DNA of 64,000 nt from Bolinopsis microptera (taxonomy: Eukaryota > Ctenophora > Tentaculata > Lobata > Bolinopsidae), in NCBI RefSeq assembly GCF_026151205.1, contig NC_087073.1, positions 13,287,837 to 13,351,836 on the forward strand, given 5' to 3'. How positions within the stretch are numbered: position 1 is the first letter of the stretch; each line of letters starts with the position of its first letter. Positions 1 to 64,000 of the stretch are shown in pieces. Made by a program: the position numbers and the translations under genes. Below the pieces are notes generated by a model. The model worked only from the letters and a program-made list of their open reading frames with translations. It did not search any database and was not told the origin of the DNA.

Positions 1-172
1 ATAATTGTACTAATATTAATTATAAATCACAAGTGAGTGAATTGGAAACACGAGGGCAGAAAAGAAGGACAAAATTTGGATTTTCACTCCAAACGCCCAT
101 GCCCAAAAGTTGATATCAATATTTCAAGATCCTCAAGTCACTAATTAGGATCCAGGCTAAGTGATCACGTAC

Positions 173-3100
173 CAAGTGCAAGCAATGTAGGATGTCGGGC
201 GGGGGCAGCAGAAGGAGCCAAGTCATGAACCATACTGAGCACCTCTGATATAGGCAGTCCTGGTAAGTGTAACACCTCAGTAAGATGCTCTTCTGAGAGG
301 ATAGAGTAGCAGTCCAACACGTACTCTGCTACAAACTCCTTCAACTCCACCTGGAGCAAAGTGTATACATTCAATCTCCGGACCAGTTAGGAACCGTTAG
401 TTAGGCCTTGTTTTCCCTTGGTTAAATGGTCCGAAACATAAACGGCCGGAATAAGTTGGTCCGAAAGATATTAAATCTGGAACTTTGTTGGTTCGAGTTA
501 CTTTAGACTAGAAACACCTAAAGACGACTTTTGTACGCGCAAAGAGAAATTTTTTGCTACTATACTAGACTAGACTATTCGTAGAATTCTGGGATAATCT
601 AACTAAATAAAGTTAAACTAAACTATTCAGCACTCTTTACCTCATATTTAGATTTGATATCCTCTCTCAACTGAGCAGCACTTTTTGTAATAACATCTCG
701 ATACTTGTCCTCTACAGGACACCCGAGAAGAAGACCCTTCCAGGGACCCAACCAATCTCCCTCTAGTCTTTCAACCATTTCCTCTAGCCGGCTATTTAAC
801 TGGTACCTTTATAACATATAAAGCGTTACATCAACAGATATGCAGACCATTCATTAGAAGTTAGATAAGAAATTTAACTATTTAATTTAACTATTTAATT
901 TAAATATTTAATTTAACTATTTAACTATTGAATTCCTCACTTCTTAAGTTAGCTTAAAAGTAGTTGAATAACACTTAAATATTATCGATCATTTCAGTGT
1001 AATATGTTACCTGCTCTTCCAGAACTTGACTTTATCAGTGGAGTGAGAGACACTGTCGTCGTTACAGGTAATTATCCGTCTCATTTCGTCCAAACAGCAC
1101 GTGTTTTCTCCCCCTACACCCTGGTCATGTGATAGTTGTTACAACTGGTCATGTGATATGTGTTACAACTGGTCATGTGACAGGTGTTACAACTGGTCAT
1201 GTGATAGGTGTTACAACTGGTCATGTGATAGGTGTTACAATTGGTCATGTGATTGTGGGAAGTGGATTTAAGTTGTTGTGAAAGATAAATCTAGTTTGAT
1301 TGGTGGATACTAAGCAACTTACCGCAGATTTTAGAGAAAATGGAAGTTCTCTTTCAAAGACAACCTCTCGTCCGCCCCTTTTCTGTCCGAGGTACAAGGT
1401 ACCATCTATTTGCAAGATGCTGGCAAAAGTCCAACTTTCCGGAATTGTAATGTCGTCTTTAGAGTTCGTGACGTCACTATTTTTCTTGATGACGTCACGT
1501 ATCTGATGTTTGAAGGGCATGTTGTGGTATTGCTCAACATCTCGCCAGAGTGGTGCTCGTTTTATCTTACGTTTCAACAGTTCTCTTTTTACGAATACTG
1601 GCTGCAATCCTTCGCACGCATCGAGACCTTGATATTAATTGGTGTTAAAAATAGTCGCATAACTTGAACATTATGATCGACGTGAGCCAACAATGGTAAT
1701 TTACATTAAAATCCGTTTTGATCGGGTTATTTTGATGGAAAAATCATTGATTGAAACAAAAATGAAAATATGTAGAGTTACCAAATTGAACATGATCAGT
1801 GGTCTCCGTTTGCTTAACTTGAGACTTCTTGCTAGCTGCTTGTCTCTTCCCAGCCTGTCTCCTTGTGGTTGGTCTTGTGGTCGTCTGTTTTACAGCTGCC
1901 TTGCTGTTCGAATTGTTCCTACTTCTACCTCTCCTGGCTGCCGGTTTTGGTTTGCTTTCTTCTTCTACTTTTGGTTTTGGTTTGCTTTCTTCTTCAACTC
2001 TCCCTGGAATCTGAGATTGACAGTCTGATAACATGGATAACCACGCTTGAGACAGCGCATCTAGTTCTGCAGGCATGTGGGTAGGCGATGCTTTCTTTGA
2101 AGATTTGTTGGATATCCATGTATCACGTGACTTGTTTAAGGAGTGATGGTACTCTACGGAGGACTCACGAGAAGGAGGGGCGATAGACCAGGAAAGTTCC
2201 AGCTGCAGAAGGATTAATCTGGCGAGATGAGAGGGAGTGAGGGATGAGGAGAAGACAGGATACACACCATCCTCCACACTAGATACACCATTAGTCTGCA
2301 CCACTTGGTTGCTCCTTTCGGCCGCTGCTTTCAATATTTCAGTCTCTGCTGAACGATACCGTTCCAACTCTAGATATTGAGACATATACTCATTGTTTGA
2401 GTCGAGTAGCTCGTGTTTCAGAGGGGAACACGAAATAGGAGCAGGGATCTTAGCAACCGACGTTTGTAGTGTAACTTTGATGAACACTGAGAGGTTCCGG
2501 TGTTTTGAGATCCAGTAGTCTGAGCGGGAGAACTTAGCAAGCTGCTCCAGTCTGTCTAGGTACAAAGTGGCCTGATGAATTGAGCCCCACGTGAATAAGA
2601 GGGAGATGTAGCGCGCCAGCACGTGCAGAGTGTGGGGGATCATGGCACAATTCTGCCACCTGAAAACAAGAAACTTCAATCAATTTGATGTCAAGGATCA
2701 ATCATTAGACGGTGAATTTGTTCGAAGTAATTTTTTAGAAATGAGAAACGTTAAGAAATATAACTTATAATAAAAGTTCCATAGCACATACAGAAGAGCT
2801 CTAGAAGACATGGTAGTGCGTTTCCAGCTCTTTAGTTTGGCGTGAGCAGCTTCCAGAGTGAGGGCAGTACACTTCTCACTGATCTGATAAACCTCCTCCC
2901 CAGCCCCAAGTACTCGGTCTATCAGCACATACCCACACACTCCACACAACAGAGCTTGTTCTGTCCCTCTGTCTGTCTGTTTGTCCGTCTGTGTGGCAGT
3001 GTCTTCCCATAACTCCTCTACTTCGTGCCTTTCACTCTCCGGAGATGTGAGTATATCGACATCACGTGACCATGTGACTCTAGTTCTATTGGCTAGCAGA

Positions 3101-6100
3101 GCTGGTACAGAGGACAGGACTGAGATGAGGTTCTCAGGGCGTGGCGAGAGTTGAGCCGCGCAGCGTGCAACTACGGTGTCCAGTCCGTAGAGTCCGGCTA
3201 AGAACATCAGAACGGACAGGACACAGTCGTCTGGAGAGTGAGATTCGAGGATAGACTTGGCGTCCTGAGGAGGGTTTTGGGTGTTATTCTTATTTTAAAT
3301 TTTACTGGGGATAATGCAGTGGTGAAACGACCGTTGTTTGAATGTGGGACAATTTTGCTCAAAGTTATGCTCAAAGTTATGCACAATATGAATGTAGCAT
3401 CAGGGAGTACCGTCTGTCATCTTAGTGTCGACTGTCGGTCAGTATTTTGAATAAAATTAAACCCTTGTACAGGTAAGTACACTCTAACACCAAGTACTCG
3501 GGCCCTTTTGCACAAGGTACAATAGAAATATGGGCTCAGATGATCCTATGATTCATGGTGTCAGAGCCTAAAGTAATTATAACCTAGGGACAACGCTCGC
3601 CCAGTCGCCCTCATTTTTTACTCAATATCCTAACCAAGTAGCTCGTGTAGCGATCCAACTTGATTTGCAGAGGCCTGAAGTATGTGATATAGTCGTCTAT
3701 ATGGTCAAGTTCGGAGACAACCTGTACATAAAATCAGTCAGTAATTACACTCATTTCACTGCCATAAATGGTAAAATTAATTATAATTCCTCTGACAGTC
3801 CAAGGGGTACAGGCTCTTCAGATATTTTACTCCTAACCTTTCTATAATGATATCTGGGTTCAAAATTTAAATAACTCAACCTTGGTGGAGACAGTGGCCA
3901 CCTGAAAATTACAAAAATAAAGGAGCTGTAAATCACTTATGAAAAAAAATTTACTTCAAATTTCACAATTTAAAGTTACGTAAGACAGGTGGGTACTCAA
4001 AAAGTGCTGGTTGAGCAGGTTTGTCTGCTCAACACAGGTGGTGCAGCTCACTGACTACATGAGCTAATATAAGTGACTAGAACTAACCCTCTCATGCTTT
4101 TTAATTGCTCCGAAGTCCTAATATTTAATATTATGGGTTATACCAATCATATTTCATAGAATAGGATCCTCAGAATCGGCTCAACCGAGGTGGAGACAGC
4201 ATAACATGCAGTTCAAAATCTGTTATTCTGTAGTTTAGGAGCTGTAGAGTGACTGTGGCAGTCCATTTGCAATACCAATGATTCTAAATCATCTACCAAC
4301 TCATATTACAAGGCATCTTTGCTGAAAAGTACACTCAACATAGGTGGAGACTCCAATTTGGCAAATTTGGGCGTCAATTTGACCTCAGAAGTCAAGGTTC
4401 TCCACCGCGGTTGAGTGGCTGATGGCTAGTTTGATGAGTTGTATACATGCTGAAGGGTCACCCAATGTTATTTCTTCCAGAAATCAACTGCCAAAGCTCA
4501 ACTCAACCCGGTGGGGCCAGTTTTAATGCATTTTTTAATGTTTTAATGTTTAATCAACAATTTCTCCACCTTGTTGAGCACCTTTTCACAACTTTGATAG
4601 TTTTTTCATTTGCTAGAACACTTTGCTTTAAGACAGAAGGGGTAACAGTTTTATGATCCCCTACAGTAGCAGTTAACAGAGCAGATAAGAATTAGTGATA
4701 AAACCAATGAATTTAGGCATGTTTGACAGGCTTTTTACTGTTTCTTAATGAAAGATCTCCACCCTGTTGAGCGTCAATGGAAAAAACAAAATTTAACGGG
4801 AAGTAGAAAAGGCCGAGACGCAACTTTCTAGCTAACCTAGAACTCTCTAAACCTTTCTCCACCCCCGGTTGAGCAGCTTTGAAAAGTGCATTTAATTTCT
4901 CCACCTCGGTTGAGCACTTAAATAAAATATTGATGAAACCATCAGATTACAAATTTGATGTAGTTTATGTTACCAATAACCTTTTCCACCTTAATCAAAA
5001 GTTTCTTCAACCAGAGCCAGTCTCCACCTTAAATCTCCACCTTTTAAGGGTTTGTTTAATACCACCTGTATCTGCTCAACCGTTCAACCTTTTAATTTTT
5101 TTTTTTTACTCAAAGAAAGTCCTGAAAAATGTCTTGTCAGCCATATAATCAGGGAGTTTCAGTCTGTGATGAGCTGGCTCCACCACACACTTCTAAAAAA
5201 GTAAAAAATGTACAGGTTGTCTCCGAACTTGACCATATAGTCGTCTGTATATGAGCACTCGAACTATTATACAATTATATCAGCTGTTTCCCGGAAATAG
5301 TGTTGGATGATACAACAAATACTGACATCATATATCTAGAGGTAGTTGTTACAATAGCAATATTGGATCATATCTTGGAGTAAATAAAACTACGATACGG
5401 TGGTAATATTGATGTTTGCTGACTCCTCTGATACATTTAAATTGTAAGTATTTTTAGCATTTTACTGCTTTATTATACTATTTACTATATAATATGCAGG
5501 ATTAGTTAGTAATGTAACTGTCATCATGGAAAAAACGATGTTGATCTTCACAGCTGCCTGTTTCTTCAGCTCTGTGCTAGCTAGCGCTAACGGTGAGTTC
5601 AATGAGGTTTTTTATTTCCATTTTCTTATTTTATTCAAATAAATTCACTACAAATTTATAGTTATAACTGGAAATTTAACCGATAATATAAACATTATTG
5701 GTTATTTCATTCTGAACATTTTGTGGTATTCTCAGGGGAATGTCGGAAACATCTGGGCTGTTGGAAAGATGCTGAGAATCGTGCAATCAAGGAAAAAATG
5801 GTTAATTTCAGCGACGACCTTATAAACAAATGCCATGATCGCGCAGCTGGTAAAGGCTACGCTGTATTCGCAGCACAGAATGGAGATGAGTGTTTCACAG
5901 CTGCTGATGCTGGGGAGACGTATACGACGTATGGGGAATCTGACAACTGCAAGAACGGAGTTGGAGGAGCCTGGGCTCAGGATGTGTACAGAATAACAAC
6001 CTGTTCACCGGGTACTACACTGTGTTCAGTAACTTTCAATGTTGGAATTGTTTACCAGGCTAGTAAAACGTGTCTTCTGGGTCTGGATCGTGTATATCAA

Positions 6101-9100
6101 TTTGGATTGGGTTTATCAATTCGTGATTGTTTGATTTTTCTTATCAACTTAAAATAATCTTTAACCTAAATTCCAGTGGTCGAGATATTATTGAAAACTC
6201 TATATAAGCAGAAGGATTCTAATTTCAAGATAACTTGCGAGATCGATGGAACAGAAACCCCTTCTTCAGTAAAGTGGTCTTATACAGCATTCGATCAATC
6301 AGAATCACAGGTCATCAACGAAGAAACAGACGACAACTGTGAGCTCCAACTACAAGGAAAGAAAGCGATATTAACGAAGTTTCACCCCAGTCTGAACGAT
6401 GCTGGAGAGTTCACCTGTCAGTTCCAGATAGACAGTGACTCTGAAGTAGTACCCTCTGCTAAGATAGATGTACCGGGTCCGAGTAAGTAATAGTGGCCAA
6501 GGTCTCCAAGAGCACTAAGAGTTCAAGTGATAATTGTTATATGAATGGACAATCGTCCGAAATTATTGCTATTAAAAGACATTATATGGTATCTGATAAA
6601 GTACGGCGTACGCAGAGCTGATATGAGATGATAGAGCAGTAATTTCAGACAATTGTAACGAAGTAGATGAAGACTGGACGGACACCAATGAAGAAACAAT
6701 CCCTCCGTTACCAGTGCTACATGATACTGAAGTTAAGATACTCTGTCCACGGAAGTATATCAACTTTGAGGTGAACCAAGTGTATTGCAGAGACGGAGAT
6801 CTCATGATGTTTGGAGGAGAAGATCCGTATTGTAGGAAAATAGGTTATTTGGGGCAGGATTTAGATTTTTAAGCGGATATTTAGGTAGCTGGGTTAAAAT
6901 TAGCTAGGGTTGTCAGAATTAGTAAAACATATCATCTAGGGCTGATGTGTTTTTCTACGTCATGACAGAATCACCAGAAATTCTTACTATTATCCAATGA
7001 GAAATGTAACCGGAAAAACATAAAAACTCTCAATCATTGATACACATTACACAGGTTTTACTTGAGTATGTATATATATATCTGCGAGTGGAGCTATGTT
7101 TTTTTTCATAACATTAATAAAATGTAAGTATAATAGCATATTTCTATACATTCTATTGCCCTATTTCTACACACAAAAGATTCCGTGTGAAACAAAAACA
7201 AGATTGAATGTAAAAATGTCGGCTCGGTCAGCTTGTTGCTACTAACAATGAGCTCCGTTTTTGCGTAAGTTATGTTAGTTTGAGTATATATCTGGTCTCT
7301 TTACCTTTGCTCGGTATGTGTCTCTTAGTGGATCTCTAAACCAATAACTAGACCGTTATTGTAGTCGTTATTAATGTAGTTAGTCGTTATGTCGTGTTTG
7401 TTTGGAGGTTTGGAGTATAAATAATAACCTTGATGAGCTATTCTTTCCGGGATTTTTTCTAATTCGGGTTTTTAGGTTATTTTTCTTAAATAATACGGAG
7501 ACGTGATTCTAGCAAGATGATTATTGATAAAAGTTGTCACGTTAAAATCGTAAATATTTTTTATATAAAATGATAACGCCTTCATACCTGACAGAACTCA
7601 ATAGGATTTTGAAGAGTGAAAGGTTCTCGTTGTTTCAGGGATATGATAAATTTTGAGTAGGTTTTCAGCACGTTTACACAACTCATGATCCCTTTATCTG
7701 CGCTTTTCACCCTGAATTGAAGTTTTTGAAAATCGAATTTGTTGAGCGGCTCATGAGCTAGGAAAATATCTAAATCCACGAATCTGAAATGAAACTTTAT
7801 TACCCAAATAACATAAAGGCCCTGGACTGACCGGTTGAGATAAGTGAGAGCAGGCTCACAGTTCAGTTTAGATATCAGACAGTAAACTAGTAGAAGAGAG
7901 CTGGAAGGGGAAGGAGCAGGATCCTCTTTTAACAGGGATATCGCGTCTGATAAGTGTCTGAAATAAGAGAAGTGGACTTTCGATTTCATCAAATATCCAG
8001 GCTTCAGCATTTAGCGATCATAGGTGGGTTAAATAACAAAACAAGTGTTGTTGACTCGACAAATGATTTGTAGACTGACCCCTGAGATCTGTAGATAGAA
8101 GCAAGTTTTAGTCGGTATTGGTCTGAAAGTGAAACACCCGGTATCATTGTTACTAGTTCCAGTAACTTTATCTCGTGAGATACTGACTCTGTTTGAGATG
8201 CCGCTTCACACAACTTTGTTTTAAATTCTTCTTCTGAAAATTAAACAAGTATAGGGCGGTAGACAATTTTAGAGTGACTGTAGAATGAATATAAAACTAG
8301 CAATAGAAGATATGTATTTTGCACTTCGGTTACATTTTGACCATATATTCACTCAATTGAATTGTAAAAAGATGACAACAAAAACCTGATATCGTTGTTT
8401 TTTCGAGATTTTGTAGAGTGAGCATCTGAAGATTGATGTAAATCTGAAAGCATTCTTCTGACCTAAAATGAGTATAAAGGACACAGGTACAGTGAAGTTC
8501 TATTCGTTTTGAAATCTATAATAAGGCGAATGAATTTGTATTGCCTAGATAAGAGTGTCGATATAACGACCACTATACCGAGATGTGAACGTGATTCATA
8601 TTTCAAGACTTGTATCCAAAAAGCTAAACGAATCAAACATACCCAACAATCTCAGACAGGTGAGTCACGTGACGCGCATGCACGTGGGCGAGGAGTTGGG
8701 AGCTCTTCTGTCGGACACTTTCTTTGGGGCTCCTGTACATCAACGTACTGACCTAGGGTGATTTATGTGTGTAAGTTTGTATATTTATGTGCAATTATAG
8801 AAGGAATATTGCATTATACTTGTTGTACAGTTAAATTTGTATGGAGTGCAAAACTATGCTACACATATATTTCCAAGACAGTGCACTTTGCAGATGAAAT
8901 TGTTTAACCTAAATTTGCAAATTTCGATTAACTCTAGTCATTTGCTTCATAACCATTTCACTGTGGTACCAGCAGTGTGGTTATTAAATACTGGTAAGTA
9001 GTAAAGCTGTTATGATTCCATCAACCGGTCGCAGTCGGCTTGGTTCTTTCCTCAAAGTATCCTAATACATTACCCATTCACCCATTGATTATGACATTAA

Positions 9101-12100
9101 GCTCCTTATTATATATTTTACAGGCGACAGCTCAGTTATTTGCAAACCAAAAGATTCTTCAGGACGTTATCTATCGCAACTAATATGGTGTGACTTTTCA
9201 AAATTGTGGCTAGATAATACGTTTGCAATCCTATCTCTGATCATAATTTTGAGTATTCATATTTTTGGCAATGATATTTTTGGAATATTTTATTCAATTT
9301 ATCTTAACCTTAGAATTTTACAGTTAATGAAATTATTGTCCGGATTTTATATTGATTGTTTACACATATGGCTATTGATTTAACTTTTGACTCGAGAAAG
9401 AAGAGAAAGTACGGACAAATTGCCTAGATATGTATATAGATTGTACAAATGTATATATATTACAAATCTCCAGGAAAATATTTTTTAAAGCGTTACTACC
9501 ATATATTCGTTATTCACACTTCTTGTCTAGGTCATCTCTTTTATGGCTTACTTATGTCTGAGCTATGTTATACATCTTACTCCTCCGTTTACTCCAGCCT
9601 TGCTTTACAGTGTTCATTCAACCTTACTTGGTAACCAGGTAACCAGGTAACCAGTTAACCAGGTAACCAGGTAACCAGGTAACCAGTTAACCAGGTAACC
9701 AGGTAACCAGGTAACCAGGTAACCAGGTAACTGTTACTTTAAGTTACATTTCTAGCTAGCAAGGTCTCCTGTTTGTAAACGCATAACACAGTTTCCATCG
9801 TCGTTTCATAGTACAAATACTAAGAGGTAATCGCAATTTTCACAGTAGAATTTAAATAATTTTTAGCATGTACGGCATAAATATCATTTAAAATTTCACT
9901 ATTGATATTAAAAATGGCAAAATTGTTTGAAACATTTGCCATCGATGACATACAAATAATTCTATCATAAAATCATTCAATAAAGAGCAATCATGTCTCG
10001 GTAAATGAATTAAAAAACTAACTTACGTGAAATATAAGCTGAAGCCATGAAGACGGTATGCAGTCCAAACGAAGAAGGCAAAAGGAGAGGTGTTGGCAGA
10101 TCGCCAATAGGATCCATATCGTGTCCTTGTGCGTCGTAGAGAATACCTCCACGTACCCTAATACAATTTTGAGATTGAATTTTATCCCTATCCACTTCTG
10201 CTATAAGAGAAATATGACCCTACGATTCATTTACGTTGTCAACAGAAGGATTCGATAAGAAATTGGATTGGAGGACAGTCCAGCGGAACTTAACGAAAAT
10301 TTAGCATTATGTACGGCAAATCCATTATTTTACACCTTCAACAGTCGTCGATTAGGCGTCTGATGTCTCTGTAAGTAGATTCCGTGTTTAGCCTTTTAAA
10401 CACATTCCTTGATCCTTACTTTTAAACACATTCCTTGATCCTTACTTTTAAACACATTCCTTGATCCTTACTTTTAAACACATTCTTTGATCCTTACTTT
10501 TAAACACATTCCTTGATCCTTACTTTTAAACACATTCCTTGATCCTTACTTTTAAACACATTCCTTGATCCTTACTTTAAACACATTCCTTGATCCTTAC
10601 TTTTAAACACATTCCTTGATCCTTACTTTTAAACACATTCCTTGATCCTTACTTTTAAACACATTCCTTGATCCTTACTTTTAAACACATTCCTTGATCC
10701 TTACTTTTAAACACATTCCTAAGTCAGACGTTAGATTTCACTTAGTTCAATGCTTTAAACATTGCATTTGTACTCGGCTGCCATGAACTTTTAATATTGA
10801 CATCGCCAGTTTTCAATTAGTTAACATTACCCTGCAAATGTTGTCTGCCATTGTTACAATACACTTGACTTATAGTTCTGTTTTTTCAAATTTTGTTGTC
10901 CCCTGTATCTGAACCACCGTAATATCCAGTTTGGATTAGGAGCAGTAAACTAACCGTGAGTTGGTAGCTGGACATTGTCCAAGTCAGGAGTTGATGACGT
11001 CATCAATGACGTCATGTCTCTGACGAGCTGGAAAAGGGCAGTCAGGGTGTGTAATGACAGGTGCTCACAGTACAGGACTAATATTCTGTCTGCTCGGGCT
11101 GCGTCCAGCACATCATCTTTCAAATCTGAAGCAGTATAGTATTATGTTTAAAATCTGAAGATATTTGAAGCTGATGACTGGACTCACTGGTCGAATGTAT
11201 CAAAAGGAAGATATGATCAGGAAGTCTGCACTAACCTAGCTGTATCAAAAGGAAGATAAGATCAGGAAGTCTGCACTAACCTAGCTGTATCAAGAGAAAG
11301 ATAAGATCAGGAAGTGTGCACTAACCTAGCTGTATCAAGAGGAAGATAAGATCACGAAGTCTGCACTAACCTAGCTGTATCAAGAGGAAGATAAGATCAG
11401 GAAGTCTGCACTAACCTAGCTGTATCAAGAGAAAGATAAGATCAGGAAGTGTGCACTAACCTAGCTGTATCAAGAGGAAGATAAGATCAGGAAATCTGCA
11501 CTAACCTAGCTGTATCAAGAGGAAGATAAGATCAAGAAATCTGCACTAACCTAGCTGTATCAAGAGGAAGATAAGATCAGGAAGTCTGCACTAACCTAGC
11601 TGTATCAAGAGGAAGATAAGATCAGGAAGTGTGCACTAACCTAGCTGTACCAAGAGGAAGATAAGATCAGGAAATCTGCACCAACCTAGCTGTATCAAGA
11701 GGAAGATAAGATCAGGAAATCTGCACTAACCTAGCTGTATCAAGAGGAAGATAAGATCAAGAAATCTGCACTAACCTAGCTGTATCAAGAGGAAGATAAG
11801 ATCAGGAAGTCTGCACTAACCTAGCTGTATCAAGAGGAAGATAAGATCAGGAAGTCTGCACTAACCTAGCTGTATCAAGAGGAAGATAAGATCAGAAGGC
11901 TGCACTAACCTAGCTGTATCAAGAGGAAGATAAGATCAGGAAGTCTGGATGTTATCGTCTCCTCTAAACACCACTCAACTAGGTCCCACAACCTGGAGAA
12001 GTGAGCTATTATAGAAAGTTCTGTCATATATATAGTAGTAACTAGTAACTAGTGAGCTACAGAGCTCTCGTATCACCAAGCAGGCAAACTCATCATGTTA

Positions 12101-15100
12101 TAGTTAAGTTAAACTGGCATTTTTATTACATTTTTAAACCTGAAAGATCAAATAGCTGTAATGAAGTTCTCTTACGAGTAACTAAGAAGTTCTCTGTTCA
12201 CCTGCTGTTAAGAGAGGATCTTAGTTCAGGTTCCATTTCCCTGACGATGATGAGAGCGTTAGCAGGAAGGTTCGAGAAAGGTTTGGAATCTCCACACAGG
12301 GGCAGATAAAGAACTACACTACTGAACACTTTCTCGCTACCCTGAAGGAGGAGGCTATTCAGGAAATCGTTAATATCCCAGGTTCTAAACTAAACCCCTT
12401 GTTTTGCTCACTTCCCAAAATCCAGATTTGTACTTGTTCTTGAGATGTAACACCCATGAATCATGATGTTTACCAAATAATTTGATAAAGCTGATAATAG
12501 GAAGTCCGAAGTCATGTTACCAGTTACCACCAGTCAGTATCTCCCGGATAACTAATCTGCTTCTCTTGACTAATTATTCTGAATATATGCGCATAATCAA
12601 TCGATTATACTGCATGAGACTAAATTAATGACTTGCAGACAGATGTTCAACGATCTGTTCGCTCAAATATTTATCTCTCGTTGGCACATTCTAACATTCT
12701 TGACTGAAATTGCTTTCGTACCTTTGTACTTGATAGAGTGCTTATCTTAAAGTTAAATGTTTTTACAGGCTCTAATGATGTATTTTTACGAAGTTTTCAA
12801 GCCTTACGTTGTGTGTTTCCCTTCGTGTCCAAAAGCATTATATTCTCATATACATTATGTATTATTGGCACGTTATTCGCTATGTAAACACACGTATGAA
12901 AGTTGCAACATAAGCAAGCAATATTTAGTAAGATGCAGAGTTAGTGTATTAATCGTTATACTGTTGTTCGTCGATTGTATAGTTTATTTTGTAGTTAATG
13001 TATGAAACATTAGAAAGCCGTGCGGAAAGTTTCGGAAAAGATGCCCCAGTCAAAACTGTTACTTTGTTAGCTTGGTATCTGGTTCAGAAACTTGTTTCTC
13101 ATGTTTACAGCACTTTTAAAAAGGAATACACAATAGATATTAGATTGGCGGGCAAATACGACACTACTTTCATACCATCAGATGGGGTCCGGACTCTAGG
13201 GCGTAAGACTCTAGGGCGTAAGACTCTAGGGTCTTAGGGTTAGGGTTAGGGTTAGGGTTAGGGTTAGGGTTAGGGTTAGGGTTTGGGTTAGGGTTAGGGT
13301 TAGGGTTAGGATAAGGGTTAGGGTTAGGGTTAGGGTGATGGTTAGGGTTAGGGCGCCGCCCTAAAGTCTCACGCCCTAGAGTCTTACGCCCTAGAGTCCC
13401 GGACCCCATCAGATAATAATATAATAATGACTCACAACATTAACCTGCAACTACTTTCATACCATCAGATAATAATATAATAATAACTCACAATATTGGC
13501 CTGTGACAGCCTTGAGACCGTCTTGAGAAGGGCAGCTACCACAGTATTGGTGGAGGTTTGTTTACCAAAACTAGATACTATCTCGTACAGTCCCTCTACT
13601 ACTTCACACAACCTGTCCACATCTCCACTACTCTCTGAAACAACATAGTTTAAACTAGTTTAGTAACTAAACTAACTATTAGTATAGCAGTTTAATTCAT
13701 GGAGTAGCCAGTAACCATTACTGATTACTGGCATTTACAGTAAAGTAATGAAATATCCCTAGTTATACAATAATGTGGTCGCATGTAATGTGGTAAAATA
13801 ACTACAAGTCCGGTAACTAACTGGTGGTGGAAACAAGAGCGAGTATAAGATGAGGAGCTAGTTTGTTAATGTAGTTCTTCACCTCTTCTTCCTCCCTAAA
13901 CACGTCTACTACCTGACAAAGTGACAATTAATTTCTACTAACGGTTACCTACTAAATGGTTAATATACACTAATAATTGGTTAATAAATGGTGATCATTG
14001 GTTAATGGTTACTTGTTACTGGTGGATACCAAGACCGTGTTTTACGTAAAATAACCAGCTATACCTGGCTCAGTCGTTAAATAGCATTTTAGTTATTCCT
14101 TTACTGGATTATAAGGATTATCTACATAATATGTGAAATATCTGTGAATATGTGAAATATGTGAAATATGTGATGGATGATCAAGTAAGAAGCGAGAATA
14201 GCACTTTAAACACAATGAGGATATTATTATTAAGGGACTGTCATAGAATTCTTAATGAATATTTGCAGAGCACAAAATAATCACAATTTAGCAGTTGCAC
14301 TCGTAATATTCATTCAGTCCAATGTCCATCGCTTGCTAGGTGCTCGCTAGTTATGTTTAAATCGGGTTTAGCTTGTAAGGTATCTGTAGGTACTATGTAG
14401 GATATAGGTAGAACTATGTAGGATATAGATAGAACTATGTAGGATATAGGTAGAACTATGTAGGATATAGGTAGAACTATGTAGGATATAGGTAGAACTA
14501 TGTAGGATATAGGTAGAACTATGTCGTGTTCTGTGAGTCAGGATACTCTAATGCGAGAGATGGGAGAGATGAGTAAATGTTACATGTAAAATGATTAGAT
14601 TCGGTTTATTTTTCTAATTTTGATCGCCAATACTCAGTAGACTTTATCAGTCATAAGAGCTTAAAACTTATCCATATTTTTTTTCTGAAAAGGTACCAGG
14701 TACTAACATTTGACGGTGAAAAATCGCCGCTCCTTTTTATCAAAGGTGCTTCGTCACCCGAGCTATAATTTTACGATTGACAATCGAATATTACTCGTAT
14801 TAATATCGGTCCCAAAAGGAATGCGTTCATCGTGTCCCAAAAGGTATGATAGCTGATAGTGATGTACAGGGTGGGTCAGAAACATTTCATAATTTTCATT
14901 TTGCTCTTATTTGATAACGGTGCTATGAAAAATATTTCTGTAATAAATGAGATGTAGTATAATCGAATATATTAATTGCGAAGTATAATTTCTGGACAGA
15001 AATTAGATTTTTAGCCAAAGCCCATTAATTTACATAATTCATAATTTTGTGCATGGTTCTCAGAAAAACTTCAATAATCTGGCCGTCAAAACTTTACACA

Positions 15101-18100
15101 TGGCTTCTCTAAAGCCAACTGAACATAGCCTCCAAGTTTGGTAAAAATTCGTACAACGTTTACAAACGTACACTTCACATTAGAGTGGTTTTAAGAAATC
15201 TCGATCTAGGCCGCTGAAGTGATTTTTCAAAAATGCGCTCTTCCATCACAAGCTCATTTTTGGGGTTTTGGTTGTACCGGATAATAAAAAAGGAAACTCT
15301 ACACTCCTGACACTTTTACGCAATGTCTATGAGTTTCTTGAAGTATGTTGGAGCTTTTTTAGAGCTAAAATCACCTATTTTATCTAACAGGCTTGTCCGC
15401 CGTGGCTAAATGGATCGGCGGCGGCGTTTCACTAAAATTACACCGGCGGCGGCGGCGTACGTCGGCGTGAGCCGTGAAATCAAGGCCAACTTAATTGAGG
15501 TCTATGAAATATGAATATGATCATGTACTTAATTTGGGTAATTTAGACTTAACTTCAACAAATGATGCTGGTATATTGTTATGGTATTATCTGCTATCAA
15601 ATAAAAGTTGAGACAAATTGATACAATTATTTTATTTAAGGTAAAATACATAAACAATAAATTATTGCTGAAATCAATGGATCTCTCAATCTTTTTGTTG
15701 GAAACAAAATCATAGTTTTTAGAACAAAACAGTGTTTAACATTCATCCTAGATCGCTGACTAGAAAGAATTAAACCTGCAGCCGACCAGGTTCTTTCAAT
15801 TTCCGCACTACTGGCGGGTATACAATGCACTATTCTTACTATGTTTGAGAGTATTGGGAAAGTTTTTTGCCTATCGGCCCAAAATCTTAAAAGTTCGATT
15901 TGTAAAATTTCTTCTTCAGTCAAACTTATGAGTAGGTATCTGCTCTTTCTCTAACTCAAATTTTTCTCTCTAACTCAAATTTTTTTCTCTAACTCAAATT
16001 TTTCTCTCTAACTCAAATTTTAGTCTCTAACTCAAATTTTTTCGAGATCGTCCACTGATGCGATGACCGGCCTCCAGAACACCGTTAGTGAAGCACAGTC
16101 CCTTGTCCAGTCTCTACGTGACCATTCTGCTCACCCTCCTACTCAACCTACAACCACCCTCCCCGAAATACCTGCACCACCAACACCGGTCCAGACTGTG
16201 GAACAGCCCTTCTCCAAGCTCGAAACTGGTGACCAGCTGAAGAGGTTTGACTTTAAGAGATTGGACTCTGAATTAACCTATGATAAAGTTTTCTCGAATA
16301 GAAAGGTTGCATATTTTGGCGATGCTCCTTACAAGTATTTAGGAGGGTACCACAGGGCAAAGCAATTAGACCCTGAGACGTACCTTGCTGAAATACTTGT
16401 AGCAGTTGATGATGTGTGCAAGACCAACAACATCAACTATAAGGATTTCAATAGCTGCATGATCACCAAATATGAATCACACGTCTCGTGTATACCTCCT
16501 CATTCCGATGATGAATCGTGTATAGTACCCGACAGCACTATACTTACCATTTCCCTGGGGGGTAAAAGGGATTTAGTTTTTCGTAGACGTCCTCCAGGCG
16601 AGTATCGCGATGAAACCGTGACAGTTCAACACGGCGACTGTTACACTATGACGCGAAAATCGCAGGACCTTTTTGACCATGCTGTTCCTCCGCAAACTCA
16701 GGCGGATTTTGAAGGTCCTCGAATCAGCTTAACCTTTAGACAGTTGGCCTCGGCACATTCCAGAAAATCTAGCAGCCATCAGTTGCGACCTCTACCCCAT
16801 CATAAAGTGAACCAGACCAAACGAGTGCTGATACTGTCTGACAGCAAAAACTGTAATTTTGACTGTTCTCAATTTCGTTCACCTGTCATAGCGTTCCGGG
16901 AAAACTTATTTTTCCTCCGCGACTTAAAGGAACACCGGGAATCGATTCAGCAAGCCGACATTGTACTCATAAGTGCTGGCATAAACGATATCCAGAAAAA
17001 CAGAGCGAGTGCCGTCCTGCTGCATAATCACATCAGAAGTTTCATAGAACAGTTCCCGCGCACTATGTTCTTATTCGATGCAGTCAGTCCACTATCGATA
17101 CATGCTGACCGATTCAACACCCACAACGACATTATCCAGTACCTTAATGAACTCATGTTTAAGTGCTCCCTTCACCATGACAACTTCAGACTCTTCGACA
17201 ACTCAAGTTTTAGTCTCGCTCACCTCGCTCGTGACGGTCTACATCTTAACTATATTGGACAGAGTGTATTATCAGATTGCTGGGTAAACTGTGTGCTCAT
17301 TGGACTGGGGTTCAGGCGTGGACCCCTACCTCTACGTGAGCACTTTAAACGTATGATATCTTATCCAATCTCTGGCCACTTTGGCACCTGAGCACGACGT
17401 ATTTTATATCTTAATGTCAAATTATCATGACAAAAATATCGAATCCTGAACAACTTTCCAGACTCGCGCTGAGTCGCAAACAATTTCATTAATCAAACAA
17501 ACGTAACTTATTTGAACAAACTATTACTATATTACCAAATTTTCCGTCATTTCAAATCAAAATTAGAAACTTAAATCAAATTCAAACTCAAGCACAAAGC
17601 ACATAATACAATCAACTACTTAAATGAACTTTTCCCTTATCCAGATTCCCTACCTTCTCACCTTATCTATCACACCTTATCAGCAAAACGCGAAATAAAC
17701 CCTGCTTGATAATAGTCCACGTCCCTACATCATAACAATTTCATATTATCTAATTCCTAACCTCATGCCGTACTCAGACAACGACGACGCAATATTTACA
17801 CGATATCTACACAGATATTTACACAGTACTCATTATACATACATCACACATTACTGTACATCTGACTCTGTACATTTGACTGATCTGTACATTTGACTCT
17901 GTACATTTGACTCTGAACATTCGACACATACATTACTGTACATATGGAAATTAGGCTCATGCACGGTGAGCTGCTGCCATCAAGTAATAGAAGAGAAGTT
18001 AAAGGTCAATCATAAAGGTAAAGGTGAAGTTTACTTAATTACTGTAGATAAGTCACGGTACTTTCTACACACAGGACTGAAAGTCTTCGTTAGAAGTATC

Positions 18101-21100
18101 TGACTAGGTCACGTTATTATTATCATATTCTGTATTAATAGTAAGTCTATACTCTCTTAAATATATCATAATATAACTATAATACTAACGAATATAATAC
18201 ATTATCTCATAGTTCTATGAACGAATCTCAGCGTTGCAACAAATGTAATACACGTATTCCTAAAGCACGTTCGTTCCTAATTTGCAGTCACTGCGACAAA
18301 ATAAAACATATGAAATGCATGAAGTTATCTAAGTCTGAGGCAAAAATAATTGCAGATTCTGGCTCTGCCTGGATATGTTATGACTGTATTTCCAGCGCCT
18401 TACCAGTAAATGCATGCCCCTCGGCAAAGCCACCGAGACAAGGGCCCGTCATAGGTCCTAAATTTAAAGTTCAATGCACATGCTGTAATGGCTGGATTTA
18501 CTCCCCCGCCAACCTGAAAACCTGCCACTGGTGCGAATCTAAAGTACATACCAAATGTCACTCCGACTTTTTAGGATGCAGAAATTGCTGTGAAAATATG
18601 ATCCCGGGATACTATGTACATTGCTATCAGCTATACTCATTACATACACATACTCACACCGGCATAATCCACAATCCCTACGATCGCTATCAGTTGATTA
18701 ACGAAATAGGAAATACAATTGACCAAGATCAGGAACTCGAATATTGGAATGAGATTTCTGATATTTTAGTTAGCTGCAATTACATGGAGCCGACCAATGT
18801 AAGTTCGTCAGGAGCATGTGATCTTAAGATATTTACCTTAAACATACGGGGACTTCTTAAAAACGTAAACAAATTAAGAGAAGATATATTCACGTACTCG
18901 AAGTATGATGTCCTTTGTTTTAACGAGACTAATCTCTTGCAGGATAAGCTTCCTAATGGTATTAATGACCTAGTGCTTGAGGGATTTTATGAACCACTGT
19001 TACGAGATCCAATACGTAGTTCTGGTCGTGGTGGGGGTTTAGCAATTTATATCAATACGCGCGTATGCGAATCTGAAAATATTGAAAAATTCTTTCCCCA
19101 AAACTTTGATGTGACAGACAAGAGTGGTGAATTCATGTTGGTAAAACTCCATAACTGCAAAGGCTTTAACAAAACAAAGATAATCGTCAATATATATCGG
19201 TCACCAGCATCAAAAAATCCTGATAATTTTAACAAACTCATTGACTCCCTATTACACGGCATGGAAAGGCACTCGAGAAAACATACTATATTAGTCGGTG
19301 ACTTCAATGTAGATCTTACACATTATGATACTGACAAACACTGTCAAAATTTGATTGAAACTATGACCAAATACGGTTTCTTTCAGCTAGTCTCACGTCC
19401 CACACGTATCACTGATCACAGTGCCACTCTTATAGATCATGTTTACAGCAATAATGTACAACACACACACAGCTGCAATGTTCTTACTGTTGACCTGTCT
19501 GATCATCTAGCCACTCTTGTTACTATCTCACTTGGGCAATACAGCCACATTGCAGGGAGTAGAAACAAACGACACAGAGTCGACCATGGAATGAATGTTG
19601 AAAAACGTATGTTTAACGAGTCGAACAACCTTAAATTTATAGAATTAATTGGATCCGAAATGTGGGAGGAAGTCACACGTGAAAATTGTGCTGATGAACA
19701 ATATAACAAATTTATTGAAATATACGGTCAGCATTATGATGAGGCATACCCAGTGAAAACCAATCATGTGCGCCGCAAATGTGAAAGGCAGGACCCCAAA
19801 CCTTTTATGCTACCCTGGCTTGAAATTGCATGTGCTCGTAAAAACAAATTATTCCATGCCAAAATAGTGGACCCAACGGAGGAAAACTACAAGGCTTACA
19901 AAAAGCATAAGGCATTCTGCGACAAGCACGTCAATAAGGCAAAAGACAAATACTACAAAACACAATTTGATAAGTATAAAGATTGTTCAAAGAAACAATG
20001 GCAGCTGATCAACACTCTACTTGGCAGAAAATCTAAATCTCATAACAAAATTAAACTCCAAAACGCCGACGGAAATATCATAAATAGTGACAGTGATGTA
20101 GCTGAGCACTTTAACTCTTACTTCTCCAACATTGCCACAAAAATCAAAGATGCGATCAGCGCGCGTACTGTATTCGATCCAGGGGGTTTTAAACATTACC
20201 TTAGCAGCCCAGCTTCGCAGTCTATGTTCGTAAGACCAACTACCGAAAGTGAAGTTGAACAAATTATTAGCAAGCTTAAGAATAAATCCACTCAAGACAC
20301 TAAAATTGAACCCCTAAAAATGGTAAAAGACTGCCCCTCCTTCTGTAAAGTCTTGTCCATAATCATTAACACATCATTTAGTCAAGGTATCTTCCCATCA
20401 TCTCTCAAAATAGCTAAAGTTATACCAATTCACAAAGGAGGCAGCAAATCCGACGCCACTAACTATCGACCCATATCTTTGCTGTGCACCTTTTCCAAAT
20501 TGTATGAAAAACTTATGCATAATAGAGTAATGGACTTCCTTGACAAGAAAGGCTCGCTCTTTGAAGGGCAATATGGCTTCCGGCCAGGCCGATCCTGTGA
20601 GCATGCTCTTTTGGATGCTCAACACACGATTCTGAATTCCCTTGCCAAAAAGGAAGTTGCTCTATTACTCCTAGTCGACTTTAGTAAAGCTTTTGACGTT
20701 TTGTCTCATGATGTATTGATCGACAAACTCCAGCACTATGGAATCCGTGGGCAAGCTTTGCAATGGTTTAAATCCTACCTGAGCACACGTCAGCAATATG
20801 TATGTTTGAATGGTATTAAATCAGCTCTTAAACCTATTACATACGGAGTTCCACAGGGCAGTATTATGGGACCTTTGTTATTCCTAATCTACATCAATGA
20901 TATGCCAAATATCAACAGTATGATAAAGTTTATACTCTACGCTGATGATGCAAACATCATAATAAAAGGCAAAAATGCAAACGATGTTATACAAAAATTC
21001 AACCAATTCTCCCACGAGTTTGTACGCTGGGTTGACTGTAATGGACTTGCACTTAATCTAAAAAAGACCTGCTATATGCTTTTCGGTGTTAGAAATACTG

Positions 21101-24100
21101 ATAATACTCCAAATATTCATATTGCAGACACACAATTAGAACGTAAAAGGGAAGCACGGTTCCTTGGCGTTATAATGGATGATAAACTAACATGGTCTAA
21201 GCATATAGCAGCTGTTAGATCAAAAATGATGCGGTATGTAGGAATTATGTATAAAATAAAACGTCACCTATCGATTCAAATAAGGCTACAGATATATCAA
21301 AGTTTTGTTCAATCGCATTTAAACTTCTGTTCAATTGTATGGGGGTTTGCAGCAAAAAATCACATTGAATCACTCTTCTCACGACAAAAACAGGGTATCA
21401 GGGCAGTAATGCCAGGTCACATTAATTACTTTTACAAAGACGGTCGACTGCCAGAACACACAAAACAATTTTTCAATAACAATGGTATACTCACGGTGCA
21501 CAGTGTTATTGTAAAAAACACACTAATTCTCATGCACCGAATCAAACATTTCCGCAGCTCAGTCCCTCAACAAATCTGTATGACTATCCCAGAAAATGCA
21601 CCCACTGCAAACTCAGATCACGTGACTGCAGCATCCTGGTTAGCCGAGTACAACACCACACATTTCAGATCTTCGATGTTCTTCAAAGGACCTTTACTCT
21701 CAATTTATGCTGTAAATGCAAATGTAAGCACCCTACCAACACTTTTTTCCATAAACCTTTTTAAATCGGCTACAAAACGCATGCTCTTGAACCTGCAGAG
21801 TGAAAATGACGATGACACGTGGCCCAGTTTCTTATTACATAATATTCCAGGTCTAAGAAGGTCACAACGTGTCTGAAAGTTACTGGACACAACGGTCATT
21901 ATATCAGTTTAGTGAATTAGTTAATTAGTTAATTAGTAAATCAGTTATTAGTCATATGGTTATTATTAAGTACTATATATTATATAATATTACAAAAATA
22001 AACTATGAATATATATTTGCACACAAAAAAACCAGAACAAACTGATCACAGACTAGCGGCAACTAATATTAATGGATAAGCCACACATCCTAAATTCCAG
22101 GTCCATATTTACACTGCCACATTCCCCACTATCACTATTTTCCTATCAGCACAAACCGTAATTAATTTATTTCAACAATCACAAACACTACATATCCAAA
22201 CTAATGGCATGGCATAGCATTATCTACGATATCCTAAATCAGTCCCTAACAAACTTAGCGCGAGTCTGAAAGGCTGTTGGAAGCACAGAGTGCTCCATAT
22301 TTTGTTTTTATCAATAAACTTTTTTTTTCATTTTCTTTTTTAATAAATTTATTAACTGCGTGCAAATTTGTGTTTCAGATTTGATCTATTTATGATATAT
22401 ATTTATGATTATGTAATAAAGTTATTAATATTATATTCGTAAACATTGGCTGGCTTACAAACCAGTCCCCAAACAAAACAAACAGTTCTTCTGATAATCA
22501 ATATTGTTAAGTTAGCTAAAGGTGTGTATCATGTGTGTGTTGCCCCTAGCCGCTAATCGCTATCAGTAACACTGATATCTTCAAATGAAGACAGAATTAT
22601 TTTGAAGTCAGAAAATGCACGCCGTACGCCGATGTACGCCGGGGTGTATCGGCGGCGTTCGGCGTGGCAAAATTACCCGGCGGCGGCGTTCGGCGGCGGC
22701 GGACAAGCCTGTTATCTAATCAAAATTTACCATCTGGACCAAGATAGCGAATACGCTAATAGTAATGGTACGAGCTCATTGTCCAAAATTAACCTATCAT
22801 AGTTATATTGAAAAGCAAATTCCAACGTAAAACGTTTTCTAGCACACCCTTTATATAATAGCAAGCGAGGAGCGAACGTATCTTCATACCCATTATCACA
22901 TAGATCTGCAGGAGAGTATGGATCACATTGCACACGCAGCAATAATAATATCGATGATCGAATTTTCTAAATTCCGTTGTCAAGGGGTTACGAGCAATTT
23001 TCCTTGCTCAATCTTAATTCTGAAATCACATGCCTCCTTGTGAGACTCGACATTTTTAGTTCTAATATTGTTTTTTATGCGGTGTTGCGACTTATCGTGT
23101 TGAGTTACACATTGGATAATTAATTTCCAGTAAGGACATGGAAATATAGGTTTGGAAATTAGATTTTAAAGTCCACACTCATAACACTAAATATAGTGAC
23201 AGCTACATGTTTGTTAGTTTGTTAGTCGTGCTTTAACATGGTTACTATTAGTACAGTTCACCTGAGTTTTCACGTTTCGTTATCCGTGTGATGATATTTT
23301 GTTCTGTGTTAAAAATATCAAGTAACAGTGCTGTCAGTGCTTCTACTGTAATAAAAGCTAGAAAATTAGCATTAAACTGCAAGATTAGATACACGGTTAC
23401 TAGACATTTGTAACACAAAAAACAATCTCTAATGTCTGATACATTAGCTTTTAATTATTATCTTCCCCATTTGCGAAACAAAACTCACCTGGAGTGCAAT
23501 TTGAGTCAGTTCGGCGACATTATCTCCGCTGTTTTTCTTGACACAGTCTAGCACATGTATCAGTATTTGTATTCCAAGATAACGAAATGCGGGTGCATAT
23601 TTTGAATCTCTGTCATATTTTGAGAGCTTGTCCTGAGGAGATATTTTATTGGTTTAGTCTGCCGATCATCCGTGAAACAACAGATCTGGCTAAGAGTAAC
23701 TTATCAATTTCCATAAATTTGGCATCATAAATGTATCAATTGGGTCCAAACCGTCAATCGCTTGATATTTAATGTAATATGCAAGTTTATCACGTCATAG
23801 CCATAACCCAGAATCAGGCGGTAATTAATTAAAGTTGTAAAACATTATTCAGTAAGTTTTTCGACATTCTACGTTTATAACCGCTTTGTGAATACCTTGT
23901 TATCAGGCCTTAATTACGTATGATTTTATGTTGTGGCTCTTCTTTTTCAAGAATAGATGTAGGGACGATAAAGCTGGGTCTTTCTTTTTAATCATAACTT
24001 AGATTTTCATTTAACTGCCCCTACTTTTAAAATTCAACAGGTTACGTTGTTTCGAAGCTTTACAATCAATCACGATCAGTCCCAGGACTCTCACTCAATC

Positions 24101-24436
24101 AATCAATAAAATCACAAAATAAGATCAAAGTTCAATAAAATTTGTCATGTAGTTAATATTGCATTCTCGTATAATATAATGGGGTAGAATACATTCTCCA
24201 TTTTAAATCTGATGAATTAGTCTCTGTGAAATTGGAATGTGATAGCATTTCGACTGTCGGCGTAGCAAAGCGGTGTTATCAGTCTTTGATAATTTTATAA
24301 AATCATAATGTTTGATTATTTGTTAGTATGGCACAGCATTCGATTTTACATCATTATCACTTACTTGAACGTATTTGAGCGGCTCTTCCGATTCTTCTAG
24401 TTCTATTTTCACAACTTCCCATTTCAGGCAGCCCAT
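173..24436 (-). CDS. ESPL1: Separase (sister-chromatid cohesion protease), first 17 exons; 3' part outside window
   Basis: Cysteine protease that cleaves cohesin at anaphase. Exons in transcript order: 24436-24365, 23632-23489, 13912-13822, 13634-13492, 12389-12202, 11992-11910, 11125-10955, 10197-10027, 8233-8080, 7957-7832, 7783-7588, 3264-2792, 2659-1782, 1627-1323, 1120-1011, 791-641, 350-173. Every junction is GT-AG and the phases agree, giving about 1211 codons from the ATG at 24436 (MGCLKWEVVKIELEESEEPL). The identity rests on exons 14-16: IPESWTFASILQ, then CLDEMRRIITCNDD and STDKVKFW, then DWLGPWKGLLLG, in the order seen just before the separase catalytic domain. The N-terminal part is helical, as in the TPR-like region; exon 13 ends in a basic disordered stretch with a repeated EEESKPKP. 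The catalytic His/Cys lie beyond base 1. Intron 2 carries the hAT/LINE insertion and intron 11 a plus-strand gene. Confidence 0.82.
1121..1253. repeat. 24-bp minisatellite, about 5.5 copies, made of a splice acceptor
   Basis: Unit ctggtcatgtgataggtgtt plus acaa. Read on the minus strand each unit ends in catgaccag, and the copy next to the exon supplies the 3' splice site of separase exon 15 (exon base 1120, AG at 1121-1122). The acceptor is therefore present several times in tandem. Confidence 0.9.
3699..5238. mobile_element. 1540-bp non-autonomous DNA transposon with 30-bp perfect TIRs and 8-bp TSD
   Basis: Bases 3699-3728 and 5209-5238 are perfect inverted repeats that begin atatggtcaagttcggagac. 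They are flanked by the direct repeat AGTCGTCT (3691-3698 and 5239-5246); the shared AT at the junction leaves 8-10 bp possible. No transposase is encoded. The interior holds about ten copies, in both orientations, of a motif close to tctccaccnnggttgagc (for example near 3875, 4179, 4400, 4563, 4758, 4857 and 4899). Such dispersed motifs could be transposase-binding sites. An 8-bp duplication fits hAT-like elements, but the TIR does not start with the usual CAG/TAG, so the superfamily is open. It sits in separase intron 11. Confidence 0.88.
5526..6872 (+). CDS. Secreted protein with WSC-like, Ig-like and sushi-like modules (290 aa), nested in separase intron
   Basis: Four exons, 5526-5592, 5736-6011, 6177-6482 and 6649-6872, join with agreeing phases into 290 codons plus a TAA stop. 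Residues 1-21 are a signal peptide (MEKTMLIFTAACFFSSVLAS). Residues about 23-112 form a cysteine module (CRKHLGCWKDAENRA, then GYAVFAAQNGDECF, TYTTYGESDNC, GGAWAQDVY), a WSC-like pattern common in secreted proteins of cnidarians and other invertebrates. Residues about 114-215 look like an Ig domain: FKITCEI, a VKWSY tryptophan and DAGEFTCQF. The last exon has CCP/sushi spacing (KILCPRKY, VYCRDGDL, PYCRK). A secreted or surface recognition role is inference. It lies wholly inside separase intron 11 on the opposite strand. The exon 2 donor (gtacta) was chosen by phase and is the weakest junction. Confidence 0.72.
6873..7587. other. Intron DNA without a recognised gene
   Basis: AT-rich remainder of separase intron 11, downstream of the nested secreted-protein gene. 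A short TATA run lies near 7070. Nothing else was recognised. Confidence 0.5.
9632..9731. repeat. 8-bp tandem repeat (aaccaggt)n
   Basis: About 12 copies of aaccaggt, with aaccagtt variants, in the separase intron between exons 8 and 9. The rest of that intron (8234-10026) shows no gene I can support. Confidence 0.9.
10397..10730. repeat. 26-bp minisatellite, about 13 copies
   Basis: Unit acacattccttgatccttac plus ttttaa, repeated almost without change in the separase intron between exons 7 and 8. The minus-strand unit begins gtaagg, a 5' splice-site-like hexamer, but no neighbouring exon ends there. Confidence 0.92.
11197..11946. repeat. 45-bp minisatellite, about 16 copies, copying an exon end and its 5' splice site
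   Basis: Unit tgcactaacctagctgtatc plus aagaggaagataagatcagg and aagtc. On the minus strand each unit contains the last codons of separase exon 6 (LPDLIFLLIQL), its end CTAG and the donor gttagt. The copy at 11910 is the one that gives phase agreement with the next exon at 11125. Reading on into the next unit meets TAG at once. Confidence 0.92.
13184..13407. mobile_element. 224-bp TIR element with a TTAGGG telomere-repeat core
   Basis: The arms are near-perfect inverted repeats. The left starts ggggtccggactctagggcg; the right, read on the other strand, starts ggggtccgggactctagggc. Both arms contain two or more copies of actctagggcgtaag. Between them (about 13237-13350) lie about 17 units of ttaggg with a few variants. 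The 7-bp direct repeat ATCAGAT flanks the element (13177-13183 and 13408-13414), which suggests insertion as a unit. It sits in the separase intron between exons 4 and 5; just to its right, next to exon 4, a stretch of about 55 bp of host sequence is tandemly duplicated. Confidence 0.85.
14390..14525. repeat. 21-bp minisatellite, about 6 copies
   Basis: Unit aggatataggtagaactatgt repeated in separase intron 2, left of the hAT insertion. The stretch 14530-15379 beside it is unique AT-rich intron DNA with no recognised feature. Confidence 0.9.
15636..15923 (-). pseudogene. hAT transposase, C-terminal dimerisation (hATC) fragment
   Basis: The reading frame includes FPILSNIVRIVHCIPASSAE followed by IERTWSAAGLILSSQRSRM, the classic hATC signature with the IPASSAxxER core. 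Its upstream side stops at about 15945, where a small tandem array of tctctaactcaaattttt and then the LINE begin. No DDE catalytic part of the transposase was found on either side, so this copy cannot encode a full enzyme. It is transcribed toward the left TIR, as expected for a hAT 3' exon. Confidence 0.85.
15945..16041. repeat. Short tandem array (tctctaactcaaatttt)n at LINE/hAT junction
   Basis: Five imperfect copies of an 17-19 bp unit between the hAT transposase fragment and LINE ORF1. It may be part of the LINE 5' end or a product of insertion. Confidence 0.75.
16063..17391 (+). CDS. LINE ORF1: AlkB-like 2OG-Fe(II) oxygenase fused to SGNH esterase
   Basis: 442 aa. Residues 1-20 are a short helix and 21-50 are Pro-rich. 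Residues about 70-230 fit the AlkB-type dioxygenase fold: the HxD iron ligands are H147 and D149 (PPHSDDESC), followed by ILTISLGGKRDLVFRR; the distal iron ligand is H206 (LFDHAVPP), and the RxxxxxR motif for 2-oxoglutarate and substrate is R220-R226 (RISLTFR). Residues about 253-410 fit an SGNH/GDSL hydrolase: block I LILSDSKN with S261, block III SAGINDI (N308), block V DGLHLNYIG (D391, H394). Known AlkB enzymes remove alkyl groups from nucleic acids; SGNH esterases are known in CR1-type ORF1 proteins. Substrates here are unknown. The frame is open upstream only to a TAG about 35 bp before the ATG, so a longer original N-terminus is possible. Confidence 0.85.
   Translation: MTGLQNTVSEAQSLVQSLRDHSAHPPTQPTTTLPEIPAPPTPVQTVEQPFSKLETGDQLKRFDFKRLDSELTYDKVFSNRKVAYFGDAPYKYLGGYHRAKQLDPETYLAEILVAVDDVCKTNNINYKDFNSCMITKYESHVSCIPPHSDDESCIVPDSTILTISLGGKRDLVFRRRPPGEYRDETVTVQHGDCYTMTRKSQDLFDHAVPPQTQADFEGPRISLTFRQLASAHSRKSSSHQLRPLPHHKVNQTKRVLILSDSKNCNFDCSQFRSPVIAFRENLFFLRDLKEHRESIQQADIVLISAGINDIQKNRASAVLLHNHIRSFIEQFPRTMFLFDAVSPLSIHADRFNTHNDIIQYLNELMFKCSLHHDNFRLFDNSSFSLAHLARDGLHLNYIGQSVLSDCWVNCVLIGLGFRRGPLPLREHFKRMISYPISGHFGT
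18217..21876 (+). CDS. LINE ORF2: PHD-like fingers, APE endonuclease, reverse transcriptase
   Basis: 1219 aa, uninterrupted. Residues 6-58 are a PHD-like zinc module (CNKCNTRIP, CSHCDKIKHMKCM, WICYDC); a second cysteine module (VQCTCCNGW, CHWCESKVHTKC) spans about 88-125. The APE-like endonuclease runs from about 202 (DLKIFTLNIRG) through CFNETNL, IVNIYRSP, LVGDFNVDL and LIDHVYSNN to LSDHLATLV near 428, so all catalytic motifs are present. The reverse transcriptase (about 730-990) has YRPISLLCTFSKLYEKLM, QYGFRPGRSCEHA, the first Asp at D821 (VDFSKAFD), GVPQGSIMGPLLF and YADD at 908-911. This is the enzyme for target-primed reverse transcription. The C-terminal tail is of the type usual for CR1/L2-like elements. 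Confidence 0.93.
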   Translation: MNESQRCNKCNTRIPKARSFLICSHCDKIKHMKCMKLSKSEAKIIADSGSAWICYDCISSALPVNACPSAKPPRQGPVIGPKFKVQCTCCNGWIYSPANLKTCHWCESKVHTKCHSDFLGCRNCCENMIPGYYVHCYQLYSLHTHTHTGIIHNPYDRYQLINEIGNTIDQDQELEYWNEISDILVSCNYMEPTNVSSSGACDLKIFTLNIRGLLKNVNKLREDIFTYSKYDVLCFNETNLLQDKLPNGINDLVLEGFYEPLLRDPIRSSGRGGGLAIYINTRVCESENIEKFFPQNFDVTDKSGEFMLVKLHNCKGFNKTKIIVNIYRSPASKNPDNFNKLIDSLLHGMERHSRKHTILVGDFNVDLTHYDTDKHCQNLIETMTKYGFFQLVSRPTRITDHSATLIDHVYSNNVQHTHSCNVLTVDLSDHLATLVTISLGQYSHIAGSRNKRHRVDHGMNVEKRMFNESNNLKFIELIGSEMWEEVTRENCADEQYNKFIEIYGQHYDEAYPVKTNHVRRKCERQDPKPFMLPWLEIACARKNKLFHAKIVDPTEENYKAYKKHKAFCDKHVNKAKDKYYKTQFDKYKDCSKKQWQLINTLLGRKSKSHNKIKLQNADGNIINSDSDVAEHFNSYFSNIATKIKDAISARTVFDPGGFKHYLSSPASQSMFVRPTTESEVEQIISKLKNKSTQDTKIEPLKMVKDCPSFCKVLSIIINTSFSQGIFPSSLKIAKVIPIHKGGSKSDATNYRPISLLCTFSKLYEKLMHNRVMDFLDKKGSLFEGQYGFRPGRSCEHALLDAQHTILNSLAKKEVALLLLVDFSKAFDVLSHDVLIDKLQHYGIRGQALQWFKSYLSTRQQYVCLNGIKSALKPITYGVPQGSIMGPLLFLIYINDMPNINSMIKFILYADDANIIIKGKNANDVIQKFNQFSHEFVRWVDCNGLALNLKKTCYMLFGVRNTDNTPNIHIADTQLERKREARFLGVIMDDKLTWSKHIAAVRSKMMRYVGIMYKIKRHLSIQIRLQIYQSFVQSHLNFCSIVWGFAAKNHIESLFSRQKQGIRAVMPGHINYFYKDGRLPEHTKQFFNNNGILTVHSVIVKNTLILMHRIKHFRSSVPQQICMTIPENAPTANSDHVTAASWLAEYNTTHFRSSMFFKGPLLSIYAVNANVSTLPTLFSINLFKSATKRMLLNLQSENDDDTWPSFLLHNIPGLRRSQRV

Positions 24437-24569
24437 GCTATGATGATGAGGTGAAGCACATCCTACTAACAATCTTATTTACAAAGAAGATATTATGTAA
24501 CTTGTATCAAAGAGACAGTACTTTCCACAAAACACATGCTCAATTAACAGACCGCCTAAAGACCTAGTT

Positions 24570-24743
24570 ATGAAAGATGATATCTACATCTACATAGGAT
24601 TTGTGTCAGTACTCTTTGCAGCCCTACTTGTCTACATGTGTGTTTGTTGCACTGGCTGCTGCTTATGTGGGACCCCACGATACAGCGAGAACGCTAAGCT
24701 TATTGTTAACACCAAACAACCAAAGTTCGAACTGATAGTGTAG
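24570..24743 (+). CDS. Small single-pass membrane protein candidate with Cys cluster (57 aa)
   Basis: ATG at 24570, TAG at 24741. A short acidic start (MKDDIYIY) leads into a hydrophobic segment (IGFVSVLFAALLVYM), then CVCCTGCCLC, a likely palmitoylation or metal cluster, and a short polar tail (KQPKFELIV). The tail ends in a hydrophobic residue, as in some PDZ ligands. The start lies 134 bp from the separase start on the opposite strand, so the two may share a promoter. It could also be one exon of a larger gene. I do not recognise a family. Confidence 0.4.
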   Translation: MKDDIYIYIGFVSVLFAALLVYMCVCCTGCCLCGTPRYSENAKLIVNTKQPKFELIV

Positions 24744-25370
24744 CTCAGTTCAGGTTTCAGCAGGACGAAATTGTGAAGGGGATAGACAGTAAAACTGTAA
24801 ATAGGGAAACTGAATAGTATGAAAAAATCTGAGTATGATTGAATGAGTGCGAAACAAAGTTGCAGCATAAGGATAATAATCAGAATCAATGTAATTATTT
24901 AAATGCATTCTATTCATGCCTGAGGCAGTCAAGGTGTATATATATATACACACTACAATTTGCTCTTACACATATTACCTCGCGGGTCATGATAAGGCTA
25001 GTTATAGGATTCGCGGTGAAATAAAATGTCAGGAAGTAGACTCAGAAGAAGGTAATCTGATTATTTTAAAATGCTGGGTTTTTTAAATACGAAGGCTTTT
25101 GATAAGAAGTTTTATAATTTCAATTTTTACAACATATATAAAAATGTATACATTTAATCATGTCGGATTTTCATTCTCACAATATCTGAAGTCTTATTAC
25201 TCCTGGTGAAGTAGGGGATGACTAGGCTAATAAGTTTTAGCAACAACAAAATTTAATTTTTTTTAAAGAAGAAAAAGAAACAACATGAAAGAAAACCTAG
25301 ACACTGACACTTGCCACGAACTCAACATCGCACTATCCACCACACCACTTCAATCTAGGTTATAATAATA
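24744..25370. other. Intergenic, no gene seen
   Basis: AT-rich DNA between the small ORF and the 3' end of NAXE. It holds short TATA runs (24937-24952) but no coding or repeat structure I can support. Confidence 0.5.
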
Positions 25371-27649
25371 TCATATGAGAACAATCTGATCAGATCCAGG
25401 GTACTCGGGGAGGTTAAGAGAGTATTTGAGAGCGAGAGAGGGAGGTACAAACCTGCCACCCAACCAGTGGCGTCTGCCTCTGAAGTGTTTAGCACATAGT
25501 TTAGGAGCGGTCAGGGAGATCAGGATATCTGGTTGTATTAAGGAGCTGTCTGGGGAACCTTGTTCCACCTCCCAACCTGTTAGAAGAGCAGGGGGATCTT
25601 CAATACTTCATTGTGCGAGAAATTAAGAATTACTTTAACTGTTATTAACTACTGTTAGCTGGCCGATGGAGAATGGAATTGAATGTTCAGTTTATTCGTT
25701 TGCACTTGAAAAGGCTAAGTTAAGCAAAGTAGTCGAGACAAAAACCTGAAGGGACGTCTACGCTGGCTATAGGCACACTCGTATTGACCAGAGCTGGAAT
25801 GATAGTATCAAACGGAGCTCGGATGTTGTTAGCACCCTTGAAGCTAAACCCAAACACTGCGTCCACGATACAGGTATAAGGGGACAAATCAGAGGGTAGA
25901 GTGGAGGAGACAATCACACCCATAGCTTTAACCTGACGAATACCATGCAATTAGTCCGATAAAGACACGACTATTTATTACTGGACGGGGCTCATCCTGT
26001 CCCTTTAATGATAAGCAATTAAGATCATCACGCACTAGGTAACCTAATCAAATTATGGCGACTTTAGCTGAATTAAGAATTAAGGATTCAGGATAGCAGT
26101 GAACTCTCTTGATCCCCTGATCCTACAAACCTGGTGGAGTATAGAGGGAAAGGGATGTTTACTGGGTTGTTTGGGATACACAACAGTCGGTTTATAGTTG
26201 AACAATGCGAGGTGTCGTGCTGCTACTAGCCCGTCCCCTCCGTTGTTACCTGGCCCACACACTACCAATACTTCCCCTCTACTAGGATAGGATTTCTCCA
26301 CTGCTTTGGCAACCGCTAGCCCTGCAACAAGCAAATACTTTACTCTTTTTCCCTTTGCATTGCTTTGAAGGGCGCAGTAGTAGTCACTATAGATATTGGG
26401 GGCAGATGAAGAAAGAAGTTCATGAGTGTCAACTCGGAATTAAACGGGTAGAGACCGAAATGGTAGAGACAATAGTGGTAAAGACAGGGTGGTACTGGTA
26501 GGGACAATAGTGGTGGAGACAGGAGTGGTAGAGACAGAAGTGGTAGAGACAGGAGTGGTAGAGACAGGAGTGGTAGAGACAAGAGTGGTAGAGACAAGAG
26601 TGGTAAGGCCTAAGTGGTAAAGCCCGGTAATAAGTCAAGAGTGGTAGAGACAGGAGTGGCAGAGCCAAAGTGGTTAAGTCAAGAGTGGTAGGGGCAGGAG
26701 TGGTAGAGACAGGAGTGGTAGAGACAATAGTGGTGGAGACAGAAGTGGTAGAGACAGGAGTGGTAGAGACAGGAGTGGTAGAGACAAGAGTGGTAAGGCT
26801 TAAGTGGTAAAGCCCGGTAATAAGTCAAGAGTGGTAGAGACAGGAGTGGCAGAGCCAAAGTGGTAAAGTCAAGAGTGGTAGGGACAGGAGTGGTAGAGAC
26901 AGGAGTGGTAGAGACAATAGTGGTGGAGACAGGAGTGGTAGAGACAGGAGTGGTAGAGACAGGAGTGGTAGACAGTGCAGGAGTGGTAAGGCTAAAGTGG
27001 TAAAGCCCGGTTAAGTCAAGAGTGGTAGAGACAGGAGTGGCAGAGCCAAAGTGGTAAAGTCAAGAGTGGTAGGGACAGGAGTTGTAGAGACAGGAGTGGT
27101 AGAGACAGGAGTGGTAGAGACAGGAGTTGTAGAGACAGGAGTTGTAGAGACAGGGTGGTAGATAATAGTAGTAGAGACAGGAGTGGTAAAGCCCGGTTAG
27201 GTCAAGAGTGGTAGAGACAGGAGTGGCAGAGCCAAAGTGGTTAAGTCTAGAGTGGTAGACAGGAGGAGAGGATACGCGAGAGGTAAACAATGACGAACGA
27301 TAGAAACAACGAGAGTGGAGACTGATATTAGGGACGCGATTATAGGGGAGGGAGGATGTAGTTTTATTGATCGTATAATCTTTATCTTATTTTATTTCCT
27401 TTTAATTTTATACTCTGTGAATGTCAACGGAAAATGTTTCGTATAATTTTTGAATTGACTCATGTAGGCGGTAGGCGAACGGACAAGAAGTTTCAATTAA
27501 CCAGTTTTCGCAGCTTAGCCTTTTGTTTATATACCTGCTAGTTCCATGAGCTGATCGATCGAAAACTTGTAATCATCAAACAGTTCTATGTCAATATTCT
27601 GGGCCTGTTCCTGGCCTAGGTAGGTCACGTTGCTCATACTCCTTGACAT
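25371..27649 (-). CDS. NAXE: NAD(P)H-hydrate epimerase
   Basis: Repairs damaged NAD(P)H by epimerising its hydrate (NADHX). Exons 27649-27535, 26321-26131, 25932-25746 and 25576-25371 join with agreeing phases into 232 aa. YjeF-N family motifs are clear: [36 protein letters not shown], then [31 protein letters not shown] and RFVPPSL. The frame stays open upstream to an ATG at 27805, which would add about 52 residues including a hydrophobic or basic stretch possibly for mitochondrial targeting; human NAXE is close to that longer length. A splice-acceptor-like tcatttag lies 7 bases before the ATG at 27649. Intron 1 is filled by a minisatellite. Confidence 0.9.
26441..27265. repeat. 15-bp minisatellite (gagacaggagtggta)n in NAXE intron 1
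   Basis: About 800 bp of imperfect 15-bp units, with higher-order blocks marked by a recurring aagcccggtaataagtcaag segment (near 26618, 26810, 27003 and 27188). Open frames rich in YHSCL in this region are by-products of the repeat and not genes. Confidence 0.92.
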
Positions 27650-27930
27650 TAACTGACTAAATGAGCAGTAATTGGTTCTCAAGATATGGGATACTAGAGC
27701 TGCAACCATGAGCAAGCACAAACCATGCGTCCTATGCCATACCATACATCCTAGTGCAGTTTTCAGATTAGAACAACACTTTAATGAGGGCCAATCAAGA
27801 GTCAATTTTTATATGAAACATTTTACAGACAAAGAAATAAGACAACAGATTCAAATAGGGTAAAAATATATGATTCAATTCAGTTCTCAAGTCCGGGATG
27901 GAGATTGGACAAGGCTACATTATCTTTACT

Positions 27931-28173
27931 CTAAAACTGGAGGATCTTTGCGTCTGAGCAGAGCTTGTTGAACGAGTCATCTGCCTCACCCATCTCTCTG
28001 ACGAACCCACAGCTGGCAAAAGTAAAGTTCTTGCCGGTCAGTGTGCCATTATCGTCGAGTTCACCGATGTTGATCTGCACTGAAGCGTGGTCTTTAGCTG
28101 ATATGATACGGTTGGTGATGGAACACTTCCTGGGGATGTAGAGATCTACGATCTCGCCTTTGTCGTTCTGCAT
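27931..28173 (-). CDS. RPS21: 40S ribosomal protein S21
   Basis: 80 aa in one exon. The N-terminus [18 protein letters not shown] and the following [20 protein letters not shown] match eukaryotic eS21 closely, and length is near the usual 83. I chose the ATG at 28173 over the in-frame one at 28185 because a splice acceptor (ttttgtctag) ends four bases before it, so the upstream residues would be intron. It is a component of the small ribosomal subunit. The next gene upstream, RPL27, is on the same strand 148 bp away. Confidence 0.95.
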
Positions 28174-28320
28174 TTTCCTAGACAAAATATTAATTTACGT
28201 CTTTGCAAGACAAGTTTGTAAGCTATTGAAGAATGAAGATAATACAATTTTCAATACAAAAAATTCGGACATTTGTAAGCAATAAAACACAGATTCGGAT
28301 AAATAAAAAACATCATAAAA

Positions 28321-28731
28321 TTATATCCTCAATTTCTGGAAGAACCATCTGCTTTTGGCTGTCTTGTACTTCTCCTCGAGCTTTTCTTTCACTTGTGACA
28401 GAGCCTTTCTCTTCTGAGCGGGGTCTTTAATAGAGTTCTTATTGAAAAGTTCCTTGTCGACGGAAAGGTCAAGTTGGTATCTGGTAGGCTGGAGGTGGTT
28501 GCAGTTGTAGACTTTGACGAATGGCTTGATCTTACTCCTCTTGTTCTGCTTCTTCTTACCCATGCTCTTGGTAACTTTCTTGGGGTATCTAGAAATACCG
28601 ATCACAAGAGCATGACCGTAAGGTCGCTCGCCAGATCCTTCCTCTTGACTCTTTATGATGACTGCTTTTCGTCCAGCATTTCTGCCGTTGAGCACCAGCA
28701 CTACCTTACCGGGCTTTACGATACGGCCCAT
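28321..28731 (-). CDS. RPL27: 60S ribosomal protein L27
   Basis: 136 aa in one exon, the same length as the animal protein. The start [20 protein letters not shown], the middle [20 protein letters not shown] with [19 protein letters not shown], and the end [10 protein letters not shown] are diagnostic of eL27. A splice acceptor (tttcaatag) lies one base before this ATG, so the in-frame ATG at 28749 is probably intronic. It lies between RPS21 and UBXN6, all on the minus strand. The 380 bp upstream to the UBXN6 stop is AT-rich with no gene. Confidence 0.96.
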
Positions 28732-29112
28732 CCTATTGAAATAATTCATTAGATAATAGAAAATGAGCTAAACTTAAATTATATCAGGATTAATAAAATT
28801 GAGCAGTGAGACTACAGAATATCTATAATGGTACAGCAGAGAAATATCATATAAATAGAACAATATAATATTAAGTTTAGACAAATAATCAACAAGAAAG
28901 AAATGTACATACACCAAAAGCAAAAAATAGAAAGAAGTTCCGTAGAATATTTCTAAATTATTCTGTTAATTCTGAAATAAACAAAACCATTTACAATATA
29001 AAACTTTTATAGCTCCCATATCCCATCAAAAATAAATCCACGCCACAACCACCATCATCTTCGCGGTACTACAGCTACAGCTATCAAAAGAAATAGTTTA
29101 GAAGACAAATCT

Positions 29113-31199
29113 TCAGAGATCAGACAATTTACAAACAAGCTCGTCAGACAGTAGAGTAAACTCTGTTCGATCACTGGTAGACAGATTCAGAACACCCGAC
29201 GGTACAAGACCAGCAGCTTTGAGGAGGGTGGAATCTCTCTTTAGAGCGGGAAGGCCAGGAGTTATTAAGGTAAACGATATAGGGTGTCTCAGAGAACTTT
29301 CGACGAACTTGAATATTGATTCAACGGTATCGTGTGCACTGAATGTTCCTGAGAAGTGAGAGGTTAAACATACCAGCAACGAAATTGCAGATACGAGCGG
29401 AAAGAATACCTTGATACGTTCATGGGTAAGATTGGGATTAAAACTAAATTAGACCTTATATAAATGGCGACTCACCCTGCAGGTATAAGCCGTCAGGAAA
29501 CCTTACTCTAATGAGTGAGTAGTGGTAAATCCTCATACCAACTCCAGCATCCTTATCCCTCATAGCTTTAGTTCTCATTAAATCCCCACGTTCTGACTCT
29601 TCAGCTCTGGAAACATCGTCGATCATTCGAGAATGCAACACTATTTAATGAATTATGCTGATATCAAGTAATTTCAAGTAATTATTGCACAGCATTCTAA
29701 GAACTCGATAAACTAATCAGCTACAATGGACAATTCACAACTACAATACTGACCTCCGTTTCTGTTCAGCCATCAAATCTTCTTTGGTGACACGATAAAA
29801 GTCAGTAGACAGCTCATATCTCTGCAAACCCGCGGACGATTGGAGAACCTTCGTATCACGATCCAGGGTAGGGCTCGCTTTCTTTGAATTTTGAAGAGTC
29901 TCTATGCACAGAGTCAAATGTTCTATCGTTGGTGTATCCAGCATTATGAAGTACTCTTCGCCATCTGAAAGAGATTTAGTTGAACCTCTATCTTCACCCG
30001 ACGTCAACTGATGAATATATGGCGGGTAGAACGCGAAATCGGGTGCGCGCGTAAAATGAAGAAATTCGTGCACACCGAAGTACGGTTACTATAAATTAAG
30101 CTGCTTCGCGCGTTACATTTTGTGGAGAAATTGAGTGGTCCGGACAGATGGCAATTCTTACAAGCCTATAATCCTCTGGATAGTGCTGAACGTATCAATA
30201 TGTTTTGATGTGGATTCATAATCATGTGAAGCAGAACGCTACCAACCATTATCATCAGTTATTCTAGTGAATCCAGCAATTTCCAGAAACTCTACTCCTC
30301 CCACAAGCGGCATTATCTTCTTTTGTACGCCACCATTACTAACACGTATTTTCTTATACTTCTCTTCATCGGGTGCCTTGACCACGTTTTGAACAAAGAA
30401 TGCCAGGGTTTTTACTCCAATCGCTAATTTTTCTTCGTCTTTGTTTAGTGTGTAAATCATGGTGCAGGTTGTCTCCAGAGGTTTTAATTCCAGCTCCTGT
30501 AATTTAAAGAATTTCACTTCACAGCCAACTCAAAATTTTAGATCTTTGCAAGGACTTAATTGCAACACAAAAAGTAAAATTTACTACGGATCAGTATACT
30601 GTTTACGTAACGAGCAACAAAACACATGAAATGACGAAGAACCAACCTTTTCTAAACACGATTCAAAGTGAGCAGACATCTGAGGTTTAGGAGTCGACAC
30701 CCCACAAATAGGACACACCATCTTGAGGCCAACTTGAGGTATAACCTCAGGTTCTCGAGGTGCCGACATGGATGCGGAAGTGCGTTCTTCTGATACTTGA
30801 CGCTGAGATGGTTGAAAGTTGTAAGTTAATTTTGGCGAGAATTTGCACAGAATGTATAAAAAAACATCACGTCAAACCAAACAGGATTAATAAAAGTGAA
30901 TCTATCATATCATAAGAACATTGCAACTAAATAATCCTCACCTGCATTTGCTTCTTGAGTTCCAACTGCTGAGCTCTCATAGCAGAGTTCTGTTTGTTCC
31001 CCTTATTACTTGCAGCTTCAAGTCTAGCAAGTGCAGCAGCACCAGCACTTTGCGCATCAGCAGTAGGTGGTCGGCGTGAGGCAGGGACGGGAGCAGAGGA
31101 GGGACCCGGCTTTGGAGTCTTCTCCTCGTTTAAACGTTGCCCAGTGCCAGCATCTGCAAACTTTACATCTGCTACCAACTTCTTAATAAACTTCTTCAT
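29113..31199 (-). CDS. UBXN6: UBX domain protein 6 (p97/VCP cofactor)
   Basis: Six exons: 31199-30942, 30802-30647, 30496-30247, 29964-29754, 29606-29476 and 29348-29113, 413 aa with matching phases. The N-terminus MKKFIKKLVADVKFADAGTG is the VCP-interacting helix of UBXN6. A zinc-like CPICG...HFESC motif follows in exon 2. Exon 3 is the PUB domain (LETTCTMIYTL, KYKKIRVSN, FLEIAGF). Then come FYRVTKEDLMAEQKRR and MRTKAMRDKDAG, and a UBX domain with HYSLIRVRFPDGLYLQGTFS and AAGLVPSGVLNLS. Known partners bind it in VCP-dependent protein sorting and lysosome clearance. A possible acceptor (actttatag) lies about 60 bases before the ATG. Confidence 0.93.
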
Positions 31200-31527
31200 G
31201 TTATCCTTCTCATCCCGGTTCGGGGCGAGACTTCTTACTTCAGTTCATGTCACGAGTCACGCTGATACATCGTGCCTATAAAGTAATAGACATTTCACTT
31301 GAAAGTTTCACTCCATAACGAAATAATATTCCGCCAACAATGCTACAAACCGGTATCGATTTTGATTAATACGCAAGATTTTATCTGAAATCGGAAATGG
31401 ATAAATGACATAATTTTAAATCTTAGTTTACAAAATATACAAATCAAGATTACCATCGCAATCACAATAACTTATTTAAACCCTTGCCAAGTATAAAGAT
31501 CTTATACTGTGACTAAATCAACTAAAA

Positions 31528-33447
31528 TCAACTGTTAGACTCGTTACTATCAGGGCTGCTAGCATCAGTTTTAATACTACTATCTAAAGAACCTGGTCTA
31601 TGTGGTAACTCCCAATAATCATTACACTGCATCTCACTCAGTCTACTCAGTGCTCTCTTATGAGCAAACAGTTCGTCCTCCCCCGTAAACAAGCTCATTG
31701 CCATAGCCTCTTTTTTAGTCAGCTGCAGATCATCCATAAGCATACGGAGAGAATCCTCAGCCTCCCCACTGGTAACTTCTAGATCTATTATCTGTGTAAT
31801 GGGCACGTGGCATGACAGCACCAGCTTCACTGACCTGTCGTAGAACAAGTCCATCATTATTATGAAGCGTCTCAGTGGTGACTTCTTCTTCATGGAGAGC
31901 TGAGGGAAGTCTTTGACGAGAACGTGAGAGTAAGTTTTAGCTAGAGCTCTGAAGTCGGAACTGCCATGGTTATTGTTACAGAGTTCTCTATATGAGGTGA
32001 CTAGGACAGTGCCATGTGACACTCCCACTGTTATATCTCTACCTAGGAAACTGAGAGTTTGAGGTTTAGCAGCCTCTACTTTCACCCCCGTCAAGTGCTC
32101 GAACAACTCATCTACCCTGTTATCATCATGTATAAAAGCAGCTTCACCCCCTGGTAGATCCAGCGCTTTGTGGTCCTGTAATCTGTAGTCTGTAACAGAG
32201 TCCATGTCCAGAACCTCGCAGTGCTGCTTCAACAGAGGTATAAAGGGGAGGAAGTTGAAGCGCTGTAACCCGTTCTTATAGAGGTCATCAGGAGGCCTGT
32301 TCCCTGTTGATATCATCACTATTCCTTCTTCAAACAGGTTCTCGAATAATCGCTTTATTATCATGGCGTCCGCCACGTCGGTCACTTGAAACTCGTCAAA
32401 ACAGAGGAGGTAGGTTTCTGAGGCAATAGCAAGGGCTACTTCTCGGATAGGATCAGTTCCTTTCATCTGAAAAGTAAATTGTTATTACTCATTATAACAA
32501 TAGTAATTTAGATAGATTTAGATGATGTCTTGACTGCCGAAACCAAAAGCTTTATAAAGCTTTTGGTATTTGATATATATATCAAATACCGGCCATAGTA
32601 CACATTTATAAACCTAGCACCTACATTTTCCAGTTGATGACGAGATAAGGATGATTTGTACTTGTGTATTCTCTCGTGAACATCCAACATGAAGTCGTGG
32701 AAATGTGTCCGGAGTTTTGCTCGAGAGTGAATGTTTTCGTAAAACTGGTCCATTATCATTGTCTTACCACAGCCAACACCCCCGTAAACGTACAGACCGT
32801 TTATGGTCTCTGTTTCTTCTACAAATGGTAGACTTTTAGCAATTATTTTTTGTATTATACAGAAATAAAAATATTAATTTCAGAGCTGCAACCTGGTTTT
32901 CGCAAGAATTAAAATCCTGCTGGCAATAGTTCGAATTTCAAGACACTATCAAGATCAATATTTGTTACCTACTTTTAGGAAAGAAGAGTTTGGAGATAAA
33001 GGATTTAGTACCGGGTGGTTGGTAAGCGTCCAACTGTTCTCGAAGACTCTCTAGCTTTTCCAGCATTACAATCTGTCTGGGATCCTCTACCAGTTCACCT
33101 CTCTCCACTTTCTCTTTGTACTGCAGATAATTAGATTGTTATGTTTGTTCAGATACGTTGATAATGAAGATGCAATTAGACCTGTGGATAGTAAATCAGC
33201 GCATATATTTATTTAATAATTTGTGGTTTATTAACGAATGGAACAACACAAATGGGGCCGAGGTCGGGGTTGTGTAATGACAGTTGTTTACAGTACACTA
33301 CAATACCTGGTCGGTGAGAGTAGTATAAAATCTCTGACATCCTAACAGATCTTTGTTTCTGTTCGAGAAAGTTGCAGGTCTAGCTAAATCTGACGAATTG
33401 TACGCATGGCGACAAAGCCTTGCTCTCCGACACACAGATCGGAACAT
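31528..33447 (-). CDS. AFG1L: AFG1-like mitochondrial ATPase
   Basis: Exons 33447-33307, 33120-32973, 32818-32625 and 32466-31528 give 473 aa with agreeing phases, near the length of the animal protein. The N-terminus MFRSVCRRARLCRHAYNSSD is Arg-rich and without acidic residues until residue 20, a likely mitochondrial presequence. Walker A is GLYVYGGVGCGKTM in exon 3, followed by HFHDFMLDVHERIH; Walker B is LLCFDEFQVTDVADAM, then STGNRPPDDLYKNGLQR, all hallmarks of the AFG1/LACE1 family, which supports turnover of mitochondrial proteins. A splice acceptor (ggatgacag) ends six bases before the ATG. Intron 3 contains two perfect palindromes. Confidence 0.95.
32544..32592. repeat. Two adjacent perfect palindromes in AFG1L intron 3
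   Basis: ccaaaagctttataaagctt followed by ttgg, and then ggtatttgatatatatatca followed by aatacc, sharing the central gg. Each can form its own hairpin. No target duplication was found. Confidence 0.8.
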
Positions 33448-34123
33448 ATCTTCCTGTCATCCACAACATCAGGAGATCATTAGCTAGCGTGCTGTAATTA
33501 TACTAATTATACTCCGTTATTGTACCTTTTAATTAGTTATAGTTTTGTTTTTTTTATTAAATACTTTTCAAATTTGTTATGAAACCTAGAAATTTATCTT
33601 TCATCTTCAAAAATATGGTTGGTATGATCCCTATGCTAATATAATAAGGTCATGGGAAACAAACTGGTTGGTGCCCATCAAATTGAGAGATAAGTGACTA
33701 TTATAGTACTAGGTACGGTGGTTGTTTTGATATCCAACAAATTGTAGTTCAGTCTAAATCTACTGTACCGGTTTAGTTAATGGATAGTATTAAAATATCA
33801 TATAAACAATTATACCCGTAATATAATATTTAAATGGTTATTATGTATTTGGTTTAAATACAACTATTTAATAAATTCAAAAAAAGATATTCAAATATAA
33901 ATTACAAATCCTTTGTCATCTAAGTAATAACATTATATCACAAACCAACAAAAATAAAATTACATCTGGATCATTTTTATTGTATATCAATTGTGCTCAA
34001 TTTGACAATTATGCCGATAGAAAGTGGAAAATCGTGTCGTGTCAAGTCATCAATTGTAGTAACGCCATTAAACAAAAATACGTTCTGATAATATTTGATC
34101 TCATTTGCATGTCCATAAGACAC
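33448..34123. other. Intergenic, no gene seen
   Basis: Very AT-rich DNA between the AFG1L start and the stop of the THOC5-like gene. No repeats or coding signal stand out. Confidence 0.5.
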
Positions 34124-35777
34124 TCAACTTCGTCCAAGGATATGCTCTATAAATTTGACAGCAGTGATGTTAACAGGGGCTCTTTGGTACTGTGTAAGAA
34201 CAGTGATCCCACACATCTCATGCAACCAGCAGTACACTCGACCTACGTTCTTATTTGAGATCAACTCGCTGAACGTTGGCTCCCTGCAATGATATTCCGT
34301 GTTAGTTCTATTATGTATGTAAAATGTTAACTGAGGTCTAAGGTGTAAGTGAAACTGAGCCTCCTGAGGTCAAAGTTCTTATTAATGAAACTAAAATGTG
34401 GGATGTAAGTAAAACTTATTTTTAAATGAACTAACGTGAAAGTAAAGCTGAGAGCAGTGTGAGGTTCCTTTCTTCCATCATCTCCCTCACATAGACTCCC
34501 CAACACATTTCCACCAAAGCTATCATCACACGACACCACGTTGATGTTAGGATGGTACCGTAATACCACGTGATCAGTGTTCCTCACACACAGGACTAAC
34601 AGTTGAGGGTCAGGGGAGAGAAGGTTCCAGGTATCGTCTGGGAGGGATTGTCTGCCTGTGTAGTGGGTCTGGCTGTTGAGTAGGGGGTCATCTCTGGTCA
34701 CTGTTACTGTTACATCTGAGGATTACAGCTTTTAGTTTTGGACAACGTGACAACACAAATTAGCTCGATTTATATTAATTCTAGGCTTTGTTCCTTTCAA
34801 GTTGATACCTATTTAAAAATATGCTTAGTAAATTAAATGTTATTTTATTCACCAGTAAACTCTCTAACAGTAGCAGATAACATTTGTTGAAGTGTGTAGA
34901 GAGGTCCTGAGAGAGAGGTTGCAGGGATGGTCTGACAAGCACTCACTCCCTCCAGGAAAGATGGAGTGCTGATGGAGGACATGACCTTGCGTACTCGCTC
35001 CAGCTCAGACCGCATTTCCTGTTCCGACTTGCGCAATGATGATACCTCGTCTTCAAGAGCATTGGCGTATTCACACATCTTGCGTCTTCCGACCAGCTGA
35101 GAGACACCATTTATTAGTCCCATTGACTGATCTATTATATCACGATTCAAACAATTAACTTCAGACGAGCTTAATGTGATTTCCTAGACTTAAGTTGGTA
35201 AGTTGAATTCGAGTCAGTTACAATTGAGTCTGACAGATCTATCTATCATAACCTTCACCCCTAAAATCTAACATAATCTATGTTGAAACTTAAAAACTAA
35301 CCTCAGTATCAAGTTTAGTTTTTATGGTCTTGTGACTGTCCGACTCCCTGACTTGAACTACCCCATCAGCAGGTTTCCAGGGTCTCACGTCGTACTCCGT
35401 GTCCATGTACACCATGTAGGACATCTGCTCCTCCAGCACTTCCTGCTTTTCCTCACATTCCTCACGCAACTGGAACATACTCAGTTTAGAATTTATTATT
35501 TGGTTATTGTTTGAGGGGTAGTTCGAATTAAGTTGCTTGATAAGAGTAAATGGCACAATTCGGATATTTGAATAAGCAAGCTCACCTCGTAGATCTTCTC
35601 ATACTCATTCTCAGCCTCCCGCATCAGTTTGCTGTGTTGACCAGAGAGTTGAGCAAACAACAACATAGCGTCAGCAACTAGATCATCTTCTACAACCCCT
35701 TCGTTAGCTTCCTTGTGTTCACGTATTTGGTGGAGAAGAGCAGTCAGGTTCGTGCAAGTTGTCTTTATTTGGGACAT
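34124..35777 (-). CDS. THOC5: THO complex subunit 5-like protein (mRNA export)
   Basis: Five exons, 35777-35586, 35469-35302, 35096-34853, 34715-34436 and 34283-34124, join in phase into 347 aa from ATG to TGA. Coiled coil dominates residues 1-150 (for example AENEYEKIYELREECEEKQ). Similarity to THOC5 is by order of motifs: TIKTKLDTELVGRRKMCEYA, then SGPLYTLQQMLSATV, then VLRYHPNINVV, LCEGDDGRKEP and VGRVYCWLHEMCGI, which line up with the C-terminal half of the animal protein. THO links transcription with mRNA export. The protein is about half the human length; N-terminal and C-terminal parts appear reduced. The identification comes from memory of the family and needs a profile search. Confidence 0.68.
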
Positions 35778-36034
35778 ATTGAAATTCTGCGTGACGATGG
35801 GTCAGCTTTAGCGTTCAGTCGCTGTACAAATGTTACTTATATAACCAAATTCAGAATTAAGAGTTAACGATTTTTTAAATTTCAATTTGGCAGTGAAAAT
35901 TTTGATTAAGAAATTTAAGAAGTCCTGAATTTTTCAGATTCCAATTTAGTCATGATAATTTGAATTTGCAATAAGACGAATTGTTACACAAGAAAACGAA
36001 TTTTTTCATAAATTAAAAACACCTAAAAGTGATA

Positions 36035-36685
36035 TTAATCATCGGCATGGATTTTCTTCCAAGCAGACAGGGGTCCGTGATCGGAAATATACTTGGCGTG
36101 AGCACCGGATGGAATGAGCCTTTTGCAACTCCTCCATTCTTCGTAAATTGCCCTTGGGAATTTGGTGAATCCCCAGTTTCGGCTGGGATAAATCTTCTGC
36201 CTTCCAGGGAACTTCATCTTTGCTCTCCTGAGAGCCTCAGTAGCTGAAGCCTCATGTGTTTCCTTGCATCGGATAGACAGGAGAGACTCCCCGATGTTTA
36301 CTCTGGCAACTGTACCCTGGGGTTTTCCGAACGCACCTCTCATTCCGGTCTGCAGACGATCAGCGCCTGCACACGACAACATTTTGTTGATTCGAAGAAC
36401 GTGGAAAGGATGTACTCTGACTCGGATATGGAAGGAGTCTTTACCGCAGAACTTGACCATGTACTTGTTGGCACAGATACGGGCAGCTTCGAGAGCTTCG
36501 GAGCTCAGCTGTTCTTTCTCATCTGAGACAAGATGGACACAGGCAGGGAAATCGTCGACATGAGCCCTCTTACGTCCAAGATCATAGATCCTGATCTTTG
36601 GGTCAGGTACACCACGACAGAACCTGGATTTGGGGTAGGGCTTGTTCTTACAGTACCTGTAACATCTAGCCGGACGTCGACCCAT
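36035..36685 (-). CDS. RPL10: 60S ribosomal protein L10
   Basis: 216 aa in one exon. [60 protein letters not shown] and PQGTVARV are diagnostic of uL16/RPL10, which helps form the peptidyl-transferase region and is loaded late in 60S maturation. The frame is open upstream, but a splice acceptor (tttttatctacag) ends five bases before the ATG at 36685, which fixes the start. It lies 258 bp from the start of the THOC5-like gene on the same strand. Confidence 0.97.
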
Positions 36686-37286
36686 GCTTGCTGTAGATAA
36701 AAATTGGTTAGCAAGATTACGCAAATATGTAAAAAAATAATGGGTAATTTTCAAACAGTCTTGACAATCAGAACACTGTAAGCAGTTTTATTACTGGATA
36801 GTAACGTGATTTTTTGTAATCGAATAAAATCTGTCATTATAAACAACTCAGGGAAGATCAAAGTGCCTTGCTTCACGTTGGAACAACTACATGGCATTTC
36901 TACAACAAATTAAACAAATTAAACTGTCTACTATAACTGACAACATTGCAAGGTAACAGAAGTATATAAAAGTGTGATTTTAAAGTGTAGATTATTAAAT
37001 AATTTATCAATTGTACAAACATGTAATAAAATAGTTAAAAATACAAGTTGATCGTTGTATCCGTTGATCTCTACGTCGAATAGTACTCAACTCATAGAAT
37101 AGCAATCTAATGCACGATATTTCAAAACAAGCAATTAATGACGACAATTTAAATAATTGTTATATAATAATATATAAAATATAAATAATCGCTTATAGAA
37201 GCTTATTATCAATTGTATAAAAATGTGATAGGATACAAATTATCCACACAGGATGTTAAAATACAATAAATTTAGGCTAAAAAACT
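36686..37286. other. Intergenic, no gene seen
   Basis: AT-rich DNA between RPL10 and the exonuclease gene; likely the RPL10 promoter with any 5' intron and the exonuclease 3' UTR. No coding signal. Confidence 0.5.
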
Positions 37287-38219
37287 TCACGACCCATTGC
37301 ATGGCCGATGCCTGTGGTTGCTTTTTGGTCTAGAATCAAGTTTGCGGCACACACGGCAAAACCTCTTGCTACTACCCAGGTCTTTTTTGAATTCACGAGC
37401 ATTAAATCGTTTGAAGCATCCTTTGCACTGAGTTCCCTGACCAAGGTAAGGTTCAACTTCCAAAATGTTGTGTGGAAGTAGGTTGTGTCCACACACGAAC
37501 TTGCTAATATTGTCAGTCTTGGGGATGGCTTTAATGTAGTCTCTATATCGAATTGATGCACTTTTGACTTTCTCGATGCAAACCCCATAGCTCATGTACA
37601 TGTAATATAGATCGAACAGATACTTAACATCTTCAAGGCAATAGTCTGCCAGCGTTTTGGGAAGTGGCCGAATGCACCAAATATTTTGAGGTTGGCTCTG
37701 CATCATCACCTGAACATTTCTTTTTTCAGTTTGGACATCTTCATTGCCTAGGATAGTCTGAATGCAAGCTCCTAGACCTCTAACACGTGTGATGCTTTTG
37801 TCAACTTCCGACCAATAGTTTGGTGCTGAACGTGCAGGTAGTCTATCTTTTGGCTGCTTGTTCAGAGAATGAAAAACATCCATCAGCTGAACATCAACCA
37901 AACCATCGATATTAACCCCGAAAATGTGGTATAGCGCATCAGTATCTTGCCTACAATCAAACATTAACTTAGTTATCAAAGGGTTCTCGAAAAGATCTCT
38001 TAGACCATTGTCAAAACCTTGGCTCCCAACTGATGTGATGTCAAAGAGGAATAGCTCTAGTCGAGAAGTACTAAATACAGAGATGATGTCCAAAGTTCCA
38101 TTTCGTCCCAGATTTAACCCCTCGCAGTCCACAGCTAATATTTTATCTTCAGTAAGCTTTAAACATGCTTCTTGAAATAGAGATGCAGAATCCAATACAT
38201 GTATCATCCTGTCAGGCAT
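37287..38219 (-). CDS. Intronless DEDDy 3'-5' exonuclease with C-terminal zinc motif
   Basis: 310 aa from the ATG at 38219. The RNase D/WRN-type fold is clear: Exo I ILAVDCEGLNLGRNG (D and E), Exo II KLMFDCRQDTDALYHIFG, Exo III LADYCLEDVKYLFDLYYMY with the Y-x3-D pattern of the DEDDy class. The family includes EXD1/EXD2-like proteins. The C-terminus has CKGCFKRFN and FCRVCRK, two CxxC pairs of a zinc ribbon type, then a basic tail. The frame extends 12 codons farther upstream, but that part overlaps retroelement sequence on the opposite strand, so the ATG at 38219 (or 38207) is more likely. It has no introns, unlike several neighbours, so it may be a retrocopy or a domesticated gene. Confidence 0.75.
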   Translation of the reverse strand: MPDRMIHVLDSASLFQEACLKLTEDKILAVDCEGLNLGRNGTLDIISVFSTSRLELFLFDITSVGSQGFDNGLRDLFENPLITKLMFDCRQDTDALYHIFGVNIDGLVDVQLMDVFHSLNKQPKDRLPARSAPNYWSEVDKSITRVRGLGACIQTILGNEDVQTEKRNVQVMMQSQPQNIWCIRPLPKTLADYCLEDVKYLFDLYYMYMSYGVCIEKVKSASIRYRDYIKAIPKTDNISKFVCGHNLLPHNILEVEPYLGQGTQCKGCFKRFNAREFKKDLGSSKRFCRVCRKLDSRPKSNHRHRPCNGS

Positions 38220-38239
38220 GTGTAACGATTTATCAGATT

Positions 38240-38990
38240 GCCAGATGAAATACAAATGGGTACAACTCCGATCTAAGCAAGATTTTATGAAGATTTAAAC
38301 CAAACAAGGAAAGGGTGTTATGGTTGGGAGATCCCTAACACCCCATTTCACTGTGCTTGTGGAGAGAGAAATAATGTGAATCACACACTTATATGCAAGA
38401 AAGGTGGCTATGTTTCTATGAGACACAACAAAATCCGCGATCTAAATTCATAGCTGCAGCGTGAGGTATGCAGAGATGTAGTGACTGAGCCAGCATTGAT
38501 ACCCCTTGATAATGAAGAAATTGTTGGTACCAATGCTGATAGAGCTGCACCTGATGTATCCTCACGAGGTCTCTGGAGCACATTTGAACGAACATTCTTT
38601 GATGTCTGTGTTACCCACCCCAACATATGACAAAAAAGATATGGAACAGATCTATAAAGCTCATGAAATGAGGAAAATGAAAAAGTACAACAACAGAATC
38701 ATCCAGGTGGAAAAAGGCACCTTTACCCCACTTATATACTCAACAAATGGCGGATGGGGTCCACAAGCCACAAGATACCACAAGAGACTCGCTGAAAAAC
38801 TATCCCAGAAGAGAGGAGAAGACTATGCGGCTATTATGTGTTACATGCCCACCAGGATTAGATTCTCAATCCTCAGGAGCACCCTGATAGCGGTCAGGGG
38901 TGAGAGAGGGAGACGGCAATCGTATACATTGCCAGTCAGTGTAACTTCGTTTAACTTGGTACCTGCCACCATGGACTATGAATGTTTCTA
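38240..38990 (+). pseudogene. Decayed REL-endonuclease retroelement, 3' fragment 1
   Basis: Several frames together give FHCACGERNNVNHTLICKKGG (the CxC...H...C zinc motif), SMRHNKIRDL, a PD-(D/E)xK-like stretch (LWSTFERTFFDV) and a C-terminal end, with stops and frameshifts between. It corresponds to the last third of a non-LTR-type reverse transcriptase protein with a restriction-like endonuclease. It matches the larger fragment at 39.4-40.6 kb. Confidence 0.7.
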
Positions 38991-39377
38991 GACACTATCC
39001 TTTTGATATTGAGATATTGGTATCTCAGATCACGTGTATATCGTTCCTTTTCTATGACACAGTAATTTATTGACACTCACAGCTATAATTTTAATCATTG
39101 AATCAGTATTTTTATCTGTGCTCTGCGTAATGCATCACATGAATCAGTTTTTAATCTATTAACTTATTACACATTTGTGCTCTGCTTTAGCATCACTTGA
39201 CTATTTTAAAAAATTGTTTGTTCAGGCCATGACCTTATAGTCAGCCAATTGGCCATTGCTAAAATTGAATGTAATTTATTAGTTTCATATCACTTTCAAA
39301 AAAAAAAAAACAAGCAAAGGAAAATTAATGTCTCGGTACTACACCTACTTTTCTTGATAATTGTTTTGTGAAAATGT

Positions 39378-40655
39378 AGAGACCAGAAAGTGGAGGAATG
39401 GTGTCGTGACGTGAAGCAATTAGCAGGAATTGCATCAAGAGAGCCTCAAGTTGCATACTCTGCATTTGTATATGGACTTTCGAAAAGATGGAACTATGTG
39501 TGTAGGACTACACCTGAGATAGCAGATAGACTTCAACCACTCGAACTTACCATCAGAGAGGAGTTCATTCCAGCAATCCTTGATAGAGCATTTAGTTGCA
39601 CTGACACTCTTAGAGAGATCTTTTCTCTACCACCAAGGTTTGGAGGGCTGGGTATCCCTATAATAACAGAACTGGCCAACTCAGAGTTCCTGTATTCAGT
39701 CAAAGCTACAGTTTTGCTAAAAACGGCTATACTAAGCCAAGAGGTAAACTATCTTGAAGACAAGGATAAAAGCCATGAAATCAAGACATCCATCAGTAAA
39801 GATCGCAATGAGTATTACACCAGAAGACAGGAGGCAATTCAGGAGTCTCTGCCACAAACATCTACACTTATGTTACAGCTAGCAGCAGAGAAGGGTGCAA
39901 GTTCCTGGCTAACCACCTTACCACTCAAAAGCTATGGTTATCTCCTGAATAAGCAACAGTTTTCAGATGCTATAGCTTTAAGATATAACCTGAAGCTGAA
40001 AGATTGTCCAAAACTTTGTACTTGTGGTGATTCCTACTCCGCAAACCATGCCCTCACGTGTAAACTTGGGGGTTATGTGACCTTGAGGCATAACTCACTT
40101 CGAGATACAATAGCTAATATCATGCGGACAGTCAAATGCAAAGACGTTCAGACAGAGCCCCCTCTTCTTCCAGTCAGCGGCATGCAGTTACCACGAGGTA
40201 CAGTAACTGGAGATCAAGCCCGACTAGATATATCAGCAAGATCAGTTTGGAATGCGTTGGAAAGAGCATTTTTTGATGTAAGAGTGTTTCACGCTCCTGC
40301 TCCAACCAACGCCGCTAAACCAATTCCTATGATGTATTTGGCTCACGAGACTGAGAAGAAAAGAGCATATAATGCAAGGGTCCTAGAAGTGGAAAAAGCT
40401 ACCTTTACACCTTTAGTTTTCTCCACAACAGGAGGCATGGGAGTCGAAGCGCAACGCTTGATTAAAAAGCTTGCACAAAAGATGGAATCTCCAACAGGTC
40501 AGCGTTATTCAGACTCAGTTACATATCTTAGAAAACGCTTGCGCTTTAAGGTATTAAAGACAACGGTTATTTCGATAAGGGGGACAGAGGGCCCAAGTTG
40601 CGATATAAACCAGACAATATTGAAGATTTAGATTTAAATATTGAGCCCTTTGGCT
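39378..40655 (+). pseudogene. REL-endonuclease retroelement, 5'-truncated C-terminal fragment 2 (about 420 aa)
   Basis: An open frame enters at about 39378 with no natural start and runs to 40631. It covers the end of a reverse transcriptase (AFVYGLSKRWNYVCR, FSLPPRFGGLGIP), a zinc motif (CPKLCTCGDSYSANHALTC), and a restriction-like endonuclease core (LDISARSVWNALERAFFDVR), then EVEKATFTPLVFSTTGGMG and RYSDSVTYLRKRLRF. The order RT, CCHC, PD-(D/E)xK is that of R2/NeSL-type elements. A one-base shift near 40600 separates the annotated end from the natural one (LNIEPFG). A poly-A tract lies about 70 bp upstream. The truncation at the 5' side is typical of LINE copies. Confidence 0.75.
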
Positions 40656-40821
40656 AGAGAATACTTTCTTGAATATTTTCGATAGTTTTTAATGTTGGTA
40701 ATATTAAGTAAGATTATTCAAACAATATACACATAATATAACAATTACCCTATATAAAAATTCAATATAAATTCAATAGAAAACTAAATAAACACCCTTT
40801 AAGTAGTATAAGTAAGCCAGT

Positions 40822-41340
40822 TTAAAGAACTGGCTCCAAATTTATATCTAATTCTGCTATTTTTACTGCACTACTACTTTTTAACCCTATCTCTCCTCTA
40901 AGAGCTATGACTGTTGTTCTCAAAAGGTCAAATCTTACTCTCTTCCTAATAAATGTCATTGCCTCACTATATCGTTGGCCTGATTTCCTAGAAAGTTTAT
41001 CCGCTAATTTCTTGAAGAACTTATTAGCTTCCCTTCCCATACCCCCAGTGGTTGATAGGACTATCGGTGTAAACGTCCCATGTTCCACTTCTACAATCCT
41101 TTTATTGTATAAATTCTTTTTCTGTCTCTCGTGGCTATTGTACATAGTGGTTGGAGATCCAAGAGCCTTATTGGAAGGAGCTTGAGCATGAAATACTCTT
41201 ACATCTAAAAATGCCCTTTCCAATGGGTTCCATACACTCCTAGCACTAACATCTAATCTAGCTCCATCTGCTTTGTTGGCCCCTGCAGGAAGTTCTCTCC
41301 CGTTGACAGGAATGAGGAGAGGTTCAGTGGTAATATTAAT
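40822..41340 (-). pseudogene. REL-endonuclease retroelement, C-terminal fragment 3, tail-to-tail with fragment 2
   Basis: Minus-strand frame with ARLDVSARSVWNPLERAFLD, HGTFTPIVLSTTGGMGREAN, RYSEAMTFIRKRVRF and the end LDINLEPVL. It is clearly homologous to the plus-strand copy next door but not identical, so it is an independent insertion or a related family, truncated just upstream of the endonuclease. Confidence 0.75.
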
Positions 41341-42580
41341 GAATTGTAATTGATTGATATGTAATATTTAGGCCCGTGGCCAGTTTTCAAATGTAGAGAT
41401 TTCGACCAATTTTGGTTGCAATGGGCCAGTTCCATTACCTGTGTAGAGTGCTTTGTCGTTTGCACAGCACAATAGAATTGAATGTGCCGTTTTAGTAAAC
41501 ATACAAGTCAGCACAAAATTATAAATTTGTGTGACCATCAAACGTGCAGAGCGTTGAAGGTAGCATAAAGAACTCTCAAGAACCAGCAAACTAAGTGCTT
41601 CGCATGAAGTCCTAATCCCCAGAACGAGGCAGTTGCTTTCGGTGGCCCTTGAGCTACTAAATGAAGTTAGCACAATAAGGAGAAGAGATGTTTGATGTTT
41701 GATTGACTTAAGAATAGATAAGCTGACGAAGAACTCGCAATGGATGCATGAATTGCCAATTGCTTGGAAGCGTACTATCAAACGCATTCTTACTCGTCAG
41801 AGGTTCATTTGTTAAATTACGACTTGAGTGTTACGTGAACGTGTTCGAAAAGGTTGACCACGCAGAACAAAAGAGTGATACTACAGTAGCGACAAATCTA
41901 GACAGCAAGGGTTGTAACGAAAGTTTGAAGGGCTTCAAAAGAAGCCGAAGATGCAGCTTCGCTGAAAATTCTTTGCAATGATCCGGATTGTCAACGAAAG
42001 GTGTCATGTGGGAGACCTTTCCGTATGAACGGTAGTCTCTTTGAATGCATGCACATCGTATTAATTTCAACTTTTTCACCTATAATTTCTGACGAAAATT
42101 AATGAACCAAGCCAGAAGCCTGCAAGAAAATTATGGGGTATACATAAAATGCTGTTAAGGCCAGTACAGTACATGCGGCAGCAGTCTGTTATGTAAGGAA
42201 ACATATGTTATGTAAGGAAAGATACATTTTGTAACCATAGTGTACTTCCAGAGCTACCTCGGGTACGTGAACCAACTCGCATAAACAAGAAAAGTGTGTA
42301 AGAAAAATAACTCATTTAAACCACTAACAACTGACAAAATTTATGACAGCACTCGATTTTTAATGTGATATTGAATATAGCAAGTTAAAGTTTGAATTTT
42401 GCGCGGCACGAATCGCGCTAGAGCTCATATTCATAATCGATTATGAAAATCTGATTGCTGATCACTGATGCTCGTTATTAATGTACTGACTCAGTTTACT
42501 TTTAGTGATTGGCAATGTCAATCCTTCACAGCTCGGCGAGGCCCAGTGGTGCATCTCGATCGCCGATCTAACGATCGGTT
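41341..42580. other. Intergenic, no gene seen
   Basis: Open frames here (for example 41368-41787 on the minus strand) show no family motif, no plausible splice structure and overlap one another on both strands. I see no supported feature. Confidence 0.45.
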
Positions 42581-43274
42581 CTATCACGTTGTAACCCCCA
42601 CGGTCGTTTCACTATGGTGACGATACAGGGGGAGCCACGCACTCGTGCGCGGCGGGTCATACAACTTATGACAAACGATCGGTTGCGAAAAAGCATTACT
42701 GGATGCGTGGCGCGGCCCACTATACCTACAACCTAGGGACCCCAGGCTAGCTATAATAATATAAGTATTACAATGTTTATAAACATTGAACATAGAGATT
42801 CGGCGGAATGACAAGCTAAAATCTAAATATCAAATATGCGGCCAGTTTCAACTGAGCGAGTTTACACATGCTTTTGTGTTTTGCAATTTGCAATTTTTAT
42901 GTTTTACACTTTTGCAATTCAACTGCGATAGTACAAAAGTTTTTGAGGACTTTGTTGTAGGTTTACAACCTACCAGGACGCGCGCCGAGTTGCAGGACTC
43001 GTCGACGGTCCTGTCGCGCGAACTGTCATTATTGCTTTGCAGAACTATTATTATTAACTTGATCATGGATTGCACTGCAGATCGTTGCTTTGATTCGCAG
43101 AACAACGATCTCGATCACGATGGGTCGACATCGTCAATCAAATGAAGTTCCGGCCGTAGGCACGAGTTATATTTTGTCATACGTTGTATGACCCGCCGCG
43201 CACGAGTGCGCGGCTCTCCCTGTATAGTAGATTAACTCTACAGTGACACGACCGTGGGGGTCACGACGTGATAG
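42581..43274. mobile_element. 694-bp foldback/TIR element
   Basis: About 100 bp at each end are inverted repeats of each other: ctatcacgttgtaaccccca, cggtcgt, gccacgcactcgtgcgcggc, gggtcatacaac on the left match the right end read in reverse (43173-43274) with a few changes and one insertion. The interior ends in a gatcgttgct...cgatctcgatcacgat segment that recurs in other repeats near 50.4 and 56.4 kb. No target duplication and no ORF of a transposase were found. Confidence 0.75.
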
Positions 43275-43714
43275 TGATACAACTTATAGTCACTTCTCTC
43301 TTGTTGCAGGAATATCAGAAAAAGTGTCGCGTTGATACATGTTTCGTATCCCAATATCAGAGATAATATGGATACACCAGGAAGGAACACCTCTGCGCGG
43401 CGTAAGTAAATTTACAAGTTCGCGCGAAAAATTGTCTTATTTTCCTGGCGCTTTGTTCTCGCGCCGGGAGTGAATCACTAATTAGCTAACTACTTCACTA
43501 ACATAATCTACAATGCGAAGTAAGAGTTACCACGTTACTCTTTTATTTCTCCGTTAAGCCTACAATTCTAATAACTAACAATGGAGTATGAGGTCAATTA
43601 AATGTCCATAGATATGGATTATAGAAATTATATAAACACATAATTGAACAGCATGAGACAAGTGGAAAACTAACAAACGAATAGATTTCAAGCTCGTAAA
43701 GGATCGTTGCTGGA

Positions 43715-43915
43715 TATTGGAGATTTCAAAACTGTAGTCCGACAGTCAAAGTTCTCTTGTCTAACTTTAGTGCGTATCGAACTTGACTCCAGATAGAGCA
43801 CTTTAGTTCGACAGAGTCGAACCTCAGGGTTTGTCGAACTACATGGTATAAGTGACGAACTAGAGTGCGTGTCGAACTTGGGTACGTGTACCGAATCTAC
43901 CATGGTAAAAACATC
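43715..43915. repeat. Diverged MULE TIR-like repeat
   Basis: Repeats of a unit like gttcgacacgcactctagtt cg occur here on the minus strand. They resemble the tagtgcgacacgtactctag units of the Mutator-like element at 44.9-46.2 kb, with systematic differences, so this is probably the end of an older relative. Confidence 0.5.
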
Positions 43916-44325
43916 TTCACACCGTAAAATGGGCAAAAGCTACAATAACGGTTCCTCCGACATTGTTTACAGCGGGCAATATCCTTTATTTCATTCAATT
44001 CTTCTGAAGTGTTCATGACCAAATTACGGTCTTTAGGATCGTCCATTAATAATTTAAGGAGGCTTTTGCCGGGACAACCTATACACCCTTTTAATTTTGA
44101 CAGGGCAGCTCAGAAGTAGATGGTTCTAAAACAAAACATAAATAAATCTAATCCCTTTAAAATAAATATGCTACCTTCTAGCTTACTCATAGAACACAAC
44201 TCGGAATGAGCTTTTATACTTCATATTCAAATCAAGCGGTAAGTAAATATTGATAATATAACTAACTCTACTGCATTATAATCCACCTTGCGTGGCTGAG
44301 AGGACCAATTCGTTCTCTCGACAGT

Positions 44326-44640
44326 TCAGGACTCAGAACCCCTTAAATTTTTTAATGGCAGGTCTATCCTGTGAAGGCACCAAATAAATCTTTGCAATTC
44401 CCATCCAGAATTCTTCTCTAAGAGGGCTATAATCCCATTGTGACGTCCGGTGTTGACGTTAGTGGCGTAACAGCCACAAGATCTTAGTGGCGAGTTGTCT
44501 AATGTCGATCCTAAGCTCATCACAATGCTGCATCTTTTCTCCCGTCAAGGTAGAGCGACTCCACTTTCAGATTCCGAAGGTCTTCTAACTCATTCTCTTT
44601 AGATCGCTGCACTATCTTTGGATTTCTTCAGTCTCCTGAA
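44326..44640 (-). pseudogene. Fragment of a transposon-associated protein family (CDGTNVNTG type)
   Basis: The frame contains LRSCGCYATNVNTGRHNGII, WELQRFIWCLHRIDLPLKNL and, in a shifted upstream frame, LKVESLYLDGRKDAAL. These match, as I recall, an uncharacterised protein common in invertebrate genomes with repeat-like copy number (LGCDGTxVNTG, LHxNELP). The frameshift near 44525 marks it as decayed. Confidence 0.45.
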
Positions 44641-45394
44641 ATATATTATGTCACAATAGATCATTAGATGATACGTAAAGATACTGTACAGGCAATCCAT
44701 GATTGTTGATTTGTTTGCATACCCAAAAATATTTCTTTTACATTAATAGCTTATAAAAACCCCAACATTAGGATGTATTTGAAAAGTAACTTAAAACGAC
44801 ATGCAGAGCGACCAATAACGCCTGAATCAATGCTTGGTAGCACAAACCGGAGGTTAAAAATGAATATTTGACCACATGGTGACATGGTTGTTGCATGGGT
44901 CACTTGCAAGTTCATGGTAATCGTACTGTAGTGCGACACGTACTCTAGTGCGACACGTACTCTAGTGCGAAGTCCGACAAAAACACCCTCTGTCGCACTA
45001 CAGTACGTGTCGCACTACGATCCAGGTAGCGTACTCTAGTGCGACAAAATATCCTGCCTTATTTCCAAGTTCAGGTCACATCCTATCCTTCTTATGGACC
45101 ATTAAGTGACTCGTCGGGTCGGTTCACATCACTTATTTCGAATTGATCTTGCGAATACGATTCGTTGGTTCACATCACGTGTTTCGAAGTTATCCACTGA
45201 TCATAATTCCTTCGGGTCAGTTCAAGCCACGTATGCAGTGTGTGATCCACTGGGTAACTCTTAAGCAGCATATGATCCTCATTCCTATCACACGCATCGT
45301 ATGAAGGTATATCTCCGATTGGGATAACAAGTTCATATGCTTGGGCCATAAATAAGGTCACGATGATTCTACCAAAGCATCGAACAACATCAAC

Positions 45395-45619
45395 ATGTCT
45401 TCTTCAATCACCTTCATTCCTGGACGCACTACTGGTTCAAGAAGCGTTATCTACGACGGATACCGCTACTGCCTGGATAAGAATCGCGACGACAAGACCT
45501 ACTTGCGATGCACTGAGAAGACCTGCTCCGGACGTCTCAGTCTGACGAACAACACTACTGTGACCTGGACGCAGCTGAAAGCAACCCTTCCTTCGGAGAT
45601 GGATTCCTTTGCTGCCTAG
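45395..45619 (+). pseudogene. FLYWCH zinc-finger N-terminus of MULE transposase
   Basis: 74 residues: ITFIPGRTTGSRSVIYDGYR, then YC...TYLRCTEKTCSGRLSL. This is a FLYWCH finger up to its second cysteine pair. The histidine pair is missing because the frame departs at about residue 55 into unrelated sequence, consistent with an internal deletion. Confidence 0.8.
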
Positions 45620-45639
45620 TGACTACTACGAACGTACCT

Positions 45640-45860
45640 GGGTCGGAACACAAACCTCCTCTCCCCCTTGATGGGCTGCACCAACCCTACTATCTGGCGA
45701 TTTATCGACGTCCTGAAGAAGGAGCAGGATCTAACCCAATGGAAGATCAACCAGAAGAATGAAGATGCTTATTCGCCGACTGAAGAAGTGGACTGATTAC
45801 GACCGTCGCTTGAACGCTGTGATTGACAGCTACGATGATTATTACAGAATGGATTAGTTG
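45640..45860 (+). pseudogene. C-terminal end of FLYWCH-type MULE transposase
   Basis: One frame gives MGCTNPTIWRFIDVLKKEQD followed by LTQWKINQKNEDAY; after a frameshift near 45772 another gives KKWTDYDRRLNAVIDSYDDY. This matches the end of FLYWCH-MULE transposases (PxIWxFIxxLKxEQxLT...). The catalytic DDE core between it and the FLYWCH part is absent. Confidence 0.75.
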
Positions 45861-46210
45861 AAGTGTGTTGGAACAATGATTTGAATATTGTGATTGCAAT
45901 CTTTGATTTTATATTTAACCCCATTACTCATACACGACTACACTCTCGTCATTAAAAATGGAAAGTAAAATTTTTATTGAATGTGTAAAGTGTTTTGTCG
46001 CACTTTAGTTCGTGTCGCACTACAGTCCAGGTAGCGCACTGTAGTGCGACAGTGTCGGCCTTGAAAGTTCTCTGTCGCACTAGGGTACGTGTCGCACTAC
46101 GATCCAGGTAGCGTACTCTACTGCGACAGTGTCGATCTTGGAGGTTTCGCACTAGGGTACGTGTCGCACTAGAGTACGTGTCGCACTACAGTACGTGAAC
46201 CCAAGTTCAT

Positions 46211-48300
46211 ATATCACATACTTGGTTTTACATTTCGGAAAGCAGCGTGGGTTTCAGAGTTCCGACTCCACTTGAGGATATGCTCCTGATAGCGTAATCC
46301 AGTTTCTTTATATTTGGGATAACCTCCGAAACAGAAACCATGTCCCCCTCCGCCGCTTTTGTGGTGATGTAGAATGGCTTCAGTACCGCAATAGCTTTGG
46401 TCAGAAGATCCCAATCGTGAGGAGTCATCTGCAAAATTCAGTTGATCAATACTTAGCCTGTACATTGAGAAGTGAGCTAGGAATTAGGAGGTCCAGCGGA
46501 CAAGAATTTGTTCCAGTTACATTCCAGGGACATTGATTCTCTAAACTTGATGTTAACTAGTGCTACTCAGAAAATGAGAGATGAGTCAAAAGAGCTGCAT
46601 GTAAACTGACCTGTTGAGATGCAGACAACGATAACTCTGCATTTTGAGCGGTGATTGTTATTGCATATTTTTTATTCTGAAAGGCCTGGAAGATCATGTA
46701 ATAACTGTTCCATCTCGTGTCCACTGCAACTGGTCTGATGAGAGTTGCCTCTACTGCTTGATTTTCATTCAGTAGACGTTTACCTGCATGTGCGGGATAG
46801 TTTAACATATGATAGTTAAGAAATGATAAACGCAAGTCGTAACAATGATAGTTTTGCCAAGATTATGTCACTCAACGAACATGTACCTACGGCAACATTT
46901 TAATCAAACGTTATTAATGTGTACATTTCAGTAAGAAAATATTTTGAATCAGCCGTTGTTATCAGATTAAGTATGTGACAATGAAATCATCAAACAGAAA
47001 ACCTAAGGTAAATGTAGTGATTCTCACCCGCAGGGGTTCTAAACTCCTTGATAAGACTCTTGATCTTTTTGATAAGCCGGTTAACTCCACTTTGAGAAAA
47101 ACAGAATTCTTTACGATGAGATTCAGTAGATGGAGAAAACAGGATCCAGGCGGACAAAGCCTTTTTCATGTTTGAAGCAGTGTCGCTGATAACGCAGTGA
47201 AGTTTCTCTTCGGACAGACCCCATGCCTGCAGTACAAATGACACATTGTTCTTTAACGAGTCACGTAATAATTTGTAATTAGAAACTATGTGGGCAGCTA
47301 ACGGTTAATATTTTCTACTATCAAAAAGCTAAGCGCACTCTGATGAACTCGAAATGAGCATGTATTTCGAATTTTACAATCTATATGGCATTGGCAGTCC
47401 TGAGTTCTGAGTTTGAACTTTGATCATGGGGTTAGAAATGACACAAATTAGATATATATATGAGCTAAATTATTCAGATTTAACGATAGAACTTACCGGT
47501 ATGTGCTCGGTTATAGGGAAGGCATCTCAGTACAATAACTTTTCTTTCGAAGTTTGTAGTTACGAAGTGTATTATGACCCCCAAATAGGAATCCAGCGCT
47601 TTTGACAACCAAACATCACAGCTCAGACTGTAATCAGCTCCTTTCAGTCAATAAATTTCTTCAGTTTAAACTGTACTCTATCATATAATTCAGGAAACAG
47701 TTTTGTGCGCACCACCTTCTCTGAGGGTATGTCAAACTTCTTGTTCAAACCTGAATGAGCCGGAAGTCAGATGATCTTAATTTATCTGTAAATGATTATC
47801 CAACAAATGATTGTCAATCTGCTGCTAATTTACTTAATAGCAATCAATTTTATCATCACAAAGAACTCAATTGGAATTTTAATCTGGGGTCATCACAGCT
47901 CGAGCCTAGAAAAGTTTTTTTTTTATTGAGCTAAGTTATTAAAAACGTCCCAAATCAATCTTACCGTCAACAAACTGTTGAAATTGTTCATTCTCAACAG
48001 TCGTGTATGGGAGCATCTGATCAATAATCCATTTCAGGAGCAACTTTTTAGATCTTTTTGACGTTCATCAGTCTAGTAACAGTGGCGCCGCTCCAGACTG
48101 CCCCCAGTGTGGGCTGATTAGATGTTGTCAGTTGATACATCGATCTCCGCTCAGCTTCGACTTCATCAGACTTTTGTCTCTTGAGTCTTGACCCTCTGTG
48201 ATTCACGTATTGCAGTTGCTTCCTTGTGTTTAGAAGGGTGCTTATGTTTCAAATGATCCCATAAAATGGTTACCTGGATATCATCCTAGCCTAAGGCATG
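46211..48300 (-). pseudogene. Decayed BED-finger/hAT-type transposase gene
   Basis: Read right to left: a worn BED finger (WDHLKHKHPSKHKEAT near 48230), LLLKWIIDQMLPYTTVENEQ near 47990, a segment ADYSLSCDVWLSKALDSYLG then VIIHFVTTNFERK near 47560, LHCVISDTASNMKKALSAW near 47180, VDTRWNSYYMIFQAFQNKKY near 46690, and DLLTKAIAVLKPFYITTKAA near 46370. This is the full order of ZBED/hAT transposases except the C-terminal hATC. Frameshifts (for example near 47650) and the MULE at its 3' side indicate a dead copy; some gaps have usable splice signals (gtaagt at 47500, gtgaga at 47028). Confidence 0.75.
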
Positions 48301-48489
48301 TGACGTGACAAGCACCTGCAGCAAAGATTAGATTAGATTAGATTAAGAATAATGACATAAACATCATCACTAGTTTTAAACAATCTTTCTGATTTCCTCA
48401 TTATCAGAACTGTGAACATTTCACAGCCTTCGTCATTAAAAAACAAACAAATTCTATAACTAACATAATTGTCATAATTTATTTAGAGA

Positions 48490-48654
48490 GTTAATACTGA
48501 GTGGAAGAGTAGCTACCGAGGGAAATATCGAGTAACACTGATGAATACAGAGAGTTAATACTGAGTGGGAGAATAACTACTGAGGGAAATGTAGAGTATC
48601 ACTGATGAAGACAGAGAATTAATACTGAGTGGGAGAGTAGCTACTGAGGGAAAA
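48490..48654. repeat. About 60-bp tandem repeat, 3 copies
   Basis: Unit includes gagttaatactgagtgggag and agtagctactgagggaaat with a tail of cactgatgaagacaga. It runs straight into the 91-bp array. Confidence 0.85.
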
Positions 48655-49547
48655 TGTGACCTCCAGATCAGTAAAATTAAGGGTGCTGGAAGAGCTGCAT
48701 AGAGTCCACTAGTATTTAATATTAGCCTGTACTGGCTCAATAAAATGTGACCTCCAGATCAGTAAAATTAGGGGTGCTGGAAGAGCTGCATAGAGTCCAC
48801 TAGTATTTAATATTAGCCTGTACTGGCTCAATAAAATGTGACCTCCAGATCAGTAAAATTAGGGGTGCTGGGAGAGCTGCATAGAGTCCACTAGTATTTA
48901 ATATTAGCCTGTACTGGTTCAATAAAATATGACCTCCAGATCAGTAAAATTAGGGGTGCTGGAAGAGCTGCATAGAGTCCACTAGTATTTAATATTAGCC
49001 TGTACTGGCTCAATAAAATGTGACTTCCAGATCATTAAAATTAAGGGTGCTGGAAGAACTGCATAGAGTCCACTAGTATTTAATATTAGCCTGTACTGGC
49101 TCAATAGAATGTGACCTCCAGATCAGTAAAATTAAGGGTGCTGGAAGAGCTGCATAGAGTCCACTAGTATTTAATATTAGCCTGTACTGGCTCAAAAAAA
49201 TATGACCTCCAGATCAGTAAAATTAGGGGTGCTGGAAGAGCTGCATAGAGTCCACTAGTATTTAATATTAGCCTGTACTAGCTCAATAAAATGTGACCTC
49301 CAGATCAGTAAAATTAGGGGGTGCTGGAAGAGCTGCATAGAGTCCACTACTATTTAATATTAGCCTGTACTAGCTCAATAGAATGTGACCTCCAGATCAG
49401 TAAAATTAAGGGTGCTGGAAGAGCTGCATAGAGTCCACTAGTATTTAATATTAGCCTGTACTGGCTCAATAAAATGTGACCTCCAGATCAGTTAAATTAA
49501 GGGTGCTGGAAGAATTTGCATAGAGTCCACTAGTATTTAATATTAGC
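48655..49547. repeat. 91-bp tandem repeat, nearly 10 copies
   Basis: Unit starts tgtgacctccagatcagtaa, with rggggtgctggaagagctgc and agtccactagtatttaatat, and ends tgtactggctcaataaaa. Copies differ by a few substitutions and short indels. The minus-strand unit holds a long polypyrimidine and an ag, but no exon nearby uses it. Confidence 0.93.
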
Positions 49548-50884
49548 CCCAAAAAAGCGGTCCTGGTCGAGCCTTAGAGATGTTAGATGTATAAATTTGG
49601 GGATTGAAGTGGTTTGCAATAACCAGAGAGATGTTAAACAAATCGAACAACAGGTTGAACAAAAAAGCATGTGTAAAAAGTTATCGAGTGATAAAATAGG
49701 ACAAAGGAGAAAGCATAAATATGATCTTAGGCAGCTAGACGCCAGCTAGCTCATCGCGGTGTCACATGACTTTAATACCACGATATCATTGGTCATCTAT
49801 ATATCCAATGCGAAATATAAATATAGCGCGTTTTTCATGAATTAGTAGCGCCGTACAAAAATTAAGCAGTTTGGAACAAAATTACAAGTTTTAAGTTTAC
49901 AGAAATATTGAAACATTTCAATTTTTGTTTGCATGAAGGTTCTAATGACTTAATAAAGTCGTTTAGATAATAAAAATACTACAAAGATACCAAGTAAACT
50001 CACAAATATTGCAACTTGGTTAAAAACAATGCATTTAACTGTTTTGGTGGCGCGCGCGCGCCATCTCAGTCAATTACTCCCATATTTGGTCAAATAGGAT
50101 AATAGGGACGCAGAATATGCGTCCCTCTAAAAAGTCCGATTCCCTTCATGGTATGCCCCTTTTTCCGCCTTCGGCGGCGCGCGCTTCGCGCGCGAAAAGT
50201 GGCATGCAACGTATGTCAAGTGTCGCGCGTAGTCGTAGTCGTACAGTTCACATACATAGCCATGTGTCTATGCGTACTGCGTGACGCGCTTGTTTCACGT
50301 TCGCGCGCTACTGCAAGCTAGAGGGCTCTGGTTAGAGCAAGTCGTACAGCGTAGTGACTGGCGTTGATTCACGATGTCAATTCGTCGACAGTCTTGAAAC
50401 AAATTTGATTGACGATGTCAATCCGTCGAGATCGTTGCTCTGCGAAGCAGAGCAACGATCGTCGACGATGCAAGAATGCTAGTTTGCGCGGCGCGTCGAA
50501 GCGGCGAAGTCCTCCAAGAAACAAATGTTTTCAGAGTATCATATCATCCGTTAAATCAGATAGGTCCACTGATAACCAATTAAATAGTAAATAGACTCAA
50601 TGGCCAAATTTGTATTACTATTAGATGAACGTAAAGTTTATGATTGATGCATTGTTATATTATTAATGAACAAAAAATACATTTAATTTTGAAATATTTA
50701 AATTGGGATCATGAACACAGAACAGAACAAAATCAATCGTATTTGTATTTGACAGGGAGAAAGAAAGGTTTTGTTCAAAATTCAACACAAAAGTTTGGGG
50801 TTTAACATAATTGAAATTAAACGGTGATTTTCAAAGTAGTTTAGGCTCGTTGAATATTTTATACAACTCAGTTCTTGTCATTGG
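49548..50884. other. Intergenic with GC-rich foldback segment
   Basis: Contains gcgcgcgcgc at 50051-50060, a hairpin-prone ttcggcggcgcgcgcttcgc segment (50170-50195), and a block (50344-50520) with gatcgttgctctgcgaagca and a palindrome gagcaacgatcgtcgacgat. Part of this block recurs inverted at 56409-56457. No gene recognised. Confidence 0.6.
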
Positions 50885-53800
50885 TCATGATCGACCATTT
50901 TGAAGAGACAGAAGGTTTTTAGGCAGCTCCATCTCTATCGTTGCATCATTTGAGTTGTCATTTTTCTGTTCAAACTTTTTCGAGGACCTTTTAGGGCCCT
51001 GGTAGTCGAAACACCACTTGGCAAGAGCGAAAACAAAGAACTGCCCAAATTCGATGATGGTGAAGGCACTGCAACCAAGAAACAGCCCCAGCACTCCGCC
51101 TACATCACCTGATATAATTATAGATATTTAAGTACAAATAGTGACGGAAAATCAAAAATTATTATAATAAACATGCCAAGAGTGAACGAATTTGTTGGAC
51201 CACTGTGAATTTCATTTCTGATACAGCATAAAAATATAGACCTTCACAATCTCCTCAACAATCTAAGAGCCTGAATCTAAAGGTAATATTAGACTCACCG
51301 AGGAAGTTACCCCAGCCATAGGTAACTATCTCCCTTATCTCAGAAACCTGCATGTTAGAGAACATTATCTCTATCACCAGCAGGTTATCCATAACATCCT
51401 CCTTTGTAGTGTAACCTGGACAGTGCAGGTATTATAGTGACTGTGTTCTTTACATCAATAAATTTCCACGATACGTATTACGTAATGAGAAGAATGCTCC
51501 AGCAAATAAACCCGAACTTACCAGCTGGTAAACTGTCCACCTTTTTGTGAGCGTAGTATTTATTGAGGGAGGAGCTGGAGAGTTGGGCAGTGTACTGTGT
51601 TTCTTTACAGGGAGGCGGACAATTACAGATAGGGTTCAGGTTTCTCACGTCCGAGTATCTCGCAACTGAAGTGTGCACGTGTCATGGTTCCTATCGGGCT
51701 AGGATTGGAGGACGAAACTCTCCTATAATTCATTTACATAAGAAAACAGAAGAAGTAGCGAATAATAAACAAAAAGTAAGACTTACCCCACTTTTTGTAC
51801 TGTTTTATGCCGCATTTAGCCCACTGTTCTAGAGTACATGCCTTGTACTCCACAGCCGGGTTATTTTGAGGGTAAGGTGGTACTATCAGTACACAGCCAC
51901 ACTCTCTTATCAGTGCGTAGTCTCTACATTGGGCTATACAACTGAAAACTAGAAGTTAACACTATTTGCACAATGCACATGTTACACAACTTATTGGATG
52001 TGTTATATCTGATTTTTGGTTCACCGTTCAATTCACCACCGTGAAGCGTCAAACTGTATAACGAAATGTCATGATTGAACGCAATCTTTATGGTTTGAAT
52101 ATTTGACCCTACTCTGTATTAGGGGGAAAGGGGGGATCATGAGTATTTAACCTGTTTTCCTCGTATCTGCCGTAAGTGTTAACCACCAGACTCTGATCAC
52201 ATGACCCAGCTGGAGGGGGTTCTCTAAACTCCTACACAGGATAATCACCATATTAGGTAATGTTACCATCGTTACACTACCATATAGTGTAACTTTTAGT
52301 TCTCTAAACATCTACAGAGAATTGGCAGTTTGCTGAGTTTCCAGAGAAATGGTTCTCCTCCAAAGTGCTTAAACTTACCTTGACCATGCTTAGGTCCACC
52401 TTGTAGATACTACCGGGGCTCATGAAGAAACCGGAGGGTATAGTGCTGGAGTAGGTCTCGTGGTCGTGAAATGCTACCGTGTAACCATACTGGGCGTTCT
52501 GTTTTGCTGATTCGCTGAAATGTAGGAGCTATAGTATATACTATATATATTATATAACCTTGTAACCATACTGGGCGTTCTGTTTTGCTGATTCGCTGAA
52601 AAGTAGGAGCTATAGTATGATGAATCATGAATGATGGTATGATGAATTGTAAAAAGACAGGGCAGATGTTCTATTAGTATTCTTCAATTTGTCGAGGATG
52701 AATTATTCATAACGAGAAATGTCGGGGAGAAATTATAGTAGGGCCAAGTTATTTTTAACATGAAAACTACGTCCCAGGCTCACTCATTGCCTTGCCACCT
52801 ATTGATCTGATAAAGATAATAAGAGAACCTGTAATCGTCCAGATCTGCAAAGAATATAAGCCTCATCTTGCCGTAGTCTCCACCTTTTCCACGTAGCTTT
52901 CCTTCTGGGTTCACTCTGAAGCAGTTCCCGCTGATACTTGCTTCCTGTAAGAGGTGTGTTTTTTCGAGAACTATCTTTCTGGAATGGATGACTTTATTAA
53001 TTCTTGAAATATAAATTTATGTTCGAAAGAAATTTTGTTTCCTGTACTGCTACTTTTTTATTTTTAGTATCATGCCCCGTTTCTATTTTGGAGAATTTCT
53101 GCAATCTGTCATGATAAGATAACACAAACCCGCTCAAAGTACATTTTCCCCAAAACCTTCTCATCGTTACAAATGTTGATGCTCTGTTCGCACTGTAGAA
53201 ACGTACTGTTAGCTGGACCCGCCTCTCTTATTATTTTCTCGTATGTAACATTCCTCCACCTGCACCAATGTTGAGTTATGAATTTTAACCAGTTGAAGCC
53301 GTTGTTTCCTCCAAATATGGGATATTATTCGTGACAATTAACCGATTTTTTCCGTTACAACGAAAAAAGTAAGTGAAAATGAAGATATTCTTGATGAGCA
53401 AATAATAAACTTACATTCTATAAGAGGGGTTATTCCATGGAATCCTTCTGGTAATCTTTTCGTCCCATTGGTCCAGCTTATTTATAATTTTCTCTAACCC
53501 TTTTTTAGTCTGAGACCAACGGTGTGAAACCTGCGATGAATTATATGAAACGTTGAAAATTATTTCCACGGCCTCTACTTCTGACTTTTACTTTTTTATT
53601 TTTGGTATCTTTTTGTTGGATTCTTTGCTACTCACTTCCCACGACCTCTGTTAACAGAGATAAGGGCTGATCTCTATTGCTTCACTGCAGATTCGTTAAT
53701 TTTCCTAACCTGAAATGAAACTTGGTCTTACCACATTGTGACTGCATATAGATATGGTTGGGAATAAGATCGAGGCTGGTCTTTGTCTATCCTTGTTGTT

Positions 53801-54164
53801 TGCTTCACTTGCGATCACTTGAAACTTAGTCCCTGAAAATAGGTCTATTAACAGAATTAAATTAAATTTGAGTGTAATTTTATATTTTAACCCTTCAAAC
53901 TTCGAAGTTGTGCTGCTATATTCTATCCTTAAATTCAACATTATTTCTGAACTTTTATTTTATTTATCCTGTATCCGCACCTGTCGGCTTGCCAATGAAT
54001 GAGATAGCAGATATGGCAATGACGTAGACAGCGTATCCGATACTAGCGAGCCAGATGATCAGGAAGAAAATCTTAATCAACTTCTGGTCTCCGTGAAAGA
54101 CGTACTTGACTCCGTGAGCACTTGTGTCAGCACTGAATTCTTTGAAATCGTCCAACCAACCCAG
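50885..54164 (-). CDS. ENaC/ASIC/degenerin family sodium channel subunit (N-terminal exon uncertain)
   Basis: Eleven exons join in phase into 500 aa: 54164-53981, 53832-53732, 53530-53415, 53259-53130, 52944-52829, 52514-52379, 52231-52152, 51941-51787, 51665-51522, 51415-51299 and 51108-50885. FKEFSADTSAHGVKYVFHGD leads into TM1 (IFFLIIWLASIGYAVYVIAI); FPTISICS follows. The extracellular part is cysteine-rich (SGNCFRVN, CIAQCRDYALIRECGC, NPICNCPPPCKETQY). The pore and TM2 are WGNFLGDVGGVLGLFLGCSA, with the G-x-S-like selectivity region read as GCS. Family channels are trimers gated by protons, peptides or force; cnidarian relatives are peptide-gated. An open exon at 54570-54452 has a donor whose phase does not fit, so the start codon is not settled. 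Confidence 0.88.
52478..52618. repeat. Tandem duplication of a splice acceptor and exon start in the channel gene
   Basis: The segment tgtaaccatactgggcgttc plus tgttttgctgattcgctgaaa and gtaggagctatagtat occurs twice, 80 bp apart. The left copy is the real exon (start 52514); the right copy is an intronic duplicate that keeps the acceptor but has no donor in frame. Confidence 0.88.
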
Positions 54165-54570
54165 CTGTTATGCGAAGAAATCACCAGAAAATTCATAGAG
54201 TTTAAATTGAAAGCTTGATTCATGTGGTTTTAAACTCGGATTTGAAACTTTATTTAATAATAAAGTTAAACCTCTTTGTACCGGGCTTTGGGGAGGGGGG
54301 GGGGGGGGAATTTTGGAGAAAAATAAAGTGCCCAGTATATCGAGGGACCCGGTATGGAGAGGCACAGTATTAACTATGATTATGAAGAGGTTTAAGTTGC
54401 CCTCAAAGTCAAACCTCGGCCCCATCATCCGGTACATATCTCTCTCCTAACCAGCCCTGAACGATCTTAAAAGCTAATTTTTCCTCCTTGTCCTCCGTCG
54501 AGCCGAACACTCGTGGATCGATTGTCTTCCATCTGTTACCCCCACCTGGCCTCAAAATCATCTTCAGGAT

Positions 54571-57500
54571 CTGTTGAGAAGCAGACAAAAAGGAAAATCA
54601 ACTTGTTGACGAGCTTCAGCTATCAGTAGCAGGTCGAGGAATTGATCGCGATTACAAGCAAAATTTAAGAACGTGCTAAAACAATGTTTTGTAATTCCGG
54701 TTTGTCAACGTGGTCAGTGCAACTATTTAGTATTTAGTCCTAATGTTTAACGCGTATAATCCATTGGCTGACTTGATTATTCCGGAAATCTTTACCCAGA
54801 TCTTTTCAATATTTCTCACTTAATTCTCAGAATTAAAGTAGATCAGCATTATGCTAAATGATAAATGATTATAGCAGTATCTTTGAAGTTTGAACCTAAA
54901 CTCTACAAGATGTTTTCACGATATAAATGCTCTGTATAAAGAGGTATGGGTGAAGCTGGTAGGGTTAACGAGAGCTGGTGAATTGATAAAATCATTGCCA
55001 TCAAGGCGGGCTTCTTATAACTTCCAGTGGCGAAATCTTCCAGAATACAGAACTCAGAATCGAAGATGGGGCGCCCAGCGCACCTTTCAATTCCCTGATA
55101 GCGCTAGAGCCGACATCACTCCAGATAGGTTCATAAGGGGGTGTAATCGGTAGTGAACCTGATGTCGAATTGTGCAGACATCACTGCTATCAATGCGAAC
55201 AGCGCCACTCCGATCATGCTTCTTCTTTCTTGGTGCATATTTGAAGTGAAGAGTCCAGATACTTTGTAGAAAGAGATTCGCATTCTGATCAGGATCTTTT
55301 ATACTCGTCGTATAACAAACGAGGGCTTCGTCTTGCCCAAAGATCGTTCTGAACAAGGTGTTAAACATATTATCTGAACTCTGAATATTGAAGTCTTGAA
55401 TGGTTGAGTCGAATGACAAAGGACGTGTAGGAACGACCATTCTATTGTTCTTAAAGCACACGAAACGCTGTTTTCATCTAGCTTATTGTATACACAAGTT
55501 TCTGTAGTTGCAACAGAAACGCAGGTACTTTCCAACTATCTATCACAATATGTCAGATGTTACAAGTTCAGACCTAGTAGCCATTTCAAAAACTAATTTA
55601 GTTAACCATTAAAGCCAGACCGAAAAAAGCGTATAATAATTCTCGCTTATAATACCTAACGTGATCGTAAGTTACGAGCTGGAAAAGATTGAAATCGTCA
55701 ATAAAAAAGGTAGCCCTAGGGACTTTCCAGCTATCTATTACAAAGAGATTTGCCAGATGGCAAAAGTTACTGTTAAAAGCTTATCTTAGAAAACTAACTT
55801 AGTTAACCATCTTACTATATATAAAGCGAGACGATATATATTTAAATATCCGTACCATTCCACTGACATCACGACATCTACTTAAACACGACTTTCCGCA
55901 AAACTCGTAACTGGTTTGAATGCTTTAATGGCCTTCAAATCAGCATGAAAGAATACAAATTTGGCCGAGGAATAAGAATTTTAGTGCCCAAAATGTGAAC
56001 CCCCACTGGAATTATCTAAGCCAACAGTATTAGTTTAAAACAAGGGCAAGTTTTTGAATGATTAGATGAAGGCGAGAAGGAATCGTCTGATGAATTGATT
56101 TAAAACATCTCTGACAGATAGTTTATGTAATAAGCGCCATGAGTTGGCACAGAATTTTTTGTCTCTGATTTTGATAAATTTGGTACCAAAAGTTGCCTTT
56201 AACTGTGAATAATGAAAATTCACCGTGTAGCACGATTCGTTGAGATGTATGTGGGCCTCCTGTGCATTGCTAAAGTGAACTATGGACGAAAAATGGTTAA
56301 TTTATTGCTTAAAATGCCTGTAACTCCTAAAATATTGAATATTTTGAAACAATTCTTACAGAATCGTAATGAGCTTAATCAGACGCAACTTTTGGTACCA
56401 AAATTTTGGAGGACTTCGCCGCTTCGACGCGCCGCGCGAACTAGCATTCTTGCTTCGCATCGTCGATCCACGATCTCGATGGGTTGACATCGTCAACCAA
56501 CCAAAATTATAATATTTAAAGCACCAAATTTTTCGAAAATTTGTTCAAAATTTTACACAAAGGGGGGACCCTTTACTTGTGTTCAGATTAAAAACTTTTG
56601 AAAAAAATTCCTTTAAATCTTAAAATATTAGTACTTAAAGTTTCGTCTCGATGAGCTGATTACGATACCATAACATAATGGTATTACTTATGATAATACT
56701 TATGTGATAATAATTTAAAATGTGAAAGTTATAGGCCAAAAACTAAAAATTTGCGCGAAAAAAGCACGCGCGGCGAACAAGCGTGAAGCGCCGTGTAGCA
56801 TTTTTTCCGAAAATTGCTACACGGTGGATTTGTTTTATTCACATTTTTAGAAATCTTTTGGTACCAAATTTATCGAAATCGGAGAAAAAAGTTCTGTGCT
56901 CGCGCTTGGCGCTTATTACACTGACTAAGACAAACCCATGGAGTGCCCCGGTTGATGGATCAGAGCACAAGCCATTATATGTACTTGTAGTTATACAGAA
57001 AGGTGACTTAACAGTCGAGAAGTAATCTGTGTCAGCTCCTAGAGAGATGGCAGCAGCTTCACTGGATTACAGAAGAGTGGCCTGTCGTCTGTATCAGGTC
57101 AGACATAGACTCTAGAGAGTAGAGATTATAAATCTTCAGAATGGGTACGCTCAGTAAAAAAGTGGGAAATCAAAATCGCTCAAATACGTTGAGCCGCGCT
57201 TTTATGTCATGGTTGCTGGCGAAATTTTACTATTTGATAAAAATAATCACTTCGCGCGTTACACGAACTGACAATAAAGCCAGGACAGACAACAAATATT
57301 ATGTCACTGTACAGAAGAAATAGAGAAATGATCTTCTTCATCCTTGAATACTGAAAGTGAAGTCCGAAGGGTTCCAAGACCCAAGTGGATGTAACCCGAG
57401 GACGATCTGGCCCAAAATGGAGGTATGTACATTCAATAAATATCTCAATTGTTTGTATCTTATACCAAAAAGTATATAAATTGTGCAACTGATCACAGAT

Positions 57501-57876
57501 CAGTTCAAAACACTACACTATTCAGGGGGGAACCAAGTTTGATACCAAGAGACAATCAAACGATAATTTTATAATAAAACATTCCTTAAGTTATCTTACA
57601 CTTTAAACTTATCAAAATTAGTTGGAAAGTAATAAAATTAAAATATGATCAAGAATTCGACAATATCTTATATCCTTGTCGGTAATAAGCAAGAAGTAAT
57701 TCATCAAAGTACAACCACACAGTTATAGAGTCGCCTACTGATAAACAAAATGATAGGTTGAAATGACATTTTAATAACAGCACACATTCCATATTCATCT
57801 GTTCCTAAAATTATCACTGAGTCGACTACAGAAAAGAAACTCATTAAATCAGTAATTACTACCAGAAACAACATCT
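54571..57876. other. Intergenic DNA with mobile-element remains; no supported gene
   Basis: A minus-strand frame at 55087-55461 is open (124 aa) but matches no family I know and lacks clear splice context. A diverged direct repeat of about 90 bp occupies 55525-55610 and 55715-55830. A TIR element lies at 56126-56920. Elsewhere nothing is recognised. Confidence 0.5.
56126..56920. mobile_element. 795-bp non-autonomous TIR element with nested GC-rich repeat
   Basis: The ends are inverted repeats over about 110 bp: tgtaataagcgcc, then ataaatttggtaccaaaag and caccgtgtagc at 56126-56237 match 56812-56920 in reverse with scattered changes. The interior holds gaggacttcgccgcttcgac through gatgggttgacatcgtcaac (56409-56500), which is the inverted counterpart of 50380-50516. 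No transposase and no clear target duplication. Confidence 0.75.
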
Positions 57877-60800
57877 TCAACCAGGTTTTCTTTTGCAACT
57901 GATTTCATGTCTGTTCTTGTGACTACTCGTACTGAACCTCATATCACAGTGTGAGCAGGAGTAGGGTTTCTCCCCTGTGTGTGTCCTCATGTGTACTGTT
58001 AAACTATCTCTTCTATTAAACCCCTTACCACACACACTACACTTATGTGGTTTCTCTCCAGTATGTGTAAGAGCATGTGTTTTTAGATGACATGACTGTA
58101 AAAACTGTTTCCCACAATACCTACACTTGTATTGTGATTCTAACTCACGATCACCATGTGTAAGCTTGTGGTACGTAAGACTGTTTGCTTCGTTATAAGA
58201 CATTGGACACACATCACATCTGTATTGTTGTAGTGGATGCTCTGTTCTGATGTGATCATACAGTTCCTGCTCAGAAGGTTTCTTAACACTACACTGCTGG
58301 TACCGACACTTGTATGTCTTGTTAGTGTGGTTAGTGTGCATGTGAACAGTGAGGCTCCTCTTCTCCACAGTAGTATAATCACACTGAGAACACTTGTAGT
58401 TCTTGTCCCCTGTGTGAGTAGACATGTGTGTTGTGAGGTGATGTTGATGATCAGTCCTATATTTACAATAGGGACAACTCAATCTCGCTATCTTCTCGTG
58501 TACTCTCCTGATGTGTGTTGTTAAAGTACCCCTCCGACTAAACATCTTCCCACATATGTCACATTTATGAGTCTTCTCTCTTCCAGATGGCTGAATCTTC
58601 CTACAAATATGTGCCTCTAGTTTTGTCTGAGTCTTGAATAGCTTCCCACACGCAGTACAGTGATATTCCACTCCTGTAAAATTAGGGATCATTTTATAAA
58701 CAGGTTAATTTTAAAAAGGTTTTTTGGAAAAATTTGTGAACCTATGATTTGGCATAATCTTGGAACAAGTTTTATATTATAAATACTATTTTGAACAATA
58801 ACAAGAATTGCGCCGGTTAGCGGACGCTAGATTTCCATCGACCGTAATTAATTACAATTAACGATCCTTTCATATTGGTTAAATTTAAAATTACCAAATT
58901 TCTTTGGGGTGTTACAGAGAACAAAATGGAAGGGTTGCTGTTGTCAATTATTTGAATCGAAAGTTAAACGACCGGACACCGTAGCGCAGCCTGTGCGGTG
59001 ATATGCATGATGCAGTTAAAAGGACATCTGTCCGACAGCGACTCTTGTCCGACTCAATATGTTACCAGAAAAAAAGACATCTGTCCGAAATTGTGATCTA
59101 ATTGCAATACGACACATTTCCATTTTCCAATTAGAGACATGATCTGAACTGAGATATGACCTGAGCTGAACTCTACCATAGTTTATTTTCATTTGATGTC
59201 AAAAGTTGGACAATAGTTTAAATGTTTATAAATAACTAATCTCCATACCGCTCTCCTGTGTGTATTGTAGGCTGTGATGTGATTGGCACTTGGCAGCTCG
59301 TTACTGTTAGTGTATACTGCTAGCATGATCATGTCCTCAAATAGTCAACCACGTATCGATGGATCAGATCTCAATTATGCATCAAATCAGCATTACATTA
59401 GGACTGTGGGAGCAACGTCACCAGATTACCCGTGAGCTTGTGAAATACGAACGTGATCCGAAATTACAAATGTGGTCCGAACTCCGAAAGTTGGACAGAT
59501 GTCGCCAAAAACGACTCCTATCTGACAGCGACTTTTGTCCGAAACCGGTAATTCGACTGTCGGACAGATGTCGCCCAATCAAATCTGTGGTAGGTAATAC
59601 AATGTGAATCATAATAAAATGTATCGTTCATTTGGTATAATGAATCAATCTATTCGCAATCATGTTCAACATAACATCATAATTTATACAACATAACGAA
59701 TTACTAATATCGGGAGCCAAGTCTGTTGTAGCACCAAGCACCCAAAACATAATAAGAAGTTTGTATCGTATGAAGTCAACAAAAGCTTGAACGACATTAT
59801 CAATACGCAGCAAAATGTATAACATCTGAACTATTGGCAGAGACTGAAGGCCTTAAAATTGATGTCACTTCAACGGAGGAGAGAACGTTACACTATCATT
59901 CATATGTGGAAGATCCTACACAAGAAGTGTCCTAATGATGTCAACGTTCAGTTTACAGATACACTCCGTTATGGCCAGAAAGCAGTAGTCCCTAGCTTGT
60001 CAACGTCCAGTAGCCAAAGGAATCAATCGATCTTTGACAGCTCATTTGTAGTGATGGGGCCTCGATTGTGGAACATCATCCCGCAAACCTGCACCTTATC
60101 GAGGACCCCCTACGTTTCAAGTCATTGTTGACGGAGTTTGTTACATCTATTCCGGACGAACCTCCTGTTACTGGATATTGTTGCCAGAACGGGAATTCGT
60201 TATTGAACTGGAGCGCAGAAAAGACAGCAACTTCGCTGCACGGGTGGTCAGCCGTTCTGATGACCCGATAGAGGATCTATGAAGCAACCCCAAGTAACCA
60301 AGTAACAGTGGAAAGAAGTACATTACAAGCTAGCGCGACGCAAACAATTGTTCGATTTGTGGTACAGAGTATAGTATAGAGTACACGACCTTGACATAAA
60401 AGCAGTGTAAAATGCGCGCGCGCGACAATCACGTGATAATTTGTAAAGGAGCACGTGTTTGTGGAGGGTTATGCATGTTTTGCTTTGTGACACCACGAAA
60501 AACCTATACCCACTATACCCATTCTCAAATCCTACCACTTCTAACCATCTATTGCCTTTTTAGGCGATGGAAAAAATACCCTCAAGATTAAAACCAATGA
60601 TACCATAATAATAACAGTGTGTCCTCACCAGGTGTTATATCAGTATCTATATTGTATCCTAGCTCTACAAAGTAACTGTCTCCGTAGAACACAAGTAACT
60701 CGTGTCCCATTGCTATAGGTTTAAACGAGTAGTACTGTATTCCTCCTGCAGAATAAGAGTATTTAGTAACATTAATATAAAGATTATTAAGTAGTTGAGT

Positions 60801-63782
60801 GGTGCAATGTTTATTAGTCGCATACTGAATACTGAATTTGATTGAAGAAATTTTGATATTCCTCTTCTAATGCGACAAAGTAAAATGCTCTTCTATTATT
60901 AGGTCACAATCCGGAATATATTTCAATTTATGTACAACATTGTCATCAGCCTCAAATTATTTGTTATATAGTAGTGTTGAAAGTATTACACTAATATATA
61001 ACAAATAATTTGAGGCTGATGAAAATGTGGGTTGTGACCTAATAAAGATTATTGTAATTTAAAAACTTCGCTGAATTATAAAAAGCACATTATTAGCACA
61101 ATTATAATAATATGCGAGGGTAACGTGCCTTGGCTCACCCTCAATTAATTACTAGTAATACTATTATAGGCTTCAATTTACGTGATTCACATTTTTATTG
61201 CCAGGTAAGCTGATATGAGCGAATATCTGTATAAAGGATATCGTAAATATAATAACACCAAATCATACCTGGAACATTTCTAACTAGCACATTCTCCTCA
61301 CATCTCCCTCTAGCACAGTTAACAAATCTCAACCAGTTACTAGCACGGTGACTTGCCCCGTCTAGATAGATAACATCTCCGTCCTGACTAACTGCTCTCC
61401 ACGCATACCCACTCTCCTTATCTGCAGACTCTAGTTTCCTGTACTCCTTCTCAGATATTATCTTTCCTTTGTAGCTTCCTGACAATTTCACAGGTTTATG
61501 ATTGGTGATTTACTTTTCAAAGAGTTACATTTGCTTATTAGGCACACCTGATCTGCGGGCTACACTGTAGAATCAAAGTTAGTTCTAAGTCTGATAAATT
61601 AAACAGTTTTCAATTCTAGTTACCAAGTATACTCCCAGGTTCTATAAACTGTGTTGCGAAAGCCCCATCTCCAGCTCCAGGTATGGTAGACTCTTTTATC
61701 TCTATAAAACTAGGTACAGGGAATTTAGATGTGCTCTTCGTCCCGGGAAGAATAATTTCCTCTACACAGGGCAGCAGTGCACCATGTTCCTCACACTCCC
61801 CTCTTACATTCTTCTTACACTGCCAGCAAACTGGGGAGGTTTTATATCACTCAATAAGTAAAATTAAGAGATTCTAACAAACTAACAAAAACTAGACCAA
61901 TAGCAATAGTACATACATTAAAAATTCAGACAACCTACTCGTTTGAATAAGATATAGACGTTGAACAAAAAAAAAGTTTCTTTACTCTAACTTACAATAC
62001 TCGGACTGCAAAACTTCTTCTAGTTGGTTGTAATCATCACAGTATATCACCCCCTCCTTAGCACGCCTTGGTGGATTACTGCGTCTCTTATCTTCTGCAG
62101 CTTGTACTGTTGGACTAACTTCTTCCTCTCGTGTCACTATATCTTTAGTATGTGGAGGTGTTTGTGTTGGTTCCTCACTACTTGGTTCTTCTTTATCCTC
62201 ATCAAACAAGCTCAGCAAATAACTGTCATCAAGCATTCCTAGATACTCAAAATCATCTATCTCTTCCTCCTTTTTGTCAGGTTCTGTCTCTGGTAACCAA
62301 TAAGAAGGACGGGGAATATTATCAATATTCTCGTATATTTCTCTGTTACTCAGTATGGTGGGTAGTTTCTTTGTTTCTGTTACAGAGCTGCAACTGATAT
62401 CAGACTCTGTTGAAGTGGTAACATTTGGTGTGTCACCAGATCTCACATTATCTGATTTGTTGGTTACAATGTCATGATAAGAACTGGTACTTGTATTGGG
62501 AGTTACCATAAGTTCAGTACTGTTGTGTGCATTACTACAAGAAGGTGTATTGTCTACAGAGTCAGGTGTTCCTACACTTCCTTTAGTAGGCGGTATGTTA
62601 CTTTTGTTAGAACTACTGCCTTTGGTATTGTCGTTATCATCATCTAGCACAGTTATTCTGTCCATATCTTTAAGCACCTCCTTCAGCTTTATGTTATACC
62701 TGAGTGATAATATACAATATACTGATATACATACTTAACTAGCAATATATACAAACCCTAACACTGTCACGACAAATACAATTCAAATATTTGTGAAGTA
62801 GCCTGTGTCCTAACTAAAGAATTAGAAGTTAGAAAAGTATATTTAGTACAGCAAAATAAAACTTACTCTTCCTGAGTCATGTTATCGTAGTTATCATACA
62901 ACTCCAGTGCTCGGTGAAGACAGGTATCTGCCTGGTCCTTGTTTATTTTACCAAACTGAAACTGTTCTTCATCGTCTTCAGACACATCCTTACACTTGTC
63001 TGACATGAGATCTTTGTAGAGATCTGGGGGCAGCTCAATTCTCTCAACCTCACTATCTGAGGAGTCCTCATTCTCCCTGTAAAGCAGAAACCATTAGGCA
63101 CGTTATATAACTACTAAGTACCTAACATAATCAAGAGTTTAATTAAAATTTCTGTGAAACAGGTAAAATTTTATAACGTTACCAAAATCAGTTAATTAGA
63201 TAACTAAGTCTAAATAATTAGATATTAAAACTAACATGTCCTGCAGGAATTTTTCCCAGCCACCAGGATAAGTCTCACAAGTAATCTTATAAAACTCCTC
63301 ATCAGACATAAGAGAGTCTATATTAGCCTCACATATTTCATGTGTATAATCTGGGTTTTCTGCGATCAGTTTACACACATCTACTGGTCCTTCTCTGAGA
63401 TGAGATGTTAGGTTCTTGTTTACCAGCAAGTCTTGTAGAGCTGGTACAGACTCAGGTTCTGAGTGTAGGAACATCTCCAGTTCCTCTACATCTGGAGCTT
63501 CAGCTTCTTCGTTTACAGGCAGGTTAGCTTTCCTGACTTCTACACATTCTACACAATCTAGCTGTTCTACTTTTACATTATTGTTCTGACTTCCTCCTTT
63601 TTTTGGTTTATTTTTGTGAGACTTCTTCTTGTTTTGTTTCTTCTTCTGTTTACACTTTTTGTTAACAACAGGACTGTCCTTGTCACTGTCTGAGTATCTC
63701 TCACAGGGGTTTCTAGGATCAATATTTACAACTTCCTCCAGCTTTATCGACCCATCTTCATACTGCTTCAGCAATACTTCAT
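57877..63782 (-). CDS. PRDM9: PRDM9-type histone methyltransferase: SET domain plus nine C2H2 fingers; 5' end outside window
   Basis: Seven exons in phase: 63782-63236, 63076-62867, 62699-61996, 61830-61624, 61478-61269, 60745-60629 and 58673-57877, at least 929 aa. The N-terminal exons are acidic and Lys-rich (KKCKQKKKQNKKKSHKNKPK, a likely nuclear signal). Exon 4 has the zinc knuckle and SET start known from PRDM9: FCWQCKKNVRGECEEHGALL and IKESTIPGAGDGAFATQF. Exon 5 has ASNWLRFVNCARGRCEENVL, exon 6 YYSFKPIAMGHELLVFYGD. The last exon carries nine C2H2-type fingers (fingers 1 and 9 end in Cys), with TGEKPHKC and TGEKPYSC linkers late. PRDM9 methylates H3K4/K36 at DNA sites bound by its fingers and places meiotic recombination in vertebrates. 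Here the fingers are all different and not a minisatellite. A KRAB domain, if any, lies to the right of the window. Confidence 0.85.
59020..59585. repeat. Dispersed inverted motif gacatctgtccgacag
   Basis: In the intron before the finger exon. ggacatctgtccgacagcga at 59022 and acatctgtccgaaatt at 59083 are answered by ggacagatgtcgcc at 59494 and cggacagatgtcgcc at 59562 in reverse. This may be a worn MITE, but the ends are not clear. Confidence 0.45.
59838..60270 (+). pseudogene. Non-LTR retrotransposon ORF2 C-terminal fragment
   Basis: LKLMSLQRRRERYTIIHMWK followed by ILHKKCPND and SFVVMGPRLWNIIPQT is the tail typical of CR1/L2/RTE-like ORF2 proteins after the reverse transcriptase (RRRERYxIIYxWK, GPRLWNxLP). 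A frameshift near 60095 moves the frame to EDPLRFKSLLTEFVTSIP. It is a 5'-truncated dead copy in the PRDM9-type intron and differs in sequence from the LINE at 16-22 kb. Confidence 0.75.
60896..61045. mobile_element. 150-bp hairpin MITE
   Basis: Outer ends ttattaggtcacaa and ttgtgacctaataa are a perfect 14-bp inverted pair; an inner pair catcagcctcaaattatttg (60945 on) and caaataatttgaggctgatg (61002 on) is also perfect. No ORF. It lies in the intron between the two C-terminal SET exons of the PRDM9-type gene. Confidence 0.82.
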
Positions 63783-64000
63783 CTGAAATGTGTGATAATG
63801 GTTATTACACAAAAATGAGATTAGATATTACTGTGTCATAAAAAAAAGAAGATTTTTTAAGTTCATAAAACCTTGCAATTGAAGGACCCACTCTTTAAGT
63901 AAAACAAATTTTTAAGTAAAACAAATTTAAATTTTGGTATTTATTAATAACAATCAAAACATATCATATCATAAAAATAAAGCCGCGCGTTGGTTGACTG

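Follow-up and report, generated by a model that had tools for sequence, protein, structure and literature searches.

An ALKBH2/3-like dioxygenase domain joined to an SGNH-type domain in the predicted ORF1 protein of a LINE family from Bolinopsis microptera

We describe a LINE family, represented by several lineages in the genome of Bolinopsis microptera, in which ORF1 is predicted to fuse an ALKBH2/3-like Fe(II)/2-oxoglutarate (2OG) dioxygenase to an SGNH-type domain. The copy described here lies in a window of 64,000 nucleotides (NC_087073.1, positions 13,287,837 to 13,351,836), and all coordinates given are positions in this window. The conservation of its residues indicates that the AlkB part is retained as a functional component of the ORF1 protein (ORF1p), with a putative catalytic activity. 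Our wider reading, which we offer tentatively and at somewhat less than an even chance, is that an ALKBH2/3-type demethylase in ORF1p clears N1-methyladenine (m1A) and N3-methylcytosine (m3C) that block the reverse transcriptase (RT), and that AlkB-SGNH is a new type of ORF1 which has been passed between LINE lineages, in one case the AlkB part alone.

The ORF1 frame at 16063-17391 (plus strand) is open and stop-free from ATG to TGA and encodes 442 aa. It is too long for a chance frame, the longest stop-free run in 50 order-1 Markov sequences, each of the size of the window, being 193 codons. In full-length sister copies ORF1 is 530 aa long, and the window frame corresponds to residues 89-530. 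The sequence-only reading had called the frame intact; it is indeed open, and its AlkB and SGNH parts are complete, but the copy is 5'-truncated and the first 88 ORF1 residues are missing, so it cannot be called an intact ORF1. As for an N-terminal coiled coil, the window protein is without these 88 residues, and the one sign of it, a helix at residues 3-20, comes from a model of low confidence. The truncated LINE was placed at 16024-22485 (plus strand) by comparing it with four sister copies, the similarity starting at 16024 and ending at 22477-22490, in a CAAA-type tail. A 19-bp repeat of 4.9 copies (15948-16041, plus strand) runs across the truncated 5' junction, and its unit occurs a single time in intact ORF1 copies.

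The element has the layout of an APE-type LINE, with an ORF2 for endonuclease and RT downstream of ORF1, as had been claimed from the sequence, and it has the traits of one: dispersed copies, 5' truncation and an A-rich or short-repeat 3' tail. Long terminal repeats were not found within 15300-22800, where the longest direct-repeat unit is 38 nt. One candidate 8-mer for a LINE target-site duplication was rejected, because the later comparison of copies placed it within the element. Of 17 bins of 400 nt each between 15700 and 22499, 15 have a negative GC skew. The Rfam scan of 15300-22800 gave 0 matches, the NCBIfam scan 0 families, and a search of viral contigs with ORF1 and ORF2 patterns gave 4 pattern matches each and no relative. 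We regard this anatomy of the AlkB-SGNH ORF1 LINE as practically certain.

The LINE is nested in a hAT DNA transposon, which extends from 15380 to 22719. The 8-bp target-site duplication TTATCTAA is found at 15380-15387 and again at 22712-22719, and inside it lie perfect 15-bp terminal inverted repeats, at 15388-15402 on the left and 22697-22711 on the right. A C-terminal piece of the hAT transposase is preserved on the minus strand at 15639-15863 (Pfam Dimer_Tnp_hAT, E 3.8e-10), in a frame that reaches to about 15950. Other repeats were seen in the neighbouring sequence. There is a minisatellite at 14392-14524 (21-bp units, 6.3 copies, 98% matches), and 26429-27059 contains repetitive minus-strand frames with LYHSC-like repeats and a strong GC skew (0.31). 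At 38500-41370 lie three related protein fragments, 43-59% identical and in both orientations, which look like the ends of another retroelement; two of the three were searched against Pfam and gave no match.

The spacer between ORF1 and ORF2 (17392-18216, plus strand, 825 nt) contains short tandem repeats and is without a long frame. At its start, 17449-17474, is one half of a 26-nt inverted repeat, 85% complementary to 22253-22278 in the 3' region of the LINE, and the two could pair in the RNA. ORF2 (18217-21876, plus strand) encodes an endonuclease-reverse transcriptase of 1219 aa, with the endonuclease at 18835-19506 (residues 207-430) and the RT at 20446-21174 (residues 744-986), and in a PDB search the top four rows were LINE-1 ORF2 proteins. 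A PHD finger is probable at the N-terminus (18235-18387, residues 7-57), scoring 22.6 bits in the whole ORF2 (cut-off 24) and 26.0 bits in a scan limited to residues 1-203. It is followed at about 18460-18600 by another cluster of cysteines and histidines, possibly a further zinc module.

The AlkB-type domain occupies 16243-16752 on the plus strand (residues 61-230). Residues 87-226 match Pfam PF13532 with E 3.9e-19, scoring 70.1 bits where the cut-off is 31.2, and human ALKBH2 was matched at E 3e-9 from sequence alone. All nine residues that the sequence-only reading had named, in this domain and in the SGNH-type domain, are in place. The HxD...H iron ligands and the RxxxxxR motif are present in the window and in all 37 aligned LINE loci, with H147, D149, H206, R220, R226 and Y137 identical throughout. 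The AlkB identity between LINE lineages is as low as 27%, yet the catalytic residues do not vary. Of the Asn-x-Tyr contacts to 2OG, Tyr137 is kept, and Asn is replaced by Thr135 in 37 of 37 LINE loci. Being present in every aligned locus, Thr135 is fixed in the LINE clade and is not a mark of decay, and with the 2OG-contact Asn lost, cofactor binding or substrate may differ. The Asn was found in 77 of 77 aligned bacterial or archaeal relatives, a count that is slightly flattered because one locus (L066), lacking the full HxD...H...RxxxxxR pattern in the frame as cut, was left out.

These relatives came from a search of genome contigs that gave at least 451 among 595 stretches. Loci were chosen by patterns covering the HG..M and Q..W.H stretches; 80 were kept, of which L066 was the one without the full pattern, and 77 were used in the alignment (A2), from which L066, L071 and L083 were left out. 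A smaller alignment (A1) used 3 plasmid sequences from the 4 taken out of 13 plasmid records. A four-row alignment had hinted at the loss of the DNA-finger hairpin of ALKBH2, and this idea was dropped after the 78-row alignment, in which the LINE and 74 of the 77 relatives all have 17 residues in this stretch. The AlkB part is predicted to fold into a double-stranded beta-helix, which is what a structure check had been proposed to look for, in a model guided by AlkB relatives whose alignment is mostly bacterial. A search with the profile of that alignment brings up ALKBH8 and the AlkB of E. coli as well, and it ranks ALKBH3 above ALKBH2.

Human ALKBH2 and ALKBH3, which are cellular repair enzymes, are the closest solved sequences and folds to the LINE domain, to which they are 24-27% and 21-23% identical, respectively, in the Foldseek rows; both have Asn at the position of Thr135. 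Substrates of ALKBH2 and ALKBH3 include m1A and m3C. The LINE domain looks ALKBH2/3-like, and this likeness would therefore favour m1A and m3C over m6A as the marks removed. We consider it very probable that the domain is an active, or at minimum a catalytically constrained, AlkB enzyme.

A basic linker follows (16747-16827, plus strand, residues 229-255), with 6 K/R and no D/E in its 27 residues, and then the SGNH-type domain (16828-17388, plus strand, residues 256-442). As regards the SGNH hydrolase first proposed here, S261, N308, D391 and H394 are in place and Lipase_GDSL_2 matches residues 296-400 with E 2e-4, but the score of 22.4 bits is below the cut-off of 32.9. The block-II Gly of SGNH enzymes was sought in the window protein and not identified. 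Among the 37 loci, Ser261 and Asn308 are present in all and His394 in 36 (one gap), and position 391 is Asp in 30, Asn in 6 and Thr in 1, a truncated locus.

The survey of the LINE family covers one genome, that of the host itself (264,652,675 bases, 232 contigs), in which at least 95 matches to the window ORF1 were scored of 776 candidates. For the ribosomal protein uL16, the top PDB rows are ribosome entries of fly and zebrafish, as fits an animal host. At least 12 full-length copies, the window copy included, are 99-100% identical, and the matches listed also hold further ORF1 lineages at 57-59%, 49-53% and 29-33% identity; a stop within the matched stretch was seen in 5 of the 95 listed. 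The DNA of 44 loci was examined, corresponding to 40 distinct ones, as L120-L123 are longer versions of copies already taken. The 37 loci used for residue counts do not include L097 and L098, which are partial, and L125, where the match is to SGNH only. Lower-ranking loci were chosen for their long frames, so this part of the sample favours intact copies. In the 18 ORF1s scanned from the genome, at E <=0.01, PF13532 was found in 16 and Lipase_GDSL_2 in 11; the alignment A3 has 18 rows. Four of six long downstream frames carry endonuclease and RT above cut-off; of the others, that of L116 has an RT plus a sub-threshold endonuclease, and that of L115 is part of another, Gypsy-like element. An ORF2 relative lies downstream in 12 of 15 further loci, and none was found in L087, L103 and L111 within the about 1.5 kb downstream that was examined. 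The proposed search for other copies has thus turned up AlkB-bearing ORF1s, in most tested loci with ORF2 downstream.

The changes among these copies point to purifying selection on the AlkB domain. Among the 12 near-identical copies the single changes in the AlkB part are synonymous in 8 cases and nonsynonymous in 2 (p 1.35e-4, or 4.0e-4 when one double-change codon counts as nonsynonymous), and 6 synonymous and 2 nonsynonymous in the SGNH part (p 1.8e-3). The pooled dN/dS, over 66 pairs that are not independent, is 0.085 for AlkB and 0.065 for SGNH, which bears out the selection check suggested earlier; a pooled value of 0.309 for the whole ORF1 was set aside, as it was computed over every column, also those at the start of L090, which differs. 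Distant lineages give dN values of 0.28-0.59 and have saturated synonymous sites. A few pairs of low divergence are without sign of constraint, and in some close pairs the changes are too few to tell; in the L117-L124 pair, constraint on AlkB is not visible (1.5 synonymous and 5.5 nonsynonymous changes, dN/dS 1.07 from 7 changes). The PF13532 match, the copies and this selection support the proposal of a LINE ORF1 that includes an AlkB-type dioxygenase. A separate observation concerns L125:3485-6427, a frame of 981 aa in which helicase-like ResIII and UvrD matches, both just below cut-off, are joined to an SGNH domain that shares 49% identity with that of the LINE, without AlkB. It is possibly a gene fused with a piece of LINE ORF1.

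A comparison of the two ORFs indicates that LINEs have exchanged ORF1, or its AlkB part, because the AlkB and ORF2 identities disagree. In ORF2, L117 is 63% identical to L119 and 55% to the window copy, but in AlkB it shares only 30-32% identity with these two; with L126 and L127 it shares 41-46% in AlkB and only 36-43% in the ORF2 pieces. Similarly, the AlkB domain of L116 is 45% identical to that of the window and its ORF2 just 26-29%. The BLAST match of L116 is limited to residues 48-228, and the C-terminal part of its frame (L116:1165-2772) has SGNH-like motifs but aligns poorly with the SGNH domains of the other loci. A tree was built from ten LINE AlkB domains and, as its only cellular sequences, 20 bacterial ones from among the 77 relatives. 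In it the LINE domains form one group against the bacterial rows (100/100), L117, L126 and L127 group together (96/83), and L116 is a long branch. Such an exchange fits the reticulate evolution of ORF1 described for the Jockey superfamily (PMC4120745).

It is likely that ORF1p binds the element's RNA, aided by the basic linker, and that the SGNH part has the role at membranes or lipids that has been suggested for other esterase ORF1s; the ORF1 protein of ZfL2-1 dimerises through its coiled coil, and its esterase hydrolyses esters and binds lipids (PMC3905857). The AlkB part would oxidatively strip m1A and m3C from the RNA template or the single-stranded cDNA, and with the marks gone ORF2 would be able to complete full-length copies, since m1A and m3C impede reverse transcriptases. 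Both are among the marks said to hinder commonly used RTs, and in OTTR the R2 RT is impeded by m1A, and AlkB removes m1A and m3C (PMC12140624). It is for this reason that we prefer template or cDNA repair. In OTTR, however, treating intact tRNAs with AlkB brought a modest gain, up to about threefold (PMC12140624), which would count against a role in template repair. Thr135, the pairs in which constraint is not visible, and the alignment-guided fold model with its further profile matches also weigh against this reading. With activity, substrate and benefit all putative, we see m1A/m3C repair as substrate and role as evenly balanced between right and wrong.

An unlikely alternative is that the domain erases m6A from the element's RNA, which would thereby evade control at the epitranscriptomic level, a role suggested for the AlkB of an orchid Ty3/Gypsy element. 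That enzyme demethylates m6A in vitro (PMC9289625) and the LINE domain is conserved and catalytically complete, but the orchid enzyme is ALKBH5-like and the LINE domain ALKBH2/3-like, not ALKBH5- or FTO-like, and for L1 in human cells m6A acts as a promoting mark and ALKBH5 as a suppressor (PMC7873242). An enzyme directed at the host, demethylating host RNA or DNA such as transposon-silencing marks instead of the element's own nucleic acid, has also been proposed for the orchid protein (PMC9289625), and nothing in the present data fixes the substrate. We consider it rather improbable, because the AlkB domain is fused to ORF1, which is thought to coat the LINE's own RNA (PMC3905857), and this favours the latter as substrate.

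Another improbable reading gives the domain no catalysis at all, but a role in binding nucleic acid in place of the RRM absent from esterase ORF1s. The esterase ORF1s in Repbase are described as without known RNA-binding domains (PMC3905857), the H448A mutant of the orchid enzyme retains RNA binding (PMC9289625), and the change from Asn to Thr135 in all 37 aligned LINE loci could be read the same way; against a pure binding role, the iron ligands and both 2OG arginines, unneeded for binding alone, show no variation across the 37 loci. That the domain is a passenger or artefact, captured by chance in one copy or belonging to an unrelated gene beside the LINE, agrees with the truncated state of the window copy and is otherwise most improbable. 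The window LINE is enclosed by a hAT element with perfect ends, there are at least 11 further full-length, near-identical copies plus diverged lineages, most loci tested have ORF2 downstream, and the domain is under purifying selection in the other copies that carry it, so we reject a single capture or a neighbouring host gene. Template or cDNA repair remains the reading that we prefer.

An enzyme of the base-demethylation type is here a conserved part of a LINE ORF1p, and its conservation in lineages with about 30% AlkB identity argues that the element needs it. If it is active, it becomes testable whether methylation of RNA or cDNA limits target-primed reverse transcription. The AlkB-SGNH fusion suggests that such an element may rid its own RNA or DNA of methyl damage while it is being copied, and it bears on how RNA is handled by esterase-type ORF1 proteins, given their lack of known RNA-binding domains.

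Several parts of this arrangement are already known, namely an AlkB in an orchid retrotransposon, the esterase ORF1s, and a nucleic-acid enzyme with a GDSL esterase in one rotifer ORF. The type IV ORF1 of CR1/L2/RTEX LINEs, such as zebrafish ZfL2-1, shares the C-terminal SGNH-type domain, the basic linker before it and the endonuclease-RT ORF2 downstream (PMC3905857, PMC4120745), and differs from the present ORF1, which has an AlkB dioxygenase after the N-terminal region and ahead of the SGNH domain; neither paper uses the word AlkB in its main text. Esterase ORF1s are placed in two vertebrate-only groups in one of them (PMC4120745), and reported also from cnidarians and sponges in the other (PMC3905857). 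According to the sequence-only reading, an AlkB domain is not known to be part of a retrotransposon ORF1. AlkB in a LINE ORF1 is not mentioned in the titles and abstract openings among the matches listed from open-licence literature, Repbase not included, but an AlkB in a retrotransposon has been published (PMC9289625). In bdelloid rotifers, LTR elements have an ORF3 with GDSL and DEDDy domains, combining a nucleic-acid enzyme and an esterase as here, with an exonuclease instead of a dioxygenase (PMC5408684). A BFVD search with the AlkB model found AlkB-like domains in several picorna-like polyproteins and in plant viruses. In these RNA viruses AlkB lies inside a replication protein, as in the LINE; they are not retroelements, and no SGNH fusion was seen among the best 50 BFVD rows, in which viral AlkBs, those of DNA viruses included, are 15-28% identical to that of the LINE. 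A parallel in a retrotransposon is the paALKBH5-like ORF2 of Ogre-like Ty3/Gypsy elements in orchids, which like the LINE has complete iron and 2OG motifs, in an LTR-type element and in a separate ORF of ALKBH5 type (PMC9289625). In the LINE, the AlkB domain is fused to the SGNH domain, appears to be of ALKBH2/3 type and is found in several diverged lineages. After the orchid elements, this is a second case of a retrotransposon with a predicted AlkB enzyme, and one from a different AlkB branch.
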